Shown here one piece after another: positions 1 to 64,000 of a DNA stretch of 64,000 nucleotides. Both the position numbers and the translations under genes were made by a program. Origin of the DNA: Streptomyces sp. NBC_00820 (lineage in GTDB: Bacteria > Actinomycetota > Actinomycetes > Streptomycetales > Streptomycetaceae); the NCBI RefSeq assembly GCF_036347055.1, contig NZ_CP108882.1:6498001-6562000 (forward strand), in the 5' to 3' direction. Within the stretch, counting starts at the first letter, position 1. Each line of letters begins with the position of its first letter. The notes under the pieces were generated by a model. It was not told where the DNA came from. It saw nothing but the letters and a program-made list of their open reading frames with translations, and made no database searches.

Positions 1-1
1 G

Positions 2-1162
2 GGCTGGGAGCCGTACGAGGACGCGTACACCGCCCCCGCCGGCTTCGTCCCGGACGGCCCCACCCTCGCCGACGACCCCCTGATGCTGTACTTCACCTCC
101 GGTACGACCGCCCGCCCCAAGCTGGTCGAGCACACCCACACCTCGTACCCGGTCGGGCATCTGTCCACCATGTACTGGATCGGTCTCAAGCCCGGCGACG
201 TGCACCTCAACATCTCCTCGCCCGGCTGGGCCAAGCACGCCTGGTCCAACCTGTTCGCCCCGTGGAACGCCGAGGCGACCGTCTTCCTCTTCAACTACAC
301 GCGCTTCGACGCGGGCCGCCTGATGGCCGAGATGGACCGGGCCGGCGTCACCACGTTCTGCGCGCCGCCCACCGTCTGGCGCATGCTCATCCAGGCCGAC
401 CTCACCCAGCTCGCCACCCCGCCCCGCGAGGCCGTCGCGGCCGGCGAACCGCTCAACCCCGAGGTCATCGAGCAGGTCCGCCGGGCCTGGGACGTCACCA
501 TCCGGGACGGCTTCGGGCAGACCGAGACCGCCGTGCAGGTCTCCAACAGCCCCGGCCAGCCGCTGAAGACCGGCTCCATGGGCCGGCCCAGCCCCGGCTT
601 CCGTGTGGAACTCCTCGACCCGGTCACCGGCGCGCCCGGCGCCGACGAGGGCGAGATCGCCCTCGACCTGTCCGACCGCCCGGTGGGCCTGATGGCCGGC
701 TACCACGGCGACCCCGACCGTACGGCGGAGGCGATGGCCGGCGGCTACTACCGCACCGGCGACATCGGCAGCCGGGACGAAGACGGCTATGTCGTCTATG
801 TCGGGCGAGCGGATGACGTGTTCAAGGCCTCGGACTACAAGATCAGTCCGTTCGAGCTGGAGAGCGCCCTGCTGGAGCACGAGGCGGTCGCCGAGGCGGC
901 CGTCGTGCCCGCACCCGACGCGGTGCGGCTGGCCGTGCCCAAGGCGTACGTCGTCCTCGCCGAGGGCTGGGAGCCCGGCCCCGGCACGGCGAAGGCCATC
1001 TTCGAGCACTCCCGCGAGACACTCGCCCCCTACAAGCGCATCCGCCGGCTGGAGTTCGGCGCGCTGCCCAAGACCATCTCCGGCAAGATCCGCCGCATCG
1101 AGCTGCGCGAGGCCACGGCGGCGGGCGCCGGCGACGAATACCGCGAGGAGGACTTCCGGTGA
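2..1162 (+). CDS. Acyl-CoA synthetase (AMP-binding), 5' end outside the window
   Basis: This is a member of the ANL adenylate-forming superfamily, most like medium-chain or aryl acyl-CoA synthetases, which activate a carboxylic acid with ATP and transfer it to CoA. The frame is open from base 2, so the N-terminal part lies upstream; 386 codons are visible. Seen: the P-loop-like TSGTTARPK, the adenylate-binding DGFGQTE, the hinge region YYRTGDIG followed by [20 protein letters not shown], and the C-terminal catalytic lysine in [10 protein letters not shown]. The TGA overlaps the GTG of the next synthetase by four bases, so the two are probably translated together. The substrate cannot be told from the sequence. 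Confidence 0.9.
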
Positions 1163-2769
1163 CCACGGAACCGTCGTACACGCACGGCACGGGCACCACC
1201 GCCCTGCTCGGCGACACCATCGGAGCCAACCTCGACCGGGCCGTGGCCGCGTGGCCCGGCCGTGAGGCCCTGGTCGACGTCCCCTCCGGGCGACGCTGGA
1301 CCTACTCCGAACTCTCCCGCGACGTCGACCAGTTGGCGTACGCGCTGCTCGCGAGCGGCATCGCCAAGGGCGACCGGGTGGGCATCTGGGCGGTCAACTG
1401 CGCGGAGTGGGTACTGGTCCAGTACGCCACCGCCCGCATCGGCGCCGTCATGGTCAACATCAACCCGGCCTACCGCACCCACGAGGTCGAGTACGTCCTC
1501 AACCAGGCCGGGATCTCCCTGCTGTTCGCCTCCGTCAGCCACAAGACGAGCGACTACCGGGCGATGATCGAGGAAGTCCGGGGCGCCTGCCCGCAGTTGC
1601 GGGAGGTCGTGTACATAGGAGATCCCGGCTGGGAGGGACTGCTCGGGCGCGGGACACCCGACCACTACGAGGAGTTCTGGACCCGCAGGAGCGAACTGTC
1701 CTGCGACGACCCCATCAACATCCAGTACACCTCGGGCACGACGGGCTTCCCCAAGGGGGCCACGCTCTCCCACCACAACATCCTCAACAACGGCTATTTC
1801 GTCGGTGAGTCGATCGCCTACACGGAGCAGGACCGGATCTGCATCCCGGTGCCCTTCTACCACTGCTTCGGCATGGTCATGGGCAACCTGGCGGCCACCT
1901 CGCACGGCGCCTGCATGGTCATCCCGGCCCCCTCCTTCGATCCGAAGGCCACGCTGGAGGCGGTCCAGCGGGAGCGGTGCACGTCCCTGTACGGCGTACC
2001 GACCATGTTCATCGCCGAGTTGAACCTGCCGGACTTCGCGGCGTACGACCTCTCGACCCTGCGCACCGGCATCATGGCGGGCTCCCCCTGCCCGGTGGAG
2101 GTCATGAAGCGGGTCGTCGCCGAGATGCACATGGAGCAGGTCTCCATCTGCTACGGCATGACCGAGACGTCACCTGTCTCCCTCCAGACACGGATGGACG
2201 ACGACCTCGAACACCGCACCGGAACGGTCGGCCGGGTCCTGCCGCACATCGAGGTGAAGGTCGTCGACCCGGCGAACGGCGTCACGCAACCACGTGGAGT
2301 GCCCGGGGAGTTGTGCACCCGCGGCTACAGCGTGATGCTCGGCTACTGGAACGAGCCCGCGAAGACCGCCGAGGTCGTCGACGCGGGCCGCTGGATGCAC
2401 ACCGGGGACCTCGCGGTCATGCGCGAGGACGGGTACGTCGAGATCGTCGGCCGCATCAAGGACATGATCATCCGGGGCGGCGAGAACATCTACCCGCGCG
2501 AGATCGAGGAGTTCCTCTACGCCCACCCCAAGATCCGCGACGTCCAGGTCGTCGGCGTACCGCACGAGACCTACGGCGAGGAGGTCCTCGCCTGCGTCAT
2601 CCCGCACGACACCGACGCCCCCCTCACCCTGGAGGAACTCCACGCCTTCTGCCGGGGCCGCCTCGCCCACTACAAGATCCCGAGCCGGCTCCAGATCCTC
2701 GCCTCCTTCCCGATGACCGTGTCGGGGAAGGTGCGGAAGGTGGAGCTGCGGGAGACGTACGGGGGGTGA
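1159..2769 (+). CDS. Fatty acyl-CoA synthetase / AMP-dependent ligase
   Basis: A full-length ANL-family ligase of 536 residues that activates a carboxylic acid as acyl-AMP and then acyl-CoA. Motifs in order: [11 protein letters not shown] (about residues 190-200), CYGMTETSP (about 330), [39 protein letters not shown] (hinge and motif A8, about 410-455), and [10 protein letters not shown] with the catalytic lysine near the C-terminus. It starts with GTG inside the stop of the preceding ligase (GTGA overlap), so both are one transcription unit. The pairing suggests parts of a fatty- or aryl-acid catabolic pathway; the substrate is inference. Confidence 0.92.
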
Positions 2770-2841
2770 CGCCTCGGCGGGCGGGGCGGTGTGCCGCGGC
2801 GGCCGGTGCGGTCGTGCCGCCCGCCGCGGCCGCGGGTGCCG

Positions 2842-3609
2842 TCACGTCCCCCCGTCGCGACCGCGGGTGCCGCCGCCGTTGTCGCCGCCGCCGCGTCCGC
2901 GGGCGGCCGGGCGTGCCGCGCCCGACTCGGTGAGCCGCACCCCGGGGCCGTTCACCGGCGTCGGGGTGCCGGTGAGGTCGAGGACGAACAGGGGGACGCC
3001 CAGGGTGTCGGCGCGGGCGCGGGCGTCCTCGGTGAATCCGGCGAGGGAGAAGTAGACCCCGCAGGCGGACTCCGTCATGGCCGTCAGCCACAGGCACTCC
3101 ACGTCCCGCGGCGCCGCCGGGCGCACGGTCGGGTCGACCTGGGCGACCAGGCCGGGCGCGGCGAGCCCGATACCGGACGGCGGCCGCTGGTCCGCGCGGC
3201 GTATGTCGCCGTAGCCCAGCCAGCGCAGATAGAGCGCGGCGGTGGTGACCGCGTCGAGGGCGGTGCGGATGGTGACGGGCTGGAAGGCGGGCCGCCGGGT
3301 GGCGGCGCCGGGCCGGTCCGCGGACGAGGTGTGCCGGGGAGGCGCACCCGCACCGGCCACCGGCAGGCGCAGGAGCGTGCCGCACGAGCAGCCCAGCTCC
3401 GGCTGCGGCCACTGGTTGCGGCGACCGCAGGAGGCGCAGGGGACGGTGACCCAGTCCTCGTCCCAGGTCCGGTGCGCCAGGGCGGCCGGCACGGCGGCCG
3501 GATCCGGCCGGAGGGTGGTGGAAGTGCCGCAGACGCAGGGGTACGACGGCACGGTGTGGACGTGCTCGCGCCCACAGGCCGGACAGCGCACCGGCACGCT
3601 CTCACCCAT
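2842..3609 (-). CDS. Zinc-ribbon protein with degenerate Mrr-like nuclease fold
   Basis: About 255 residues from the ATG whose complement is at 3607-3609. The N-terminus has two zinc-ribbon-like Cys clusters, CPACG...CVCG and CASCG...CSCG (about residues 8-75). After a linker, a region resembling the Mrr-type restriction endonuclease core follows: GIGLAAPGLVAQVD, then YFSLAGFTEDARARADTLGVPLFVLDL. In active Mrr-like enzymes the first element carries an Asp and the second reads QxK. Here those positions appear as Gly and Asp, so cleavage is doubtful. The C-terminal 30 residues are Gly/Arg rich. A non-catalytic nucleic-acid-binding role is inference. Confidence 0.7.
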   Translation of the reverse strand: MGESVPVRCPACGREHVHTVPSYPCVCGTSTTLRPDPAAVPAALAHRTWDEDWVTVPCASCGRRNQWPQPELGCSCGTLLRLPVAGAGAPPRHTSSADRPGAATRRPAFQPVTIRTALDAVTTAALYLRWLGYGDIRRADQRPPSGIGLAAPGLVAQVDPTVRPAAPRDVECLWLTAMTESACGVYFSLAGFTEDARARADTLGVPLFVLDLTGTPTPVNGPGVRLTESGAARPAARGRGGGDNGGGTRGRDGGT

Positions 3610-3718
3610 GACCCACCCCCGGGTCGCGTCGTCTCGGGACCGCCGCGCCCGGACGGTCGTGCCGGGACACTCGTGCGGGGACAGTCGTGCCGGGACACTC
3701 ACGCCGGGTCGGCGTGGC

Positions 3719-3910
3719 TCATCCTCCTCCTGCCGCACCCCGCCTGTCCGGCCGTTGCCGCCTCTGCCCCGCCCGAACCCGCCCACTCCCGGCGGGGGCA
3801 GGCCGCTCCGCCGGCACCTCACGACCGACGACCGTCACGGCACCCCGGGCGCCCCCGCGCAGCAGGGCGAGCGCGTACGGGTCCAGTGGTTCCGTCGCCG
3901 TACGCCCCAT
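3719..3910 (-). pseudogene. Short ORF starting like a TIGR04222-type membrane protein
   Basis: The ATG has a good ribosome site (CGGGGGTAGCT). The first residues, EPLDPYALALLRGGARGAVTV, resemble the start of TIGR04222-type actinobacterial proteins (DPY-x-ALLRGG-x-R-AAVTVA). After about 30 codons the resemblance stops and the rest is Arg/Gly-rich, as expected for read-through of non-coding GC-rich DNA. I read it as a 5' remnant. The rest of the 3610-4068 gap shows nothing else that I can support. Confidence 0.3.
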
Positions 3911-4068
3911 AGCTACCCCCGGGCGGGGCCCGCCGCCCCCGTGCCGACGGGCCCCGCGTGCTCACAGTCTCCCCGCCGCCGACGGTCGCCGAAGCCTGCC
4001 CGGCGGTGTTCAGAGCTTCATTTGAGGGTGACGTAGACCGGGTACGACGGCTGCCGTAGCCGGTGCGG

Positions 4069-4302
4069 CTACACCTCGTGCTCGGACAGCCCGGGCCAGT
4101 CGTCCGGGCCGCCGCCCTGCCACTCGATGAGGTCGCTCTCCTCCACCTCGATCCGGTCCAGGTCGGCGAGTCGCAGGATCTCGACGACGTCGTCCAGATG
4201 CGAGGCGAGCCCCAGCGTCACGTCCCCCTCGGTGACCCGCCGGGACCCGTCGAGGGCCGGGGAGTGGACCACGATGTGCGGGTAGTGCGTCGGATTGCCC
4301 AT
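4069..4302 (-). CDS. Small acidic hypothetical protein (77 aa)
   Basis: The protein has 77 residues from the ATG complementary to 4300-4302 and ends GLSEHEV. It is acidic, and the stretch HLDDVVEILRLADLDRIEVEESDLIEWQGGGPDDW looks like a folded small domain: a helix, a strand and a terminal EW-x-GG-x-x-x-W signature. I do not know a named family for it. A second ORF at 26203-26406 has a similar D-x-x-x-FL-x-x-AG...VEW-x-G-x-x-x-EW layout. It is divergent from the cyclophilin gene at 4450, with about 150 bases between them that probably hold both promoters. Confidence 0.65.
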   Translation of the reverse strand: MGNPTHYPHIVVHSPALDGSRRVTEGDVTLGLASHLDDVVEILRLADLDRIEVEESDLIEWQGGGPDDWPGLSEHEV

Positions 4303-4449
4303 GGCTTCAGCGTGCTGCGGAAGCCGGGGACGCGCACCCGGAGACCGCGCCTCCACAGGAGTGGTCCGCGGGCGGTGACAGTACACATCGAGGTGACCGT
4401 GTGTGATTATCGAATACCGTCCGTGACGTAGCGCAGAGAGGGTATCGCC

Positions 4450-4977
4450 GTGGCAGAGGAGCTGTACGCGACGCTGAAGACCGACCGGGGCGATATCGTG
4501 GTCCGGCTGCTGCCGAACCACGCGCCGAAGACGGTGCGGAACTTCACCGAGCTGGCCAAGGGGGAGCGGGAGTGGGTGAACCCGGAGACGGGGCAGCCGA
4601 CCACGGACCGGCTGTACGACGGCACGGTCATCCATCGCGTGATCGAAGGCTTCATGATCCAGGGCGGCGACCCGCTGGGGAACGGCACAGGGGGCCCCGG
4701 TTACAAGTTCGCGGACGAGTTCCACCCCGACCTGGCCTTCACCAAGCCCTACCTGCTGGCCATGGCGAACGCCGGCCCCGGCACGAACGGCTCCCAGTTC
4801 TTCATCACCGTCTCCCCGACCACCTGGCTCACCGGCAAGCACACCGTCTTCGGTGAAGTGGCCGACGAGGCGAGCCGGAAGGTCGTCGACGCCATCGCGA
4901 CGACGGAGACCGACCCCCGCACGGACCGCCCGGTGCAGGACGTCGTCATCGAGTCGGTGACCGTCGAGACCCGCTGA
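4450..4977 (+). CDS. Cyclophilin-type peptidyl-prolyl cis-trans isomerase
   Basis: The 175-residue protein is a single cyclophilin domain with no signal peptide or membrane segment, so it acts in the cytoplasm on X-Pro bonds. Key features: VIHRVIEGFMIQGGDP with the catalytic Arg at about residue 63 and Gln at 71, GTNGSQFFIT (Phe at about 118), and TTWLTGKHTVFGEV with Trp 126 and His 131. The GTG start follows an AGAGAGGG-like ribosome site. It is monocistronic: the next gene starts about 250 bases downstream and has its own leader. Confidence 0.95.
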   Translation: MAEELYATLKTDRGDIVVRLLPNHAPKTVRNFTELAKGEREWVNPETGQPTTDRLYDGTVIHRVIEGFMIQGGDPLGNGTGGPGYKFADEFHPDLAFTKPYLLAMANAGPGTNGSQFFITVSPTTWLTGKHTVFGEVADEASRKVVDAIATTETDPRTDRPVQDVVIESVTVETR

Positions 4978-5230
4978 CGCTCACGGATCACGAAACGGCC
5001 TCGATCCGGCCGCCGTTCACAACCTGTGGCACCGATGAAGCATCAACTAAGCGTCAACAAAGCGCCAGTGGAGTGCCGGTGCGGTGCCAACGGGGTGCAA
5101 ATGGGGCGCGGGTCAGGCAGAACGATGCTGTGAAGATCCCGTCGTCGTGCTTCCATTGCCCCGGCACGCATCGGTCGAGGATTGCTCCCGATGCGCGATG
5201 CCGTATGCCGTGAAAGGGCGACGAAAAAGC

Positions 5231-7459
5231 ATGAAGAGACGTGTGTGGGGGACCGCTGCCGCCGTGGTGGCCGCGGTGACCGGCGTCGTCGTGTTCCAGG
5301 GGGTTCAGGGGGATGACGGAGGGAAGAACGGCGCGAACGCGCCGTTGGTGACCGGGCCCGTGCGCACCTCGGTGCACACGGCGTCCGTGAAGGCCGAGGG
5401 CGACCGGGCCGAGGTGCCCGAGCGCGATACCGCCGCGTTCAGCCTCGTCGGTCTGTCATGGACCAAGCCGTCCGCGCAGATACCGGGCACCGTCCAGGTG
5501 CGCACCCGCAGCGCCCGCACCGGCGCGTGGGGATCGTGGATCACCCTTGACACCGGCGGCCACGGTGCCGCCGCGGAGGAGAGCCGGCGCGGCGCGACCG
5601 AACCCGCCTGGGTCGGGCCGTCCGACGGCGTCCAGGCCCGCGTGGACGGCCGCGGCACACCCCTTCCAGCCGGGATGCGGCTGGAGATGGTCGACCCGGG
5701 CGCCGGCCGTGTCGCGATGAACGCCGATCCGGTCGCGTTCGCGGCCGACGACCCCACGGCGACCCCGGGCGACGAGACGAGCGCGCCGGCGGACACGGCC
5801 ACGGAGGCGCCCACACAGGCGCCCACGGACGAGCCGACCCCGTCGCCCAGCACGCCGTCCGCGAGCGACCCGGCGCCGACGGCCACGACCACCCCGGCTC
5901 CGACCCCGACGCCGACCGCGTCGGGCACCGCCACGCTGCCGCCGGCCCCGGTCTCGACCGCGCCCGAGCCGCCGGTCGTCACCCGCGCCCAGTGGGGCGC
6001 GGACGAGTCGCTGAACAACGAAGCGCCCGAGTACGGCACGGAGGTCAAGGCGGTCTTCGTCCACCACACCGTGGACGCCAACGACTACTCCTGCGCCGAC
6101 TCCGCCGCCATGGTCCGCGCCATCCGCACGTACCACATCCAGTCCAACGGCTGGAAGGACATCGGCTACAACTTCCTCGTCGACAAGTGCGGAACGATCT
6201 TCGAGGGGCGCAAGGGAGGCGTGGACCGGCCGGTGATCGGCGCCCACAACCCGGGCTTCAACACCAACACCGTCGGCATCTCGGTCCTGGGTGAGTACAC
6301 CTCGATCGACGCCTCCGCCGCCGCCAAGGCCTCGGTGGCCCGCGTGGCCGCCTGGAAGCTCGGGCAGTACCACTACGACCCCACCGGCAAGGTCGACCTG
6401 ACGGCCGGTATGGACAACGGCAAGTTCAAGCTCGGGCAGACGGCCAGTTTCTACCGGATCTCCGGCCACCGCGACGGCTTCTCCACCGAGTGCCCGGGCG
6501 ACAAGCTCTACGCCTCCCTGCCCGGGATCCGCACCCTCGCGGGCGGTCCCGTCAGCGGACTCGCCCTCAAGACCTTCGGTCAGGCGAGCGTCTCCGGCAG
6601 CACCGCCTACACCAAGGGCCCGCTCACGGTGAACTGGGCCATCACCTCCCCGACGGCGCTGGTCAGCCGCTACGAGGTGCTCGTCGACGGCAAGGTCGCG
6701 AACACCGCGACCCCCACCGCCACTTCCGCCTCGCTGTCACTGGCCCCCGGTACGCACACCGTCGCCGTGCGAGCGGTGCACGTCTCGGGCCGCACCGCGG
6801 TGACCCCCAACGCCACCGTCGTCGCCGACACCACCGCACCCTCCTTCGCCACCAAGCCCTCGGTGGCGCTGCGCGCCGGCACCGTCAACACCACCGCCGT
6901 TCCCGTCACGCTGGGCTGGAAGGCCGCCGACAGCGCGGCGCTGAAGGAGGCGCGCCTGACGTCCCCGTCCGCGCACACCTATGGTCCGACCGTCTACAGC
7001 GCGGCTCTGACCTCGAACTCCGGCACCGCCACCACGTGGTCGATGACGGCGTACGACCAGGCCGGCAACACCGCCCGAGCCACCGTCGCGGCCACTCCGG
7101 TCATCCTCCAGGAGACCTCGGCCACCCGGACCGGCACCTGGACCACCAAGTCCTCCAGCAGCTACCTGGGCGGCAAGTCCTACAGCTCCAGCTCCAAGAA
7201 CGCCTCGCTCACCTGGAAGTTCACCGGCCGCTCGGTGGCCTGGGCGGTCTCGCGGGCCAGCACCTCCGGCCAGGCGTACGTCTACGTCGACGGCACCAAG
7301 ACGGCCACCGTGGACCTGAAGTCCAGCACCACCAAGTACCGCGACGCGCTGTGGACCAAGACCTGGTCCGCCGGCGCGGCCCACACCATCAAGATCGTCG
7401 TGGTCGGCACCTCCGGACGCCCGACCGTCACCACCGACGGACTGGTTTACATCAAGTAG
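5231..7459 (+). CDS. Secreted N-acetylmuramoyl-L-alanine amidase (PGRP domain)
   Basis: A 742-residue exported peptidoglycan hydrolase. The ATG at 5231 gives MKRR followed by a hydrophobic segment, a typical Sec signal or anchor, so I prefer it to starts further upstream. A Thr/Pro-rich linker (about residues 175-245) leads into an Amidase_2/PGRP domain that starts at TRAQWGADE (about 253). Zinc ligands are visible: His in VFVHHTVD, His in ISGHRDGF, Cys in TECPGD. The C-terminal third has Ig-like repeats (ADTTAPSF, YDQAGNTAR) and a last segment with SSSYLGGKSYSS, as in other actinobacterial wall hydrolases. A strong hairpin terminator follows. Confidence 0.92.
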   Translation: MKRRVWGTAAAVVAAVTGVVVFQGVQGDDGGKNGANAPLVTGPVRTSVHTASVKAEGDRAEVPERDTAAFSLVGLSWTKPSAQIPGTVQVRTRSARTGAWGSWITLDTGGHGAAAEESRRGATEPAWVGPSDGVQARVDGRGTPLPAGMRLEMVDPGAGRVAMNADPVAFAADDPTATPGDETSAPADTATEAPTQAPTDEPTPSPSTPSASDPAPTATTTPAPTPTPTASGTATLPPAPVSTAPEPPVVTRAQWGADESLNNEAPEYGTEVKAVFVHHTVDANDYSCADSAAMVRAIRTYHIQSNGWKDIGYNFLVDKCGTIFEGRKGGVDRPVIGAHNPGFNTNTVGISVLGEYTSIDASAAAKASVARVAAWKLGQYHYDPTGKVDLTAGMDNGKFKLGQTASFYRISGHRDGFSTECPGDKLYASLPGIRTLAGGPVSGLALKTFGQASVSGSTAYTKGPLTVNWAITSPTALVSRYEVLVDGKVANTATPTATSASLSLAPGTHTVAVRAVHVSGRTAVTPNATVVADTTAPSFATKPSVALRAGTVNTTAVPVTLGWKAADSAALKEARLTSPSAHTYGPTVYSAALTSNSGTATTWSMTAYDQAGNTARATVAATPVILQETSATRTGTWTTKSSSSYLGGKSYSSSSKNASLTWKFTGRSVAWAVSRASTSGQAYVYVDGTKTATVDLKSSTTKYRDALWTKTWSAGAAHTIKIVVVGTSGRPTVTTDGLVYIK

Positions 7460-7480
7460 CCGATCCCGCATGTCCCGCCA

Positions 7481-7513
7481 CGGGCCCGGTCATCCGCGTG
7501 ATGGCCGGGCCCG
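7481..7513 (+). terminator. Strong hairpin terminator after the amidase gene
   Basis: A 13-bp stem, CGGGCCCGGTCAT with ATGGCCGGGCCCG, contains a single G-T wobble and closes a 7-nt loop. It lies 22 bases after the amidase stop codon. There is no U-tract, as is common in Streptomyces. Confidence 0.8.
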
Positions 7514-7681
7514 ACGCGTCATCTCCGCTGCGGGGGGCTTCCGTTAGGGTCGTGCCCCAGTCGCCGCGGCAGGTGGCGGGCCGGCCGCCCGCCCGAGGCC
7601 CGGGGGAGGGGCGTCCGGATGCGTCCTGTCGGTGGGATCCTGGGAGAACACGCAGGTCGGAGTCGATATCGAGGGGGCGCA

Positions 7682-8029
7682 GTGCGATTGCGGGTGGAGT
7701 TCACGACCGAACCGTTCGACCTGGAGGAGGCCCCCGCGCACGCCGTCGTGGCCCGTGAGGTCATCGAGGGCGCGAAGCTGGACGCCGTCGACGTCGGCCC
7801 GTTCGGCAACACGGCCGAAGGGAGTGCCGGCGACGTGCTCACCACCGTCGACGCGCTGCTGCGCCGGGCCCTGGACGCCGGTGCCACCCGGATCTCGCTC
7901 CAGGTCAACGTGATCGGCGAAACAGTCGGCGAAACGGCCGGCGAAACAGCCGGGGAGACGGCTGGGGAAACAGTCGGGGAGACGGCTGGGGAAACAGTCG
8001 GCGAGTCGGCCGGGGAGGAGCTGCGGTGA
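7682..8029 (+). CDS. Thiamine-binding-like (UPF0045/MTH1187 fold) protein with repeat tail
   Basis: A 115-residue protein from a GTG at 7682 (VRLRVEFTTEPFDLEEAPAH). The first 80 residues match the small MTH1187/YkoF-like fold: a strand VEFTTEPF, a helix, VDVGPFGNTAEG, a second helix, then ATRISLQVNV. Related proteins bind thiamine or a similar small ligand. The tail is a run of G-E-T/S-V/A units made by eight 12-bp DNA repeats. The stop overlaps the start of the HTH gene at 8026 (GTGA), so the two are translationally coupled and the HTH protein may respond to the same ligand; that is inference. Confidence 0.65.
   Translation: MRLRVEFTTEPFDLEEAPAHAVVAREVIEGAKLDAVDVGPFGNTAEGSAGDVLTTVDALLRRALDAGATRISLQVNVIGETVGETAGETAGETAGETVGETAGETVGESAGEELR
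7916..8011 (+). repeat. In-frame 12-bp minisatellite, 8 units
   Basis: Eight consecutive 12-bp units of consensus GGSGARACRGYC encode Gly-Glu-Thr/Ser-Val/Ala, and a partial ninth follows. Because 12 is a multiple of three, changes in copy number lengthen or shorten the protein tail without changing frame. Confidence 0.95.
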
Positions 8030-8388
8030 CCGGGGAAGAGGCGTTCGTCGCGGCGCTGAAGCCGCTGGTCGACGCCATGGGCGGCCGGCTGGTCCCGCCC
8101 GACGAGGCCGGCCGCGAGGACGTCGTCCTCGCATGGGAGGGCGCCGACGTCGTCGCCGTACGGCTGCCCCAGCTCGCGGAGTCCCTGGACCACATCCTCG
8201 CCGCCCTGGAACGGCGGCACGGCCGGCCGCTGGCCGACCTGGACCGCAAGGCCAAGCAGGAGGTCGTACGGACGCTGGAGGCGCGGGGCGCCTTCGCGGT
8301 GCGGCACGGCGTGGAGACGGTGGCCAACGCGCTCGGCGTCAGCCGTTTCACGGTCTACAACTACCTCAACCGGGAGAAGGGGAACTGA
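8026..8388 (+). CDS. Helix-turn-helix protein (YheO-like C-terminal HTH)
   Basis: A 120-residue protein. The N-terminal 60 residues form a small alpha/beta region (FVAALKPLVDAMGGRLV...VVAVRLPQLAESLDHILAALE). The C-terminal half, DRKAKQEVVRTLEARGAFAVRHGVETVANALGVSRFTVYNYLN, is a clear HTH of the kind at the C-terminus of YheO-type regulators. It is coupled to the upstream thiamine-binding-like gene. The purine-degradation operon begins about 150 bases downstream, but that operon has its own AllR-type operator, so a role there is not implied. Confidence 0.75.
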   Translation: MTGEEAFVAALKPLVDAMGGRLVPPDEAGREDVVLAWEGADVVAVRLPQLAESLDHILAALERRHGRPLADLDRKAKQEVVRTLEARGAFAVRHGVETVANALGVSRFTVYNYLNREKGN

Positions 8389-8434
8389 ACGGTTCCCCGC
8401 ACCCCTCCGGGGGGCGCGCCCGAAACCCAGAATC

Positions 8435-8474
8435 TTCAACAAAGTGTTGACGTCGACGTTCCGGGGGCGTTAGC
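8435..8474 (+). promoter_or_regulatory. Predicted AllR operator and promoter of the uraD operon
   Basis: The inverted repeat TTCAAC-AAAGT-GTTGAC (8435-8451) lies about 90 bases before uraD. Its right half supplies a -35-like TTGACG, followed after 17 bases by TTAGCT as a weak -10. The same TTCAAY-N5-GTTGAM arrangement occurs between allR and allB (42086) and upstream of aceB (39603). Confidence 0.65.
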
Positions 8475-8542
8475 TGGCGGCAGCCCGTCGAGCATGACGG
8501 CCACTCGCGGCGACGACGGCCCTCGCGGCCACGGAGGCTTCC

Positions 8543-9055
8543 GTGACGACGACTTCCCCGCCCCCGGGCCTGGCCCGGTTCAACGCCCTGGAGGAGAGCG
8601 CGGCCCTCGCCGCCCTCCGCGAGGCGTGCGCCTGCGCCGTGTGGGCCCGCCGGCTGCTCGTCGTACGTCCGTACGCCACCACGGACGACCTCTACGTCGC
8701 CGCCGACGCCGCGCTGGCCGGGCTGAGCACCGCGGACCTCGAAGAGGCGCTGGCCGCCCATCCGCCGATCGGCCGCCCGAAGCCCGGCGACCCGGCCTCC
8801 ACCCGGGAACAGCACGGCATGGCCGGTGCCTCCGAGACGCTCAAGGCGGAGATGCTCGCACTCAATCTCACCTACCAGGACAGGTTCGGCCACGTCTTCC
8901 TCATCTGCGCCACCGGCCGGACCGGGGAGCAGATGCGTGACGCGCTCAAGGAGCGGCTGGGCAACACGCCGGAGCGGGAGTGGGAGACCGTCCGTACCGA
9001 ACTGGGAAGGATCAACCGCATCCGGCTGGCCCGACTCGTCGAAGAGGACGCCTGA
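8543..9055 (+). CDS. uraD: 2-oxo-4-hydroxy-4-carboxy-5-ureidoimidazoline (OHCU) decarboxylase
   Basis: A 170-residue cytoplasmic enzyme of the urate pathway; it decarboxylates OHCU to (S)-allantoin, following uricase and HIU hydrolase. Family marks: FNALEESAALAALREAC at the N-terminus, the catalytic-type His in EALAAHPPIGRPKPGD (about residue 73), MAGASETLKAEMLALNLTYQDRFGHVFLICATGRTGEQM, and the closing ELGRINRIRLARLVEE. The GTG start has a CGGAGG ribosome site. The next gene begins 4 bases after its stop. It is the first gene of the four-gene uricase operon, under the predicted AllR operator. Confidence 0.93.
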   Translation: MTTTSPPPGLARFNALEESAALAALREACACAVWARRLLVVRPYATTDDLYVAADAALAGLSTADLEEALAAHPPIGRPKPGDPASTREQHGMAGASETLKAEMLALNLTYQDRFGHVFLICATGRTGEQMRDALKERLGNTPEREWETVRTELGRINRIRLARLVEEDA

Positions 9056-9059
9056 CACC

Positions 9060-9440
9060 ATGAGCACCCGCACCACCACCGCCTCGGTGTCCACGCACAT
9101 CCTGGACACGTCCGCCGGCCGCCCCGCCGGGGGCGTCACCGTCCGCCTGTCCGCCCGTGCCGGGCGCGACGCGGACTGGCAGGCGCTCGGCGGCTCCGCG
9201 ACCGACTCCGACGGCCGGTGCAAGGACCTGCCGGTCCCGCCGGAGGGGAGCACCCATGTACGGCTCGACTTCGCCGTCGAGGCCTACCTCGAGAAGCGGC
9301 GGGACGCCACCGCGGGCCCGGACGGCGGTGCCGCGTTCTTCCCCGAGGTGACGGTCACCTTCGCCGTGCGCCCCGGCGAGCACTTCCACGTGCCACTGCT
9401 GCTCAACCCGTTCGGCTACTCCGTATACCGAGGGAGCTAG
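9060..9440 (+). CDS. uraH: 5-hydroxyisourate hydrolase (transthyretin-like)
   Basis: A 126-residue HIU hydrolase that opens 5-hydroxyisourate to OHCU, between uricase and UraD. The transthyretin-related fold is shown by the N-terminal VSTHILDTSAGRPAGGV (catalytic His), the central arginine region, FFPEVTVTF with HFHVPLLLNPFGYS, and the diagnostic C-terminal tetrapeptide YRGS. There is no signal peptide. It starts just after uraD and ends 6 bases before the uricase ATG, so all three steps from urate to allantoin are in one transcript. Confidence 0.95.
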   Translation: MSTRTTTASVSTHILDTSAGRPAGGVTVRLSARAGRDADWQALGGSATDSDGRCKDLPVPPEGSTHVRLDFAVEAYLEKRRDATAGPDGGAAFFPEVTVTFAVRPGEHFHVPLLLNPFGYSVYRGS

Positions 9441-9446
9441 CACCAC

Positions 9447-10373
9447 ATGACAGACGAGCACCTTCCGGGCCGCCCCGTGGTCCTGGGACAGAACCAGTAC
9501 GGCAAGGCCGAGAACCGGGTCGTCAGGATCACGCGGGACGGCGCCACCCACCACATCAAGGACCTCAACGTCTCCGTGTCGCTGAGCGGAGCCATGGACG
9601 AGGTCCACTACTCCGGCTCCAACGCCCACGTCCTGCCGACCGACACCACCAAGAACACGGTGTACGCGTTCGCCAAGGAGCACGGCATCGAGTCCGCCGA
9701 GCAGTTCGGCATCCACCTCGCCCGCCACTTCGTCACCTCCCAGGAGCCGATCCGCACGGCCCGCATCCGCATCGAGGAGTACGGCTGGGAGCGGATCGTG
9801 ACCTCCGGCGCCGACGAGGCCGGACACTCCTTCGCACGCACGGGACAGGAGGTCCGGCTGGCGCAGATCACCTACGACGGCTCGTCGTGGGAGGTCGTCT
9901 CCGGCCTGAAGGACCTGGTCGTGATGAACTCGACCGACTCCGAGTTCTGGGGTTTCGCCAAGGACGGGTACACCACCCTCAAGGAGGCGTACGACCGCAT
10001 CCTGGCCACCCGGGTCGCCGCCCGCTGGCGCTTCGGCTGGTCCGACGACGAAGAGGAGATGCCCGACTGGGAGCGGTCGTACGCCGAGACCCGCAGGCAC
10101 CTGCTCCAGGCCTTCGCCGAGACGTACTCCCTCTCGCTCCAGCAGACGCTCTACCAGATGGGCGCGCGGATCATCGACCGCCGCGACGAGATCGACGAGG
10201 TCCGCTTCTCGCTGCCGAACCAGCACCACTTCCTGGTCGACCTGGAACCCTTCGGGCTGAAGAACGACAACGAGGTCTACTTCGCCGCCGACCGGCCGTA
10301 CGGCCTGATCGAGGCGACCGTCCTGCGGGACGGCTGCGAGGCGCGGATACCGGCGGACCTCACCAACCTCTGA
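9447..10373 (+). CDS. uox: Urate oxidase (uricase)
   Basis: A 308-residue cofactor-free uricase oxidising urate to 5-hydroxyisourate with O2. Visible active-site elements are GQNQYGKAENRVV (catalytic Lys), NAHVLPTDTTKNTVY (Thr of the Lys-Thr pair, plus the TKNT signature), the ARHFVTSQ-x-x-I segment, and LPNQHHFLVDL (His). The length is normal for the duplicated T-fold enzyme. It is the third gene of the operon; the downstream deaminase probably supplies urate. Confidence 0.95.
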   Translation: MTDEHLPGRPVVLGQNQYGKAENRVVRITRDGATHHIKDLNVSVSLSGAMDEVHYSGSNAHVLPTDTTKNTVYAFAKEHGIESAEQFGIHLARHFVTSQEPIRTARIRIEEYGWERIVTSGADEAGHSFARTGQEVRLAQITYDGSSWEVVSGLKDLVVMNSTDSEFWGFAKDGYTTLKEAYDRILATRVAARWRFGWSDDEEEMPDWERSYAETRRHLLQAFAETYSLSLQQTLYQMGARIIDRRDEIDEVRFSLPNQHHFLVDLEPFGLKNDNEVYFAADRPYGLIEATVLRDGCEARIPADLTNL

Positions 10374-10451
10374 GCTCCCACGCCTTCACGCCCCCGCCTT
10401 CGCGCCCCGCCTCTGAGCCACCTCGTGAGCCCTCCCGGAGAAGGACGAACC

Positions 10452-11831
10452 ATGGCAGCAGCCCAGCGCGTCGTCATCGAGAACTGCGCGATCGCGACCG
10501 TCGACGCCGAGGACACCGAGTACGCCTTTGGGCACGTGGTCATCGCCGGCAACCGCATCGAGGCGGTCGGCGCGGGCAGGGCCCCCGAGGGCCTGGAGCG
10601 CGTCGTACGCCGGATCGACGCCACCGGGCACCTCGTGACCCCCGGCCTGGTCAACACCCACCACCACTTCTACCAGTGGATCACCCGGGGCCTGGCGACC
10701 GACCACAACCTCTTCGACTGGCTGGTCGCGCTCTACCCGACCTGGGCACGCATCGACGAGCCGATGGTCTACGCGGCGGCCCAGGGCTCGCTCGCGATGA
10801 TGGCCCGCGGCGGCGTCACCACCGCCATGGACCACCACTACGTCTTCCCGCGCGGCTCCGGCGACCTCTCCGGCGCGATCATCCGCGCCGCCCGCGAGAC
10901 AGGCGTCCGCTTCACCCTGGCCCGCGGCTCCATGGACCGCGGCGAGAGCGACGGCGGGCTGCCGCCGGACTTCGCCGTCGAGACGCTGCGGGACGCCCTC
11001 GCCGCGACCGAGGAGACCGTACGGCAGTACCACGACGCCTCCTTCGACGCGATGACCCAGGTCGCCGTGGCCCCCTGCTCACCCTTCTCCGTCTCCACCG
11101 AACTACTCCGGCAGGGCGCCGAGTTGGCCCGCCACCTCGGCGTACGGCTGCACACCCACGGCTCGGAGACGGTGGAGGAGGAGAAGTTCTGCCACGAGCT
11201 GTTCGGCATGGGCCCGACCGACTACTTCGAGTCCACCGGCTGGCTCGGCGAGGACGTGTGGATGGCGCACTGCGTCCACATGAACGACACCGACATCGCC
11301 GCCTTCGCCCGTACCGGGACCGGCGTCGCCCACTGCCCATCCTCCAACGCCCGCCTCGCGGCCGGCATCGCCCGCGTCCCCGACATGCTCCGGGCCGGCG
11401 TCCCGGTCGGCCTCGGCGTGGACGGCACCGCCTCCAACGAGTCCGGCGAACTCCACACCGAGCTGCGCAACGCGCTGCTGATCAACCGCCTCGGCGCCCA
11501 CCGGGAGGCGGCCCTCACCGCCCGCCAGGCGCTGCGCCTGGGCACCTACGGCGGCGCCCAGGTGCTCGGCCGCGCCGCCGAGACCGGTTCGGTGGAGCCC
11601 GGCAAGCTGGCCGACCTGGTGCTGTGGAAGCTGGACACCATCGCCCACGCCTCCATCGCCGACCCGGTGACGGCTCTGGTCCTCGGCGCGGCGGCCCCGG
11701 TCACCGCGTCCTTCGTCGACGGCCGCCAGATCGTCGAGAACGGCCGCCTCCTCACCGTCGACGAGGACGCCATCGCCCGCTCCACCCGGGCCGAGGCCCA
11801 GCGGCTGGCGCGGATCGCCGCCCAGGACTGA
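10452..11831 (+). CDS. 8-oxoguanine deaminase / amidohydrolase
   Basis: A 459-residue amidohydrolase with the metal-binding pattern LVTPGLVNTHHHFYQW, LHTHGSE, WMAHCVHMND and VGLGVDGTASNESGE. Within the superfamily it resembles 8-oxoguanine/TrzN-like deaminases (FDWLVALYPTWARID, VTTAMDHHYVFPRG). 8-Oxoguanine deaminase makes urate directly, which fits a gene immediately after uricase. Guanine deaminase is the main alternative. The ATG at 10452 has GGAGAAGGACGAACC upstream, so I chose it over an in-frame GTG nine codons earlier. A gap of about 80 bases separates it from uricase, with no terminator seen. Confidence 0.88.
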   Translation: MAAAQRVVIENCAIATVDAEDTEYAFGHVVIAGNRIEAVGAGRAPEGLERVVRRIDATGHLVTPGLVNTHHHFYQWITRGLATDHNLFDWLVALYPTWARIDEPMVYAAAQGSLAMMARGGVTTAMDHHYVFPRGSGDLSGAIIRAARETGVRFTLARGSMDRGESDGGLPPDFAVETLRDALAATEETVRQYHDASFDAMTQVAVAPCSPFSVSTELLRQGAELARHLGVRLHTHGSETVEEEKFCHELFGMGPTDYFESTGWLGEDVWMAHCVHMNDTDIAAFARTGTGVAHCPSSNARLAAGIARVPDMLRAGVPVGLGVDGTASNESGELHTELRNALLINRLGAHREAALTARQALRLGTYGGAQVLGRAAETGSVEPGKLADLVLWKLDTIAHASIADPVTALVLGAAAPVTASFVDGRQIVENGRLLTVDEDAIARSTRAEAQRLARIAAQD

Positions 11832-11887
11832 CAGGGCGCGTAACTCCGGCCGGTGCCCACGGCGGTGGCCGGGATGAGGGCCTCGCC

Positions 11888-11971
11888 GTGGCCGAGCGCA
11901 ACCGGGTGTACGTCGCCGAGGCGCGGGCGGCCTACGACGCCGAGCACCGGCCGGAGTTGCTCGACGCGTAG
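11888..11971 (+). pseudogene. Possible 3' remnant of a lost gene
   Basis: Between the deaminase and the thioesterase a short open frame reads VAERNRVYVAEARAAYDAEH and then RPELLDA before a TAG. The amphipathic, charged composition looks protein-like, but 27 codons are too few for any family call. It could be the tail of a deleted gene or chance. Confidence 0.2.
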
Positions 11972-11987
11972 AGGCGGCCGCCGGTGG

Positions 11988-12410
11988 TCAGAGACCGAAG
12001 AGGCCGAGGTCCGCGGCCAGTTCCTTGAAGACGTCCCGCGGGTCGGCGACCAGCTTGCGTGCCTTCAGGTCCATGATCCCGCCGACCGCCGTGACCTCGG
12101 CCGCGACCGTGCCGTCGGACTTGCGCACCTCCTGGCGGATCCGGAAGGTCTTGCCCTCGCCCCACTCGAACGCGCAGGTCACGTCGACCTCTTCACCGGC
12201 GAGCAGTTCGCGCCGGTAGCGGATGGTCGTCTCCAGCGCGACAGGGCCCACACCCCGGCCGAGGAACCGGGCCTGGCTGATCCCGGCTGCCTGGAGCAGT
12301 GACCAGCGGGCGTGTTCCGCGTAGTTGAGGTACACCGCCTGGTTGAGGTGACCCTGCACGTCGGTCTCGTAGCCACGGACGGTCACACGGACGGAAAACG
12401 GTTCGGACAC
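11988..12410 (-). CDS. Acyl-CoA thioesterase, 4HBT hot-dog fold
   Basis: A 140-residue single hot-dog domain hydrolysing acyl-CoA or acyl-carrier thioesters. Seen: VRVTVRGYETDVQGHLNQAVYLNYAEHARWSLL, the usual D-x-x-G-H-x-N-x-x-x-Y catalytic motif of YbgC/4HBT proteins, then RRELLAGEEVDVTCAFEW and VAAEVTAVGGIMDL. I place the start at the GTG complementary to 12408-12410, which has an AGAAGGGCAAGCA ribosome site. The substrate is unknown. Confidence 0.88.
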   Translation of the reverse strand: MSEPFSVRVTVRGYETDVQGHLNQAVYLNYAEHARWSLLQAAGISQARFLGRGVGPVALETTIRYRRELLAGEEVDVTCAFEWGEGKTFRIRQEVRKSDGTVAAEVTAVGGIMDLKARKLVADPRDVFKELAADLGLFGL

Positions 12411-12462
12411 TGCTTGCCCTTCTCGCGTTGTGTTTCTCCGGTGATCCGATCTTGGCACGCTC

Positions 12463-13158
12463 TTACGTCCGGCGGGGCGACGCCAGCAGATAACGCACCC
12501 TGGTCCGCGGCTCGGTGTACTCGCCGGACTGCCACCCGGCCCGCTCCAGCGTGGCCGCGCAGGCCTCCAGCGTCGCCGCGTCCGGCGCGTACACGGCGAC
12601 CGCCTCCGGCTGCGGGGTGCCCCGCACGCGGTAGCCGTCGCGGTCCCGGCCGGCCGGCCGTTGTCCGGCGGCCTCCAGGGCGAGCGCGGCGGCCCGCACC
12701 AGATGCGTGCGCTCCCAGCCGCAGGGCCGGTCGGTCGCCCCGTCCGGGTTGGTCATCCGGCGCAGCTCCAGCAGCCCCTGCCAGGCACTGTGCACCTCAC
12801 GCACCCGGGCCACCTCCCCGGGTCCCGGCTCCACCTCGTCCTCCTCGCCGCCGACGCGGGCCGCGAAGACTCCGGAGGAACCGGTCGCCGGGGCCTCGCC
12901 GGCTCCGGGCGGTTGCGCCTCCGCCTTCGCGTTCGCCTTCGTTGCAGGCTCCGGCTCCGTCTCCGCCGTCTGTATGCGATGACCCGCCGGTGTCAGGAAG
13001 CAGTCGTGCGGCGGCCGCGGATGCCGGAAGGCGAGACCGAGCCGCACCAGCGCCGCGAGCTGCGCCTCCGTGCCCCGCAGCCGCCCGGTGACCGGGTCGG
13101 CGGCGTCGATGACACGCCGCTGTGCGGCGGTCGGCGGTACGCCACGACCGTGCCGCAC
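12463..13158 (-). CDS. Hypothetical protein with variable Glu/Ala/Lys linker
   Basis: About 231 residues; I do not recognise a named family. An N-terminal part (RRVIDAADPVTGRLRGTEAQLAALVRLGLAF...LTPAGHRI) looks like a winged-helix-sized domain. The middle is an Ala/Glu/Lys linker (about residues 65-100). A C-terminal part reads WERTHLVRAAALALEAAGQ...AVAVYAPDAATLEACAATLERAGW. The start is uncertain: GTG at 13158 or a later GTG six codons in. The next gene on the same strand, at 13163, ends five bases upstream, so this gene is probably last in the XRE-DUF397 transcript. Confidence 0.6.
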   Translation of the reverse strand: MRHGRGVPPTAAQRRVIDAADPVTGRLRGTEAQLAALVRLGLAFRHPRPPHDCFLTPAGHRIQTAETEPEPATKANAKAEAQPPGAGEAPATGSSGVFAARVGGEEDEVEPGPGEVARVREVHSAWQGLLELRRMTNPDGATDRPCGWERTHLVRAAALALEAAGQRPAGRDRDGYRVRGTPQPEAVAVYAPDAATLEACAATLERAGWQSGEYTEPRTRVRYLLASPRRT

Positions 13159-13162
13159 CGTG

Positions 13163-13381
13163 TCACTCCGCCCGGTGCGGCCAAGCCGCCGAACTGACGA
13201 AGGCGGTCCAACCGGCGAAAGAGAAGGCGAGTTGGGGACCCCGCGTGTGCTTGGAGTCGCGTACGTGGATGGTGTGGGGGGTGGTGGCGACCTCGACGCA
13301 CTCCGGGCCGTCGTTCGTGCTGTAGCTGCTCTTGAACCACTCCAGCGCGGAACCGTTCCCCACCGAGGGGTTGGTCATCAT
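13163..13381 (-). CDS. DUF397 domain protein
   Basis: A 72-residue DUF397 protein: ALEWFKSSYSTNDGPECVEVATTPHTIHVRDSKHTRGPQLAFSFAGWTAFV contains the family signature W-x-KSS-x-S...CVEVA...VRDSK. These small proteins normally accompany an XRE regulator with a DUF5753 domain in Streptomyces and have been treated as a toxin/antitoxin-like or developmental signalling pair. The ATG overlaps the stop of the XRE gene by four bases (13378-13381), so the two are co-translated. Confidence 0.93.
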   Translation of the reverse strand: MMTNPSVGNGSALEWFKSSYSTNDGPECVEVATTPHTIHVRDSKHTRGPQLAFSFAGWTAFVSSAAWPHRAE

Positions 13382-14244
13382 GTCTCTCCCAGCACTTTCT
13401 CGATGAAGGACAGCGATTCACGGGGAGTGAAGGCCTGGGCCCGGATGATGCCATAGCGGATCTCAAGGATCTGAATCTCCCTGGGGTGGGAGATCAGGCT
13501 GCTGATGAGCTGTACCTCGTTGTGTCCTACGGTGTCCCCTCCCTTGAGCCGCAGGAGTTGGAGCGATCCCGCGAGACCGGCGTGATCGTCGCGGTCCGTG
13601 GGCATCACCTGGATCTCCACGTTCCGTCGCTGACCGATTTCCAGCAGACGTTCGAGTTGCTTGCGCATCACCATCCTGCCCCCGAGAGGGCGGCGCAGAG
13701 TCACCTCTTCCTGGACGAAACTGAAGACGGGCGTGGGCTGCCGGTCGAAGACCTCCTGGCGCGCCATGCGCGCGGCGACAAGTCGTCCCAACTCGTCCTC
13801 GGTGAAGGGCGGTCGGCGCATCCCGTACAGAGCCTGCGCGTACTCCGGGGTCTGGAGCAGTCCATGGACGACGGTGTTGGCGTAGGCGCACAACTCCACC
13901 GCCTCCCCCTCCAGCTTGGCCAGATCCCGCACCTTCTTCGGGTACCGGGCCTCCTCCACGTCCCTCTTCAGGCAGGCGATCATTCCCCCGGCGCCCAGCG
14001 CCTCGTCCGCCGCCTCCAGGAACTGACTCTTCGGCGCGCGCCGACCCCGTTCGACCGAGGACACCTGCTCCTCGCTGTAGCCGATGGCCGTGCCCAGCTC
14101 GGCCTGAGTGAGTCCCTTACGCTCGCGGCACATCTTGACGACCTTGCCGACGGTCCGCAGTACGGCCGCCGACTCCTCGTCCGCGCCGTACGGTTCCATG
14201 CCGTCACCGGTCTGCGGCCCCTGTCCCGTCACGCCAACGCCCAC
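13378..14244 (-). CDS. XRE-family regulator with DUF5753 (Scr1-type)
   Basis: A 288-residue protein. The HTH lies at about residues 30-80 (VVKMCRERKGLTQAELGTAIGYSEEQVSSVERGRRAPKSQFLEAADEAL). The C-terminal DUF5753 domain runs through YANTVVHGLLQTPEYAQALYG, ARMARQEVFDRQ, NVEIQVMPTDRDDHAGLAGS and YGIIRAQAFTPRESLSFIE. The GTG at 14244 has a strong GGAGGTG ribosome site, so I prefer it to the internal ATG at 14199. With DUF397 downstream and the divergent HATPase gene, this is the usual three-part Streptomyces module. Confidence 0.92.
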   Translation of the reverse strand: MGVGVTGQGPQTGDGMEPYGADEESAAVLRTVGKVVKMCRERKGLTQAELGTAIGYSEEQVSSVERGRRAPKSQFLEAADEALGAGGMIACLKRDVEEARYPKKVRDLAKLEGEAVELCAYANTVVHGLLQTPEYAQALYGMRRPPFTEDELGRLVAARMARQEVFDRQPTPVFSFVQEEVTLRRPLGGRMVMRKQLERLLEIGQRRNVEIQVMPTDRDDHAGLAGSLQLLRLKGGDTVGHNEVQLISSLISHPREIQILEIRYGIIRAQAFTPRESLSFIEKVLGET

Positions 14245-14402
14245 GCTCCGACACCTCCACCTGCCGCCCGTACGCCAACTCCCGGTCGGTCCGCCGCGTC
14301 ACGCGTCGCCGCCCGTACAGAGCCGGACGGCGCCCGGACAGCGAAGCCGCGTACCACCCGTGTCGCTGTTCAGAGTAGAGACAGCCGACCACGCTGAGTG
14401 AC

Positions 14403-14864
14403 ATGAACGCCGATATCGCTCACTCGACCGTGTCCACCTCCGACGCCTCCGCTTCCGTCTCCGTCGTCCGGCTGTCGGCCACGCCGAGAGGCGCCCGCCT
14501 CGCCCGTCACCTGGCCGCCGAACAACTCCACCGCTGGGGCTGGTCGTACGACACGGAGGCGCACCGCACGGCCGCGCTCCTCGTGGCCGAACTCGCCGCG
14601 AACGCGGTGGTGCACGGCCAGGTGCGGGGCCGCGACTTCCGGCTGCGTCTCACGCTCCACCACGACGACGCCACGCTCCGGATCGAAGTGACCGACGCCC
14701 GTCCCGAGCGTCGTCCGCCCACCCCCGGCACGCTCATGCCGCCCCGGCCCGAGGAGGAGTCCGGCCGGGGCCTGGTTCTCGTCGAGGCGCTGGCCGCTCA
14801 CTGGGGGACGACGTGCGCGGACCCGTACACCAAGACGGTCTGGTGCGAGGTCGCCCTCGCGTGA
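14403..14864 (+). CDS. Anti-sigma-factor-like ATP-binding protein (HATPase_c_2)
   Basis: A 153-residue GHKL ATPase domain with no sensor part, like the SpoIIAB/RsbW-type kinases abundant in Streptomyces. N box: ALLVAELAANAVVHGQVRGRDF. G1-like segment: LRIEVTDARPERRP; G2: ESGRGLVLVEALAAHWG. It is divergent from the XRE/DUF397 pair, with 158 bases between them, which supports a functional link. Partner sigma or anti-anti-sigma factors are not in the window. Confidence 0.88.
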   Translation: MNADIAHSTVSTSDASASVSVVRLSATPRGARLARHLAAEQLHRWGWSYDTEAHRTAALLVAELAANAVVHGQVRGRDFRLRLTLHHDDATLRIEVTDARPERRPPTPGTLMPPRPEEESGRGLVLVEALAAHWGTTCADPYTKTVWCEVALA

Positions 14865-14880
14865 CACGGCCGGCGAGCGG

Positions 14881-16089
14881 TCACTGCCGGTACCCGCTGA
14901 GGAACCGGCCGATCCGGCCGATCGCCGCCTCCAGGTCGTCCGCGTGGGGGAGGGTGAGGATGCGGAAGTGGTCGGGGGCAGGCCAGTTGAAGCCCGTTCC
15001 CTGGACCACCTGGATCTTCTCCCTCAGCAGCAGGTCCAGGACGAACTTCTCGTCGTCGTGGATCTTGTGGACCTTGGGGTCGAGGCGCGGGAAGGCGTAC
15101 AGGGCGCCCTTGGGCTTGACGCAGGACACGCCCGGGATCTCGTTCAGCTTCTCCCAGGCCACGTTCCGCTGCTCGTACAGCCGGCCGCCGGGCGCGGCGA
15201 GTTCGCCGATGGACTGGCGGCCGCCGAGCGCGGCCTGGATGGCGTACTGCGCGGGGGCGTTGGGGCACAGCCGCATGGAGGCCAGCATGGTCAGGCCCTC
15301 GATGTAGTCCTTGGCGTGCTGCCGGGGCCCCGTGATCACCAGCCAGCCGGAGCGGAAGCCCGCCACGCGGTGGGTCTTCGACAGTCCGCAGAAGGTGAGC
15401 ACCACCAGGTCGGGGGCGAGGGCGGCGGTCGAGTGGTGCACGGCGTCGTCGTAGAGGATCTGGTCGTAGATCTCGTCGGCGAAGACCATCAGGCCGTGCC
15501 GGCGGGCGAGGTCGAGGATGCCCTCCAGGACCTCCTTGGGGTACACCGCGCCCGTGGGGTTGTTGGGGTTGATGATGACCACGGCCTTCGTGCGGTCCGT
15601 GATCTTCGACGCCATGTCGGCCAGGTCGGGGGTCCAGTCGGCCTGTTCGTCGCAGAGGTAGTGGACCGCCTTGCCGCCGGCGAGCGTGGTCACCGCCGTC
15701 CAGAGGGGGAAGTCCGGTGCGGGGATGAGGATCTCGTCGCCGTCCTCGACGAGGGCCTGGACGGCCATGGAGACCAGCTCCGAGACGCCGTTGCCCAGGA
15801 ACACGTCGTCGACGCCCACCTCCAGGCCGAGGGACTGGTAGCGCTGGGCGACGGCGCGGCGGGCCGAGAGGATGCCGCGCGAGTCCGTGTAGCCGTGCGC
15901 CCGCGGCAGCATCCGGATCATGTCCTGGAGGATCTCCTCCGGCGCCTCGAAGCCGAAGAGCGCGGGATTGCCCGTGTTCAGGCGCAGCACACTGTGCCCC
16001 GCCTCCTCCAGTGCGTCGGCGTGTTCGATCACCGGGCCGCGGATCTCGTAACAGACCTCGCTGAGTTTGTTCGACTGCCGGAACTCCAT
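14881..16089 (-). CDS. PLP-dependent aminotransferase (AlaA-type, class I)
   Basis: A 402-residue fold-type I aminotransferase. Visible: NTGNPALFGFEAP at the N-terminus, SRGILSARRAVAQRYQ, VFLGNGVSELVSM (cofactor phosphate-binding region), VVIINPNNPTGAVYPKEVLEGIL, VFADEIYDQILYDD (Asp for the pyridine nitrogen), FCGLSKTHRVAGFRSGWLV with the Schiff-base Lys in SKTHR, and near the end FRILTLPHADDLEAAI. It is closest to glutamate-pyruvate (alanine) aminotransferases. It converges on the ATPase gene with 16 bases between, and is divergent from the HxlR regulator. Confidence 0.9.
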   Translation of the reverse strand: MEFRQSNKLSEVCYEIRGPVIEHADALEEAGHSVLRLNTGNPALFGFEAPEEILQDMIRMLPRAHGYTDSRGILSARRAVAQRYQSLGLEVGVDDVFLGNGVSELVSMAVQALVEDGDEILIPAPDFPLWTAVTTLAGGKAVHYLCDEQADWTPDLADMASKITDRTKAVVIINPNNPTGAVYPKEVLEGILDLARRHGLMVFADEIYDQILYDDAVHHSTAALAPDLVVLTFCGLSKTHRVAGFRSGWLVITGPRQHAKDYIEGLTMLASMRLCPNAPAQYAIQAALGGRQSIGELAAPGGRLYEQRNVAWEKLNEIPGVSCVKPKGALYAFPRLDPKVHKIHDDEKFVLDLLLREKIQVVQGTGFNWPAPDHFRILTLPHADDLEAAIGRIGRFLSGYRQ

Positions 16090-16176
16090 GCGCCGCTACC
16101 TCTCCGGTATCTGGTGTCACTTGGTTTTACCAAGTAGGAGCTTGGAAAGTCCAACAACCCGTCTAGACTGCGTCGC

Positions 16177-16803
16177 ATGCCACCTCGCCGACGCTACGAC
16201 CAGTACTGCTCCGCGGCCTGCGCCCTCGACCTCGTCGGAGACCGCTGGACCCTGCTGATCGTCCGTGAGCTGCTGGCCGGACCCCGGCGCTACACGGACC
16301 TGCACGCGGACCTGCCCGGTGTGAGCACGGACGTCCTCGCCTCACGGCTGAAGGACATGGAGCGCGACGGGCTCGCCACCCGGCGGCGCCTTCCGCCGCC
16401 GGCCGCGGCGAACGTGTACGAACTCACCGTGCACGGGCGCCGGTTGCTGCCGGTGCTCCAGGCTCTGGGTGAGTGGGGTCAGGCCGAGCTGGGCGAACGG
16501 CGCCCCACCGACGCGGTCCGCGCCCACTGGTTCGCGTTGCCCCTGCTGCGGGCTCTTCAGGGCGAGGGAGTCGTCGAAGTCGCCCTGGAGGAAGGGGACT
16601 TCCATCTGTACCTCGGCGCCGAGGACGGGGCGGCGTACGGCGACGGGCCCGCGCCCGGCGCGGTGGACGCGCGGCTCGCGATGGACACCGCCACGTGCCT
16701 GGCTGTCGGCCGGGGCGAGCTGGGCGTGCCGGACGCCGTCCGGGCGGGGCGGATCAGCGTGACCGGGGACGGCGCCGTCGCGAAGAGCCTTCGTGAGGCG
16801 TGA
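16177..16803 (+). CDS. HxlR-family regulator with C-terminal SCP2-like domain
   Basis: A 208-residue protein. Residues 1-100 are an HxlR winged helix (YDQYCSAACALDLVGDRWTLLIVRELLAGPRRYTDLHADLPGVSTDVLASRLKDMERDGLATRRRLPPP...YELTVHGRRLLPVLQALGEWG). Residues 120-208 look like a sterol-carrier/SCP2 small-molecule-binding domain (RLAMDTATCLAVGRGELGVPDAVRAGRISVTGDGAVAKSL). The combination suggests a ligand-sensing repressor. It is divergent from the aminotransferase, with 87 bases between, and may regulate it or itself; that is inference. Confidence 0.88.
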   Translation: MPPRRRYDQYCSAACALDLVGDRWTLLIVRELLAGPRRYTDLHADLPGVSTDVLASRLKDMERDGLATRRRLPPPAAANVYELTVHGRRLLPVLQALGEWGQAELGERRPTDAVRAHWFALPLLRALQGEGVVEVALEEGDFHLYLGAEDGAAYGDGPAPGAVDARLAMDTATCLAVGRGELGVPDAVRAGRISVTGDGAVAKSLREA

Positions 16804-16915
16804 GGCGTGAGGCGCGGTGCGTCGGTGCCGGTGCCGGTGCCGGCGTTCGGCGCCGACGCAGGCTCGGGCTCGGGATCGGACTCAAGCTTCTGCTTCGGCG
16901 TCGGCGGAAACAGCG

Positions 16916-16940
16916 AAGGCCCGCCGTTCGGGCGGGCCTT
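16916..16940. terminator. Bidirectional hairpin terminator
   Basis: A perfect 10-bp stem, AAGGCCCGCC with GGCGGGCCTT, closes a 5-nt loop between two convergent genes. The A/T ends on each side let it work in both directions. Confidence 0.85.
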
Positions 16941-16959
16941 CTCCGTGGTTCGCGTGGGC

Positions 16960-17760
16960 TCAGATGCTCGGGGGCACCCGGGACGGCCGTCCCGAACCGC
17001 GCGTGAGCGCGTACCCGCCGATGCCGGCGAGCGCGGCCAGGATGCCGCCGATCGCCGTCCACACCCAGCGGTCGGACCACCAGCCGGAGGACCAGCCGTC
17101 GTCCGGCTCGATGCTGGAGAGCACCGCCGACTTCGAACCGTCCTCCTCGGCCTCGGACTTGACGGCGATCCCGGGCACCAGCGGCTTGGCGAGGGAGCCG
17201 TCCACCGCGGCGGCGCCGCCGATGTCCTTGGAGTCGACGCGCACCTCGGTGCTCACCGGCTGGCCGAGGTCGGAGGAGCCCAGGCCGAGAACCGTCAGCC
17301 GGATGTAGTACGTGCCCGGCAGCGGGTCGTCGGCCCACGGCTCCGACCAGGCGCGCACCGTGCGCAGCACGCAGGCCAGCTCGACCGAGGCCGACCCCTG
17401 GGTGGCGGTGCGCGTGGCCGAGCCGTACTGGCAGGCCTGGCGGCGGCGCAGGCCGTCGTAGACGTCGATCTGCCAGGTCTCGGCGGAGTGGGCCTGCGGC
17501 AGCTTCACCGTCGCCCTGACCGTGGGACGCTGGCCGGCGTCCGCCGGGAACGACCAGTACAGGTAGTCACCGGTGGAGCCGGACGCGGTGGCCCGCTCGC
17601 CCTGCTCGATCTCCGTCGCCGTACGGAACGAGGTGCCCGCCTGGGTGGGGGCGCTGTCCTCGGACGAGGCGCTCGGCGACGGCGAGGAGTCGGCGGCGGC
17701 CGGTCCGGCGGCCAGCCCCAGCGCCAGCGCCGCGACGGTCAACACATGTCTGATACGCAT
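16960..17760 (-). CDS. Exported membrane-anchored protein, partner of the vWA protein
   Basis: 266 residues. The N-terminus MRIRHVLTVAALALGLAAGPAAADSS is a signal peptide with an A-x-A site. The extracellular part (YLYWSFPADAGQRPTVRATVKLPQ...GTYYIRLTVLGLG) resembles pre-peptidase C-terminal-like beta domains. A C-terminal segment (VWTAIGGILAALAGIGGYALTRG) is a membrane anchor with a short basic tail. The ATG overlaps the stop of the upstream vWA gene by one base, so the two are co-translated. I do not recognise a specific function; a surface complex with the vWA protein is inference. Confidence 0.75.
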   Translation of the reverse strand: MRIRHVLTVAALALGLAAGPAAADSSPSPSASSEDSAPTQAGTSFRTATEIEQGERATASGSTGDYLYWSFPADAGQRPTVRATVKLPQAHSAETWQIDVYDGLRRRQACQYGSATRTATQGSASVELACVLRTVRAWSEPWADDPLPGTYYIRLTVLGLGSSDLGQPVSTEVRVDSKDIGGAAAVDGSLAKPLVPGIAVKSEAEEDGSKSAVLSSIEPDDGWSSGWWSDRWVWTAIGGILAALAGIGGYALTRGSGRPSRVPPSI

Positions 17761-19025
17761 CAGTTCGTCCTCCAGACCGCGACCCGCCAGCGCGACAGCC
17801 AGCCCCACAGCAGACCGGCGACGAAGCCGGTCAGTACCAGCGCGCCCAGCAGCCACCAGCCGCGCCCGAGGCCGAAGGAGGCCACGTCGCTCGCCGGCGA
17901 CGGGCTGTCCACCACGTCGACGGTCAGCTCCAGCGGCATACCCGGCGTGGTCTTCACGCCCGCGGCCGCCGAGAAGGAGTGGGTGACCTGGAGACACACC
18001 GTCTCCGCGGTCGCGGTGTCGTCGTCGTTCTCGGGCCTCGGGTAGCGGAGTCCGGTCGAGACCGCGTCCGTACGGCCGTTGCCCGCGGCCTCGCCGCGCA
18101 CGATCTCCCGGCCCTGCGTGGTCACCGCCCGCAGCAGCACCCCGTAGTTCGGGTTCACGGCCCGGTCGTTCGCCACGCTCACCGAGGCGCGCAGCTCCTT
18201 GCCCGGGGCGACGTCGACCTTGTACCAGCGCTGCTGCCCGAACTCCTCGTGGTCGGTGTACAGCCCGGACTTGAGCGACGGCGCCTGCGCGCACTGGTCG
18301 GCGCCGGTGGTGGCCACCGGGGTCACCACGGGATCGGCCGCCCGGTCCACCAACTGACCGACTCGGTCGCTCAGTTCCTTCTTGTGCTGCACGGAGGTGT
18401 AGGTGCCGCCGGTCGCGTCCGCGATGCAGCTGAGCTGCTCACGGGTCTTGGTGTCCGGCACCAGGCCGAGAGTGTCGATGGTCAGCCCGATGCCCTTGGC
18501 GGCGATCTCGCGGGCGACCTCGCACGGGTCCAGCGGCTGGCAGGTGTCCTCGCCGTCGCTGATCAGGACGATCCGGCGGGTGCCGTCGCCGCCCTGGAGG
18601 TCGCCGGCCGCCTTCAGCAGCGCGGGACCGATCGGCGTCCAGCCGGTCGGCGCCAGCGTGGCCACCGCGGTCTTCGCGTCGGTCCGGTCCAGCGGGCCGA
18701 CCGGGTAGAGCTGAGCGGTGTCCTTGCACCCCGTCTTTCGGTCAATGCCGGGGTAGTTGGCGCCCAGCGTGCGGATACCCAGCTGGACCTCCTCCGGCGT
18801 CGCGTCGAGCACCTCGTTGAACGCCTGCTTCGCCGCGGCCATCCGGGAGCCGCCGTCTATGTCACGCGCACGCATGGAGCCACTGACGTCCAGGACGAGT
18901 TCTACCTTCGGAGCGGGCTGCTGCTCCGTCTCGTCGGCGACAGCTCCGCCAGGGAACGCGATCCCGGCCGCCAGGGCGGCGAGCAGAGCACATATGCCTG
19001 CCGCCAGCCGTTGTCTTCTGATCAT
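17760..19025 (-). CDS. Exported von Willebrand factor A domain protein
   Basis: 421 residues. The signal peptide is MIRRQRLAAGICALLAALAA and the following residues, with a cut near AVADE. The vWA domain starts at KVELVLDVSGSMRARDI (D-x-S-x-S MIDAS motif) and continues through ALLKAAGDLQGGDGTRRIVLISDGEDTC. A beta-rich segment follows (GQQRWYKVDVAPGKELRASVSVANDRAV), then one transmembrane helix (WWLLGALVLTGFVAGLLWGWL) and a basic tail. It is therefore a cell-surface protein, probably binding metal and protein partners. I start it at the ATG complementary to 19023-19025 because the signal peptide begins there. Confidence 0.85.
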   Translation of the reverse strand: MIRRQRLAAGICALLAALAAGIAFPGGAVADETEQQPAPKVELVLDVSGSMRARDIDGGSRMAAAKQAFNEVLDATPEEVQLGIRTLGANYPGIDRKTGCKDTAQLYPVGPLDRTDAKTAVATLAPTGWTPIGPALLKAAGDLQGGDGTRRIVLISDGEDTCQPLDPCEVAREIAAKGIGLTIDTLGLVPDTKTREQLSCIADATGGTYTSVQHKKELSDRVGQLVDRAADPVVTPVATTGADQCAQAPSLKSGLYTDHEEFGQQRWYKVDVAPGKELRASVSVANDRAVNPNYGVLLRAVTTQGREIVRGEAAGNGRTDAVSTGLRYPRPENDDDTATAETVCLQVTHSFSAAAGVKTTPGMPLELTVDVVDSPSPASDVASFGLGRGWWLLGALVLTGFVAGLLWGWLSRWRVAVWRTN

Positions 19026-19283
19026 CGGTGGATCGTATTGATCGCACACGCCGGGTGCCAAACGCGGGCAGCGGCAGGCGGCGGACGCGATGCTGTCGGA
19101 CTGCGTCGCCGTTTGCCGTCGCGCGCCCGCAACCTCCATGCGCGGGCCCTCGTGCCGTCGGCAGGGCGCTCGCGCGTGCGGAACACGGTTCTGCCCCAAG
19201 GGACTTCGGTCACCGGCCGACTCCTCATCGCGGGCGACCGTAACCACGCCGACCGAAGGCGGGGGAGTCGATGCGCAGGTCGA

Positions 19284-19348
19284 GGACCACGTCAGGACCA
19301 CGTCAGGACCGCGTCGAGGACCACGTCAGGACCGCGTCGAGGACCGCG
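19284..19348. repeat. Short tandem repeats of 11-12 bp
   Basis: Five and a half units alternate between GGACCACGTCA and GGACCGCGTCGA in the 19026-19371 intergenic stretch, just beyond the end of the siderophore synthetase gene. The rest of that 346-base gap holds no gene I can support; it must contain the promoter of the vWA operon. Confidence 0.85.
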
Positions 19349-19371
19349 CGGTGCGCGACGGTGACGCCGTA

Positions 19372-20934
19372 TCAGTCCAGAAAGGCCTGCGGGTTGGGCA
19401 GGTCCGTCCACTGGTCGCCCGGGGTTTCGGGGGAGAGGCGCATCAGGGTCAATGCCTTTGCGGGCAGGGGGCCTTCGCGCAAGGCGGTGAGGTCCGGGGT
19501 GTGGGGGAGGTCCGGCAGGGCGGCGCTGAGCGCCGCGCCCAGGGCTGGACCGGAGCCCGCCGTGCCGGCGAGCGCGCCCGCCACCAGGGAGCCGAACAGC
19601 TTGCGACGCAGGGTGGTCTCGTCGTCGGTGATCAGACGGCCGGTCAGGGCAGGCGAGGTGATGCCGTGGCGGGCCAGCCGCTCGGGGCTGATGCGGATGT
19701 CGGCGAGGTCGCGGTAGACGAGCCGGAGCGGGGTGCCGTCGGCGGCGGAGAGGATCACCAGCAGGTTCTGGCCGTGCGCCTCCAGCGCGACGCCCAGGTC
19801 GAGCAGGCGCAGGCCGGCCGTGAGGGCCAGGCGGGTGAAGGCGGCCAGCCAGGCGGGGGAGTCCGGGAGCCGGGTGGTGGCGAGGGCGGCGACGGGCAGG
19901 ACACGCTCGCCCGGCCCCGCGTACTCCTCGGGCGACTCCCGCAGCAGCGCCGCCAGGTCGGGGGAGTGGGCCGTGACCGCGCCCAGGGTGCGGGTGACGT
20001 GCACGAGCCCGCCCGTGCGCGCCGCCAGCTCCGTCGCGAACGAGGACAGGGCCGCCGACGCCTCGACGGAGTACACGGAGATGTCCCGCACCGAGGAGGT
20101 CAGCCGGGCGCTCAACGCGGTCTTCACGTGCGGGCCTTCGGGCAGCGCCAGCGTGCGCAGCGACATCAGCGGGTGCGCCGGACGCCAGGGGGCGTACGAC
20201 CGCTTGAGCACATGCGCCGCCTGCCAGGGATGCACCGGCACCAACAGCCGTTCCCCGTCCCGCAGTTCCTCCGGCCACTCCCCGGACACCAGGCACTCCG
20301 TCACCGGTACCGGCACCGTGCCGAGCACCACCACCGGACCGTGCTCCGGTCCGTACGCCAGCTGGTCCGCCACCGAGAACCCGGGCCGGGAACGGCAGTT
20401 GGGGTGGAACGGATGCCCGTCGACCACCCGCTGCTCCCACTCCCAGTCCCGCTCCGGCCACGCCTCCCCGCGACCTGCCTCCGTACGATCCGCCTCCGTA
20501 CGACCTGCCTCCGTACGTTCCGCCTCCGAACGACCCGCGCCCGCCCGCGACAGCGCCAGCGAGGCCACACTGCCCGCGAGTTCCACCGCGAAGGAGGCCG
20601 CGTGCGGCACCGCGAGGTCGGTCATCAGCAGCGCCGGATCGTCGTACCGCTCCCGGTCCAGGCGCACGGCGGTGACACGGTCGCCGGTGGCGTACGGGTC
20701 GGTGTGCGGCCCGTACAGACTCCGGCCGTCGGCGAGGCGCAGGGCGAGGCCGTGCGCGCCCCGGGACCGGCCGGAGATCCACGGCAGCGGCTCATGGACG
20801 AGCGCCCGCCACAGTCGCGTCAGCACCGCCGCGCGAGCGCCCGGCAGCGCGGCCCGGTACCGGTCGAGCAGGCCGGGCCGTACAGCGGCGAGCTCCTCGG
20901 CCACCTCGGCCTCGGCGGTGCGAGAGTGGTACAC
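19372..20934 (-). CDS. NIS siderophore synthetase (IucA/IucC family)
   Basis: A 520-residue NRPS-independent siderophore synthetase, which condenses a carboxylate (often citrate or a succinyl group) with an amine or hydroxylamine through an acyl adenylate. Motifs: DGHPFHPNCRSRPGF (ATP-binding HP-x-HP...R), VPVHPWQ, KTALSARLTSSVRDIS, GVALEAHGQNLLV and LVYRDLADIRI. The FhuF-like/ferric-reductase-type C-terminal region is present. Near residues 135-155 four 15-bp repeats add R-T-E-A-G/D units. The GTG start has GAGGAGACGACC before it. It is divergent from a second synthetase. No transporter, monooxygenase or decarboxylase sits beside them. Confidence 0.9.
   Translation of the reverse strand: MYHSRTAEAEVAEELAAVRPGLLDRYRAALPGARAAVLTRLWRALVHEPLPWISGRSRGAHGLALRLADGRSLYGPHTDPYATGDRVTAVRLDRERYDDPALLMTDLAVPHAASFAVELAGSVASLALSRAGAGRSEAERTEAGRTEADRTEAGRGEAWPERDWEWEQRVVDGHPFHPNCRSRPGFSVADQLAYGPEHGPVVVLGTVPVPVTECLVSGEWPEELRDGERLLVPVHPWQAAHVLKRSYAPWRPAHPLMSLRTLALPEGPHVKTALSARLTSSVRDISVYSVEASAALSSFATELAARTGGLVHVTRTLGAVTAHSPDLAALLRESPEEYAGPGERVLPVAALATTRLPDSPAWLAAFTRLALTAGLRLLDLGVALEAHGQNLLVILSAADGTPLRLVYRDLADIRISPERLARHGITSPALTGRLITDDETTLRRKLFGSLVAGALAGTAGSGPALGAALSAALPDLPHTPDLTALREGPLPAKALTLMRLSPETPGDQWTDLPNPQAFLD
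20477..20536. repeat. In-frame 15-bp minisatellite, 4 units
   Basis: Four 15-bp units of consensus GCCTCCGTACGAYCY lie inside the minus-strand siderophore synthetase and encode R-T-E-A-G/D/E. Copy changes keep the frame. Confidence 0.9.
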
Positions 20935-21097
20935 GGTCGTCTCCTCGGGGACGTGCAGGCAGCAGGCGGCTCAGGGCACGATTGTCGGATACGGCAGACA
21001 TACTGGTCGCGACCGGCCCCCCGGACGACGCCGGAGCCGATCGGCGCATCGGCCCCGGGCGGCCAAGAACCACGACCGACTCCCCCGACGAGAACGA

Positions 21098-22624
21098 ATG
21101 GACCGCGTGGACCTCAAGCCCCCCACCGACGCCGCCGGCCGCCCCACCGACGACATCGGCCGGCGCGCAGACGCCTACGCCGCCGCGCCCCTGCTCAACT
21201 GCCTGCTGCGCGAAGTGGCCCAGCCGCTCCCGGACGCCGCCGGGGACCGGCCCGTCCACCGGCTGCCCGGCACCGGCCGGCTGCTGCGGGTGCGCGCCGG
21301 GCGGCGTCCCGCCGACCCCGAGGTGCACGTCGGCGGCGCCTGGCAGCGGATCGGCCACACCGAACTGGTCAAACTGGTCGCCGAGGAACTGCGCCGGCAC
21401 ACCGGACAGCCGAACGGCGACCTGCCCGCCGAGATGATCGACAGCCGGGACACCGTCGCCGCGCTGCTCACCGCCCGCGCCCGGACGACCGCGCCCGAGG
21501 ACCCGTACGTGCGCTCCGAGCAGTCCCTGATCACCGGCCACCCCTACCACCCGGCCCCCAAGGCGCGCGGCGGCGGCCCGGTCGCGGCCTGGCTGCCGTA
21601 CGCCCCGGAGGCGCACGCCCGCTTCCCGCTGGTGCTGCTCGGCGTCCGCGAGGACCAGGTCGCCGAGGAGGGCGACACCCGCGCCCTGGACGCCCTCGGC
21701 ACCGCCCCGCCCGGCTACCGGCTGCTGCCCGCCCACCCCTGGCAGCTCGACCTCCTCGCCCGCGACCTCGCGCCGGCCTTCGCCGACGGGCGCCTGCTGC
21801 GACTGGGCACCACGGAGTACGACGTGTGGCCGACGGCGGCGGTACGCACGGTGTACGAACCCGCGCGCGACATGTTCCTGAAGTTCAGCCTCGATGTGCG
21901 CATCACCAACGACATCCGCCGGCTGTGGCGCCACGACCTGCGCAGACTGTGCCGCACCGATACGGCGGCCCGTACCGCCTTCGGGGCCATGGGGGGACCC
22001 GCGGCCTGGCTCAGCGACCGCGGCTACCGCACCGCGGCCTTCGCCTTCGAGGAGCTCGCCGTCCTCACCCGCGACGGCCTTCGCGGCCACCTGCTGCCCG
22101 GCGCCACCCCACTGCTCGCGGCCGGTCTCGCGGAGGACTTCGAGGGCAGCCCGCTGACCGCCGCACCCGATCCGGACGCCTGGTGGGAGGCGTACCTGCG
22201 GCAGGTGGTCCCTCCCGTCCTCACGGCGTTCGGGGACCACGGGGTGGTCCTGGAGGCGCACCTGCAGAACTCCCTGGTCGCCGTGGACGCGTCCGGCATG
22301 CCCGTGCAGGCGCTGTTCCGTGACGCGGAGGGCACCAAGCTGCTGCCCGAGGTCTCCCGGGCCGCCGGCTGGGAGCGGCTGGTGTACTGCCTGGTCGTCA
22401 ACCACCTCAGCGAGATCGCCGCCGCCCTCGCCGAACACCACCCCGGACTCGACCCCTGGCCGGCCGTGCGCCGCGAGCTGGCCCGGCACGGCCTGCCCGA
22501 GATCCCCGCCCTGCTCGCCGCGCCCACCCTGCCCGGCAAGACCAACCTGCTGCTGCGCTGGACCGGCGCGGACGGCGCCGACGCCCGCTACCTGCCGCTG
22601 CCCAACCCCCTGGCCACCGGCTGA
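21098..22624 (+). CDS. NIS siderophore synthetase (IucA/IucC family)
   Basis: A 508-residue second NIS synthetase. Motifs: LITGHPYHPAPKARGG, LLPAHPWQLDLL, MFLKFSLDVRITNDIRRLWRHDL, VVLEAHLQNSLVAV, ALFRDAEGTKLL, and a C-terminal GKTNLLLRW. I chose the ATG at 21098 because the upstream codons lack family sequence. It diverges from the synthetase at 20934. I looked for an iron-box type repeat in the 163-base gap and did not see a convincing one. Two divergent synthetases suggest an assembly needing two condensations; the product is unknown. Confidence 0.9.
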   Translation: MDRVDLKPPTDAAGRPTDDIGRRADAYAAAPLLNCLLREVAQPLPDAAGDRPVHRLPGTGRLLRVRAGRRPADPEVHVGGAWQRIGHTELVKLVAEELRRHTGQPNGDLPAEMIDSRDTVAALLTARARTTAPEDPYVRSEQSLITGHPYHPAPKARGGGPVAAWLPYAPEAHARFPLVLLGVREDQVAEEGDTRALDALGTAPPGYRLLPAHPWQLDLLARDLAPAFADGRLLRLGTTEYDVWPTAAVRTVYEPARDMFLKFSLDVRITNDIRRLWRHDLRRLCRTDTAARTAFGAMGGPAAWLSDRGYRTAAFAFEELAVLTRDGLRGHLLPGATPLLAAGLAEDFEGSPLTAAPDPDAWWEAYLRQVVPPVLTAFGDHGVVLEAHLQNSLVAVDASGMPVQALFRDAEGTKLLPEVSRAAGWERLVYCLVVNHLSEIAAALAEHHPGLDPWPAVRRELARHGLPEIPALLAAPTLPGKTNLLLRWTGADGADARYLPLPNPLATG

Positions 22625-22644
22625 CCTGAATTACGCTGGCCGGT

Positions 22645-22770
22645 GTGCTGCGCGATGTGACTGCCGTTCGATACGTGACCCCCCTCAGGTCGGGCGGCTC
22701 CGTGCCCGGAGTCGTCGAGGCCGACGACCTGGGGACGTACGTCGTGAAGTTGTCCATGGGGTGGCGCTGA
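22645..22770 (+). pseudogene. 5' stub of the HipA-like kinase gene, cut by the element
   Basis: A 41-codon frame from a GTG reads VLRDVTAVRYVTPLRSGG, then SVPGVVEADDLGTYVVK, and then diverges to LSMGWR and stops. It aligns residue for residue with the start of the intact gene at 36812 (MLKEVTVTRYIAPLREGG, SLPALVEADDLGTYVVK), with about three quarters identity. The homology ends at the ACGTACGTCGT block. I interpret it as the original 5' end of the host gene, separated from its body by the inserted element. Confidence 0.88.
22735..22745 (+). other. Predicted left attachment core (attL)
   Basis: ACGTACGTCGT is the longest uninterrupted identity between the left stub and the gene at 36812. It is followed by one mismatch and then AAGTT in both copies. 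Sequence to the left belongs to the host gene and sequence to the right to the element. The 8-bp palindrome ACGTACGT within it is typical of crossover cores. Confidence 0.6.
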
Positions 22771-22888
22771 CCTGCGGTATTGCAGCAATCCGAATTGCTG
22801 ACCTGCACGGATGCTCCTTTCGGAGCGTTTCAGGTTCGTGCTGCTTTATGTAGCCAATCCTCCCCACGCGCTCCCCAGCGGCGCGAAC

Positions 22889-22909
22889 ACTCCCCGGATT
22901 CTCCCCAGG
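22889..22909 (+). repeat. Left copy of the element-end repeat (possible integrase arm site)
   Basis: A 21-bp stretch with core CTCCCCGGATTCTCCCC differs by one base from 36706-36726 at the right end. Further CTCCCCA boxes sit just to the left (22853-22878). Paired repeats near each att site are what a tyrosine integrase's arm-type sites look like. The remaining part of the 22771-23323 gap shows no gene; near 23250-23330 there are short CGGGTCTCGGA-like direct repeats. Confidence 0.6.
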
Positions 22910-23323
22910 GGAGGCCGACGTCACCAGCGGCGATGAGACGACAAGCCCACCCTGTCGTAGGCACGCTGAGTGACTTCCGTGGGGCCTGAGCCATGGGTCG
23001 AGCAGCATGGCCTGCGCCGACTGGGGGGCGCGCGTTGCGGTCGGCGACCTGGAGAGTGCTTCTTCCCGTGCAGCCAACAGGACCCTAGACAAGTCCCATC
23101 GTTGCAGGTCAGGAGCACTCTCCGCTTATTTGATCAAGCATCGGACAACCCGCGGCGTGAAAGCGCGAGGCTAAACCCCTCGGCACAGATGACACGACCG
23201 CACGCAGTGACCGACGCCGTCACCGCGGGTCGTGATCAGCGGGGCGACCCGCGCAGGGTTCGAGTTCGGGCCCGGTCTGGGATCGGGTCTCGGAACGGGT
23301 CTCGGACTGGGATTCGGGTCGGG

Positions 23324-24322
23324 TCATGCGGGCTCTGCCGATGGTGTGAGCAGTGCGTCCGCGATGGACGTGCGGGCGTAGAGCACCGAGCGGCCGCTGC
23401 GGTGGGCGGTGACGAGCCCCGCGTTGCGCAGGGCGGTGAGGTGCTGGGAGACACCGGCGGCGGACAGGCCGCTGTGCTGGGCGAGTTGGGTGGTGGAGGA
23501 CGGGGTGTCGAGTTCGGCGAGGAGCAGGGTGCGGGAGCGGCCGAGGACGACGGCGACCGCGTCGGTGGCGCTGGTGGCCCTTGGCTCCCACAGGTTGCCG
23601 ATGCCCCGTGCGGGATAGGCGAGTTGGGGTGGGTCGGGCGAGACCGCGCGGGTCATGACACGCGGCCAGGCGAACGTCGAGGGGACGAGCAGCAGCCCCG
23701 AGCCGGCCTCGTCGCGGGTCAGCGCACAGTGGCGCCGGACGAGGTGCAGGGTGCCGTCGTCCCACCGTACGGTCTCGTGGAGTTCGCTCAGAACGCGGGC
23801 GGAGCCGTGCTCGGCCACCTGCCGGGCGCGATGGAAGACGTCGGCCTCCAGGAGCTTGCGGATGCGGGCCCAGTAGGGGGCGAGGGCGAGCTCCCAGTAG
23901 CACTCGATCTCGGCGGCGACCTTCTCCAGGGTCGCCTCGGGGGCTTCGTCGAGGAGCCTGAGCCGGGGGGAGGGGCGGTCGGTGCGCTCGACTCCGAGCA
24001 TCTCCAGGTCCTTGCGCACCTGCGCGGGTGTGGTCCGTCGGATCGCGTCCAGTTCGGCGACGAGGGTGGGGAAGGGGCTGGCAGGGGTCGGGTTGAGGAA
24101 GTCCGCGAGATAGCCGCGGGCGGGGACGAGCTCGGCCAGCCAGCCGCGGTCGAGCCCGGCGTGGACGAGGCGGGGCCGCACCTGTGCCGCCCACCGCCGG
24201 TGCAGCGGAGGGTCGTTGGCATCCTGGAGCAGCCGGAAGCTGGTGACGACCTCCCACATGGGGGAAACCGCGAACCGGGTCTGCGCCAGGTCCGCCGCGG
24301 AGAAGCTGAGTCCCGATTTCAT
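23324..24322 (-). CDS. ArsR-type winged-helix regulator with DUF5937
   Basis: 332 residues. The N-terminal two thirds (FSAADLAQTRFAVSPMWEVVTSFRLL...LNPTPASPFPTLVAELDAIRRTTPAQVRKDLE) matches the DUF5937 sensor-like region. The C-terminal 90 residues are an ArsR winged helix: RSRTLLLAELDTPSSTTQLAQHSGLSAAGVSQHLTALRNAGLVTAHRSGRSVLYARTSIADAL. No metal-binding Cys motif is seen in the recognition helix. It diverges from the MFS exporter at 24409, so repression of that transporter is likely. This is the first cargo gene of the element. Confidence 0.88.
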   Translation of the reverse strand: MKSGLSFSAADLAQTRFAVSPMWEVVTSFRLLQDANDPPLHRRWAAQVRPRLVHAGLDRGWLAELVPARGYLADFLNPTPASPFPTLVAELDAIRRTTPAQVRKDLEMLGVERTDRPSPRLRLLDEAPEATLEKVAAEIECYWELALAPYWARIRKLLEADVFHRARQVAEHGSARVLSELHETVRWDDGTLHLVRRHCALTRDEAGSGLLLVPSTFAWPRVMTRAVSPDPPQLAYPARGIGNLWEPRATSATDAVAVVLGRSRTLLLAELDTPSSTTQLAQHSGLSAAGVSQHLTALRNAGLVTAHRSGRSVLYARTSIADALLTPSAEPA

Positions 24323-24408
24323 GCGCCGTCACCCTCCCTGTACCGCCGATGGATTCGGTCTGAGCTTAATCAATGGATCGCCGGCAGGGAGGGGAGCAGT
24401 CTCCTCGC

Positions 24409-25743
24409 ATGCTCTCCACCTTCCGCGGACTCCCGCGCACCGTCTGGACCGTCTTCGCCGGCACGGTCATCAACCGGCTCGGCTTCATGGTCACGCCCTT
24501 CCTGGTTTTCTTCCTCGCCGCACGCGGAGTCACGGGAACCGAAACCCCGTACGTCCTCGGCGCGTTGGGCGCCGGCAACCTGCTCGGCCCGGCGCTCGGT
24601 GGCGTGCTCGCCGACCGCATCGGGCGCCGTCCCACTATGCTCATCGGGCTCCTCGGTGCGGCCTCGGCCCAGGGTGTGCTCTTCGTGGCGCCGGGCGTGT
24701 GGACGATGGCCGCCGCGGCGCTGGTGATCAGCGCCGCGGGCATGATGGTGCCGCCCGCGGCCTACGCGCTCATGGCCGACGCCGTCGACGCGGAGCGCAG
24801 GCAGCGCGCGTACGCCTTGTTCGGCTGGGGCGTCAACATCGGTACGGCCGTGGCGGGTGTGCTCGGCGGCCTCCTCGCCGCGCACGGGTACTGGCTGCTG
24901 TTCGCGGTCGACGCCGGCACGATGCTGACCTACGCCATCGTGGTCGCGACCCGGTTGAGCGAACCGCCTCGCGTGGCAACCCAGGCGGAGGAAAAGGACG
25001 GCATCGGCTACGGAGTCGTCCTCCGGGACCCCCTGGCGCTCGCGCTGCTTCCCCTCTTCGGTGTCCAGCTCTTCGTCTACTCCCTCACCGAGGTCGCCCT
25101 TCCGCTCGCCATCCACGACAGCGGCCTCTCCCCGGCGGTGTACGGCGCGATGGCGGCGGTCAACGCGGTCCTGGTGGTTGCGCTCCAGCCCTTCGTGACC
25201 GCCCGGCTGGCCCGGTTGCCCCAGCTTCCGGTCCAGTGCGCGGGCAGTGTGCTGATCGCCACGGGTGTGGCTCTGACCGGTCTCGCGGGCGGCGTCGTCG
25301 GCTACACCGTGTCGGTGGTCGTCTGGTCCCTGGGCGAGGTGGCCGTCGCGGGCATTGCCGCCGCCGTCGTCGCCAATCTCGCGCCGGCCCACGCCCGGGG
25401 CCGCTACCAGGGCGCCTTCAGCTGGACCTGGGGCGTCGCCCGCTTCGCCGCCCTCACCCTCGGCGTCTCCCTGTACACGGGTCTCGGCCCGGCGGTCCTG
25501 TGGTGGACGGCCCTGGTCGCCGGCACCCTCACCGCGCTCGGCACCCTGGCCCTCGCGGGCCGGGTCGCCGACCACACTCAGGCCGCCGCTGCTCAGCAGC
25601 CGACGAAGACGGAAGCGGCGGAAGACGCGGAGGAGGACGCGGTGGACGGATCCATGGCCGCAGCCGTGGCCGCAAGCACGGGCGGAGAGGCCGTGGCGGT
25701 CGGCTCCGGGTGCGGGAAGCAGGCCGGGCCGAAGGGCCGGTAG
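24409..25743 (+). CDS. MFS exporter (drug-resistance type)
   Basis: About 444 residues with 12 predicted membrane segments. The motif between TM2 and TM3, GGVLADRIGRRPTML, is the MFS motif A, and GWGVNIGTAVAGVLGGLL resembles the antiporter motif C. I place the start at ATG 24409 (MLSTFRGLPRTVWTVF), preceded at a distance by GGGAGGGG; an in-frame ATG at 24373 is possible. The tail is hydrophilic and rich in Glu and Ala. It pairs with the divergent ArsR/DUF5937 gene, a common regulator-efflux arrangement. The substrate is unknown. Confidence 0.9.
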   Translation: MLSTFRGLPRTVWTVFAGTVINRLGFMVTPFLVFFLAARGVTGTETPYVLGALGAGNLLGPALGGVLADRIGRRPTMLIGLLGAASAQGVLFVAPGVWTMAAAALVISAAGMMVPPAAYALMADAVDAERRQRAYALFGWGVNIGTAVAGVLGGLLAAHGYWLLFAVDAGTMLTYAIVVATRLSEPPRVATQAEEKDGIGYGVVLRDPLALALLPLFGVQLFVYSLTEVALPLAIHDSGLSPAVYGAMAAVNAVLVVALQPFVTARLARLPQLPVQCAGSVLIATGVALTGLAGGVVGYTVSVVVWSLGEVAVAGIAAAVVANLAPAHARGRYQGAFSWTWGVARFAALTLGVSLYTGLGPAVLWWTALVAGTLTALGTLALAGRVADHTQAAAAQQPTKTEAAEDAEEDAVDGSMAAAVAASTGGEAVAVGSGCGKQAGPKGR

Positions 25744-25942
25744 GTGTGTACGAGGGCCATGAGGCGAGCGTGTCATGGTTGGCTGCGAACTGCAGCACTC
25801 GGGCGGCAGCGCGGAGTTCGGGCGGAGGCCCCGAAGCTTTCGGGCGCCGGTCCGAACTCAGATGCTTGGGTGCTTTGGCCGGTCGCTAACTGGTAGTGCC
25901 GAGCGAGCACGCCAGATCCAGACCGACGCTGTGCAGCCTGCG

Positions 25943-26009
25943 AGCGCCCTGCTTGCCGAGTAGGGCGCTGCCTGTGGCCCCGTGGTATCCCCCCGTTCGC
26001 GGGGCCACA
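25943..26009. other. Two consecutive inverted repeats after the MFS gene
   Basis: Hairpin one has an 8-bp stem (AGCGCCCT with AGGGCGCT, 25943-25969, 11-nt loop). Hairpin two has a 10-bp stem (TGTGGCCCCG with CGGGGCCACA, 25973-26009, 17-nt loop). They may form a terminator region 200 bases after the MFS stop. The rest of the 25744-26202 stretch holds no gene I can support. Confidence 0.45.
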
Positions 26010-26202
26010 CTGCTGGTAGGCCAGGGGGCCGTCGCCCAGTATGCGAAGCACGAGAGTCCGCCCTCGTCATGCCAGAGCGGGTCCTCGACACTCGGAGGCC
26101 GAGGGCCGGCGTGCCCCACCGGATATTCCGCTCTCGAATGGTCCTGGTGCCCGGCCGGTGTCACCCTGAAGGGGTGATGGCGGAGGTACTGCTCCGGTCG
26201 TC

Positions 26203-26406
26203 GTGCACCGGCCCTCGGTGGCGGGTGGCCGGCGCGTCACATTGCGCACTCGTGGGTACGACGATCACCTTGGCACGGCCTATTCGGGCCACGATCTGAT
26301 CGTCTTCCTTGAGGCTGCGGGCCATCGCAGACCCCGATTGGCTGCTAGAGGTCTGCGATGGGTTGAGTGGTCCGGTCGCCCAGCGCATGAGTGGCAGGCG
26401 GCCTGA
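26203..26406 (+). CDS. Small hypothetical protein (possible)
   Basis: A 67-codon frame from a GTG. The part RRVTLRTRGYDDHLGTAYSGHDLIVFLEAAG, followed by VEWSGRPAHEWQAA, has the D-x-x-x-FL-x-x-AG...VEW-x-G...EW layout also seen in the small protein at 4069-4302, so it may be a real small protein or the remnant of one. The ribosome site is poor, and the start could be the GTG at 26218. It lies between the MFS and STAND genes in the element. Confidence 0.4.
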   Translation: MHRPSVAGGRRVTLRTRGYDDHLGTAYSGHDLIVFLEAAGHRRPRLAARGLRWVEWSGRPAHEWQAA

Positions 26407-26618
26407 CGCCGCGGTACGCCTCAGCCGTCAGTGTCCCGCTCGTCTTCTTCCGGGAGCCGTGAACGCCTTGAGCGATTGCGTCGTGAGTGGTCTGCGCAGA
26501 TCCTTTGGGATGCTTGTTCGCTGAAGCGGTCCGCGGTTGACCGGGCAACCTCTGCTGCGCGCCGATCGGAAGCCGATAGTGTGGAGCGAGCCGAATCAGG
26601 GCCGTTCAAGGGGGCTGA

Positions 26619-29141
26619 GTGGAAGCCGAGTTGGTGCGGCTGGTCGCGTCTGTTGCGACCACCATGGCCGGGGCGATCGGTACCGACGCATATACCGCGT
26701 TCAAGAACCGGCTGGGGGCACTTTTCAGGCGGGACAGGCAGGAGCGGGCGGACTCTTTCCTCAGCGAACTGGAGGAGCGACGTAACGATCTGGTCCTGGC
26801 TCGGGACAGGGGTGACGAAGCCCGGGTGGCGGAGCTGGTCTCAGAGATCGAGGAACTGCTGCGCAGCGAACTGCGACAGCTCCTGGGCGAGCAGCCCTCT
26901 CTGGCTGGAGAGCTGAGGGACCTGCACACAGAGGTAAGGAACGTTGTCACCAACGGCACCTTGGTAGTGGGAAGTCACACACAGGTGTCGAATGTGTACA
27001 ACCACTACTACGACGGGGGTTCGGCTCCCCCTCGACAGGCCCTTCGGAGCGATGCGGCGCCGTTGCCCCGAATCGTTCTGTGGCCGATGGAGCACTACGA
27101 GAACAACGACAGCCTGCTACGGCGCATGGACACCGTGTGGGAGCAAAGCCAGGCCGCCGGGGTCGCCGCCACACTGTATATGCAGGGTGTGCCGGGTAGT
27201 GGGACGTCCGCCGCTGCACGTAGGTGGCTGCGCACGCACAGAGACGAACTGGCGGGACCTCAACTCGAAGCGTCGCTGGGCAGAGACACCTGGGGAAACC
27301 TGCCGGAGCCCTCAGCGATCCTGGAACGCTGGTTCCGCGAGCTGGGCGTCCCGGCTGAAGACGTGCCTGCCGACCCCGGGGAGCGGTCGGCGTACTTCCG
27401 TAGGATCGCTGCCCGTGGCCCGATCGTCGTGCTGCTTGAGGACGTCGTAGTCGCCTCCCAGGTCGAACCGCTGCTGCCGGGCACTCCGGGCAGCGTGGCC
27501 CTCATCACCAGCCACTCCCGTCTACCCCGACTGGTCCGCACCGTCGGCGCGGAGCCTTTCGAGATGAAGCCGCTGAGTCGAGTGCACAGCCTGAGGCTGC
27601 TCATCAACGTGGGCAGGATCAAAGGCGACACGACGGCGTACGAGAAGGAACTCGACCTGATCGCCGACGGATGTGGCGATCTCCCTCTCGCACTGTGCAT
27701 CGCCGGGGCACAGCTGGCACTCGGTCACGCCGGCCGGGTGCATGAGCTGGCGACGGAACTGTCCGACCGCACGACCAGGCTGGAAACGCTCGACATGGAT
27801 GACGAGATCTCCGCCGCGCTGGACCCCGGTTATCGCGGCCTCACCGGTGATGCCGCGCGTCTGTACCGTTGCATCGGCCTTCACCCAGCCGGAAGGTTCG
27901 AGGTAGATGTCGTACGGGCCATGCTCCCGGACATGGACACCGCTGCCCGGAACAAGGTTGTTCGACAGCTCACCGACGCGAACCTGATTGAGCCGGACGG
28001 GGACGGCTACCGGGTGCGTCACCATCTCATCCACGACCATGCGCTCGCGTGTGCTCTCGCCGACGAACCGGCCGAGGCCCGTGAAGCGGTGCTGGACCGG
28101 ATCATCGCGCACTACCTGGAGTTCGCCGAACGCGCGGAGGCGGCTCTGTCCTCCCGCCACCGCTATGATCCCGCGGGTACGTACGCGGCGTACGCACCCA
28201 CCGGGAACGTTGACGCACCAAAGGTGATCGCGAGTCTGGAGCGACGCAGGGAGAGCCTGGAGAATGTGGTCCGCGTGGCTCACGAGATGGGTCGGCATGA
28301 CCAGACCTGGCGGCTGGCTCAGGGGCAGCACACCTTCTACCTCAAATGCGGCCTGCACAGTCCTTGGATCACGACACACGAACTAGCGCTCAAATCGGCC
28401 TACGAATGCCGTGACCAAATGGCCATCGCCCGTATGCACTTCGAACTCGGCTTCGCTTATCTCGAGCGGTGGAGCACACGCCAGGGCGACCCGCAGACCG
28501 CCCGCGAACACTTCGAGCGGGCACTTGAACTCGTACGCCCGGCCGATGGCAACGCCACCGAAGGGCAGCGGCGGACGGAGTCCAGTGCGCTGGAGGGTCT
28601 CGGCCTGCTGGAACGTAAGTTGGGCAATCCTGCGGTCGCCCTTGAGTACTACGCCGTGGGGCTGCGCGCGTTGAACGGCATCGACCACAAGCGTGGCCGA
28701 GCCTTGTTTGCCCTCCATCGTGGTGTGGCGTTCACTGATCTGCGGCGTCACGACGAGGCGGCCCGGGAACTGCGCTCCGCCCGCGAACAGTTTGCGGATC
28801 TGTCGGCGCCCGATCCTTACAACGTAGCTCGTGCTCTGACCCGTTGCGCCGAGGACCGGCGTGCCGCCGACCAGCTGGGTGCGGCTGTTCAGGCACTCGA
28901 TGATGCGATCGAGATCATGACCGTGAACGGTCCGCCCTACCAACGGGCCGGGATTCTTCTGCTCAGAGGTGATCTGCTGAGTGAACAGGGCGACCACGTA
29001 CGGGCGACGCTCGACTGGGTCACAGCGGGCGACCTGTTCCGCGAAGCGAACAGTCTGCGGGCGCAGGAGGCCGACCAGCGTCTCACAGATGCCCCGAGTC
29101 CGGGTGACGAGGACGGGTCACGGGACGTCGACGACGAGTAG
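26619..29141 (+). CDS. STAND-type NTPase with TPR-like C-terminus, atypical P-loop
   Basis: An 840-residue protein with the NB-ARC plus TPR plan of AfsR-like and defence-type STAND proteins but no DNA-binding domain. Residues 1-100 are a helical N-terminal region with a charged coiled-coil-like stretch. At about 115-135 is the beta motif NGTLVVGSHTQVSNVYNHYYDG, often used as an adaptor segment. The NTPase runs from about 150: YMQGVPGSGTSAAARRW in the P-loop position, with Thr where the Lys should be; PIVVLLEDVVVASQVEPLLPG as Walker B; HSRLPRL; GCGDLPLALCIAGAQLA (GLPLA motif). Residues 590-800 form TPR-like repeats. The GTG start has AAGGGGGCTGA. Its last 24 bases overlap the 3' end of the opposite-strand gene. 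Confidence 0.85.
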   Translation: MEAELVRLVASVATTMAGAIGTDAYTAFKNRLGALFRRDRQERADSFLSELEERRNDLVLARDRGDEARVAELVSEIEELLRSELRQLLGEQPSLAGELRDLHTEVRNVVTNGTLVVGSHTQVSNVYNHYYDGGSAPPRQALRSDAAPLPRIVLWPMEHYENNDSLLRRMDTVWEQSQAAGVAATLYMQGVPGSGTSAAARRWLRTHRDELAGPQLEASLGRDTWGNLPEPSAILERWFRELGVPAEDVPADPGERSAYFRRIAARGPIVVLLEDVVVASQVEPLLPGTPGSVALITSHSRLPRLVRTVGAEPFEMKPLSRVHSLRLLINVGRIKGDTTAYEKELDLIADGCGDLPLALCIAGAQLALGHAGRVHELATELSDRTTRLETLDMDDEISAALDPGYRGLTGDAARLYRCIGLHPAGRFEVDVVRAMLPDMDTAARNKVVRQLTDANLIEPDGDGYRVRHHLIHDHALACALADEPAEAREAVLDRIIAHYLEFAERAEAALSSRHRYDPAGTYAAYAPTGNVDAPKVIASLERRRESLENVVRVAHEMGRHDQTWRLAQGQHTFYLKCGLHSPWITTHELALKSAYECRDQMAIARMHFELGFAYLERWSTRQGDPQTAREHFERALELVRPADGNATEGQRRTESSALEGLGLLERKLGNPAVALEYYAVGLRALNGIDHKRGRALFALHRGVAFTDLRRHDEAARELRSAREQFADLSAPDPYNVARALTRCAEDRRAADQLGAAVQALDDAIEIMTVNGPPYQRAGILLLRGDLLSEQGDHVRATLDWVTAGDLFREANSLRAQEADQRLTDAPSPGDEDGSRDVDDE

Positions 29142-30434
29142 GCCAGTCTCGGTATCCGCTCCGATCGCCACCTGAACGTGCAACGGGCCGGGTCCGCCCA
29201 CGGCGGACATCGCGTGGTCATGGATCACCGAGGCCGCGATGGCCGCTGATGCCCACGACGGGCGCCTGCCGTCCCAGCGGGCGCTCAGGCGCGTGCCGTC
29301 CCGCAGCAACGCCAGGCAGCCGCCCTCGGGTTCTTCGAGGGCGAGCAGGGCGCACCCGGGGTAGACGGCGGCGACGGCCTCCCAGTTCACCAATCCGGCG
29401 ACGTGACGCGGTCGACCCAGCGGCACGATCAGTACGTCCGCGGAGTGGGGCCAGTTGATGTCCGGATCGTCGATGTCGGCCACCAGGTGGGCTCCCGACA
29501 GATGCCGTTCCATGGTGCGGCGCTGCAAGGGTGCGGGATAGCGCTGCACCGTGGCCCGGCCCTTTCCGGAGGCGACGGACACGTACACCGGTCGCTGGGC
29601 GGGGGAGGAGTATCCAACCGGCACGGTGGAGGGAACCGGAACCAATCGCGACCTGGCAGGTGTCACGGGCTCGGGAAGTTCGAGCCATTCATAGAACAGG
29701 CGCCGCAGTAGGACGGCCGATTCCCCGGGCCGTGACGTTACAGCCCCACGCAGCTGACCCAGTTCGGTGCTGTCCTGCTGGACTGCGGCCGCTTCCTTGA
29801 TCTGCGACAGGAAAGGCCGGCGAGCCGAAAGCCGGGGAAGTATCTGGCCGAGACGAGCCATGGGGGACTGAGAAGCCACCTTCGATTCTGCGAAAGAACC
29901 CAAAATAGTCGGGATACCCAACGCGAATCCGTACATCGTCAAAGAGCCATGGTCGCCAAGAATTCCATCCGCAGCCAGCAACGCGGCCTTCCAGGTTTCC
30001 GTATCCGGTACCGGAAGCAGTAGCCCATGCTCGGTAAGCGGAGCCAACCAGTTCTGCAATTGCCAGGCGCCATGACCGTAAAAGGCATTGCAATGGACGG
30101 CCGCCAAAACACGATATTCGTCGACCGGTAGCTCCGCCAGGACACGGCGAAGTAAATCCGATTCACTCTCGCCCGACGCCAGAATCGACCCGCGTCCCCA
30201 CGTGGACGAGACAACAATGAGCTTTTGGCCTGGGAGAACACCCATAGCCCGCCGGTAGTCCTCCCGGAACGGAGCGCTCACCTGTAGCTGATCGAAGCAG
30301 GGATCCCCCGCCACCACGCTTATGGGTACGGCCTCGGGGCAACTAGCAGCGAGCCGCTGGCGTTGTTCATCATGAGAGAGAATGATCGCCGACGGAACCA
30401 TCCGGCCTTCATGTGTCAACCACTCTGGCGACAA
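29118..30434 (-). CDS. TagF/TagB-like GT-B protein, C-terminal part (out of frame with its 5' part)
   Basis: This frame encodes the C-terminal portion of a GT-B protein resembling CDP-glycerol glycerophosphotransferases. Visible equivalents are VVAGDPCFDQL, QKLIVVSSTWGRGS, YRVLAAVHCNAFYG and LLAADGILGDHGSLTMYGFALGIPTIL, which mirrors the TagF DYSS-x-x-x-D-x-A segment. It is the direct continuation of the frame at 30416-30919: upstream codons read KREAFGLSPEWL across the end of the 7-bp repeat tract. With 15 repeat units the two parts are in different frames, so no full-length product is made unless slippage occurs. A TTG at 30434 could start a separate protein, but I see no ribosome site. The gene converges on the STAND gene with 24 bases shared. 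Confidence 0.75.
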   Translation of the reverse strand: MSPEWLTHEGRMVPSAIILSHDEQRQRLAASCPEAVPISVVAGDPCFDQLQVSAPFREDYRRAMGVLPGQKLIVVSSTWGRGSILASGESESDLLRRVLAELPVDEYRVLAAVHCNAFYGHGAWQLQNWLAPLTEHGLLLPVPDTETWKAALLAADGILGDHGSLTMYGFALGIPTILGSFAESKVASQSPMARLGQILPRLSARRPFLSQIKEAAAVQQDSTELGQLRGAVTSRPGESAVLLRRLFYEWLELPEPVTPARSRLVPVPSTVPVGYSSPAQRPVYVSVASGKGRATVQRYPAPLQRRTMERHLSGAHLVADIDDPDINWPHSADVLIVPLGRPRHVAGLVNWEAVAAVYPGCALLALEEPEGGCLALLRDGTRLSARWDGRRPSWASAAIAASVIHDHAMSAVGGPGPLHVQVAIGADTETGLLVVDVP

Positions 30435-30919
30435 GCCAAATGCTTCCCGCTTCCCGCTTCCCGCTTCCCGCTTCCCGCTTCCCGCTTCCCGCTTCCCGCT
30501 TCCCGCTTCCCGCTTCCCGCTTCCCGCTTCCCGCTTCCCGCTTCCCGCTTCAACAGCTTATTGTACCCCGCGCCATGCGGTGCGCCAATCAATGGAGTGC
30601 GCAAATTTTGAAGGTCGCCGCCCCGGCTTGTGGCAATCGCCAAGTCGAATTTTTGAGCCGTTGCTTCTTCCCACGGTATATGTAGCATTCCCCGGGAAGT
30701 GAAGAATTCAAAAATCCCCTCGTCAAGAGCCGAGGATTCGGTGCAGGTGAAGACCGTTTGGACGCGCCGGTCGCCTTCGAACACGGTGAGCAGGTCGAGC
30801 AGCCGCGTCGCGGATGTGATGTTGTGGACCACGCCGAGAACGGTTCGCTTCGCCGCCACACTCACCCAGCGTCGACCGTCCGCCGCCATCGGCAGCGGAA
30901 GTCGCCCTGCACCGCGCAC
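30416..30919 (-). CDS. TagF/TagB-like GT-B protein, N-terminal part ending after the repeat tract
   Basis: A 167-residue frame from a GTG with a GGGGAG ribosome site. It has a Rossmann-like N-terminus (KRTVLGVVHNITSATRLLDLLTVFEGD, VQTVFTCTESSALDEGIFEFF, FDLAIATSRGG) and LIGAPHGAGYNK (about residues 108-120), the position of the WHGTPLK motif in TagF-like enzymes. It then runs through five copies of KREAGSG, encoded by fifteen 7-bp units, and ends at HLACRQSG. The homologous continuation is in another frame (29118-30434). Thirteen or sixteen units would join the two into one protein of about 600 residues. I therefore read this as one gene in an 'off' state. Confidence 0.75.
   Translation of the reverse strand: MRGAGRLPLPMAADGRRWVSVAAKRTVLGVVHNITSATRLLDLLTVFEGDRRVQTVFTCTESSALDEGIFEFFTSRGMLHIPWEEATAQKFDLAIATSRGGDLQNLRTPLIGAPHGAGYNKLLKREAGSGKREAGSGKREAGSGKREAGSGKREAGSGKHLACRQSG
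30443..30550. repeat. 7-bp simple sequence repeat, 15 units, inside a coding region
   Basis: Fifteen perfect CTTCCCG units (CGGGAAG on the coding strand) plus a partial unit. Because 7 is not a multiple of three, one unit gained or lost moves the frame. All three frames through the tract lack stops and give the same seven-residue repeat KREAGSG, so only the exit frame matters. At n=15 translation stops after KHLACRQSG. At n=13 or 16 it continues as KREAFGLSPEWL into the rest of the protein. Confidence 0.97.
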
Positions 30920-31377
30920 GTTCGCTCCCCACTATCCCCTGTGTGACCTCGTCAGACGATAACGTGCCGCAGGATCTGCCAGATCTCGCCTGTGGGCCAC
31001 GGGTGGCTCACGTGTGATCACTCCACAGCCCTCAAGCGATCCCCTGAGCCCGTTACTTCCGTGCACTCGCCGGGGCCACGCCGGAGGACCAGCCTGCTCG
31101 GAGAGGTGGACCGACAGCCCGCACAGCTTAGTTAGGCCCCTGGGGGCGGTTGCGAAGCCTCGCGAGGGGGAGCTTGCGCGGAGCCCTACAGCGGCCTTCC
31201 TTCGTCTCTCTTGCTGGTTGACGAAGTGCGTGTGCACCCCCTGGGGAGAGTGTGATCTCGCGTGCCTGATCCGGCCAGTCGACCGGATCGACTTGCAGAG
31301 CAGACCCACTCCGGTGACGCTCGACGTACGCGGGTCGGGCCCACCCTTGCTGTGGGCCCGGCTCGTGCCCCTTCCGA
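30920..31377. other. Gap without a supported gene
   Basis: This 458-base stretch has open frames on both strands, but none has a convincing start, codon bias or recognisable sequence. It must contain the promoter of the GT-B gene at its left end. Confidence 0.5.
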
Positions 31378-31960
31378 TCAGTGACGCCCCGTGGCCCCCG
31401 ACGCCTTCCGGCCCCTTGCTGATGCCGTAGACGTTTCGGGTTTCGCCTTCGCGGCCACTGTTGCGGCCTGCGGCGAGAAGCCTGCATCCTCCAGGAACTG
31501 CATCGCGGCGACAATGTCCTTGCAGGTCTTGGTCAGCAGCATGATCGACAGGTCGCTCTGTGCCTCCGGCGGTAGGTTCGCCAGGGAGCACTTGTAGACG
31601 CGCACGGCCGCCCTGTGCAGCGACTCCAGTCTCGAAGCCGCGTAGAGCTTGGCCTTGTCAATGTCGTTCGTGGCGGCATAGCGGCCGTGAACCAGGGTGA
31701 AGTTGGTCTTCTCGTTGCCGCATTGGTGGTCACGGATCCACGCCTTGCCGCGCTCGAACTGGGAGCCCGTGTTGCGGCCGATCGCATCCTTCCGCTCGAG
31801 TCCCCTCCTTGTAGTCGACTGCCGACGTTGCCGCCTCCTCTTCGACCTCTTCGGCGTCCTCAGTGGTCGCGAGCTCAGCCTCGGCCTCGATCTCACGATC
31901 GACCTGGCGCCAGTGCTCGTGCTGGGCCTCTCGCAGCAGACGCGAGACAGGGCCGCTCAC
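31378..31960 (-). pseudogene. Frameshifted hypothetical protein
   Basis: From a GTG at 31960 the frame reads SGPVSRLLREAQHEHW, then a Glu/Ala-rich stretch ending SAVDYKEG. Near 31800 the protein-like sequence passes to another frame: GLERKDAIGRNTGSQFERGKAW, CGNEKTNFTLVHGRYAATND, LYAASRLESLHRAAVRVYKCSL, TKTCKDIVAAMQFLEDAGFSPQ. The joined product would be about 195 residues. I do not recognise a family. One base change in length would restore it, so it is either a recent pseudogene or a sequencing error. Its start overlaps the stop of the GNAT fragment (GTGA). Confidence 0.55.
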
Positions 31961-32100
31961 GTACAGACCCGCTTGCGGAGGCCGTCGAGATCGAGGGCGT
32001 GCTTGCTCTCCGGAGGTGTGATGGACCGCATCTGCGGAACGTGCTCGTTGAGGACCCCGGCGATCTCTGGGCCGGAGAGGTCGTCCACCACGATCTTCAC
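31957..32100 (-). pseudogene. 5' fragment of a GNAT-type N-acetyltransferase gene
   Basis: The 47 codons from a GTG read VKIVVDDLSGPEIAGVLNEH, then MRSITPPESKHALDLDGLRK, and stop. This looks like the first quarter of a GNAT acetyltransferase (VDDLSGPEIAALLEEHL...SPPESVHALDLD). The acetyl-CoA-binding part is absent. It marks a deletion junction within the element. Confidence 0.6.
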
Positions 32101-32186
32101 TGTGCTCGCCCTTCTTGGGGACTCTCGGTGATCACGGTCGTGGCGCACCGCTGACCGTGCAGAAGCTCACTACGGTGCACATGGAT

Positions 32187-32843
32187 TCAATGATCCTGGC
32201 CAAGGTGGTCGAGGAGGCCGGTCAAGTGGGTGATGTAGGACGTCGCTCCGATGAGGCTGCTCGCCGGGGTGAGGGCGGTGTAGCCGAGCACGGGCATGCC
32301 CGCGGCCTTCGCCGCGCGGACGCCGCCTGGGCTGTCCTCGATGACGAGGCAGTCGTGCGGGTCGGTATGGAGTGCGGCGGCGGCGTGGAGGAAGAGGTCG
32401 GGAGCGGGTTTGCCGACGCCTCGGACGTCCTGGGCGCTGAAGACCACGTCGGGCGGCAGGAGGGGGCGCAGGCCGGACCGGTCGAGGGTGAGGTCGATCC
32501 AGGCGTGGTCGGAGGAGGACGCCAGGCAGTAGGGAATGCTGCGGCGCCGCAGTTCGGTGAGCACGGTGGAGGCGCCCTGGACGGCGTCCAGCTTCTCCCG
32601 GAAGGCGGCGAACACCCGCTCGTGGAGGCGGGTGGTGAAGTCCGCGGGCAGTGTGCCGCCGAATCTGTGCGCGACGACCGTGTGGACGGTGCGGCCGGCG
32701 TTGCCGAGGAAGTGCCGGTAGGACTCTTCCAAGGTGAAGGGGAAACCCAGTTCTGTGAGGTAGCCGGAGAGCACACGGTGAGCGATGGGCTCGCTGTCGA
32801 CGAGCACGCCGTCGTTGTCGAAGATGATCAGCTGGGGTTTCAC
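32187..32843 (-). CDS. HAD-superfamily phosphatase (beta-phosphoglucomutase-like)
   Basis: A 218-residue cytoplasmic HAD hydrolase of subfamily I. Motif I is IIFDNDGVLVDSEP (the nucleophile Asp normally sits in DxDG-type sequence, and here reads DNDGVL, as in many phosphoglycolate-like members). Motif II is CLASSS, the Lys is in GVGKPAPDLFLHAAAAL, and motif IV is CLVIEDSPGGVRAAKAAGM. The cap insertion after motif I is present. Its GTG start overlaps the stop of the MFS gene (GTGA), so they form an operon under the divergent MocR-type regulator. The substrate is unknown. Confidence 0.9.
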   Translation of the reverse strand: MKPQLIIFDNDGVLVDSEPIAHRVLSGYLTELGFPFTLEESYRHFLGNAGRTVHTVVAHRFGGTLPADFTTRLHERVFAAFREKLDAVQGASTVLTELRRRSIPYCLASSSDHAWIDLTLDRSGLRPLLPPDVVFSAQDVRGVGKPAPDLFLHAAAALHTDPHDCLVIEDSPGGVRAAKAAGMPVLGYTALTPASSLIGATSYITHLTGLLDHLGQDH

Positions 32844-34012
32844 GGGGTCTCCGCCCGGTTGAAGGTCGCGGTGAGGGCGATCGCGAGGAAGGCGGCGCCG
32901 AGGAGGCAGGTCGCGGTCCAGCCGCCGGCCGTGTAAGCGGCGGGTCCGAGGGCCGTACCGGCGATGCCGCCGAGGGTGTAGCCGGTCATGTAGACCGAGG
33001 CGAGGCGGGCTCGGGCGTCGTCGATGCCGTAGACGACGCTCATGTTCAGCAAGTGGGTGGCGTGGACGGCGGTGTCCATGGCGAAGAGCCCGATGAGGAG
33101 CCAGGCCAGGTGGTGGCCGCCGGCCCAGAGTGCGGCGAAAGATGCCACGCCGAGGACCAGTGCCGTCCTGGTGAGCCGTCTGCGGTCGGCTCGGTCGGCG
33201 GCGCGGCCGATGGGGCGGGCGGTGAGTGCTCCGGCGGCGCCGGCCAGTGCAAGGAGTCCGATCTGGGCGGGGCCGTAGCCGTAGGGGGGTTCGGAGAGGC
33301 GGAAGGCCGCGGTCGACCAGAAGACGCCGAAGGCGGCGAAGGAGCAGCCTCCGATGAAGGTCCGGCGGCGCAGCAGCCGGTGGGTGGCGGCCAGGCGAAG
33401 CGTGGCGTGGAGCTGGGACCGGTACGGGACGGGCAGGTCGGGTGGGGCGGGTGGAAGGGCGCGGGTGAGGACGACGGCGAGCAGCAGGGTGCTGACCGCG
33501 GCCGCGGTGAACAGTGCACGCCAACCGACGGCCTGCGAGACCAGGCCGGCGACGGTGCGGGACAGGAGGATGCCGGTGAGTCCGCCGGTGAGCATTGTCC
33601 CGACGGCGCGTCCGCGTTCGTGGGGTGCGGCCATGGTGGCGGCATAAGGGATGAGGGTGTTGACGAAGGCGGCGGCGGTGAGCCCGATGAGTGCTCCGGC
33701 GGTCAGGAGGAGGCCGGTGGTGCGGGCGGCGGCGGTCAGGGCGACGGCGGCGGCGTCGGCGCAGAGCAGGACGGCGAGTAGGGGGCGGCGGGGGACGATG
33801 TCGCCGAGCGGGACGATCAGGATCAGGGCGAGGGCGTAGCCGAGTTGGCCGACGGCGATGAGATGGTCGGCCGCGTGGGGGCCGATGGACCGGGAGATCT
33901 GTGGGAGGAGGGGCTGGCAGTAGTAGAGGTTCGCGATCGTCAGTCCGTAGGCCGTCGCGAGCAGCCGGCCGGTCCGGGGAGAGACGCTCTGCGGAGGTTC
34001 GATCAAGGTCAC
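32840..34012 (-). CDS. MFS transporter
   Basis: About 390 residues with 12 predicted membrane segments: GRLLATAYGLTIANLYYCQPLLPQI at TM1, LGYALALILIVPLGDIVPRRPLLA in the TM2-TM3 motif A region, and TMLTGGLTGILLSRTVAGLVSQAVGWRALF with a motif-C-like segment. I take the GTG complementary to 34010-34012 as start (VTLIEPPQSVSP), because the codons before it belong to the divergent promoter region. It is coupled to the HAD gene downstream and faces the mocR gene 48 bases away, as MocR regulators often do with the exporter they control. Confidence 0.88.
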   Translation of the reverse strand: MTLIEPPQSVSPRTGRLLATAYGLTIANLYYCQPLLPQISRSIGPHAADHLIAVGQLGYALALILIVPLGDIVPRRPLLAVLLCADAAAVALTAAARTTGLLLTAGALIGLTAAAFVNTLIPYAATMAAPHERGRAVGTMLTGGLTGILLSRTVAGLVSQAVGWRALFTAAAVSTLLLAVVLTRALPPAPPDLPVPYRSQLHATLRLAATHRLLRRRTFIGGCSFAAFGVFWSTAAFRLSEPPYGYGPAQIGLLALAGAAGALTARPIGRAADRADRRRLTRTALVLGVASFAALWAGGHHLAWLLIGLFAMDTAVHATHLLNMSVVYGIDDARARLASVYMTGYTLGGIAGTALGPAAYTAGGWTATCLLGAAFLAIALTATFNRAETP

Positions 34013-34060
34013 TTGGACGAACCTAGGGAGCCGATTGGGCCGTGGGTAAGATCCAATCGC

Positions 34061-35447
34061 ATGGCGGATCAGTGGCCCAATCCTGGCCTGGACCTGCATC
34101 TGGAACTGGACGTCACCGACGGGCTCCGGACGGGTCTCGAGCGGGCGTTGCGAGCGGCCGTGCGGTCGGGGCGGCTGGCGCCCGGGACGCGGTTGCCGGC
34201 GACGCGGAGGCTCGCGGAGGACCTGGGGGTGGCGCGGGGCACGGTACGGGCGGCGTACGACCAGCTGATCGCGGAGGGGTATCTGACCGCACGGCAGGGT
34301 TCGGGCACCGTGGTGGCGCTACTGTCGCGCGTCGTGCCGGTGGCCACGGCCGAGCCGGTACGGGCGGAGCGGCCACGGCATGATCTGCGTCCGGGGAGTC
34401 CGGACGCATCGGCGTTTCCGGTGGCGGCGTGGCTGGAGTCGTCGCGGCGTGCCCTCGGCTCGGCTCCGGCCGACGCCTTCGGCTACGGCGATCCGCGGGG
34501 ACGCGCCGAGTTGCGGACCGCGCTGGCCGGGTATCTGGGGCGGGCACGAGACGTGTCGGCCCATCCGGATTCCATCGTGATAACCAACGGGTATCTGCAG
34601 GGTCTGACGCTGCTGGCCGCCGTCGTCGGCGGGACCTTCGCCATGGAGGACCCGGGTGTTCCGCTGCATCGCGAGGCGGTCCGCCGTGCCGGGGCACGAG
34701 TGGTGCCGCTGCCGGTCGACGATCTGGGCGCCCGCACCGATCTCGTCGGCGCTCTGGCGCCGAACGCGGTCGAGGTCACCCCGGCCCATCAGTACCCGAC
34801 CGGCCGGACGCTCCGTCCCGGGCGACGGCGCGCCCTGCTGGACTGGGCGCGCTCGTGCGGCGGTTTGGTCGTCGAGAACGACTACGACGCGGAGTTCCGC
34901 TACGACCGCAAGCCCGTCGGCGCGCTGCAGGGCGCCGGCCCCGAGGACGTGGCCTATCTGGGCACGACGTCCAAGGCCCTCGGCCCGGCGCTGCGGATCG
35001 GCTGGATGGTCCTGCCGCCCCGTCTGATCGACCCGGTGGTCGACGCCAAGCTGCACGCCGACCACCACACCGAACATCTCGGCCAGCTGATCCTGGCCGA
35101 CCTGATCACTCGTCACGGCTACGACCGGCACATCCGCGCCTCCCGCCAGCGATACCTCCGCCGCCGCGACCAGCTTCGCCGCCGCCTCGTTGGACGTTCC
35201 CGTCTCCCTGACCGGCATCGCCGCGGGTCTGCACGCCCTGGCCGTCCTTCCCCCGGACGGGCCCACCGAGGCCGACGTCCGCACGGCCGCGGAGACACAC
35301 GGCCTCGCCCTCGGCTACCTGTCGGAACGCCGCGCACTCCCCTCCACCGCCCAGGGCGTCATCATCGGCTACGGCCGTCCCCCCGAACACGCCTACGCGT
35401 CCGCCCTGGACGCCCTGACCGCGACCTTCACCGCCTGCTTCCGCTAA
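34061..35447 (+). pseudogene. MocR-type regulator (GntR-aminotransferase fusion), frameshifted near the C-terminus
   Basis: The N-terminal GntR winged helix (LRTGLERALRAAVRSGRLAPGTRLPATRRLAEDLGVARGTVRAAYDQLIAEGYLTARQGSGTVV) is followed by a fold-type I aminotransferase domain with FGYGDPRGRAELRTALAGYLGRARDV, VTPAHQYPTGRTL, VENDYDAEFRYDRKPVGALQG and LGTTSKALGPALRIGWMVLP (PLP Lys). Up to RQRYLRRRDQLRRRL the frame is normal. At about 35180-35190 it shifts, and the usual ending (DVPVSLTGIAAGLHALAVLPPDG...RALPSTAQGVIIGYGR) is found in another frame up to 35447. As it stands the C-terminal 85 residues are lost. It is divergent from the MFS-HAD operon that it probably regulated. Confidence 0.85.
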
Positions 35448-35566
35448 CCCGTACGCCCAACCCGCTCAAAACGGAGACACCTTGCGGATATGCCGTGACC
35501 TGCACAGACACCGCGGGCACGGAAAGCGGGCCGCCGCCAGACGCTCGGCCCGAAGAGGAAGAGAGC

Positions 35567-35823
35567 TTACTTGCCCTCGATATGAGCGCGGCTGCTGTCG
35601 TCGGGGTCCTGTTTCATCTCCGTCAGGTAGCGCAGTGCCCCGAACTGGACCAGAACGTCGGCGCGGCCCATGCCGACGTTGTTCGTCTCCCCCTGAACAA
35701 TGCTGTGCAGGGGGCCGCTGAGCAGCCACTGGTGAAAGTCGCGCTGCAGGTCCGCCTCGTTGGCCTCACGCTGTCCTGTTCCGGGCTTTCGACGGTAGTC
35801 GTAGGGCGGGTCGCCCTTCTTTC
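35567..35823 (-). pseudogene. Fragment of a PD-(D/E)XK nuclease-like protein
   Basis: Reading the minus strand up to TAA at 35567-35569 gives YDYRRKPGTGQREANEADLQ, then RDFHQWLLSGPLHSIVQGET, then NNVGMGRADVLVQFGALRYL, then TEMKQDPDDSSRAHIEGK. GRADVLVQFG...EMK fits the D-x(n)-E-x-K core of PD-(D/E)XK nucleases. The frame is closed by a stop just upstream, next to the integrase remnant, and there is no suitable start, so this is the 3' part of a broken gene. Confidence 0.55.
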
Positions 35824-36734
35824 AGGAACATCACGGCGGCGGATCTATGTGCATACATAGCCAAGTTGGAGTCAACCGTCTCCTCGGTCGACTACCAGCG
35901 CGGCATTCTGTCCGAGCTCTCCTCCATTCTGGAAGCGGCTGTCGACGACAAGCGGCTCGCCAGGAACCCCATGCGTGCGAAGTCCGTGCGGTGGCCAAAG
36001 GCGCCGCAAGAGCGACGCGACGCGTGGCCGTTGGAGACGGCGCTGCGAGTCCGAGACGTCATCAGCGCGCACAACCGGATAGCCGTCGTAGTCGGCCTGG
36101 GATGCGGGCTCCGTCAGGGCGAGGTGTTTGGGTTGAGCCCGGAGGGCATCGACTACGCCCGAGGCGTCCTCCACGTCCGCCGCCAAATCCAGGCGATCCG
36201 TGGAAGGTTGTACTTCGCCCTGCCGAAGGGGAAGAAGACCCGTATCGTCGACATGCCCTCCTCGGTGGCCGAGGAGGGCATGTCGAAGCGTTCCCACCGG
36301 TCGAGGTGGAGCTTCCGTGGGGGAAGCCGGAGGGGCAGGGGCGGAAGTTCTCCCTGCTGCTCACCACGCGACTCGGCAACGCAGTCGCGGTGAACACGTG
36401 GAACACCTACACCTGGAAGCCCGCGCTGGCCGAGGCCGGCATCATCCCGCCGCGCGCCGAGGGAGTGAAACCCTGGCAGTGGGCGGCGGCCCCGAAGGAC
36501 GGCTTCCACGTGCTGCGGCACACCTATGCCTCGATCATGCTGGAGGCCGGAGAGTCTGTCGTGACCTTGGCGCGGTGGCTCGGGCACTCCTCGCCCGCGA
36601 TCACCCTCGGTTACTATGCTCACTTCATGTCGGAGGCCGGAAGCAAGGGGCGCACCGCCATTGACGGACTGCTTGGGGAGCGGGGGGATCGGCATGCCGG
36701 TCGAAACTCCCCAGATTCTCCCCAGGCCCGTTGA
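35821..36734 (+). pseudogene. Tyrosine recombinase/integrase, 5'-truncated and frameshifted
   Basis: The readable part starts at FRNITAADLCAYIAKLESTV in the core-binding domain; the arm-binding N-terminus is missing. The catalytic domain begins VVGLGCGLRQGEVFGLSPEGI with the first Arg. After VDMPSSVAEEG (about 36275) the sequence shifts frame and continues HVEAFPPVEVELPWGKPEGQ. It ends with DGFHVLRHTYASIMLEAGESVVTLARWLGHSSPAITLGYYAHFM, which contains H-x-LRH, GH and the nucleophile Tyr. The type is the actinobacterial element integrase. It ends 77 bases before the host HipA-like gene, the usual int-att layout. The truncation and frameshift make it inactive. Confidence 0.88.
36706..36726 (+). 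repeat. Right copy of the element-end repeat
   Basis: CTCCCCAGATTCTCCCC and its flanks match 22889-22909 with one mismatch over 21 bp. It overlaps the last codons of the integrase remnant. An inverted TTGGGGAG box is nearby (36674-36681). Confidence 0.6.
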
Positions 36735-36811
36735 CGGGTGATTCCCGCTGCTCCACCGCCTCTGAAGGCGGCCATGGATTGCAAGGTTGAAGAGATGGGT
36801 GGCCTGGGAAA

Positions 36812-37726
36812 ATGCTAAAAGAGGTCACCGTGACCCGCTACATCGCGCCCCTGCGTGAAGGCGGCTCGCTGCCGGCGCTTGTCGAGGCCGATGACCTGGG
36901 TACGTACGTCGTCAAGTTCACCGGTTCGGCGCAGGGCCACAAGGCACTGGTCGCCGAGGTGATCGTCGGCGAACTCGCCCGCGCGCTCGGCCTGCGCTTC
37001 CCCGAACTGGTCCTCGTCCACTTCGACCCCGCCATCGCCGCCGCCGAGCCCCACCAGGAGGTGCGCGAGCTGCACGGCGCCAGCGCGGGCGTCAACCTCG
37101 GCATGGACTATCTGCCGGGCGCCCGCGACCTCACGCCCGAGATCGCCAGGGACTTCCCCGTCGACCCCCTGGAGGCGGGCAGGATCGTCTGGCTGGACGC
37201 GCTGACCGTCAACGTCGACCGTACGGTCCACAGCTCCAACCTCATGGTCTGGCCCACCCTCGGCATCGTGCCCCCGCGGCTGTGGCTCATCGACCACGGC
37301 GCCGCGCTCGTCTTCCACCACCGCTGGGACACCACGACCCCGGGCAAGAAGTACGACTTCCGCCACCACGCCCTCGGCCACTACGGCCCCGACGTCCGCG
37401 GCGCCGACGCCGAACTGGCACCCAAGCTGACCGAGGAACTGCTGCGCGGCATCGTCGCCGAGGTGCCGGACGCCTGGCTCGCCGAGGACGCGGGCTTCGC
37501 CACGCCCGACGACGTCCGCGCCGCCTACGTCGACTACCTCCTGCGGCGCGTACGGCTCTCGCACGAGTGGCTGCCCACCGACTTCCCGAGCCGCGAGGAA
37601 CTCGCCGCCGAGGAGAGCGCCCGCGCGCGACGGACCGAGCAGGGCCGCCCCGACTGGCTCAAGCGCGTCCCCGACCTGCACGGCAAGCCGGCGGCGGAGC
37701 AGGACTGGTCGGTCCACCTGGGCTGA
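36812..37726 (+). CDS. HipA-family kinase-like protein with element-supplied 5' end
   Basis: A 304-residue protein of the short actinobacterial HipA-like kinase group: VVKFTGSAQGHKALVAEVIVGELARALGL (ATP-site Lys and helix), the GVNLGMDYLPGARDL hinge-like region, VWLDALTVNVDRTVHSSNLMVW (catalytic loop position, D-x-x-x-x-N) and LWLIDHGAALVFHH (the metal-binding DH/DFG position). The ATG at 36812 gives MLKEVTVTRYIAPL; a GTG at 36830 with AAAGAGG is an alternative. The first 34 codons are paralogous to the stub at 22645, with att core 36902-36912. Codons before the core therefore came with the element and those after it are host sequence. Confidence 0.85.
   Translation: MLKEVTVTRYIAPLREGGSLPALVEADDLGTYVVKFTGSAQGHKALVAEVIVGELARALGLRFPELVLVHFDPAIAAAEPHQEVRELHGASAGVNLGMDYLPGARDLTPEIARDFPVDPLEAGRIVWLDALTVNVDRTVHSSNLMVWPTLGIVPPRLWLIDHGAALVFHHRWDTTTPGKKYDFRHHALGHYGPDVRGADAELAPKLTEELLRGIVAEVPDAWLAEDAGFATPDDVRAAYVDYLLRRVRLSHEWLPTDFPSREELAAEESARARRTEQGRPDWLKRVPDLHGKPAAEQDWSVHLG
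36902..36912 (+). other. Predicted right attachment core (attR)
   Basis: ACGTACGTCGT lies inside codons 31-34 of the HipA-like gene and is identical to 22735-22745. The distance between the cores is about 14.17 kb, which gives the element length. Confidence 0.6.
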
Positions 37727-37857
37727 GAGCGGCGGCGCACCGGGGGCGGGGCCGGGGGCGGGCCGAGTCCGAGCCCGCGCGCCCCCGAGACGCCGCCCGG
37801 ATCAGTCCCCGAGACGCCGGCCGGCTCATCCCCTGAGCCGCCAGTAGGCCGACAGGG

Positions 37858-39483
37858 TCAGCCCTGGAGCTGCCGGTACGCCGGGAGGGTCAGGAAGTCG
37901 ACGTAGTCCTCGTCCAGGGACACCCGCAGCAGCAGGTCGTGCGCCTCCTGCCAGTGGCCGGCGGCGAAGGCCTCCGCGCCGATCTCCTCGCGGACGGCGG
38001 CCAGCTCCTGCGCGGCTACCCGCCGGGCCAGTTCCGGCGTGGCCTTCTCACCGTTCTCGAACTCGACACCCGCGTTGATCCACTGCCAGATCTGCGAGCG
38101 GGAGATCTCGGCGGTGGCCGCGTCCTCCATCAGGTTGAAGATGGCGACCGCGCCGAGTCCGCGCAGCCACGCCTCGATGTAACGGATGCCGACCTGGACG
38201 GCGTTGACCAGACCGCCGTACGTCGGCTTCGCCTCGAGGGAGTCGACGGCGATCAGGTCGGCGGCCTCGACGTGGACGTCCTCGCGCAGCCGGTCCTTCT
38301 GGTTCGGCCGGTCGCCGAGGACCTTGTCGAAGGACTCCATGGCGATCGGCACCAGGTCGGGGTGGGCGACCCAGGAGCCGTCGAAACCGTCGGCCGCCTC
38401 GCGGTCCTTGTCGGCGCGCACCTTCTCGAAGGCGACCCGGTTCACCTCGGCGTCCCGGCGGGATGGGATGAACGCCGCCATACCGCCGATCGCGTGCGCG
38501 CCGCGCTTGTGGCAGGTGCGGACGAGGAGTTCGGTGTACGCCCGCATGAACGGGGCCGTCATCGTCACCGCGTTGCGGTCCGGCAGGACGAACTTCGTTC
38601 CGCCGTCACGGAAGTTCTTCACGAGGGAGAACAGGTAGTCCCAGCGTCCCGCGTTCAACCCCGAAGCGTGGTCGCGAAGTTCGTAGAGGATCTCCTCCAT
38701 CTCGTACGCCGCCGTGATCGTCTCGATCAGGACGGTCGCGCGCACGGTGCCCTGCGGGATGCCGAGCCGGTCCTGCGCGAACACGAACACGTCGTTCCAC
38801 AGCCGGGCTTCGAGGTGCGACTCGGTCTTCGGCAGGTAGAAGTACGGGCCTTTGCCGAGGTCGAGCAGGCGCCGGGCGTTGTGGAAGAAGTACAGGCCGA
38901 AGTCGACGAGCGCACCGGGGACCGCCGTGCCGTCGGCGTCGACGAGGTGCCGTTCGTCCAGGTGCCAGCCGCGCGGCCGCATGACGACCGTCGCCAGCTC
39001 CTCCTTTGGGCGCAGGGCGTAGGACTTGCCCGACGCCGGGTCGGTGAAGTCGATGTCCCGGGCGTAGGCGTCGATCAGGTTCACCTGGCCGAGGACCACG
39101 TTCTCCCAGGTGGGCGCGGAGGCGTCCTCGAAGTCCGCGAGCCACACCCTCGCGCCCGAGTTGAGTGCGTTGACCGTCATCTTGCGGTCGGTGGGGCCCG
39201 TGATCTCCACCCGCCGGTCGTCCAGCGCGGCCGGGGCCGGGGCCACCCGCCAGGAGTCGTCCGCGCGGACGGCGGCCGTCTCGGGCAGGAAGTCGAGCGT
39301 GCCGGTACGGGCGATCTCGGCGCGGCGCTCGGCGCGGCGGACGAGGAGTTCGTCACGGCGCGGGGTGAACCGCCGGTGCAGTTCCGCCACGAAGCCGAGC
39401 GCGGCGTCGGTGAGGACCTCCTCCTGCCGGGGCAGCGGCTCGGCGCCGGCGACGGTCAGGGGGGACGGCGCGGGTGCGGACAT
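37858..39483 (-). CDS. aceB: Malate synthase A
   Basis: A 541-residue malate synthase A condensing glyoxylate with acetyl-CoA to malate in the cytoplasm. Family segments include VWLADFEDASAPTWENVVLGQVNL, RPRGWHLDERHLVDADGTAVPGALVDFGLYFFHN, FYLPKTESHLEARLWNDVF, VRATVLIETITAAYEMEEILYELRDH and NAGRWDYLF (Arg/Glu of the active site), and IEAWLRGLGAVAIFNLMEDAATAEISRSQIWQWINAG. The isocitrate lyase partner is not here. The predicted AllR site at its promoter and allB/alc nearby indicate that its job is to use glyoxylate released from allantoate. GAAGGAAG precedes the ATG. Confidence 0.95.
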   Translation of the reverse strand: MSAPAPSPLTVAGAEPLPRQEEVLTDAALGFVAELHRRFTPRRDELLVRRAERRAEIARTGTLDFLPETAAVRADDSWRVAPAPAALDDRRVEITGPTDRKMTVNALNSGARVWLADFEDASAPTWENVVLGQVNLIDAYARDIDFTDPASGKSYALRPKEELATVVMRPRGWHLDERHLVDADGTAVPGALVDFGLYFFHNARRLLDLGKGPYFYLPKTESHLEARLWNDVFVFAQDRLGIPQGTVRATVLIETITAAYEMEEILYELRDHASGLNAGRWDYLFSLVKNFRDGGTKFVLPDRNAVTMTAPFMRAYTELLVRTCHKRGAHAIGGMAAFIPSRRDAEVNRVAFEKVRADKDREAADGFDGSWVAHPDLVPIAMESFDKVLGDRPNQKDRLREDVHVEAADLIAVDSLEAKPTYGGLVNAVQVGIRYIEAWLRGLGAVAIFNLMEDAATAEISRSQIWQWINAGVEFENGEKATPELARRVAAQELAAVREEIGAEAFAAGHWQEAHDLLLRVSLDEDYVDFLTLPAYRQLQG

Positions 39484-39505
39484 GAGCTGTCACTTCCTTC
39501 AGCAG

Positions 39506-39520
39506 TGGCATCAGATGCCA
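39506..39520. promoter_or_regulatory. Perfect 15-bp palindrome in the aceB leader
   Basis: TGGCATC-A-GATGCCA lies between the predicted aceB transcription start (about 39572) and the start codon at 39483. The arms are 7 bp and perfect. It could be an operator for a second regulator or an RNA hairpin before the ribosome site. Confidence 0.45.
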
Positions 39521-39578
39521 AGGGGCATGAATCGGACAGTCGGCGCCCGCTGCGCGATGGGACGCTTCTGGTCTGTGG

Positions 39579-39619
39579 ATACTAGTTTCCTCATGGTGGA
39601 GCTTCAATGTTCCGTTGAC
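39579..39619 (-). promoter_or_regulatory. aceB promoter with overlapping AllR-type operator
   Basis: On the minus strand a -35 TTGAAG (39602-39607) and a -10 TAGTAT (39579-39584) are separated by exactly 17 bases. The operator half-sites TTCAAT and GTTGAC with a 5-bp spacer (39603-39619, + strand) cover the -35 element, as at uraD and allB. The leader is about 90 bases. Confidence 0.65.
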
Positions 39620-39666
39620 GTCGAGGCGCTCCGGGCGCGGCGAAGTGGCCCCCGGTGTCACCCCGT

Positions 39667-40293
39667 TCACCGCAGGCGGCGCAGATCGGCCTCGGTGTCG
39701 ATGTCGTACGGCTCGGCGACGTCCGCGCACTCCACGAGCCGGGTCCGCGCCGTGTGCTCCCGCAGGTAGGCGCGGGCCCCCTGGTCGCCGGTGGCCGTCG
39801 CGGCGATGCCGGGCCAGTGCGCCACCCCGAACAGGACAGGGTGTCCGCGTACGCCGTCGTAGGCGGCCGCGGCCAGCGAGGACTCGCCGTCGTACGCGCC
39901 GAGCACCCGGGCCACCGCCTCCGGCCCGATGCCCGGCTGGTCGACCAGGCTGACCAGGACCGCGCGCACACCCGTACCCGCGAGCGAGGCGAGCCCCGCG
40001 CGCAGCGAGGAGCCCATGCCCTCGGCCCAGCGGGGGTTGTCGACCAGTACGCACCCGCTCAGGTCGGCGCGCGCCCGGACGTCGTCCGCCGCCGCGCCCA
40101 GGACGACGTGGATCCGCCCGCATCCGGCCGCGCGCAGCACACCCACCGCGTGCTCGGCCAGGGGCCGCCCCCGGTGTTCCAGCAGCGCCTTGGGGCGACC
40201 GCCCAGCCGGCTGCCCCCGCCGGCGGCCAGCAGCAGTCCGGCGATCTCCGGGCGGGGATGCCGATGGCCGTGCTCGTGCTGATCGTCCGTCAT
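39667..40293 (-). CDS. MobA-like NTP transferase (molybdenum cofactor type)
   Basis: A 208-residue nucleotidyltransferase with the MobA/MocA N-terminal signature IAGLLLAAGGGSRLGGRPKALLEHRGRPLAEHAV, the middle VLVDNPRWAEGMGSSLRAGL, the metal-binding LVSLVDQPGIGPEAV and a C-terminal DIDTEADLRRL. Proteins of this kind make the cytosine or guanine dinucleotide form of the molybdenum cofactor. Next to purine-catabolism genes it probably matures xanthine dehydrogenase, which feeds urate into the pathway; no such dehydrogenase is in the window. I start it at the ATG complementary to 40291-40293. Confidence 0.8.
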   Translation of the reverse strand: MTDDQHEHGHRHPRPEIAGLLLAAGGGSRLGGRPKALLEHRGRPLAEHAVGVLRAAGCGRIHVVLGAAADDVRARADLSGCVLVDNPRWAEGMGSSLRAGLASLAGTGVRAVLVSLVDQPGIGPEAVARVLGAYDGESSLAAAAYDGVRGHPVLFGVAHWPGIAATATGDQGARAYLREHTARTRLVECADVAEPYDIDTEADLRRLR

Positions 40294-40426
40294 GGATCCT
40301 GCATACCCGGCGCGGGCCGGGGAGGGCCGCTCCCCTTGGGCTGAATTTCGGTCCGCGCGGTGGCGTTCCCGCATCCCGTCGCGTTAACTGACCCGCGCAC
40401 AAGGCCGTGCGAAGGGGAGGGCTGGG

Positions 40427-40738
40427 TTGCGGAGCTTGGGGCAGAGGCCAGTGACCGGCAGCGAAGAGGACCCGCGGGTGGCGGAACTGCGGTCCGCCGT
40501 GGCCCGCCTGCGCCGCGAACTCGCCGCGCTGCCGTCGGAGTTCCCCGACCGGGGCATCGCCGAGGACGAACTGGCGGCCCTCGCCGCGATGATCACCGGC
40601 GGCGCGCCGGAGATTCCCCGCCTGCGCCGTTCCCTGCTCCTGATCGCCGGGGCGATCGGCTCGGTCAGCGCACTGGCCCGGGGCCTCGCCGAACTGAGAG
40701 CGGCGATGGACGTGCTGGGCGGGTCCCCGGGCACCTGA
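40427..40738 (+). CDS. DUF5955 family protein
   Basis: About 103 residues: GSEEDPRVAELRSAVARLRRELAALPSEFPDRGIAEDELAALAAMITGGAPEIPRLRRSLLLIAGAIGSVSALARGLAELRAAMDVLG. A charged helix comes first and a hydrophobic helix last, as in Streptomyces DUF5955 proteins, whose function is unknown. The start is either TTG at 40427 (GGGAGGG upstream) or GTG at 40451. It faces away from the MobA-like gene. Confidence 0.7.
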   Translation: MRSLGQRPVTGSEEDPRVAELRSAVARLRRELAALPSEFPDRGIAEDELAALAAMITGGAPEIPRLRRSLLLIAGAIGSVSALARGLAELRAAMDVLGGSPGT

Positions 40739-40789
40739 AGGCGCCTGGGAGGGCCTCCCTCTCCCGCCTCGAACACGCGAGCCACGGCG

Positions 40790-41125
40790 AGGCCGGGCCC
40801 GCAGGGGCCCAGGGGTTCTGCGGCGCCGGGGGGTCCCTACGGGATCGGTGGCCCTGGGGGTTCTGCGGGCCCTGCGGGTCGCACGGTTCCCTACAGGTCC
40901 CACAGCATCTACGTCCCGTACGGGTCCCTACGGCCCCTGCGGCCCCTGCGGCCCCTACGTCCCGTACGGCCCGTACGGCCCCTACGGCCCCTACGGCCTG
41001 TACGGGTCTCTACGGCCCCTACGGCCCCTACGGCCCCTACGTCACGTACGGCCCCCTACGGGCTCTGTGGCCCCTGCGGGTCGTGCGGCCCTTACAGGTC
41101 GCAGGGTCCCTACGTGGCGCACAGC
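40790..41125. repeat. Degenerate 9-bp repeat region GGCCCCTAC
   Basis: The 40739-41196 gap between DUF5955 and the end of allR is filled with variants of GGCCCCTAC/GGCCCGTAC, most regular at 40918-41060 (more than a dozen units). One + frame would give Gly-Pro-Tyr repeats, but there is no ribosome site or start I trust. I regard it as a non-coding repeat array that may act as a barrier between convergent genes. Confidence 0.8.
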
Positions 41126-41196
41126 CCCCAGGCCCCCGCGGCCCCGGCCGCCAGTGTGCCCCCGCCCGTCCTCGGAGCACACCGTGCGACGGCCCC

Positions 41197-41988
41197 TCAG
41201 GTGCTGGAGCTCGCCAGCGTTCGCGACAGCTCAAGGGCCACTCGCTGAAGCGCGGCCACACTCCGCGCCGTGGTGGCGTCCGTGAGCCGCCCCGCGGGCC
41301 CGGAGACGGAGACGGCCGCCGCGGTGGGGGAGTCCGGCACGGACACCGCGAGGCACCGCACCCCGATCTCCTGCTCGTTGTCGTCCACGGCGTAGCCGAG
41401 CCGACGTACCTCGTCGAGAGACGTCAGGAAGTCCTCCGGCGTGGTGATCGTCCGCTCCGTCGCGGCCGGCATGCCCGTCCGGGACAGCAGCGCCCGCACC
41501 TCCGCGTCGGGCAACTCCGCCAGCAGCGCCTTGCCCACGCCGGTCGCGTGCGGAAGGACGCGCCGGCCCACCTCCGTGAACATCCGCATCGAGTGCTTCG
41601 ACGGCACCTGCGCCACGTAGACGATCTCGTCGCCGTCCAGCAGTGCCATGTTCGCCGTCTCGCCGGTCTCCTCCACCAGGCAGGCCAGGTGCGGCCGCGC
41701 CCAGGTGCCGAGCAGCCGGGAGGCGGACTCGCCGAGCCGGATCAGGCGGGGCCCGAGCGCGTACCGGCGGTTCGGCTGCTGTCGTACGTAACCGCAGGAG
41801 ACCAGCGTGCGCATGAGCCGGTGGATGGTGGGCAGCGGCAGCCCGCCGGCCGCGGACAGTTCGCTCAGGCCGACCTCGCCACCCGCGTCCGCCATCCGCT
41901 CCAGCAGGTCGAAGGCGCGCTCCAGGGACTGGACCCCGCCGCCGGCGGCTCTGGCGGATGCGTTGGCGCTGGCGCGGGACGTCGGCAC
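41197..41988 (-). CDS. allR: IclR-family repressor of allantoin/purine genes
   Basis: 263 residues. The N-terminal winged helix (GGVQSLERAFDLLERMADAGGEVGLSELSAAGGLPLPTIHRLMRTLVSCGYVRQQPNRRYALGPRL) is followed by the IclR effector domain (LVEETGETANMALLDGDEIVYVAQVPSKHSMRMF...GRRVLPHATGVGKALLAELPDAEV...GYAVDDNEQEIGVRCLAVSVPD). It is divergent from allB. Its closest known role is AllR of S. coelicolor, an IclR repressor of allantoin genes released by allantoate/glyoxylate-type ligands. The GTG at 41988 has AAAGGAAC upstream; earlier in-frame codons lie in the promoter region. Confidence 0.88.
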   Translation of the reverse strand: MPTSRASANASARAAGGGVQSLERAFDLLERMADAGGEVGLSELSAAGGLPLPTIHRLMRTLVSCGYVRQQPNRRYALGPRLIRLGESASRLLGTWARPHLACLVEETGETANMALLDGDEIVYVAQVPSKHSMRMFTEVGRRVLPHATGVGKALLAELPDAEVRALLSRTGMPAATERTITTPEDFLTSLDEVRRLGYAVDDNEQEIGVRCLAVSVPDSPTAAAVSVSGPAGRLTDATTARSVAALQRVALELSRTLASSST

Positions 41989-42085
41989 GGCGCGTTCCTT
42001 TCGGGGCTGGCGGGGAAGCCAGAAGCGTACCGGGCGGTCGTTCGCCGCGCCCCTTGACGCCGGGGGCCGCCCACGTGAAGACTCC

Positions 42086-42102
42086 TTCAACAGAACGTTG
42101 AA
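42086..42102. promoter_or_regulatory. Predicted AllR operator between allR and allB
   Basis: TTCAAC-AGAAC-GTTGAA is a perfect inverted repeat with a 5-bp spacer, lying in the 182-base divergent region. For allB its right half gives -35 TTGAAT, with a weak TAAATC about 15 bases later. It is the best-conserved of the three copies in the window. Confidence 0.7.
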
Positions 42103-42170
42103 TTCCGTTACATGGGGGTAAATCCCGTTTCCTGGACGTAGAACAGCAGACGGCGGAGAAAGGGGTTCGG

Positions 42171-43511
42171 GTGTCCGACGCCGACCTGGTGTTGCGCTCC
42201 ACGCGCGTCATCACCCCGGACGGGACGCGGGCCGCCACGGTCGCCGTCGCCGCCGGGAAGATCACGGCCGTACTGCCGCACGACGCGGAAGTGCCCGCCA
42301 CGGCCCGGCTGGAGGACGTCGGCGACCACGTCCTGCTGCCCGGCCTGGTCGACACCCACGTCCACGTCAACGACCCCGGCCGCACCGAGTGGGAGGGCTT
42401 TTGGACCGCCACGCGCGCGGCGGCCGCCGGTGGCATCACCACCCTCGTCGACATGCCCCTCAACTCCCTGCCGCCGACCACCACGGTCGAGAACCTGCGG
42501 GTGAAACGGGAGGCCGCCGCCGGCAAGGCGCACATCGACGTCGGCTTCTGGGGCGGCGCGCTCCCCGGCAACGTCAAGGACCTGCGCCCCCTGCACGACG
42601 CCGGAGTCTTCGGCTTCAAGGCCTTCCTCTCCCCGTCCGGCGTCGACGAGTTCCCGCACCTGGACCAGGAGGAGCTGGCCCGGACCCTGACGGAGACGGC
42701 CGGCTTCGACGGCCTGCTGATCGCGCACGCCGAGGACCCGCACCGGCTGGCCGCCGCCCCGCAGCGCGGCGGGTCCAGGTACGCCGACTTCCTCGCCTCG
42801 CGGCCGCGTGACGCCGAGGACACGGCCATCGCCCACCTCGTCGCGCAGGCCCGCCGCCTGCACGCGCGCGTGCACGTCCTGCACCTGTCCTCCAGCGACG
42901 CACTGCCGCTCATCGCCGCCGCCCGCGCCGACGGCGTCCGCGTCACCGTGGAGACCTGCCCGCACTACCTCACCCTGACCGCCGAGGAAGTCCCCGACGG
43001 AGCCAGCGAGTTCAAGTGCTGCCCGCCCATCCGCGAGGCCGCCAACCAGGATCTGCTCTGGCGGGCACTCGCCGACGGCGCCATCGACTGCGTCGTCACG
43101 GACCACTCACCTTCGACCGCCGACCTGAAGACCTCCGACTTCGCGACCGCCTGGGGCGGCATCTCCGGCCTCCAGCTGAGCCTGCCGGCGGTGTGGACCG
43201 AGGCCCGTCGGCGCGGCCACGGCCTGGACGACGTCGTCCGCTGGATGTCGGCGCACACGGCCCGGCTGGTCGGCCTCGACGCCCGGAAGGGTGCCATCGC
43301 GGCAGGCCGCGACGCCGACTTCGCCGTCCTCGCCCCCGACGAGACCTTCACCGTCGACCCGGCCGGACTCCAGCACCGCAACCCGGTCACCGCGTACGCG
43401 GGCAAGACCCTGTACGGCGTCGTGAAGTCCACCTGGCTGCGCGGCCGGCGCGTCTTCGCCGACGGCGAGTTCACCGAACCGACGGGCACACTGCTCACCC
43501 GACCCCGGTGA
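42171..43511 (+). CDS. allB: Allantoinase
   Basis: A 446-residue cyclic amidohydrolase opening allantoin to allantoate. Metal-binding marks: [23 protein letters not shown] (His-x-His), [11 protein letters not shown] with the carboxylated Lys position, [35 protein letters not shown] and CVVTDHSPS (Asp). The GTG start has GAAAGGGG. It is first in the allB-alc unit, with allantoicase starting 78 bases after it, and is controlled by the operator at 42086. Confidence 0.95.
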
Positions 43512-43589
43512 CCTGTCCCCGGCGGCCCCTTCCACTTCCCCTCCCCCCACCTCCCGACCCCCGACGTCCGTAAGGAGCCCCTGATCACC

Positions 43590-44720
43590 GTGACGGCGCA
43601 GGATCCAGCCGGCCGGGCCGGCTTCACCGGCGACGCGAACCCCTACACAGGTGGTGACCCGTACGCCGACTACCGCACCGCCGACTTCCCCTTCACCCGG
43701 TTCGCCGACCTCGCCGACCGGCGGCTCGGCGCCGGGGTCGTCGCCGCCAACGACGAGTTCTTCGCCCAGCGCGAGAACCTGCTCCTCCCCGGACGGGCCG
43801 AGTTCGACCCCGAGCGCTTCGGTCACAAGGGCAAGATCATGGACGGCTGGGAGACCCGCCGCCGGCGCGGGCCGTCAGCGGAGCACCCCTGGCCGGCCGC
43901 CGACGACCACGACTGGGCGCTGATCCGCCTCGGCGCGCCGGGTGTCGTACGGGGCATCGTCGTGGACACGGCCCACTTCCGCGGCAATTACCCGCAGGCC
44001 GTCTCGGTCGAGGGCGCGTCGGTGCCCGGCTCCCCCTCGCCCGGGGAGCTGCTCTCCGACGACGTGAAGTGGACGACACTGGTCCCGCGCACGCCGGTCG
44101 GAGGCCACGCGGCCAACGGCTTCGCGGTGGACGTGGAACAGCGCTTCACCCACCTGCGCCTCAACCAGCACCCCGACGGCGGCATCGCGCGCCTGCGCGT
44201 GTACGGCGAGGTCGCGCCCGACCCGGCGTGGCTGGCGGCGATCGGCACCTTCGATGTCGTCGCCCTGGAGAACGGCGGCCAGGTCGAGGACGCCTCCGAC
44301 CTCTTCTACTCCCCGGCCACGAACACCATCCAGCCCGGCCGCTCCCGCCGGATGGACGACGGCTGGGAGACGCGCCGCCGCCGCGACCACGGCAACGACT
44401 GGATCCGCTACCGCCTCGTCGCCCGGTCCCGGATCCGCGCGATCGAGATCGACACGGCGTACCTGAAGGGCAACAGCGCGGGCTGGGCGGCGGTCTCGGT
44501 GCGGGACGGCGAGAGCGGCGACTGGACCGAGATCCTTCCGCGCACCCGCCTCCAGCCGGACGCCGGCCACCGGTTCGTCCTCCCCGACCCCGCCGTCGCC
44601 ACCCACGCGCGCGTGGACATCCACCCCGACGGCGGCATCGCCCGTCTGCGCCTGTTCGGGTCGTTGACGGAAGAGGGCGCGTCCGCGCTGTCGGCCCGCC
44701 ACCAGGAGCTGGGCGGCTGA
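43590..44720 (+). CDS. alc: Allantoicase
   Basis: A 376-residue allantoicase hydrolysing allantoate to ureidoglycolate and urea. The two homologous jelly-roll repeats are clear: KIMDGWETRRRRGP...WALIRLGAPGVVRGIVVDTAHFRGNYP near residue 85, and RMDDGWETRRRRDHGNDWIRYRLVARSRIRAIEIDTAYLKGNS near 250. Each ends in HPDGGIARLRVYG or HPDGGIARLRLFG. The start is a GTG after AAGGAGCCCCTGATCACC. It lies downstream of allB in one unit. The next step, ureidoglycolate lyase, is not in the window. Confidence 0.95.
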   Translation: MTAQDPAGRAGFTGDANPYTGGDPYADYRTADFPFTRFADLADRRLGAGVVAANDEFFAQRENLLLPGRAEFDPERFGHKGKIMDGWETRRRRGPSAEHPWPAADDHDWALIRLGAPGVVRGIVVDTAHFRGNYPQAVSVEGASVPGSPSPGELLSDDVKWTTLVPRTPVGGHAANGFAVDVEQRFTHLRLNQHPDGGIARLRVYGEVAPDPAWLAAIGTFDVVALENGGQVEDASDLFYSPATNTIQPGRSRRMDDGWETRRRRDHGNDWIRYRLVARSRIRAIEIDTAYLKGNSAGWAAVSVRDGESGDWTEILPRTRLQPDAGHRFVLPDPAVATHARVDIHPDGGIARLRLFGSLTEEGASALSARHQELGG

Positions 44721-44850
44721 GACCTCCCTGGCTGGTGCCCTGGGGTCCTTAGGGACCCTGGGCGCCCTGGGTCTCTCGGGTGCCCCGGGTGGCCCCGGGT
44801 TCCCTGGGGTCCCTCGGAACTCTTTCCGTCACCCCGCGCGTTCCCCCCAC

Positions 44851-45672
44851 GTGACCCTTCAGCAAGAGATCGTCGGCACCGCCATGCAGATGGCGGTCGT
44901 CAACCTGCACCCCGGCCAGACCGTGTACTGCGAGGCCGGGAAGTTCCTGTTCAAGACGACGAACGTGACCATGGAGACGCGCCTGTCCGGCCCGTCGGAC
45001 AACGGCGGCCGGCAGCAGAGCGGAGGCGGCGGAGGCGGCGGCATGGGCGGCATGCTGCGCCAGGCCATGGGCACCGCCATGCAGGTCGGCCAGCGCGTGC
45101 TGGCCGGCGAGTCGCTGGCGTTCCAGTACTTCAGCGCCCAGGGCGGCCAGGGCACGGTCGGCTTCGCGGGCGTGCTGCCCGGCGAGATGCGCGCACTGGA
45201 GCTCGACGGCACGCGCGCGTGGTTCGCGGAGAAGGACGCCTTCGTGGCCGCCGAGTCCACCGTCGAGTTCGGCATCGCCTTCCAGGGCGGCCGCACCGGC
45301 ATGAGCGGCGGCGAGGGCTTCGTCCTGGAGAAGTTCACCGGCCACGGCACAGTGATCCTCGCGGGAGCCGGCAACTTCATCGACCTGAACCCGGCCGACT
45401 TCGGCGGCCGCATCGAGGTCGACACCGGCTGCGTCGTCGCCTTCGAGGAGGGCATCCAGTACGGCGTCCAGCGCGTCGGCGGTCTCAACCGCCAGGGCAT
45501 CATGAACGCCGTCTTCGGCGGGGAGGGCCTGTCCCTGGCCACCCTGGAGGGCAACGGCCGCGTGATTCTCCAGTCCCTCACCATCGAGAGCCTCGCCAAC
45601 GCCCTGAAGAAGGCCCAGGGCGGCGACAAGCAGGGCCCGACCGGAGGACTGTTCTCCACGAACGTGGGCTGA
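44851..45672 (+). CDS. AIM24 family protein (TIGR00266-like)
   Basis: A 273-residue AIM24/TRAP-like beta-rich protein: VVNLHPGQTVYCEAGKFLF, a flexible Gly stretch (about residues 53-65), GFAGVLPGEMRALELDG, FVLEKFTGHGTVILAGAGNFIDLNPADF, IEVDTGCVVAFEEGIQYGVQRVG and GEGLSLATLEGNGRVILQSL. No signal peptide or membrane helix is seen. The function is unknown. The 130 bases between it and alc consist of CCCTGGGG-type short repeats, with no terminator that I can define. Confidence 0.88.
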   Translation: MTLQQEIVGTAMQMAVVNLHPGQTVYCEAGKFLFKTTNVTMETRLSGPSDNGGRQQSGGGGGGGMGGMLRQAMGTAMQVGQRVLAGESLAFQYFSAQGGQGTVGFAGVLPGEMRALELDGTRAWFAEKDAFVAAESTVEFGIAFQGGRTGMSGGEGFVLEKFTGHGTVILAGAGNFIDLNPADFGGRIEVDTGCVVAFEEGIQYGVQRVGGLNRQGIMNAVFGGEGLSLATLEGNGRVILQSLTIESLANALKKAQGGDKQGPTGGLFSTNVG

Positions 45673-45822
45673 CCGTCAACACCAGACCGTCAACACCCGG
45701 GCCCTGGCTCCTTTGTCGCCGTAATCCCCTGGTCCGGACGGGCCGCCGGTAGGTACGGTGATCGTCCCCGTGCGAGCCGCCGACGTCCGCGCACGCCGTC
45801 CGCAGCCCCGGAGAGCTTGCCC

Positions 45823-46731
45823 ATGTCGACCGTCGCCGTACCGGGCGCAGCCGTCACGCCCCGCCGTGCCCGGCACACCGACCTGCCCGTCCTGCTCGTC
45901 GCGGTCGTCTGGGGCGCGAGCTATCTGGCCGCCAAGGACATCACCACCGCCGGCACGGTGCTCGCCGTGCTGGTGCTGCGGTTCGCGCTGGCCGTGCCCT
46001 TCCTGGCCCTCGCGGCGAGGCGTTCGCTGCGCGCCCTCACCGGCGCCCAGTGGCGCGGGGCCGCCCTGCTGGGGCTGATCCTCAGCGGCATCTTCCTGCT
46101 GGAGACGTACGGCGTCGTCCACACGTCGGCGACGAACGCGGGCCTGATCATCAGCCTCACCATGATCTTCACCCCGCTCGCCGAGGCCGCCGTCACCCGC
46201 ACCCGGCCCGCCTCGTCCTTCCTCGGCGCCGCGGCCCTGTCGGTGCTCGGCGTCGTCCTGCTCACCCAGGGCGGCGGCTTCACCCGGCCCTCACTCGGCG
46301 ACCTGCTGATGCTGCTCGCCGCCCTGGCCCGCACCCTGCACGTCCTCGCGATGTCGCGGATCCGGGCCGTACAGGACGCCGACCCGCTGCCGCTCACCAC
46401 GGTCCAGCTGGGCACCGGGGTCGCCGTGTTCGCGGCTCTGTCGGCGGGGACCGGCCCCACGCCGTGGGCCACCGCGGCCGGATTCGGCGTGCGCGAGTGG
46501 GCCGGACTGCTGTTCCTGTCCGTGCTGTGCACCCTGGTCGCCTTCTTCGTCCAGATGTGGGCGGTCCGCCGCACCTCCCCGTCCCGGGTCAGTCTGCTGC
46601 TCGGCACCGAACCGCTGTGGGCCACCGCGGCCGGCCTCGCGCTCGGCGGGGAACGGCTCGGCGTGCTCGGTCTCGCGGGCGGTGCGCTGGTGCTCGTGGG
46701 GACCGCGTGGGGACGACGGGCGGCGGGTTGA
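45823..46731 (+). CDS. EamA/DMT-superfamily transporter
   Basis: A 302-residue inner-membrane protein with ten predicted helices in two EamA repeats: DLPVLLVAVVWGASYLAAKDITTAG at the start of the first, and PSLGDLLMLLAALARTLHVLAMSRIRAVQDADPLPLTTVQL at the start of the second. The C-terminal AVRRTSPSRVSLLLGTEPLWATAAGLALGGERLG is the usual EamA end motif. The ATG at 45823 has GGAGAG upstream. The substrate is unknown; relatives export amino acids or metabolites. Confidence 0.9.
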   Translation: MSTVAVPGAAVTPRRARHTDLPVLLVAVVWGASYLAAKDITTAGTVLAVLVLRFALAVPFLALAARRSLRALTGAQWRGAALLGLILSGIFLLETYGVVHTSATNAGLIISLTMIFTPLAEAAVTRTRPASSFLGAAALSVLGVVLLTQGGGFTRPSLGDLLMLLAALARTLHVLAMSRIRAVQDADPLPLTTVQLGTGVAVFAALSAGTGPTPWATAAGFGVREWAGLLFLSVLCTLVAFFVQMWAVRRTSPSRVSLLLGTEPLWATAAGLALGGERLGVLGLAGGALVLVGTAWGRRAAG

Positions 46732-46816
46732 ATTCCCGAGAAATCATGGGACTTGACGGGTGAAACCTCGTTCCTGTCATTGACATGCCATCATCTACGC
46801 GCGTCATCATGAGGGC

Positions 46817-47212
46817 ATGAGATTCCCCCCACACGCATCTCGTATCGGCGCCGCAGCGGCGCTCCTGTCCGCACTCCTCGTCGGCGGCACCGTCTCCGCC
46901 ACCACGGCGGACGCCGCCGCCACGTCCGTCGGCAGCATCTGCGCCGGCGACCTCCCGGCACAGGCGTACGACACCCTGGACCTCATCGACCAGGGCGGCC
47001 CCTTCCCGTACCCGCAGGACGGCGTCGTCTTCCAGAACCGCGAGCACGTCCTGCCCTCGGAACCCACCGGCTACTACCACGAGTACACGGTGAAGACCCC
47101 CGGCTCCTCCACCCGCGGTGCCCGGCGCATCGTCACGGGCGAGGGGTACCAGGAGGACTACTACACGTCCGACCACTACGTCACGTTCGACCTGATCGAC
47201 TTCGGCTGCTGA
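46817..47212 (+). CDS. Secreted guanyl-specific ribonuclease, RNase Sa family
   Basis: 131 residues with a Sec signal peptide (MRFPPHASRIGAAAALLSAL, and a cut near TTADAAA). The mature part is a microbial RNase of the Sa/barnase type: ICAGDLPAQAYDTLDLIDQGGPFPYPQDGVVFQNREHVLP, with the general-base Glu in QNRE, GYYHEYTVKTPGSSTRGARRIVTG with the active Arg, and EDYYTSDHYVTFDLIDFGC with the catalytic His. The two end cysteines would form the Sa disulfide. No barstar-like inhibitor gene is adjacent. Confidence 0.95.
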   Translation: MRFPPHASRIGAAAALLSALLVGGTVSATTADAAATSVGSICAGDLPAQAYDTLDLIDQGGPFPYPQDGVVFQNREHVLPSEPTGYYHEYTVKTPGSSTRGARRIVTGEGYQEDYYTSDHYVTFDLIDFGC

Positions 47213-47452
47213 GCCGACCGGACGGGTTCGAGGCGACGGCGCGCGCCCACCCTCGGGGGACGGAAGGCCACACTCGGCCGGATCTCCGTCCCCCGGCGGT
47301 GCCGGTGGCTGCGACTGCGGCAGTGTCGGCGCACAGTGTGAACGTGGTCCCGCGTGCGGGGGACCACCCAAAGTCCACGGTCGTGCGACTTTGGTCGGTG
47401 ATCGTCCGCACGGAGCGGAAGCGGGGCCCGATCCTGCGTAGATTTGTCGACC

Positions 47453-48715
47453 GTGAGCAACGACGAACCGGCCCGGGCGCCGCAGGATTTCGTGGGCCGC
47501 CGGTGGCTGTTCCCGTCCGCCCTGGTCCATGAGCTGGCCCCCGACACCACCGCCTCAGGCCGCCGGCCACGGCGCACCGCCCGCGACTGGGTCGTCGACT
47601 TCTGCTGCTTCCTGCTCGCCGTCGGACTCGGTCTGGTGGCTGCGCGGTCCCTGCGCGACGAACCCGGGCTTCCGCACTCCCTCGCCGTCCTCGACGTGGC
47701 ACTCGGCGTCGTCGCGTGCGCGGCGGTCTGGCTGCGGCGCCGCCTGCCGGTCGAGCTGGCCGTCGCGCTGGTCGCGGTCAGTTTCGCGTCCTCCACCGCG
47801 GGCGGCGCGGCGATGGTCGCCGTGTTCACGCTCGCCGTGCACCGGCCCTTCCGCTACGTGGCCTGGATCGGGGGGACCGAGCTCGCGCTGACCCCGCTCT
47901 ACTACTGGCTGCGGCCCGACCCCGACCTGCCGTACGCCGGGATCGTCGCCTTCTCGGTGCTGCTCACCATCACCGTCATCGGCTGGGGCATGTTCGTCCG
48001 CTCCAAGCGGCAGCTCATGCTCAGCCTGCACGACCGCGCCCGCCAGGCGGAGAGCGAGGCACGGCTGCGCGCCGAACAGGCGCAGCGGCTCGCCCGTGAG
48101 GCCATCGCGCGTGAGATGCACGACGTGCTGGCCCACCGGCTCACCCTGCTCAGCGTGCACGCCGGAGCCCTGGAGTTCCGGCCGGACGCGCCCCGGGAGG
48201 AGATCGTGCGGGCGGCGGGGGTGATCCGGGAGAGTGCCCACGAGGCGTTGCAGGATCTGCGGGAGATCATCGGCGTACTGCGCACCGGGGAGGCGGACGA
48301 CGCGGCCGGGAGCCGCCCGCAGCCGACCCTGGCCGCCCTGGACACCCTCGTCGCCGAGTGCCGCGAGGCCGGCATGAAGGTGACCCTCGACCACCGCGTC
48401 ACCGACCCCGCCGCCGTCCCCGCCTCCGTCGGCCGCACCGCCTACCGCATCGCGCAGGAGGCCCTCACCAACGCCCGTAAACACGCTCCCGGCACCGAGG
48501 TCCGTCTCCGCCTCACGGGCGCTACCGCCGACGGCCTCACCGTCACGGTCACCAACGCCGCCCCCGAATCCGAGGCCCCGCCCGTCCCCGGTTCCGGCCA
48601 GGGCCTGATCGGCCTTACCGAACGCGCGACCCTGGCCGGTGGCCGGCTGGTGCACGGGCCCACGACGGACGGCGGGTTCGAGGTGCGCGGGTGGTTGCCG
48701 TGGGGCGCAAGCTGA
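47453..48715 (+). CDS. NarL-type sensor histidine kinase
   Basis: A 420-residue membrane kinase. A short cytoplasmic N-terminus leads to four or five hydrophobic segments (VDFCCFLLAVGLGLVAARSL through IVAFSVLLTITVIGWGMFV). HisKA_3 follows: AREAIAREMHDVLAHRLTLLSVHAGALEF, with the phosphorylated His. HATPase: YRIAQEALTNARKHAPGTEVRLRL (N box) and GSGQGLIGLTERATLAGGRLV (G box). The GTG at 47453 is preferred over the in-frame TTG three codons earlier. The cognate regulator starts 402 bases downstream. The stimulus is unknown. Confidence 0.92.
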   Translation: MSNDEPARAPQDFVGRRWLFPSALVHELAPDTTASGRRPRRTARDWVVDFCCFLLAVGLGLVAARSLRDEPGLPHSLAVLDVALGVVACAAVWLRRRLPVELAVALVAVSFASSTAGGAAMVAVFTLAVHRPFRYVAWIGGTELALTPLYYWLRPDPDLPYAGIVAFSVLLTITVIGWGMFVRSKRQLMLSLHDRARQAESEARLRAEQAQRLAREAIAREMHDVLAHRLTLLSVHAGALEFRPDAPREEIVRAAGVIRESAHEALQDLREIIGVLRTGEADDAAGSRPQPTLAALDTLVAECREAGMKVTLDHRVTDPAAVPASVGRTAYRIAQEALTNARKHAPGTEVRLRLTGATADGLTVTVTNAAPESEAPPVPGSGQGLIGLTERATLAGGRLVHGPTTDGGFEVRGWLPWGAS

Positions 48716-49117
48716 GGGGTTCGGGGTGAGGGGCGGGGGCTGCCTGCCGGCTTGTCTGTCTGCTTGTCTGCGTGTCTGTCGTGGCCGAGGCCGGCGGGAG
48801 GACCGGGCCTGGTGGCGAGCACGCCGTTCCCGCGCGGACGGATCACGTACCGGCTCGCGGGGCGACGGCTGCCCGCCGGGGCCCGGGTCTTCATGCTGGC
48901 CGAACGCGATCTGTGCGGACCTGATCGCCCCGGTCCGGCCCGGCCCGGTCCGATCCGGTCCGACAGCCCTGGCCGACGCTCCGTCGGACGGTCCGCGCGG
49001 GTGCCGGTCCGGCGTGGAGACCGCCGGTCTTCGCCGGTCTCCGCGGGCCTCGCGGCTCCGCCGACGTCCGTCGGCGGCTGCTCGCCCTCCCGCGCGCGGA
49101 CGTGATTTCGTGAACCC
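48716..49117. other. 402-base gap within the two-component pair
   Basis: The gap holds low-complexity stretches (CTGTCTGC/TTGTCTGC near 48745-48780 and CCGGTCCGGCCC-type repeats near 48930-48965). No supported gene is present. A GCGCGGACGTGATTTCGTGAACCC stretch precedes the regulator's ATG, without a clear ribosome site. Confidence 0.5.
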
Positions 49118-49816
49118 ATGACTGTGACGCCGATCAGACTCCTCCTCGTCGACGACGACCCTCTGGTGCGGGCCGGGCTCGCGCTGATGATCGGCGGCGC
49201 CGGAGACATCGAGATCGTCGGGGAGGCCGCCGACGGGGACGAGGCCGAGGGCGCGGTCGAGCGGACCCGGCCGGACGTCGTGCTCATGGACATCCGGATG
49301 CCTTCGGTGGACGGCATCACGGCCACCCGACGGCTGCGCGCGCGGGCGGACGCGCCGGAGGTCGTGGTGCTCACCACCTTCCACGCCGACGAGCAGGTGC
49401 TGCACGCCCTGCGCGCGGGCGCCGCCGGGTTCGTGCTCAAGGACACCCCGCCCGCCGAGATCGTCGACGCGGTGCGCCGGGTCGCCGCCGGAGAGCCGGT
49501 GCTGTCGCCCGCCGTCACCCGTCAGCTGATGCGGCACGCGGCCGGTACCGCCGCGGACTCCCGCCAGGCACGCGCGCGTGAGCGGCTCGCCCGGCTCAAC
49601 GACCGCGAGCGGGAGGTCGCCGTCGCCGTCGGCCGGGGCCTGGCCAACGCGCGGATCGCCGCCGAGCTCTTCATGAGCGTGGCCACCGTCAAGACCCATG
49701 TCTCCCGCATCCTCGCCAAGCTGGACCTCAACAACCGCGTCCAGATCGCCCTGCTCGCCTACGACGCGGGACTTCTGGAAGACGGGCGCGGAACCGAACC
49801 GGGCGAGGGGACCTGA
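49118..49816 (+). CDS. NarL/LuxR-family response regulator
   Basis: 232 residues. The receiver domain has LLLVDDDPLVRAGL (acidic pair), the phosphorylated Asp in RPDVVLMDIRMPSVDGI, VVLTTFHADE (Thr) and GFVLKDTPP (Lys). The C-terminal LuxR HTH is LNDREREVAVAVGRGLANARIAAELFMSVATVKTHVSRILAKLDLNNRVQIALLAYDAG. It pairs with the kinase at 47453. Confidence 0.95.
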   Translation: MTVTPIRLLLVDDDPLVRAGLALMIGGAGDIEIVGEAADGDEAEGAVERTRPDVVLMDIRMPSVDGITATRRLRARADAPEVVVLTTFHADEQVLHALRAGAAGFVLKDTPPAEIVDAVRRVAAGEPVLSPAVTRQLMRHAAGTAADSRQARARERLARLNDREREVAVAVGRGLANARIAAELFMSVATVKTHVSRILAKLDLNNRVQIALLAYDAGLLEDGRGTEPGEGT

Positions 49817-49936
49817 GACGGGCCCGGAGACAGCCACCGGGACGCCCGCGGAGACGGGCACTGACCGCACGCCTCACACGTTGTCCACTTACCGGGGGAC
49901 GCCCGGCAGGCCTCGGGGGAGTCCGGAGGGGGAGCG

Positions 49937-51124
49937 ATGGACAGGCAACGGGTGGTCGATCTGGGGGAGTTCGGCGATGATTTCCGCCGCGATCCCCATC
50001 CGGTGTACGCCCTCCTGCGCGAGAGGGGTCCCGTGCACCGGGTCCGGACGCCGGGCATCGACCGGGGCCAGGAGACGTGGCTCGTCGTGGGGTACGGGGA
50101 GGCCCGCGCCGCCCTCGCCGACCCCCGCCTGGCGAAGGACATCAGCAAGATCGGTACGACCTTCCTCGACGAGGAGCTGATCGGCAAGAACCTCCTGGTC
50201 GCCGACCCGCCCCAGCACACGCGCCTGCGCTCCCTGGTCACGCGCGCGTTCACCGCGCGCCGGATGGAGCGGCTGCGCCCGCGGATCCAGCGGATCACCG
50301 ACGACCTGCTGGACGAGATGATCCCGCGCGGCCGCGCCGACCTCATCGACGCCCTCGCCTACCCGCTGCCCATCACCGTCATCTGCGAACTCCTCGGTGT
50401 CCCGGACATGGACCGCGCCGAGTTCCGCAAGATGTCCACCGAGGTGGTCGCGCCGACCAGCACACAGACGGAGTACGACGCCGTCGTCCGCCTCGCCGAG
50501 TACCTCACCGAGCTGATCGAGGACAAGCGGTGCGCCGGACCGACCGACCTGCTCAGTGACCTGATCCGCACCACCGCCGAGGACGGCGACCGGCTCTCCG
50601 CGCGGGAACTGCGCGGCATGGCCTACCTGCTGCTCATCGCCGGCCACGAGACCACCGTCAACCTCATCGGCAACGGCGTCCTGGCTCTCCTCACCCACCC
50701 CGACCAGCTCGCCGCCCTGCGCGCAGACATGAGCCTCCTGGACGGTGCCGTCGAGGAGATGCTGCGCTACGAGGGGCCGGTGGAGACCGCCACGTTCCGC
50801 TATGCCGCCGAGCCCCTGGAGATCGCCGGCACGGCGATCGGGCAGGGCGAGTCGGTGATGATCGGCCTCACCGCGGCCCAGCGCGACGGCGACCGCTACG
50901 CCGACCCGGACCGCTTCGACATCCGCCGCGACACCCGCGGGCACCTCGCCTTCGGACACGGCATCCACTACTGCCTCGGCGCCCCCCTGGCGCGCATCGA
51001 GGGCCGGGCAGCCGTGGGCACCCTGCTGACCCGCGCCCCCGCCCTCGCCCTCGACAACGCCCCCGGCGAATGGCTCCCGGGCATGCTGATGAGAGGGGTG
51101 CGCACGCTGCCGGTCCGCTGGTGA
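49937..51124 (+). CDS. Cytochrome P450
   Basis: A 395-residue soluble bacterial P450 of the CYP107-like type. Landmarks: LLVADPPQHTRLRSLVTRAFTARRM (C-helix), LLLIAGHETTVNLIGNGV (I-helix oxygen-activating AGHETT, about residue 235), EEMLRYEGPVETATFR (ExxR), DPDRFDIRRDTRGHLAFGHGIHYCLGAPLAR (heme Cys in FGHG-x-HYCLG, about 347). No ferredoxin gene is adjacent. The substrate is unknown. The 130 bases after it carry short CGCCGAC and CAACGGCTGC repeats. Confidence 0.95.
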   Translation: MDRQRVVDLGEFGDDFRRDPHPVYALLRERGPVHRVRTPGIDRGQETWLVVGYGEARAALADPRLAKDISKIGTTFLDEELIGKNLLVADPPQHTRLRSLVTRAFTARRMERLRPRIQRITDDLLDEMIPRGRADLIDALAYPLPITVICELLGVPDMDRAEFRKMSTEVVAPTSTQTEYDAVVRLAEYLTELIEDKRCAGPTDLLSDLIRTTAEDGDRLSARELRGMAYLLLIAGHETTVNLIGNGVLALLTHPDQLAALRADMSLLDGAVEEMLRYEGPVETATFRYAAEPLEIAGTAIGQGESVMIGLTAAQRDGDRYADPDRFDIRRDTRGHLAFGHGIHYCLGAPLARIEGRAAVGTLLTRAPALALDNAPGEWLPGMLMRGVRTLPVRW

Positions 51125-51254
51125 CCGGGACGGGCTGCGGCGCTCCGGCACACGTCTGAACGCCGCCGACCGCCGACCGCCGACCGCGTCCCGGCTCCTC
51201 CCGATCCCCCTCTTCCACCCCCCGCAACGGCTGCGACCACAACGGCTGCAACGG

Positions 51255-52277
51255 CTACGACTGCAACGGCTGCAGCCGGTCCGGGATCTCCACCAGCCGG
51301 ACCTGCCTGCGCTCACGGCGGGAGACCTCGCAGGCCTCGGCGATACGCAGGGCCTGGAGTGCCTCGCGGCCGTCGCACGGGTTGGCCCGCTCGCCGCGCA
51401 CCACCTCGACGAAGGCGCAAAGCTCCGCCTCGTAGGCGGGGCCGAACCGCTCCAGGAAGCCGGTCCAGGGTTTGTCGGCGGGCGGGGGACCGGTCGGCTC
51501 GGTGGAGGCCACCGGCGTGCGGTCGTCGAGGCCCACCACGACCGTGTCCCGCTCGCCGGCCAGCTCCATGCGGACGTCGTAGCCGGCTCCGTTCAGCCGG
51601 CTCGCGGTCGCCGTGGCGAGGGTGCCGTCGGCCAGGGTGAGCAGCGCCGCGCCGGTGTCCACGTCACCGGCCTCGCGGAACATCGCGGGCCCGGCGTCCG
51701 AACCGGTCGCGTACACCTCCACCACCTCACGGCCCGTCACCCAGCGCAGCACGTCGAAGTCGTGGATGAGCGTGTCCCGGAACAGTCCGCCGGACAGCGG
51801 CAGCCATTCCGGCGGCGGAGGAGACTGGTCGCAGGTCATGGCCCGTACGGTGTGCAGCCGGCCGAGCCGGCCCGAGCGCACCGCCTCCCGGGCGCCCGCG
51901 TAGCCCGCGTCGAAGCGCCGCTGGAAGCCCATCTGCAACACCGTGCCGGCCGACTCCACCTCGGCGAGCGCGTGTAACGTCCCCGGCAGGTCGAGGGCGA
52001 TCGGCTTCTCGCAGAAGACCGGAAGTCCCGAGCGGGCCGCCCGCCCGATCAGCTCGGCGTGTGCGGCCGTCGCCGTGGTGATCACCACCGCGTCCACGCC
52101 CCAGGTGAAGATCTCGTCCACGCTCGGCGCCGCCGTCTCACCCAGCCGGTGCGCCACCTCCTGTGCCCGTGCCGGATCCGTGTCCGTAAGGATCAGTGAT
52201 CCGACCTCCCGATGGCGGCTCAGCGTGTTCGCGTGGATGGTGCCGATGCGGCCCGTACCGATGACCCCGATGCGCAT
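51255..52277 (-). CDS. Gfo/Idh/MocA oxidoreductase (inositol dehydrogenase-like)
   Basis: A 340-residue NAD(P)-dependent sugar or polyol dehydrogenase. The Rossmann start is MRIGVIGTGRIGTIHANTLSRH; the catalytic EKP is in GLPVFCEKPIALD; FQRRFDAGYAGAREAVRSGRLG and DTLIHDFDVLRWVTG (catalytic Asp/His region) follow. Its closest relatives are inositol 2-dehydrogenases (IolG). The ATG complementary to 52275-52277 sits at the glycine-rich start. It is divergent from the GntR gene with 103 bases between that contain the ATGTCCTGACAAT operator, so it belongs to the sugar ABC module. Confidence 0.9.
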   Translation of the reverse strand: MRIGVIGTGRIGTIHANTLSRHREVGSLILTDTDPARAQEVAHRLGETAAPSVDEIFTWGVDAVVITTATAAHAELIGRAARSGLPVFCEKPIALDLPGTLHALAEVESAGTVLQMGFQRRFDAGYAGAREAVRSGRLGRLHTVRAMTCDQSPPPPEWLPLSGGLFRDTLIHDFDVLRWVTGREVVEVYATGSDAGPAMFREAGDVDTGAALLTLADGTLATATASRLNGAGYDVRMELAGERDTVVVGLDDRTPVASTEPTGPPPADKPWTGFLERFGPAYEAELCAFVEVVRGERANPCDGREALQALRIAEACEVSRRERRQVRLVEIPDRLQPLQS

Positions 52278-52318
52278 GGGAACAAAGTGGGGGCCGACCC
52301 CGCACGCTGTCAATCCGC

Positions 52319-52331
52319 ATGTCCTGACAAT
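52319..52331. promoter_or_regulatory. Predicted GntR operator, divergent promoter region
   Basis: ATGTCCTGACAAT contains the inverted repeat TGTC-NN-GACA. The same 13-mer with the two middle bases swapped (ATGTCAGGACAAT) occurs at 53169-53181 before the ABC importer genes. Confidence 0.65.
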
Positions 52332-52380
52332 CGGACTACACAACTTCCCGTCAACCGGGCGCCGGACTACGCTCGGGCCC

Positions 52381-53145
52381 GTGCCGAAACCAGATGCCGA
52401 CCCGACCGTGTCACTCAAGCTGCGTGTGGACCGCAGCTCTCCGGTGCCGTTGTACTTCCAGCTCTCCCAGCAGCTGGAAGCCGCCATCGAGCACGGCGGC
52501 CTCACGCCCGGCAGCCTGCTGGGCAACGAGATCGAGCTGGCCGCCCGGCTCGGCCTGTCCCGGCCCACGGTCCGGCAGGCCATTCAGACCCTGGTCGACA
52601 AGGGCCTGCTGGTGCGCCGCCGGGGCGTCGGCACCCAGGTCGTGCACAGCAGGGTCAAGCGCCCCCTGGAGCTGAGCAGCCTCTACGACGACCTGGAGGC
52701 GGCCGGCCAGCGACCCGCGACCAAGGTCCTGGTCAACACGGTCGTCCCCGCCTCGGCCGAGGTCGCGGCCGCGCTCGGCGTCACCGAGGGCACCGATGTC
52801 CACCGCATCGAGCGCCTGCGCCTCGCGCACGGCGAGCCGATGGCCTACCTGATCAACCATCTGCCGCCCGGCCTGCTGGACCTGGACACCGGTCAACTGG
52901 AGACCACCGGCCTGTACCGGCTGATGCGCTCCGCCGGCATCACCCTGCACAGCGCCCGTCAGTGCATCGGGGCCCGCGGCGCCACCGCGGCCGAGGCCGA
53001 GCGGCTCGCCGAGGCCGAGGGCTCCCCGCTGCTCACCATGCAACGCGTCACATTCGACGACACCGGCCGCGCGGTCGAGTTGGGCGACCACACCTACCGC
53101 CCGGCCCGCTATTCCTTCGAATTCCAGCTGCTCGTACGCCCCTGA
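52381..53145 (+). CDS. GntR-family regulator (HutC/UTRA type)
   Basis: 254 residues. The winged helix: VPLYFQLSQQLEAAIEHGGLTPGSLLGNEIELAARLGLSRPTVRQAIQTLVDKGLLVRRRGVGTQVV. The C-terminal UTRA effector domain: GTDVHRIERLRLAHGEPMAYLINHLPP...ITLHSARQCIGARGATAAEAERLAEAEGSPLLTMQRVTFDDTGRAVELGDHTYRPARYSFEF. The start is GTG at 52381. It sits between two copies of the TGTC-NN-GACA repeat and most probably represses its own promoter, the dehydrogenase and the ABC operon until a sugar-type ligand binds. Confidence 0.92.
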   Translation: MPKPDADPTVSLKLRVDRSSPVPLYFQLSQQLEAAIEHGGLTPGSLLGNEIELAARLGLSRPTVRQAIQTLVDKGLLVRRRGVGTQVVHSRVKRPLELSSLYDDLEAAGQRPATKVLVNTVVPASAEVAAALGVTEGTDVHRIERLRLAHGEPMAYLINHLPPGLLDLDTGQLETTGLYRLMRSAGITLHSARQCIGARGATAAEAERLAEAEGSPLLTMQRVTFDDTGRAVELGDHTYRPARYSFEFQLLVRP

Positions 53146-53168
53146 GCGGCCCGTCTGAGTTCGTCACA

Positions 53169-53181
53169 ATGTCAGGACAAT
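53169..53181 (+). promoter_or_regulatory. Predicted GntR operator before the ABC operon
   Basis: ATGTCAGGACAAT lies 24 bases after the gntR stop and 165 bases before the substrate-binding protein gene. It matches the site at 52319. Confidence 0.65.
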
Positions 53182-53345
53182 GTGACCGGTTTGGGCTCCC
53201 CGGGCATATCGCGGGTGTTTACCGTGTTCGATACTGAAGTGTTTGGGGCAGGTGAGGTCGCCGACGGAACGCACCGACGGTGAGGTCGCCCGCCCCTTGC
53301 GCACGTAGGAGCACAGTCAGAGCACGGCAAGAAGGGCAACGCCTC

Positions 53346-54350
53346 GTGGCACGGTTTCGGACCTGGGTAGGCATCGCGTTGGCGGGGGCGCTCAGCCTCT
53401 CCCTCGCCGGCTGCAGCAGCACCGGCGGCAAGCGGGCCGAGGACGCCCGCAAGGCCGCCGCGGCCCAGGGCAGGTCGGCGGTGAACACGCCCCGCTGGAC
53501 CTTCGCGATGATCACCCACTCGGGAGATGGCGACACCTTCTGGGACATCGTGCAGAGCGGCGCCGAGCAGGCCGCCGTCAAGGACAACATCAACTTCCTG
53601 TACTCGCACGACGACGAGGCCCAGCAGCAGGCCCAGCTGGTGGACGCCGCGGTCGACAAGAAGGTCGACGGCATCATCGTCACCCTCGCCAAGCCGGACG
53701 CCATGAAGGCCGCGGTGGCCCGCGCCGAGAAGGCCGGCATCCCGGTGATCACGGTGAACTCGGGCTCCGAGGAATCCAAGGCCTTCGGCGCCCTCACCCA
53801 TATCGGCCAGGACGAGACCATCGCCGGCGAGGCCGTCGGCGAGGAGCTGAACAAGCGGGGCAGGAAGAACGCCCTGTGCGTCCTGCACGAGCAGGGCAAC
53901 GTCGGCCACGAGCAGCGCTGCGACGGCGTCGAGAAGAGCTTCCACGGCAAGCTGCGCAAGCTCTACGTCAACGGCACGAACATGCCCGACGTGCAGTCCG
54001 CCATCGAGGCCAAGCTCCAGGCCGACAAGTCCCTGGACGCGGTCGTCACGCTGGGCGCTCCCTACGCCGACACCGCCGTGAAGGCCAAGTCGGACGCCGG
54101 CAGCAAGGCCGAGATCGACACCTTCGACCTGAACGCCCAGGTCGCCGCCGAGCTGAAGAACGGCACCCTCGGCTTCGCCGTGGACCAGCAGCCGTACCTC
54201 CAGGGCTACCAGGCCGTCGACCTGCTGTGGCTGTACAAGTACAACGGCGACGTCCTCGGCGGCGGCAAGCCGGTCCTGACCGGCCCGCAGATCATCACCA
54301 AGGACCAGGCGTCCGCGCTGGCGGAGTACACCGAGCGGGGCACCCGATGA
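53346..54350 (+). CDS. Sugar ABC transporter substrate-binding lipoprotein
   Basis: A 334-residue periplasmic-binding-protein-like domain (Peripla_BP_4 type) with a lipoprotein signal: VARFRTWVGIALAGALSLSL, then AGC with the lipidated Cys. The sugar-binding fold shows WTFAMITHSGDGDTFWDIVQSGAEQAA, KVDGIIVTLAKPDAMKAAV, AGIPVITVNSG, ETIAGEAVGEELNKRG and FAVDQQPYLQGYQAVDLLWLY. It catches a carbohydrate at the cell surface for the permease and ATPase that follow. The stop overlaps the permease ATG (ATGA). Confidence 0.93.
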   Translation: MARFRTWVGIALAGALSLSLAGCSSTGGKRAEDARKAAAAQGRSAVNTPRWTFAMITHSGDGDTFWDIVQSGAEQAAVKDNINFLYSHDDEAQQQAQLVDAAVDKKVDGIIVTLAKPDAMKAAVARAEKAGIPVITVNSGSEESKAFGALTHIGQDETIAGEAVGEELNKRGRKNALCVLHEQGNVGHEQRCDGVEKSFHGKLRKLYVNGTNMPDVQSAIEAKLQADKSLDAVVTLGAPYADTAVKAKSDAGSKAEIDTFDLNAQVAAELKNGTLGFAVDQQPYLQGYQAVDLLWLYKYNGDVLGGGKPVLTGPQIITKDQASALAEYTERGTR

Positions 54351-55429
54351 GCGTCACGACCGACGAGCGCAGCCCTGGTGGCCGGTCGCCGGGCGCGCTG
54401 CCGGACAAGAAATCTGACGAAAGGATTCTGCAGACCTCACCGCTGCGGAGACTCCTCGCCCGCCCCGAGCTGGGCTCGGTCGTCGGCGCGATCGCCGTCT
54501 TCGTCTTCTTCGCCGTCGTGGCCGACGGGTTCCTGCACCCGGCCAGCCTCGCCACGGTCCTGTACGCCTCCTCGGTCATCGGCATCATGGCCGTACCCGT
54601 GGCCCTGCTGATGATCGGCGGGGAGTTCGACCTCTCCTCGGGCGTCCTCGTGACGTCCTCCGCGCTGATCTCCTCGATGTTCAGCTACCAGATGACGGCG
54701 AACACCTGGGTCGGCGCGGGCGTCTCGCTGCTGTTCACCCTCGCCATCGGTGCCTTCAACGGGTTCATGCTCACCCGGACCAAGCTGCCCAGCTTCATCA
54801 TCACGCTGGGCACGTTCCTGATGCTGAACGGCATGAACCTCGGCTTCACCAAGCTGATCGACGGCACGGTCTCCACCAAGACCATCGGCGACATGGAGGG
54901 CTTCCCCAGCGCCCACGCCGTCTTCGCCTCGACCCTCACCATCGGCGGCGTCGGCTTCAAGGTCACCATCCTGTGGTGGCTCGGCCTCGTCGCGCTCGCC
55001 TCCTGGATCCTGCTGCGCACCCGCGTCGGCAACTGGATCTTCGCGGTCGGCGGCAACCAGGACGCGGCCCGCGCGGTCGGCGTCCCGGTCGCCAAGACCA
55101 AGATCGGCCTCTACATGGCCGTGGCGTTCGGCGCCTGGATCTCCGGCCAGCACCTGCTGTTCTCCTTCGACGCCGTCCAGTCCGGCGAGGGCGTCGGCAA
55201 CGACATGATCTACATCATCGCGGCCGTCATCGGCGGCTGCCTGATCACCGGCGGCTACGGCAGTGCCATCGGCTCGGCGGTCGGGGCGCTCATCTTCGGC
55301 ATGACCAGCAAGGGCATCGTCTTCGCCGAGTGGAACCCCGACTGGTTCAAGTTCTTCCTCGGAGCCATGCTGCTCCTCGCGACCCTGCTCAACACCTGGG
55401 TCCGCAAGCGCGCGGAGGCCGCGAAATGA
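54347..55429 (+). CDS. Sugar ABC transporter permease
   Basis: A 360-residue inner-membrane protein of the RbsC/XylH type (BPD_transp_2), with about ten membrane segments. The N-terminal 45 residues are cytoplasmic. The core includes [79 protein letters not shown] (ATPase-contact loop) and [38 protein letters not shown]. It overlaps both neighbours by four bases, so the importer genes are co-translated. Confidence 0.94.
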
Positions 55430-56274
55430 CCGAGACGCCCCAGACACCCGCGACACCCGCGACACCGGGGACGACCGGGACACAACCCGAGGCGGCGGAG
55501 CGCACCGCGCTGGTCGAGCTGACCGACGTCAGCAAGTACTACGGCAATGTCCGCGCCCTTGAGGGGGTCTCCCTCGAAGTCCACGCCGGGCAGATCACCT
55601 GTGTCCTCGGCGACAACGGCGCGGGCAAGTCGACGCTGATCAAGACCATCGCCGGCCTGCACCGGCACGACGGCGGCATCCTGCGCATCGAGGGCGAGGA
55701 GACCCGGCTGTCCTCGCCGCGCGAGGCCCTGGATCGGGGCATCGCCACGGTCTACCAGGACCTCGCCGTCGTGTCCCTGATGCCGGTCTGGCGCAACTTC
55801 TTCCTCGGCTCCGAGCCCCGCAAGGGCGCGGGTCCCTTCAAGCGCATGGACGTCGACTTCATGCGCCGCACCACCCACGCCGAGCTGCTGCGCATGGGCA
55901 TCGACCTGCGCGACGTCGACCAGCCCATCGGCACTCTCTCGGGCGGCGAACGCCAGTGCGTGGCCATCGCCAGGGCCGTCTACTTCGGCGCCAAGGTCCT
56001 CGTCCTGGACGAGCCGACGGCCGCACTGGGTGTGAAGCAGTCCGGTGTGGTCCTCAAATATGTGGCGGCGGCACGCGACAAGGGCCTGGGTGTTGTGCTC
56101 ATCACCCACAACCCGCACCACGCGTACCTGGTGGGCGACCGCTTCGTCCTGCTCAGGCGCGGCACCATGGTGGGCAACCACACACGCGACGAGATCACCC
56201 TGGACGAGCTGACCAAGCAGATGGCCGGCGGAGCCGATCTGGACGCGCTGGTCCACGAACTGCAGCGAAACTGA
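55426..56274 (+). CDS. Sugar ABC transporter ATP-binding protein
   Basis: 282 residues with a single ABC domain (many sugar importers of this type carry two). Walker A is GDNGAGKST (about 61-69), Q-loop VYQDLAVV, signature LSGGERQ (about 171-177), Walker [13 protein letters not shown] and H-loop [10 protein letters not shown] Thr/Pro-rich N-terminal 25 residues precedes the domain. With one domain per chain the complex would be a homodimer on the permease dimer. Confidence 0.94.
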
Positions 56275-56434
56275 AGGGTGGCGGGGACCGGACGGCCGCG
56301 CGGCCCCGCCGCGCGTCACCCGGACCGGCCACCCCGCACCGGGTGACGACCGCGCGCCACCCGGTGACGACCGCGTGTCCCACCCCCCGTCCCGCAACGC
56401 ACCCACCCGCACGGTGAGGCAGAATCGACCAACG

Positions 56435-57580
56435 ATGAGCACCTACCGCGACCTCACCGCCCCCATCGGCTCCCGTCGGGCCCCGGTCCTCCGTACGGTC
56501 GGCACACGGGAGCGCCGATCCCACCTGACCGCGCCCCGCGTGCCCACGGTAGGCATCGACATCGGCGGCACCAAGGTCATGGCGGGCGTCGTGGACGCCG
56601 ACGGCAACATCCTGGAGAAGCTCCGCGCGGAGACCCCGGACAAGTCCAAGAGCCCCCAGGTCGTCGAGGACACCATCGTCGAACTGGTCCTGGACCTCTC
56701 CGACCGGCACGACGTGCACGCGGTCGGCATCGGCGCGGCCGGCTGGGTCGACGCCGACCGCAACCGCGTCCTGTTCGCCCCGCACCTGTCCTGGCGCAAC
56801 GAACCCCTGCGGGACCGCCTCTCCGGCCGCCTCTCCGTGCCGGTCCTCGTGGACAACGACGCCAACACCGCCGCGTGGGCGGAGTGGCGCTTCGGCGCCG
56901 GCCGCGGCGAGGACCACCTGGTCATGATCACGCTCGGCACCGGCATCGGCGGCGCCATCCTGGAGGACGGCCAGGTCAAGCGCGGCAAGTTCGGCGTCGC
57001 CGGCGAGTTCGGCCACATGCAGGTCGTGCCCGGCGGCCACCGCTGCCCCTGCGGCAACCGCGGCTGCTGGGAGCAGTACAGCTCCGGCAACGCGCTCGTC
57101 CGCGAGGCCAGGGAAATGGCCGCCGCCGACTCCCCGGTCGCCTACGGGATCATCGAGCACGTCAAGGGCCAGATCGGCGACATCACCGGCCCGATGATCA
57201 CCGAGCTGGCCCGCGAGGGCGACGCCATGTGCATCGAGCTGCTCCAGGACATCGGCCAGTGGCTCGGCGTCGGCATCGCCAACCTCGCCGCCGCCCTCGA
57301 CCCCTCCTGCTTCGTCATCGGCGGAGGCGTCAGCGCCGCCGACGACCTGCTCATCGGCCCGGCCCGGGACGCCTTCAAGCGCCACCTCACCGGCCGCGGC
57401 TACCGCCCCGAGGCCCGCATCACCCGCGCCCAGCTCGGCCCCGAGGCCGGCATGGTCGGCGCCGCCGACCTCGCGCGGCTGGTCGCCCGCCGCTTCCGGC
57501 GCGCCAAGCGGCGCCGCGTGGAGCGTCACGAGCGCTACGAGCGCTACGTACAGACCCGCCGCGACCAGGACACCGCATGA
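56435..57580 (+). CDS. ROK-family sugar kinase (glucokinase-like)
   Basis: 381 residues. The ATP site is VGIDIGGTKVMAGVVDADG (about 38-56); catalytic Asp in VLVDNDANTAAWAEW; TLGTGIGGAILEDG; GEFGHMQVVPGG followed by the zinc-binding CPCGNRGCWEQYSSG (about 204-218). There is no HTH, so it is a kinase and not a ROK regulator. It follows the ABC genes by 160 bases and likely phosphorylates the imported sugar, or acts as a general glucokinase. The Arg-rich tail (RRFRRAKRRRVERHERYERY) is unusual. Confidence 0.92.
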   Translation: MSTYRDLTAPIGSRRAPVLRTVGTRERRSHLTAPRVPTVGIDIGGTKVMAGVVDADGNILEKLRAETPDKSKSPQVVEDTIVELVLDLSDRHDVHAVGIGAAGWVDADRNRVLFAPHLSWRNEPLRDRLSGRLSVPVLVDNDANTAAWAEWRFGAGRGEDHLVMITLGTGIGGAILEDGQVKRGKFGVAGEFGHMQVVPGGHRCPCGNRGCWEQYSSGNALVREAREMAAADSPVAYGIIEHVKGQIGDITGPMITELAREGDAMCIELLQDIGQWLGVGIANLAAALDPSCFVIGGGVSAADDLLIGPARDAFKRHLTGRGYRPEARITRAQLGPEAGMVGAADLARLVARRFRRAKRRRVERHERYERYVQTRRDQDTA

Positions 57581-58158
57581 CCCCGTCCCTGCCCCACCAG
57601 GCCGCGCCCCCGGACGAGCCCCGCCGGCCGGCCGAGGACGCGCGCCACAAGGCGAGACGCAGGGCGCTGACCCTGCTGATCATCGTCCTGCTCATCGGTG
57701 TCCCGGCCGGCTACCTGGTGATCTCCGCCAACCAGAGCCGCAACAGCGGCAAGGACAAGGAAGCCAAGTACTCGGCCACCGGCCTCACCACCGGCTGGCC
57801 GTCGAAGGTGCAGCGCCGCCTCTACCAGGTGGCGGTCCCGCACCCGGCCGACAGCGTCGCCTACTACGAGACCAACAACTGGAAGACCAGCCGCCTGTAC
57901 GTGCAGTTCCGCACCAACAACGCCGGTCTGGACAGCTTCCTGGGCACCTTGGGCGCGCGCCCGGACCAGCTGGAGCGGAACCGCGTCACCATCGGCGCCC
58001 GCGACCGGAAGATCGCCGGCTGGGACTTCGGCGGACCCGGCCCCTGGGCCGGCCTCACCCACAGCCAGAAGAACCCGGAGCCCACCCAGGACGTGGTCGT
58101 GAACACGTCCGACCCGAACTCCCCGATGGTGTTCGTCGTCTCCCGCGCCGTTCCGTAA
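57577..58158 (+). CDS. Single-pass membrane protein of unknown function
   Basis: 193 residues. A Pro/Arg-rich cytoplasmic N-terminus is followed by one transmembrane helix (ALTLLIIVLLIGVPAGYLVISA, about residues 29-50) and an extracellular domain (WPSKVQRRLYQVAVPHPADSVAYYETNNWKTSRLYVQF...WDFGGPGPWAGLTHSQKN). I do not recognise the family. The ATG overlaps the ROK gene stop (ATGA), so it is translated with it; whether it has anything to do with sugar is unclear. Confidence 0.75.
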   Translation: MTPSLPHQAAPPDEPRRPAEDARHKARRRALTLLIIVLLIGVPAGYLVISANQSRNSGKDKEAKYSATGLTTGWPSKVQRRLYQVAVPHPADSVAYYETNNWKTSRLYVQFRTNNAGLDSFLGTLGARPDQLERNRVTIGARDRKIAGWDFGGPGPWAGLTHSQKNPEPTQDVVVNTSDPNSPMVFVVSRAVP

Positions 58159-58252
58159 CCCGGCCGCGACCAGCACCGGAACCGATTGTCAGACCCCGCC
58201 CGTACAGTCGAAGTCGTCTGATCCGACGCACGGGCGGGAGGTGGCAGGACGT

Positions 58253-61165
58253 ATGAGCGACGGCACGGCCGCGGTGGCCGGGCACACGGCGGGCTCCGGG
58301 CCGACCGGGAGCCCCGTTCCGGCACGCCTCGCCTCCGTCTACCTGCCCGCGCCCCTCCCGCGCGAGGGCCGTATCGCCTTCTGGGACCCCGACGGCGGCC
58401 CGCTCCCCACCACTGCCGCCCCGGACGCCGGCGCCGGCGAGCTGACCGTCGTACGACGCCAGGGAGCGAGCGTGCGCCGCCGCCAGGTGCCCGCGCTCAC
58501 CCTGCCGCTCGCCGAGGCCCTGCCGCTGCTGGTCCGGGCCCGCCGCGACCCGGCCGCCCACCCCGCCACGGCCTGCTGGGGCGCCGCCGCGCTGCACGCC
58601 CTGCGGCTCGTCGCGCGCGGCCGCCTGCTGCCCGGCCTGACCCCGAGCGGCCACGACGCCTGGCGCGCCGGCCCGCTGGAACCCGACGACATCGCCCACC
58701 TGCGCGCGGTGGCCGCCGCCCTGCCCCCGGAGGGCCACGCCGTACCCCTCCCCGACCCCGGACCGCTCCGGCTGCCCGACCCGGAGGCGCTGATCCGCTC
58801 CTTCGTGGACGCCGTCGCCGACACCCTGCCCCGTACCCCGGCGGCCCCCCACACCTCCGGCCGGCCCTTCGCCGCCCGCGCGCCCCAGGCGCTGCCGCAC
58901 GCCCAGGACTGGGCGGCCGAGGTGGCCGCCGGCATGGACGCGGGAGTGCGAATCTCGCTGCGCCTGGACCTGTCCGCGTACGACGTCTTCGACTCCGGCG
59001 CCGCCGGCGACCGCGACGACCACGCCGGTTCCGGGCGCACCCGCGCCGCCGGGGCCGCGATCACACAGGTGCACAGCCTCGCCGACCCGACCCTGGTGGC
59101 CGACGCGGCGGCCCTGTGGGCGGGCGAGGCCGACGCGGCCTTCGGACCACGCGCACGCGTGGACGCCGCCCTCGCCGTCCGGCGCGCGGCCCGCGTGTGG
59201 CCGCCCCTGGACCGGCTCGCCGAGCAGGAGGCACCCGACGTCCTCGCCCTGTCCGAGGAGGAGGTGGGCGACCTGCTCGGCGTGGCGGCCTCCCGGCTCG
59301 CCGCCGCCGGGGTCGCCGTGCACTGGCCCAAGGACCTCGCCCGCGATCTCACGGCCGCCGCGGTGGTCCGGACGGCGCCCGGTTCGGCGACCGACGGCAC
59401 CGGGTTCTTCGAGAGCGAGGACCTGCTCCAGTTCCGCTGGCAGCTCGCCCTCGGCGGCGATCCGCTCAGCGAGGCCGAGATGGACGCCCTCGCCGAGGCC
59501 CACCGGCCGGTCGTACGGCTCCGGGACCGCTGGGTGCTGGTCGACCCCGCCCTGGTCCGCAAGGCCCGCAAACGCGAACTCGGCCTGCTCGACCCGGTCG
59601 ACGCGCTGTCCGTCGCGCTCACCGGCACCACCGAGGTCGACGGGGAGACCGTCGAGGCCGTCCCGGTCGGCGCGCTCGCCGCCCTGCGCGACCGCCTCAC
59701 GGCCGGCCTCGCCCCCGCCGAGCCGCCCGCCGGCCTCGACGCCACCCTGCGCGACTACCAGCTGCGCGGCCTGGCCTGGCTCGACCTCATGACCTCCCTC
59801 GGGCTCGGCGGCTGCCTCGCCGACGACATGGGTCTCGGCAAGACGATCACGCTCATCGCCCTGCACCTCAAGCGGGCCCGCTCCGCGCCCACCCTCGTGG
59901 TCTGCCCCGCCTCCCTGCTGGGCAACTGGCAGCGCGAGATCATCCGGTTCGCGCCCGGCGTCCCCGTCCGCCGCTTCCACGGCCCCGACCGGAGCCTGGA
60001 CGGTGTCGCCGGAGGCTTCGTCCTCACCACGTACGGCACGATGCGCTCCGCCGCCGCCCGGCTCGCCGAGCAGCCCTGGGGCATGGTCGTCGCCGACGAG
60101 GCCCAGCACGTGAAGAACCCCTACTCCGCGACCGCCAAGGCGCTGCGCACCATCCCGGCACCCGCGCGCGTGGCCCTCACCGGCACCCCGGTGGAGAACA
60201 ACCTCTCCGAACTGTGGGCCCTGCTCGACTGGACCACCCCCGGCCTCCTCGGCCCCCTGAAGTCCTTCCGCGCCCGCCACGCGCGCGCGGTGGAGAACGG
60301 CGAGACCGACGACAACGGGGAGGCGGTGGCCCGGCTGGCCCGCCTGGTGCGCCCGTTCCTCCTGCGCCGCAAGAAGTCCGACCCCGGAATCGTCCCCGAG
60401 CTGCCGCCCAAGACCGAGACGGACCACCCCGTCCCGCTCACCCGTGAACAGGCCGCGCTGTACGAGGCGGTGGTGCGCGAGTCGATGGCCGTCATCGAGA
60501 CCGCCGAGGGCATGGCCCGCCGGGGCCTCGTCCTGAAGCTGCTCGGCGCCCTGAAGCAGATCTGCGACCACCCCGCGCTGTACCTGAAGGAAGAGGCCCA
60601 GGGGCCCGGCACGCGCGGCGGCACCGCCATGGCCGCCCGCTCCGGCAAACTCGCCCTGCTGGACGAGCTGCTGGACACCGTGCTGGCCGAGGACGGCTCG
60701 GCGCTGATCTTCACGCAGTACGTCGGCATGGCCCGCCTCATCACCGCCCACCTGTCCGCCCGCGCGGTCCCCGTGGAACTCCTCCACGGCGGTACACCGG
60801 TCGCCGAGCGCGAGCGCATGGTCGACCGCTTCCAGAGCGGCGAGACCCCGCTGCTGGTCCTGTCCCTCAAGGCCGCCGGCACCGGCCTGAACCTCACCCG
60901 CGCGGGCCATGTCGTCCACTTCGACCGCTGGTGGAACCCGGCCGTCGAGGAACAGGCCACCGACCGCGCGTACCGCATCGGCCAGACCCAGCCCGTCCAG
61001 GTGCACCGCCTGATCACCGAGGGCACCGTCGAGGACCGCATCGCCGAGATGCTCGCCGCCAAGCGCGCCCTCGCCGACGCCATCCTCGGCTCCGGCGAAT
61101 CGGCCCTCACCGAACTCACCGACCACGATCTGTCCGACCTCGTCTCCCTGCGGAGGACGTCGTGA
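58253..61165 (+). CDS. SNF2-family DEAD/DEAH helicase
   Basis: A 970-residue ATP-dependent DNA translocase. A long N-terminal region of about 490 residues (actinobacterial SNF2-associated, DUF3670-like: VVRTAPGSATDGTGFFESEDLLQFRWQLALGGDPLSEAEMDALAE) precedes the motor. Motor motifs: YQLRGLAWL, DDMGLGKTI (I), VVCPASLLGNWQREI, VVADEAQHVKNP (II), LTGTPVENNLSELW (III), then ALIFTQYVGMARLI, LLHGGTPVAERERMVDRFQ, VLSLKAAGTGLNLTRAGHVVHFDRWWNPAVEEQATDRAYRIGQ (V-VI). The ATG at 58253 has GGAGGTGGCAGG. It overlaps the SWIM gene by four bases, a conserved pair of unknown cellular role. Confidence 0.93.
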   Translation: MSDGTAAVAGHTAGSGPTGSPVPARLASVYLPAPLPREGRIAFWDPDGGPLPTTAAPDAGAGELTVVRRQGASVRRRQVPALTLPLAEALPLLVRARRDPAAHPATACWGAAALHALRLVARGRLLPGLTPSGHDAWRAGPLEPDDIAHLRAVAAALPPEGHAVPLPDPGPLRLPDPEALIRSFVDAVADTLPRTPAAPHTSGRPFAARAPQALPHAQDWAAEVAAGMDAGVRISLRLDLSAYDVFDSGAAGDRDDHAGSGRTRAAGAAITQVHSLADPTLVADAAALWAGEADAAFGPRARVDAALAVRRAARVWPPLDRLAEQEAPDVLALSEEEVGDLLGVAASRLAAAGVAVHWPKDLARDLTAAAVVRTAPGSATDGTGFFESEDLLQFRWQLALGGDPLSEAEMDALAEAHRPVVRLRDRWVLVDPALVRKARKRELGLLDPVDALSVALTGTTEVDGETVEAVPVGALAALRDRLTAGLAPAEPPAGLDATLRDYQLRGLAWLDLMTSLGLGGCLADDMGLGKTITLIALHLKRARSAPTLVVCPASLLGNWQREIIRFAPGVPVRRFHGPDRSLDGVAGGFVLTTYGTMRSAAARLAEQPWGMVVADEAQHVKNPYSATAKALRTIPAPARVALTGTPVENNLSELWALLDWTTPGLLGPLKSFRARHARAVENGETDDNGEAVARLARLVRPFLLRRKKSDPGIVPELPPKTETDHPVPLTREQAALYEAVVRESMAVIETAEGMARRGLVLKLLGALKQICDHPALYLKEEAQGPGTRGGTAMAARSGKLALLDELLDTVLAEDGSALIFTQYVGMARLITAHLSARAVPVELLHGGTPVAERERMVDRFQSGETPLLVLSLKAAGTGLNLTRAGHVVHFDRWWNPAVEEQATDRAYRIGQTQPVQVHRLITEGTVEDRIAEMLAAKRALADAILGSGESALTELTDHDLSDLVSLRRTS

Positions 61166-63687
61166 CCCCCACGGAACACCGCCCCGGCGACGCCGCCCGC
61201 CGCGCCCTGCGGGCGGCTCGGGAGCGAGCGGAGGTCGAGCGCAGCGAGCGTGCCCCTGCCCGGGTGCCACTCGGTGAGACGGACGCGCCGGGGACCGGCC
61301 GCGGTGTCGCGGGGGCGGCGCCGCGCGGCGAGACGGACGTGCCTCGGGCCGGCCGCGCCGGTGCCGGAGCACCGCTCGGCGATGCGGCCGAACGGGAGAC
61401 CGACGAGGCCACTGCGGGCCCGGCGCGCGGCGAAGCGAGCACGTCCGGGGCCGAGGCCCAGGCCGTCGAGGCCACCGGCGCCTCCGCCGACGACACCGCG
61501 CACGACAGCCGGCCCACCCCCACCGTCGCCCCCTCGCCCGCCGCCGCGGCGCGACCGGGGGACGTCGCGCGTGAGGCGCTGAGGGCGGCCCGCCGTGAGG
61601 CGCGCCTCGCCGAGGCGGCACAGCCGCGCGCCCGGCGCGGGCCCCGTACACCGGGCCGCCCCGACACCTCGCCCCGCGCGGGGGAGGAGACCGGGGGATC
61701 TCGGGCCCAGGCAGCCCGTGACATGCGCCAGTTCCTCGCGACCGCCTTCCGCATGCCCACCTGGGTCGACGCCCCGGAGGAGACCGGCGACTCCGACGCG
61801 CACGGCGGCATCGACGCGCCCGGCGACTCCGACGCGCCCGGCGGCTCCGGTCACCTGAGCGAGTCCGGCGCCGCGGCCTCCGCGCCGGAGTCCGGACCTG
61901 AGGGCGGTCCCTCGGCCGGTTCCTCGGCCGGCCCCGCGGCCGGTACGGCTCGTGCCGGGGACGGCACCGAGTCCGGCCGCCCGGCTCGCGAGCCCGGGCC
62001 TCGGCACAGGGCCGAGCCGCCCGCCACCTCACCTCGCGCCCTGGACGACGCGGAGTCCGGTGCTCGGGAGTCCGTGCGGGGGCGTGAGGACGTAACCGGC
62101 CCTGCGGCTGTCTCGCCCCGTGGCGACGACGACGGTGTGGAGTCCGGGCTTCCCGAGCATCCGGGGGAGGAGCGCCGTCGAGATGTCCCGTCGGAGTCCG
62201 GGCACGGGCCGGACGGGTCCTGGACGCCCCCGCCGCGTGCCCTGGAGGGCATCGACCCCCGTCTGTGGGGTCGGCGCATGGAGCCCGAGGTCCGCGAGGT
62301 CCCCGGGGTCCCCGGGGTCCCCGAGGCCTCCGAGGACGCGGACGGCGGCGCCTCGGCAGCCCCGTTCCTCCCCTCGCCCTCGGCCCCTGCCGCACCCGCG
62401 CAGGTCCCCGCCACCATGGCCACCCCGCACCGTGACGGCGAACTCCGCCGTACCTTCCCGGCGTTCGCGCCCAGGCCGGCGGCGCCGGACGGCGGGGCCT
62501 TCGCCGAGACCTGGTGGGGGAACGCCTGGACCGACGCGCTGGAGCGACAGGCGCTGGACGCGCGGCGGCTGGAGCGGGGGCGTGGGTACGCGGACCTGGG
62601 GAAGGTGGACGCGATCACCGTGACCCCGGGGCTGGTCCTGGCGTACGTGCGCGGCAGCCGCCCGCGGCCCTACCGTGTGCAGATGCGCCTGCGCACGCTG
62701 GAGGACGCGGACTGGGAGCGGTTCCTGGACGCCGCGGCCGACCGGCCGGGGCACATCGCGGCGCTGCTCGACAAGGAGCTGCCGCAGTCGCTGGCGGACT
62801 GCGGTGTGCCCCTGCTGCCCGGCCCCGGAGATCTCGTCCCGCGCTGCAGCTGCCCCGACTCCGGTCACCCCTGCAAGCACGCGGCCGCGCTCTGCTACCA
62901 GACGGCCCGCCTGCTCGACGCCGACCCGTTCGTCCTGCTCCTGCTGCGCGGCAGGGGCGAGCGCGAACTGCTCGACGCGCTGTCCCGGCGCAGCGCCGCG
63001 CGCGCGGCCCGCGCCACCCGGGAGCGGGCGCCGCAGGCCCTGCCGGGCATACGGGCCTCGACGGCCCTGGACGCCTCCCGTCGGCTTGCGCCGCTGCCCG
63101 CTCCGCTGCCGGTGCCACCGCACCCCGAGCAGCCTCCCGTGTACCCGGCGGTGCCCGGCGGACCGGACCCCTTCGCCCTGGACCAGCTCGCGACCGACGC
63201 CGCGGCCCGCGCGCACACGCTGCTCGCCGCCGGCATCGACCCGGTCGCGGAACTGACCCTGTGGCAGGACGCGGTACGGCTGGCCGCCGCCCGCCCGGGC
63301 TCCGGCCTGACCGCCGCCACCCGCGCCCTGTACGCCACGCTGGCCGCGGCCACCGACCGCACCCCGGCCGACCTGGCACGGGCGGTCGCCGCCTGGCGGC
63401 AGGGCGGCCTCGCCGGACTGGCCGTCCTGGAGGAACCGTGGGACCCGCCGGCGGGCCGGTTCGACCGGGCCCGCCCGCTGCTGCTCGCCGCCGACCTGCC
63501 CTCCTTCCGCCCCTGGCGCAACCGGCTCACCCACCCCCTCGGCCACGCCCAGCTCCGCCTCGGCCGGGACGGGCTCTGGTACGCCTACGAGTCGGAGCCC
63601 GGCCAGGACGACTGGTGGCCCCGGGGAACCCCCGACCTCGACCCGGTGGGCGCCCTCACCGGACTGGGCGCGGCGGGCGACCTCTGA
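61162..63687 (+). CDS. SWIM zinc-finger protein with long low-complexity N-terminus
   Basis: 841 residues. The C-terminal 410 residues are the conserved helicase partner: WWGNAWTDALERQALDARRLERGRGYADLGKVDAI, then the SWIM finger RCSCPDSGHPCKHAAALCYQTARLLDADPF (C-x-C-x6-C-x-H, about 560-572), and a C-terminal helical region ending EPGQDDWWPRG. The N-terminal 430 residues are Ala/Gly/Glu/Arg-rich and look disordered. They carry two copies of a motif, GDAARRALRAARERAEVE at the start and GDVAREALRAARREARLAE near residue 133, suggesting internal duplication. It is coupled to the SNF2 gene (GTGA). Confidence 0.9.
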   Translation: MTPTEHRPGDAARRALRAARERAEVERSERAPARVPLGETDAPGTGRGVAGAAPRGETDVPRAGRAGAGAPLGDAAERETDEATAGPARGEASTSGAEAQAVEATGASADDTAHDSRPTPTVAPSPAAAARPGDVAREALRAARREARLAEAAQPRARRGPRTPGRPDTSPRAGEETGGSRAQAARDMRQFLATAFRMPTWVDAPEETGDSDAHGGIDAPGDSDAPGGSGHLSESGAAASAPESGPEGGPSAGSSAGPAAGTARAGDGTESGRPAREPGPRHRAEPPATSPRALDDAESGARESVRGREDVTGPAAVSPRGDDDGVESGLPEHPGEERRRDVPSESGHGPDGSWTPPPRALEGIDPRLWGRRMEPEVREVPGVPGVPEASEDADGGASAAPFLPSPSAPAAPAQVPATMATPHRDGELRRTFPAFAPRPAAPDGGAFAETWWGNAWTDALERQALDARRLERGRGYADLGKVDAITVTPGLVLAYVRGSRPRPYRVQMRLRTLEDADWERFLDAAADRPGHIAALLDKELPQSLADCGVPLLPGPGDLVPRCSCPDSGHPCKHAAALCYQTARLLDADPFVLLLLRGRGERELLDALSRRSAARAARATRERAPQALPGIRASTALDASRRLAPLPAPLPVPPHPEQPPVYPAVPGGPDPFALDQLATDAAARAHTLLAAGIDPVAELTLWQDAVRLAAARPGSGLTAATRALYATLAAATDRTPADLARAVAAWRQGGLAGLAVLEEPWDPPAGRFDRARPLLLAADLPSFRPWRNRLTHPLGHAQLRLGRDGLWYAYESEPGQDDWWPRGTPDLDPVGALTGLGAAGDL

Positions 63688-63817
63688 CGTGCGGTGGCCA
63701 TCGCCCGGCCTGTCCGGTGAGGGCGGTGTGAGGGTTTCCCGGTGATTTCAGGGGGTCGCGTGACCGCACTGGGGGGCCCGGAGCCGTCGCCCCGGCGGCG
63801 GCGGTTAGCGTGGTGCG

Positions 63818-64000
63818 GTGAGCGAGACGAAGACCCCTGCCCTGCAATACCGCTTCGATGGCCCGGAAGACGCTCCGGTGCTCATCCTCGGCCCCTCTCT
63901 CGGGGCGACCTGGCACATGTGGGACCGTCAGGTGCCGGAACTGGTCAAGCAGTGGCGGGTCTTCCGGTTCGACCTGCCGGGTCACGGCGGCGCCCCCGCC
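63818..64000 (+). CDS. Alpha/beta hydrolase (3-oxoadipate enol-lactonase-like), 3' end outside the window
   Basis: 61 codons are visible from a GTG: VSETKTPALQYRFDGPEDAP, VLILGPSLGATWHMWDRQVP, ELVKQWRVFRFDLPGHGGAP. The HG-like oxyanion strand (LGPSLGATWHMWD) and FDLPGHG are typical of the PcaD/PcaL family, which hydrolyses beta-ketoadipate enol-lactone in aromatic degradation. Other alpha/beta hydrolases share this start, so the specific function is tentative. Confidence 0.75.
   Translation, partial: MSETKTPALQYRFDGPEDAPVLILGPSLGATWHMWDRQVPELVKQWRVFRFDLPGHGGAPA

Follow-up and report, generated by a model that had tools for sequence, protein, structure and literature searches.

The window, by which we mean the whole 64,000-nt stretch of DNA analysed, carries on its minus strand a gene for a likely TagF-like GT-B transferase that is interrupted by a perfect heptanucleotide array, and a STAND gene that runs towards it from the other side (Table 1). 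The array is 110 bp long, with a period of 7, 15.7 copies and 100% matches, and its 15 full CGGGAAG units occupy positions 30443-30547 of the minus strand, right after the PHGAGYNK motif, as the earlier note on this DNA had stated. The same note had placed the 5′ and 3′ parts of one GT-B protein in different frames on the two sides of the tract. The open reading frames confirm this: the 5′ ORF (30416-30919, minus strand) and the 3′ ORF (29118-30434, minus strand) are in different frames, the 5′ frame continues past the repeat peptide for the nine residues KHLACRQSG before its stop, and upstream of the 3′ half the frame stays open across the tract to KREAFGLSPEWL. With this tail and this open upstream frame, its frame statements (a stop nine codons on with 15 units, a continuous protein with 13 or 16) hold in kind, and the 7-nt unit does encode the same heptapeptide in all three frames. 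The sequenced window genome carries an OFF allele.

Table 1. Features of the transferase-STAND locus (positions in the window)
Feature	Positions	Strand	Remarks
Perfect heptanucleotide array, probable contingency tract	30442..30551	-	15 full CGGGAAG units and a partial one
5′ half of the predicted TagF-like GT-B gene	30552..30919	-	GTG start at 30919, GGGGAG upstream; ends with PHGAGYNK
Frame-shifted tail of the 5′ half with its stop, present OFF allele	30416..30441	-	
3′ half of the predicted TagF-like GT-B gene	29118..30441	-	FGLSPEWL to the stop TGA at 29118-29120
Convergent STAND gene (NB-ARC and TPR, NLR-like)	26619..29141	+	24-bp overlap with the 3′ end of the transferase gene

The longest period-7 array in 30 copies of the window generated with a first-order Markov model reached only 19 bp; therefore, the 110-bp array is not a product of chance. 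It is also the sole place in the 8.1-Mb single-contig genome, on either strand, where at least three consecutive exact CGGGAAG units occur.

The predicted fold of the product is of the TagF-like GT-B type, with TagF and TarL (3l7k, 8va1) among the closest folds, which makes a TagF-like transferase its likely identity. The longest stretch with a pLDDT below 50, residues 126-131, falls at the tract site. The catalytic histidines of TagF are H444 and H584 according to PMC5974469. We observed that H115 and H250 were invariant in 43 of 43 relatives, and that their spacing fits that of the TagF histidines, a fit of distances rather than of a residue-level structural alignment. These two histidines would be the catalytic residues of an active enzyme. 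The Pfam family PF04464 gave no match for the window halves; among the relatives, 5 of 45 matched it at E ≤ 0.01 (best 1e-5), and a plasmid-borne relative (L196) scored 15.6 bits at a cut-off of 22.1. A search of the PDB sequences with the family profile gave just two chance-level matches (E 0.39 and 0.47). The Foldseek 'viral' matches were mostly generic glycosyltransferases with low TM-scores.

Next, we surveyed the homologues. A DNA search (199 relatives) gave one 88% relative near full length and one 66% relative over part of the gene. The 3′ half was matched in 170 of 392 Streptomyces genomes at E ≤ 1e-10, a count in which subfamilies are not separated. A profile scan of named genomes yielded 503 relatives, of which the best 80 were kept, from Streptomyces, Kitasatospora, Actinacidiphila, Actinomadura, Saccharothrix, Amycolatopsis, Frankia, Nonomuraea, Nocardia, Crossiella, Fodinicola and Actinokineospora, and a class-wide profile search at E ≤ 1e-30 recovered the gene in 40 of 394 genomes and 14 of 137 genera. 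Phage records gave no match; one relative was found in IMG/VR. We pooled 192 matches, with the own-genome duplicate (L242) left aside, and 164 distinct matches remained once rows identical over 600 nt had been merged. This pool is made of top-ranked matches (70 loci from the Streptomyces list, the best 80 of the 503 named-genome relatives, six of seven plasmid records and 30 loci from the class-wide search); many of its genomes are drafts, and the second match of L119 and L244 are among its few poorly registered rows.

A tandem array, defined as a perfect run of at least two units and at least 14 bp, occupied one and the same position in 134 of these 164 matches, in Streptomyces as well as in other actinobacteria. 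This position is flanked by a motif of the HG.GYNK type on the 5′ side and one of the FGL/VFG type on the 3′ side. The period was 7 in 114 arrays, 8 in 11 and 10 in 9, and the arrays comprise 44 distinct units up to rotation, ranging from the AGCCGGG type to AT-richer ones in Actinomadura, Frankia and Nonomuraea. The earlier note had proposed that homologues be aligned to tell one protein from two genes, and that unit counts be compared among related strains. Both parts turned out to form a single continuous ORF in many relatives, and the counts do differ: in S. tailanensis, the nearest relative, the tract is 75 bp (five units shorter) and the gene is continuous, and in the S. anthocyanicus pair described below the difference is eight units. 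Where annotation was examined, the product was called 'hypothetical protein', and OFF alleles were annotated for the 3′ part only.

Both halves were resolved in 128 tract-bearing alleles (the 134 tract rows minus six without a resolved N-half), and 81 of them were in frame and 47 shifted, 28 in one phase and 19 in the other. The in-frame share exceeds one third (binomial p 6e-12, from related, similarity-ranked and therefore non-independent samples). OFF tracts were longer than ON tracts (median 9.6 vs 6.1 copies), and of the 15 resolved tracts with fewer than four copies, 14 were ON. Thus ON seems to be favoured, yet OFF is common.

Unit number was seen to vary from strain to strain and from species to species, and a single pair of alleles is otherwise nearly identical. 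This pair consists of the plasmids of S. anthocyanicus NBC_01372 and NBC_01668, whose flanks are 100% identical over 1476 bp and 99.86% over 735 bp, each alignment including 67 bp of tract. Their tracts measure 67 and 123 bp, a difference of 56 bp or exactly eight units, the former being ON and the latter OFF; a CDS of 589 codons is annotated on the NBC_01372 plasmid, and only the 3′ part on that of NBC_01668. Two more distant pairs are one unit apart and in opposite states, one with a 10-nt unit (L161/L174, 95.6% identity) and one with a 7-nt unit (L087/L091, 89.4% identity). That assembly or sequencing errors produced the shifted alleles, the real unit number being always in frame, is extremely improbable: drafts dominate the sample and long repeats are error-prone, but the window genome is one contig, the two S. 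anthocyanicus plasmids are titled complete and differ by whole units between near-identical flanks, and just 2 of 116 tracts exceed 150 bp, so that short reads should be able to span the others.

A decaying pseudogene could also appear as a split gene, if chance expansion of the array had broken it in the window and in other genomes, and the shifted window allele and the 47 shifted alleles among the 128 would be in line with this. However, all 29 resolved copies that lack a tract are in frame, and in shifted copies the 3′ frame remains open for at least 405 aa. We calculated dN/dS for 19 close pairs, four of them OFF-OFF, and obtained 0.00-0.32 for the N-half and 0.21-0.51 for the C-half, well below 1; OFF copies are under purifying selection. 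The state is also scattered over the tree. A FastTree tree of 115 tract-bearing proteins required 36 state changes, against 35.1 (sd 2.2) in 200 label shuffles. As changes are as frequent as with shuffled labels, the ON/OFF state is without phylogenetic signal and its turnover is fast relative to speciation. The open C-halves, the low dN/dS and the scattered state largely refute decay, to which we give hardly any credence.

Another explanation supposes that the array merely varies the length of the disordered loop, giving linker or surface variants, with the frame shifts as by-products. The loop is indeed predicted at low confidence, and linker lengths are very different among open alleles. 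Under selection on length, however, units of 3, 6 or 9 nt should prevail, and although periods of 6, 9, 12 and 15 were also searched, none of the 134 arrays had a period divisible by three. In the background, that is 1.47 Mb around 118 loci outside the target gene, we found 13 arrays of at least four copies, of which 6 had a period divisible by three and 2 had period 7. The target gene regions of the same loci held 98 arrays of at least four copies (89, 5 and 4 of periods 7, 8 and 10, respectively). Many different unit sequences thus retain one formal property, a period that is not divisible by three. The absence of stops in the units is weak evidence (0 of 36 units vs 2.7 expected from shuffled units), and we did not rely on it.

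Arrays at a second position also bear on loop length. A paralogous subfamily, with a member in the window's own genome (contig 1, 6972339-6974045), lacks the loop array in the members examined. An array was found 5′ of the gene, where it is unable to vary the loop, in 28 of the 30 top paralogous relatives (L198-L227), with period 7 in 27 and period 8 in one and with up to 53 copies; the own-genome paralogue has 27 copies of AGCCGCG. This array sits just upstream of the gene, behind a promoter-like sequence in which cGATAaa was often recognised by eye, and ATG immediately precedes it in several paralogues. In 4 of the 28, a start codon lying no more than 24 nt ahead of the array is in a frame that leads into the gene. 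In about seven others, the frame opened by such a start codon stops 1-8 nt beyond the presumed main start, an arrangement that would suit translational coupling. In S. macrolidinus, three such transferase genes lie within 17 kb, and in one of them a 14-copy array lies directly where the gene begins. The occurrence of arrays at two places in one family, the mid-ORF loop and the 5′ side, argues that variability of the transferase gene itself is selected. We consider variation of loop length as the purpose of the array very unlikely.

We are therefore quite confident that the locus is a simple-sequence-repeat (SSR) contingency locus that switches a TagF-like GT-B transferase, usually within a two-gene module with a convergent STAND ATPase. 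The earlier note had recognised the structure of a contingency locus, and the conserved tract site, the two frame states, the strain pair and the selection on OFF copies all support its reading. Slippage, the presumed mechanism, would alter the number of 7-nt units (8- or 10-nt units elsewhere), and each unit step would shift the reading frame, since every array seen had a unit length not divisible by three. One phase of three would let the ribosome read through the disordered loop beside the first catalytic histidine and make the whole enzyme. In the other two phases, it would leave the frame at the loop, and the part that contains the C-terminal domain and the second catalytic histidine would be missing. 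Such switching would presumably take place within a clone.

The STAND ATPase reported beside the transferase gene does adjoin it, in convergent orientation. Its predicted fold is an NB-ARC domain with a C-terminal TPR region. In tblastn searches, a convergent STAND gene was present at the 3′ end of the transferase gene in 119 of 129 matches, a count that takes scores above 60 bits, includes partial matches and remnants (L193 and L194, the S. anthocyanicus pair) and has some loci as two rows. When ORFs of at least 150 aa in the flanks of L111-L190 were clustered, the STAND cluster was represented in 75 loci and the next in 9, and most flanks held no third conserved gene. Transferase and STAND are thus shown to be a conserved gene pair, and a physical or functional link between them may be presumed. 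The Walker A motif of the window protein, GVPGSGTS, has no lysine; a motif scan found the lysine in 48 of 110 partners and no motif in 23. As this lysine is often replaced, many STAND partners may not hydrolyse ATP normally. A PADLOC scan of three proteins returned only a TPR model, for the window STAND (E=0.004). On two S. coelicoflavus plasmids (L191, L192) an OFF transferase gene, and on a plasmid of Streptomyces sp. SYP-A7193 (L196) an ON one, is accompanied by a full-length convergent STAND gene. The two S. anthocyanicus plasmids retain only a C-terminal remnant of the STAND gene (about residues 612-738 of 741 by tblastn, with a 216-bp CDS annotated), and their transferase tract still varies; the best evidence for switching thus comes from a module that is not intact. 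No tRNA was found in the 64-kb window. An ORF of the phage-integrase family lies at 35847-36734, 5 kb from the locus, and its match is confined to the last part of the profile (129-167 of 172).

What the module does can be stated with less certainty. There is an even chance that it is a phase-variable surface-glycopolymer or conflict (phage) module, in which the enzyme would be guarded or regulated by the STAND protein or act as its effector; phage conflict and surface variation appear about equally probable as its role. One possibility, which we advance tentatively, is a widespread mobile immune module of actinobacteria, with an NLR-like STAND protein and a TagF-like transferase whose expression would be randomized by heptanucleotide slippage, the arrays lying at the mid-ORF loop or in the 5′ leader in different subfamilies. 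If this were true, a filamentous colony would consist of compartments with the module armed and disarmed, so that the cost of autoimmunity is spread and phage counter-adaptation blunted. Also conceivable, if short of probable, is a phase-variable enzyme of cell-wall glycopolymers that varies phage receptors, with the STAND protein as a regulator only and not an immune partner. Phase-variable surface glycosyltransferases are a textbook case, and TagF and TarL are wall-type neighbours in fold space; moreover, the STAND protein is without a recognised effector domain, and the transferase persists beside a mere STAND remnant in S. anthocyanicus. On the other hand, the flanks of L111-L190 (ORFs of at least 150 aa) contain no conserved wall-polymer gene, some genomes have several copies, and some copies are plasmid-borne.

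Repeat-based phase variation is known mostly from host-adapted Gram-negatives, such as the SSR contingency loci of Haemophilus and Neisseria with their phase-variable LPS glycosyltransferases. The present locus resembles these in its units not divisible by three, its glycan-type transferase and its natural ON and OFF alleles. It differs from them in being actinobacterial, in having units of 7, 8 or 10 nt placed mid-gene after an active-site motif, with a unit sequence that changes, and in the convergent STAND partner. According to PMC4365076, pglX of the Pgl system of S. coelicolor undergoes phase variation by a change in tract length and is linked to phage resistance. It is likewise a Streptomyces gene with a length-changing tract; its tract, however, is a G homopolymer in a methyltransferase gene, and neither gene of our locus is a Pgl part as described there. 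SSR phase variation is thus a known kind of switch, with pglX as its Streptomyces precedent. In GT4-STAND conflict systems, as presented by Kaur et al. 2021 (PMC8195603), a glycosyltransferase is the predicted effector tied to STAND NTPases. There, GT4 domains are fused to STAND, whereas here the TagF-like enzyme is encoded by a separate convergent gene and is apparently phase-variable; 'phase variation' has no occurrence in the main text of that paper. The accessible text of a survey of frameshifted genes (PMC3711429) contains neither 'heptanucleotide' nor 'glycosyltransferase'.

Our literature search, with most subscription papers and preprints outside its coverage, found no paper on the locus, nor the transferase family, the mid-gene 7/8/10-nt design or the NLR-like partner. 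That so many relatives from soil bacteria have an array at this site, usually next to a gene resembling immune receptors, suggests that actinobacteria have a switchable system which is as yet undescribed. The locus points to a phase-variable family across this group; it would tie stochastic switching to an NLR-like partner and make bet-hedging in multicellular bacteria directly testable.

Arrays of CGGGAAG-type heptamers were also seen in Streptomyces DNA outside the transferase family (loci L012, L013, L016, L023, L030 and L035), and the NCBIfam model NF041631, 'KRQAASG repeat spurious translation', matches the repeat peptide of the window. Given these similar arrays and this 'spurious translation' call, heptamer arrays seem to be a feature of Streptomyces in general, and, as a point against the contingency reading, the formation of the arrays looks to be partly a general mutational habit.
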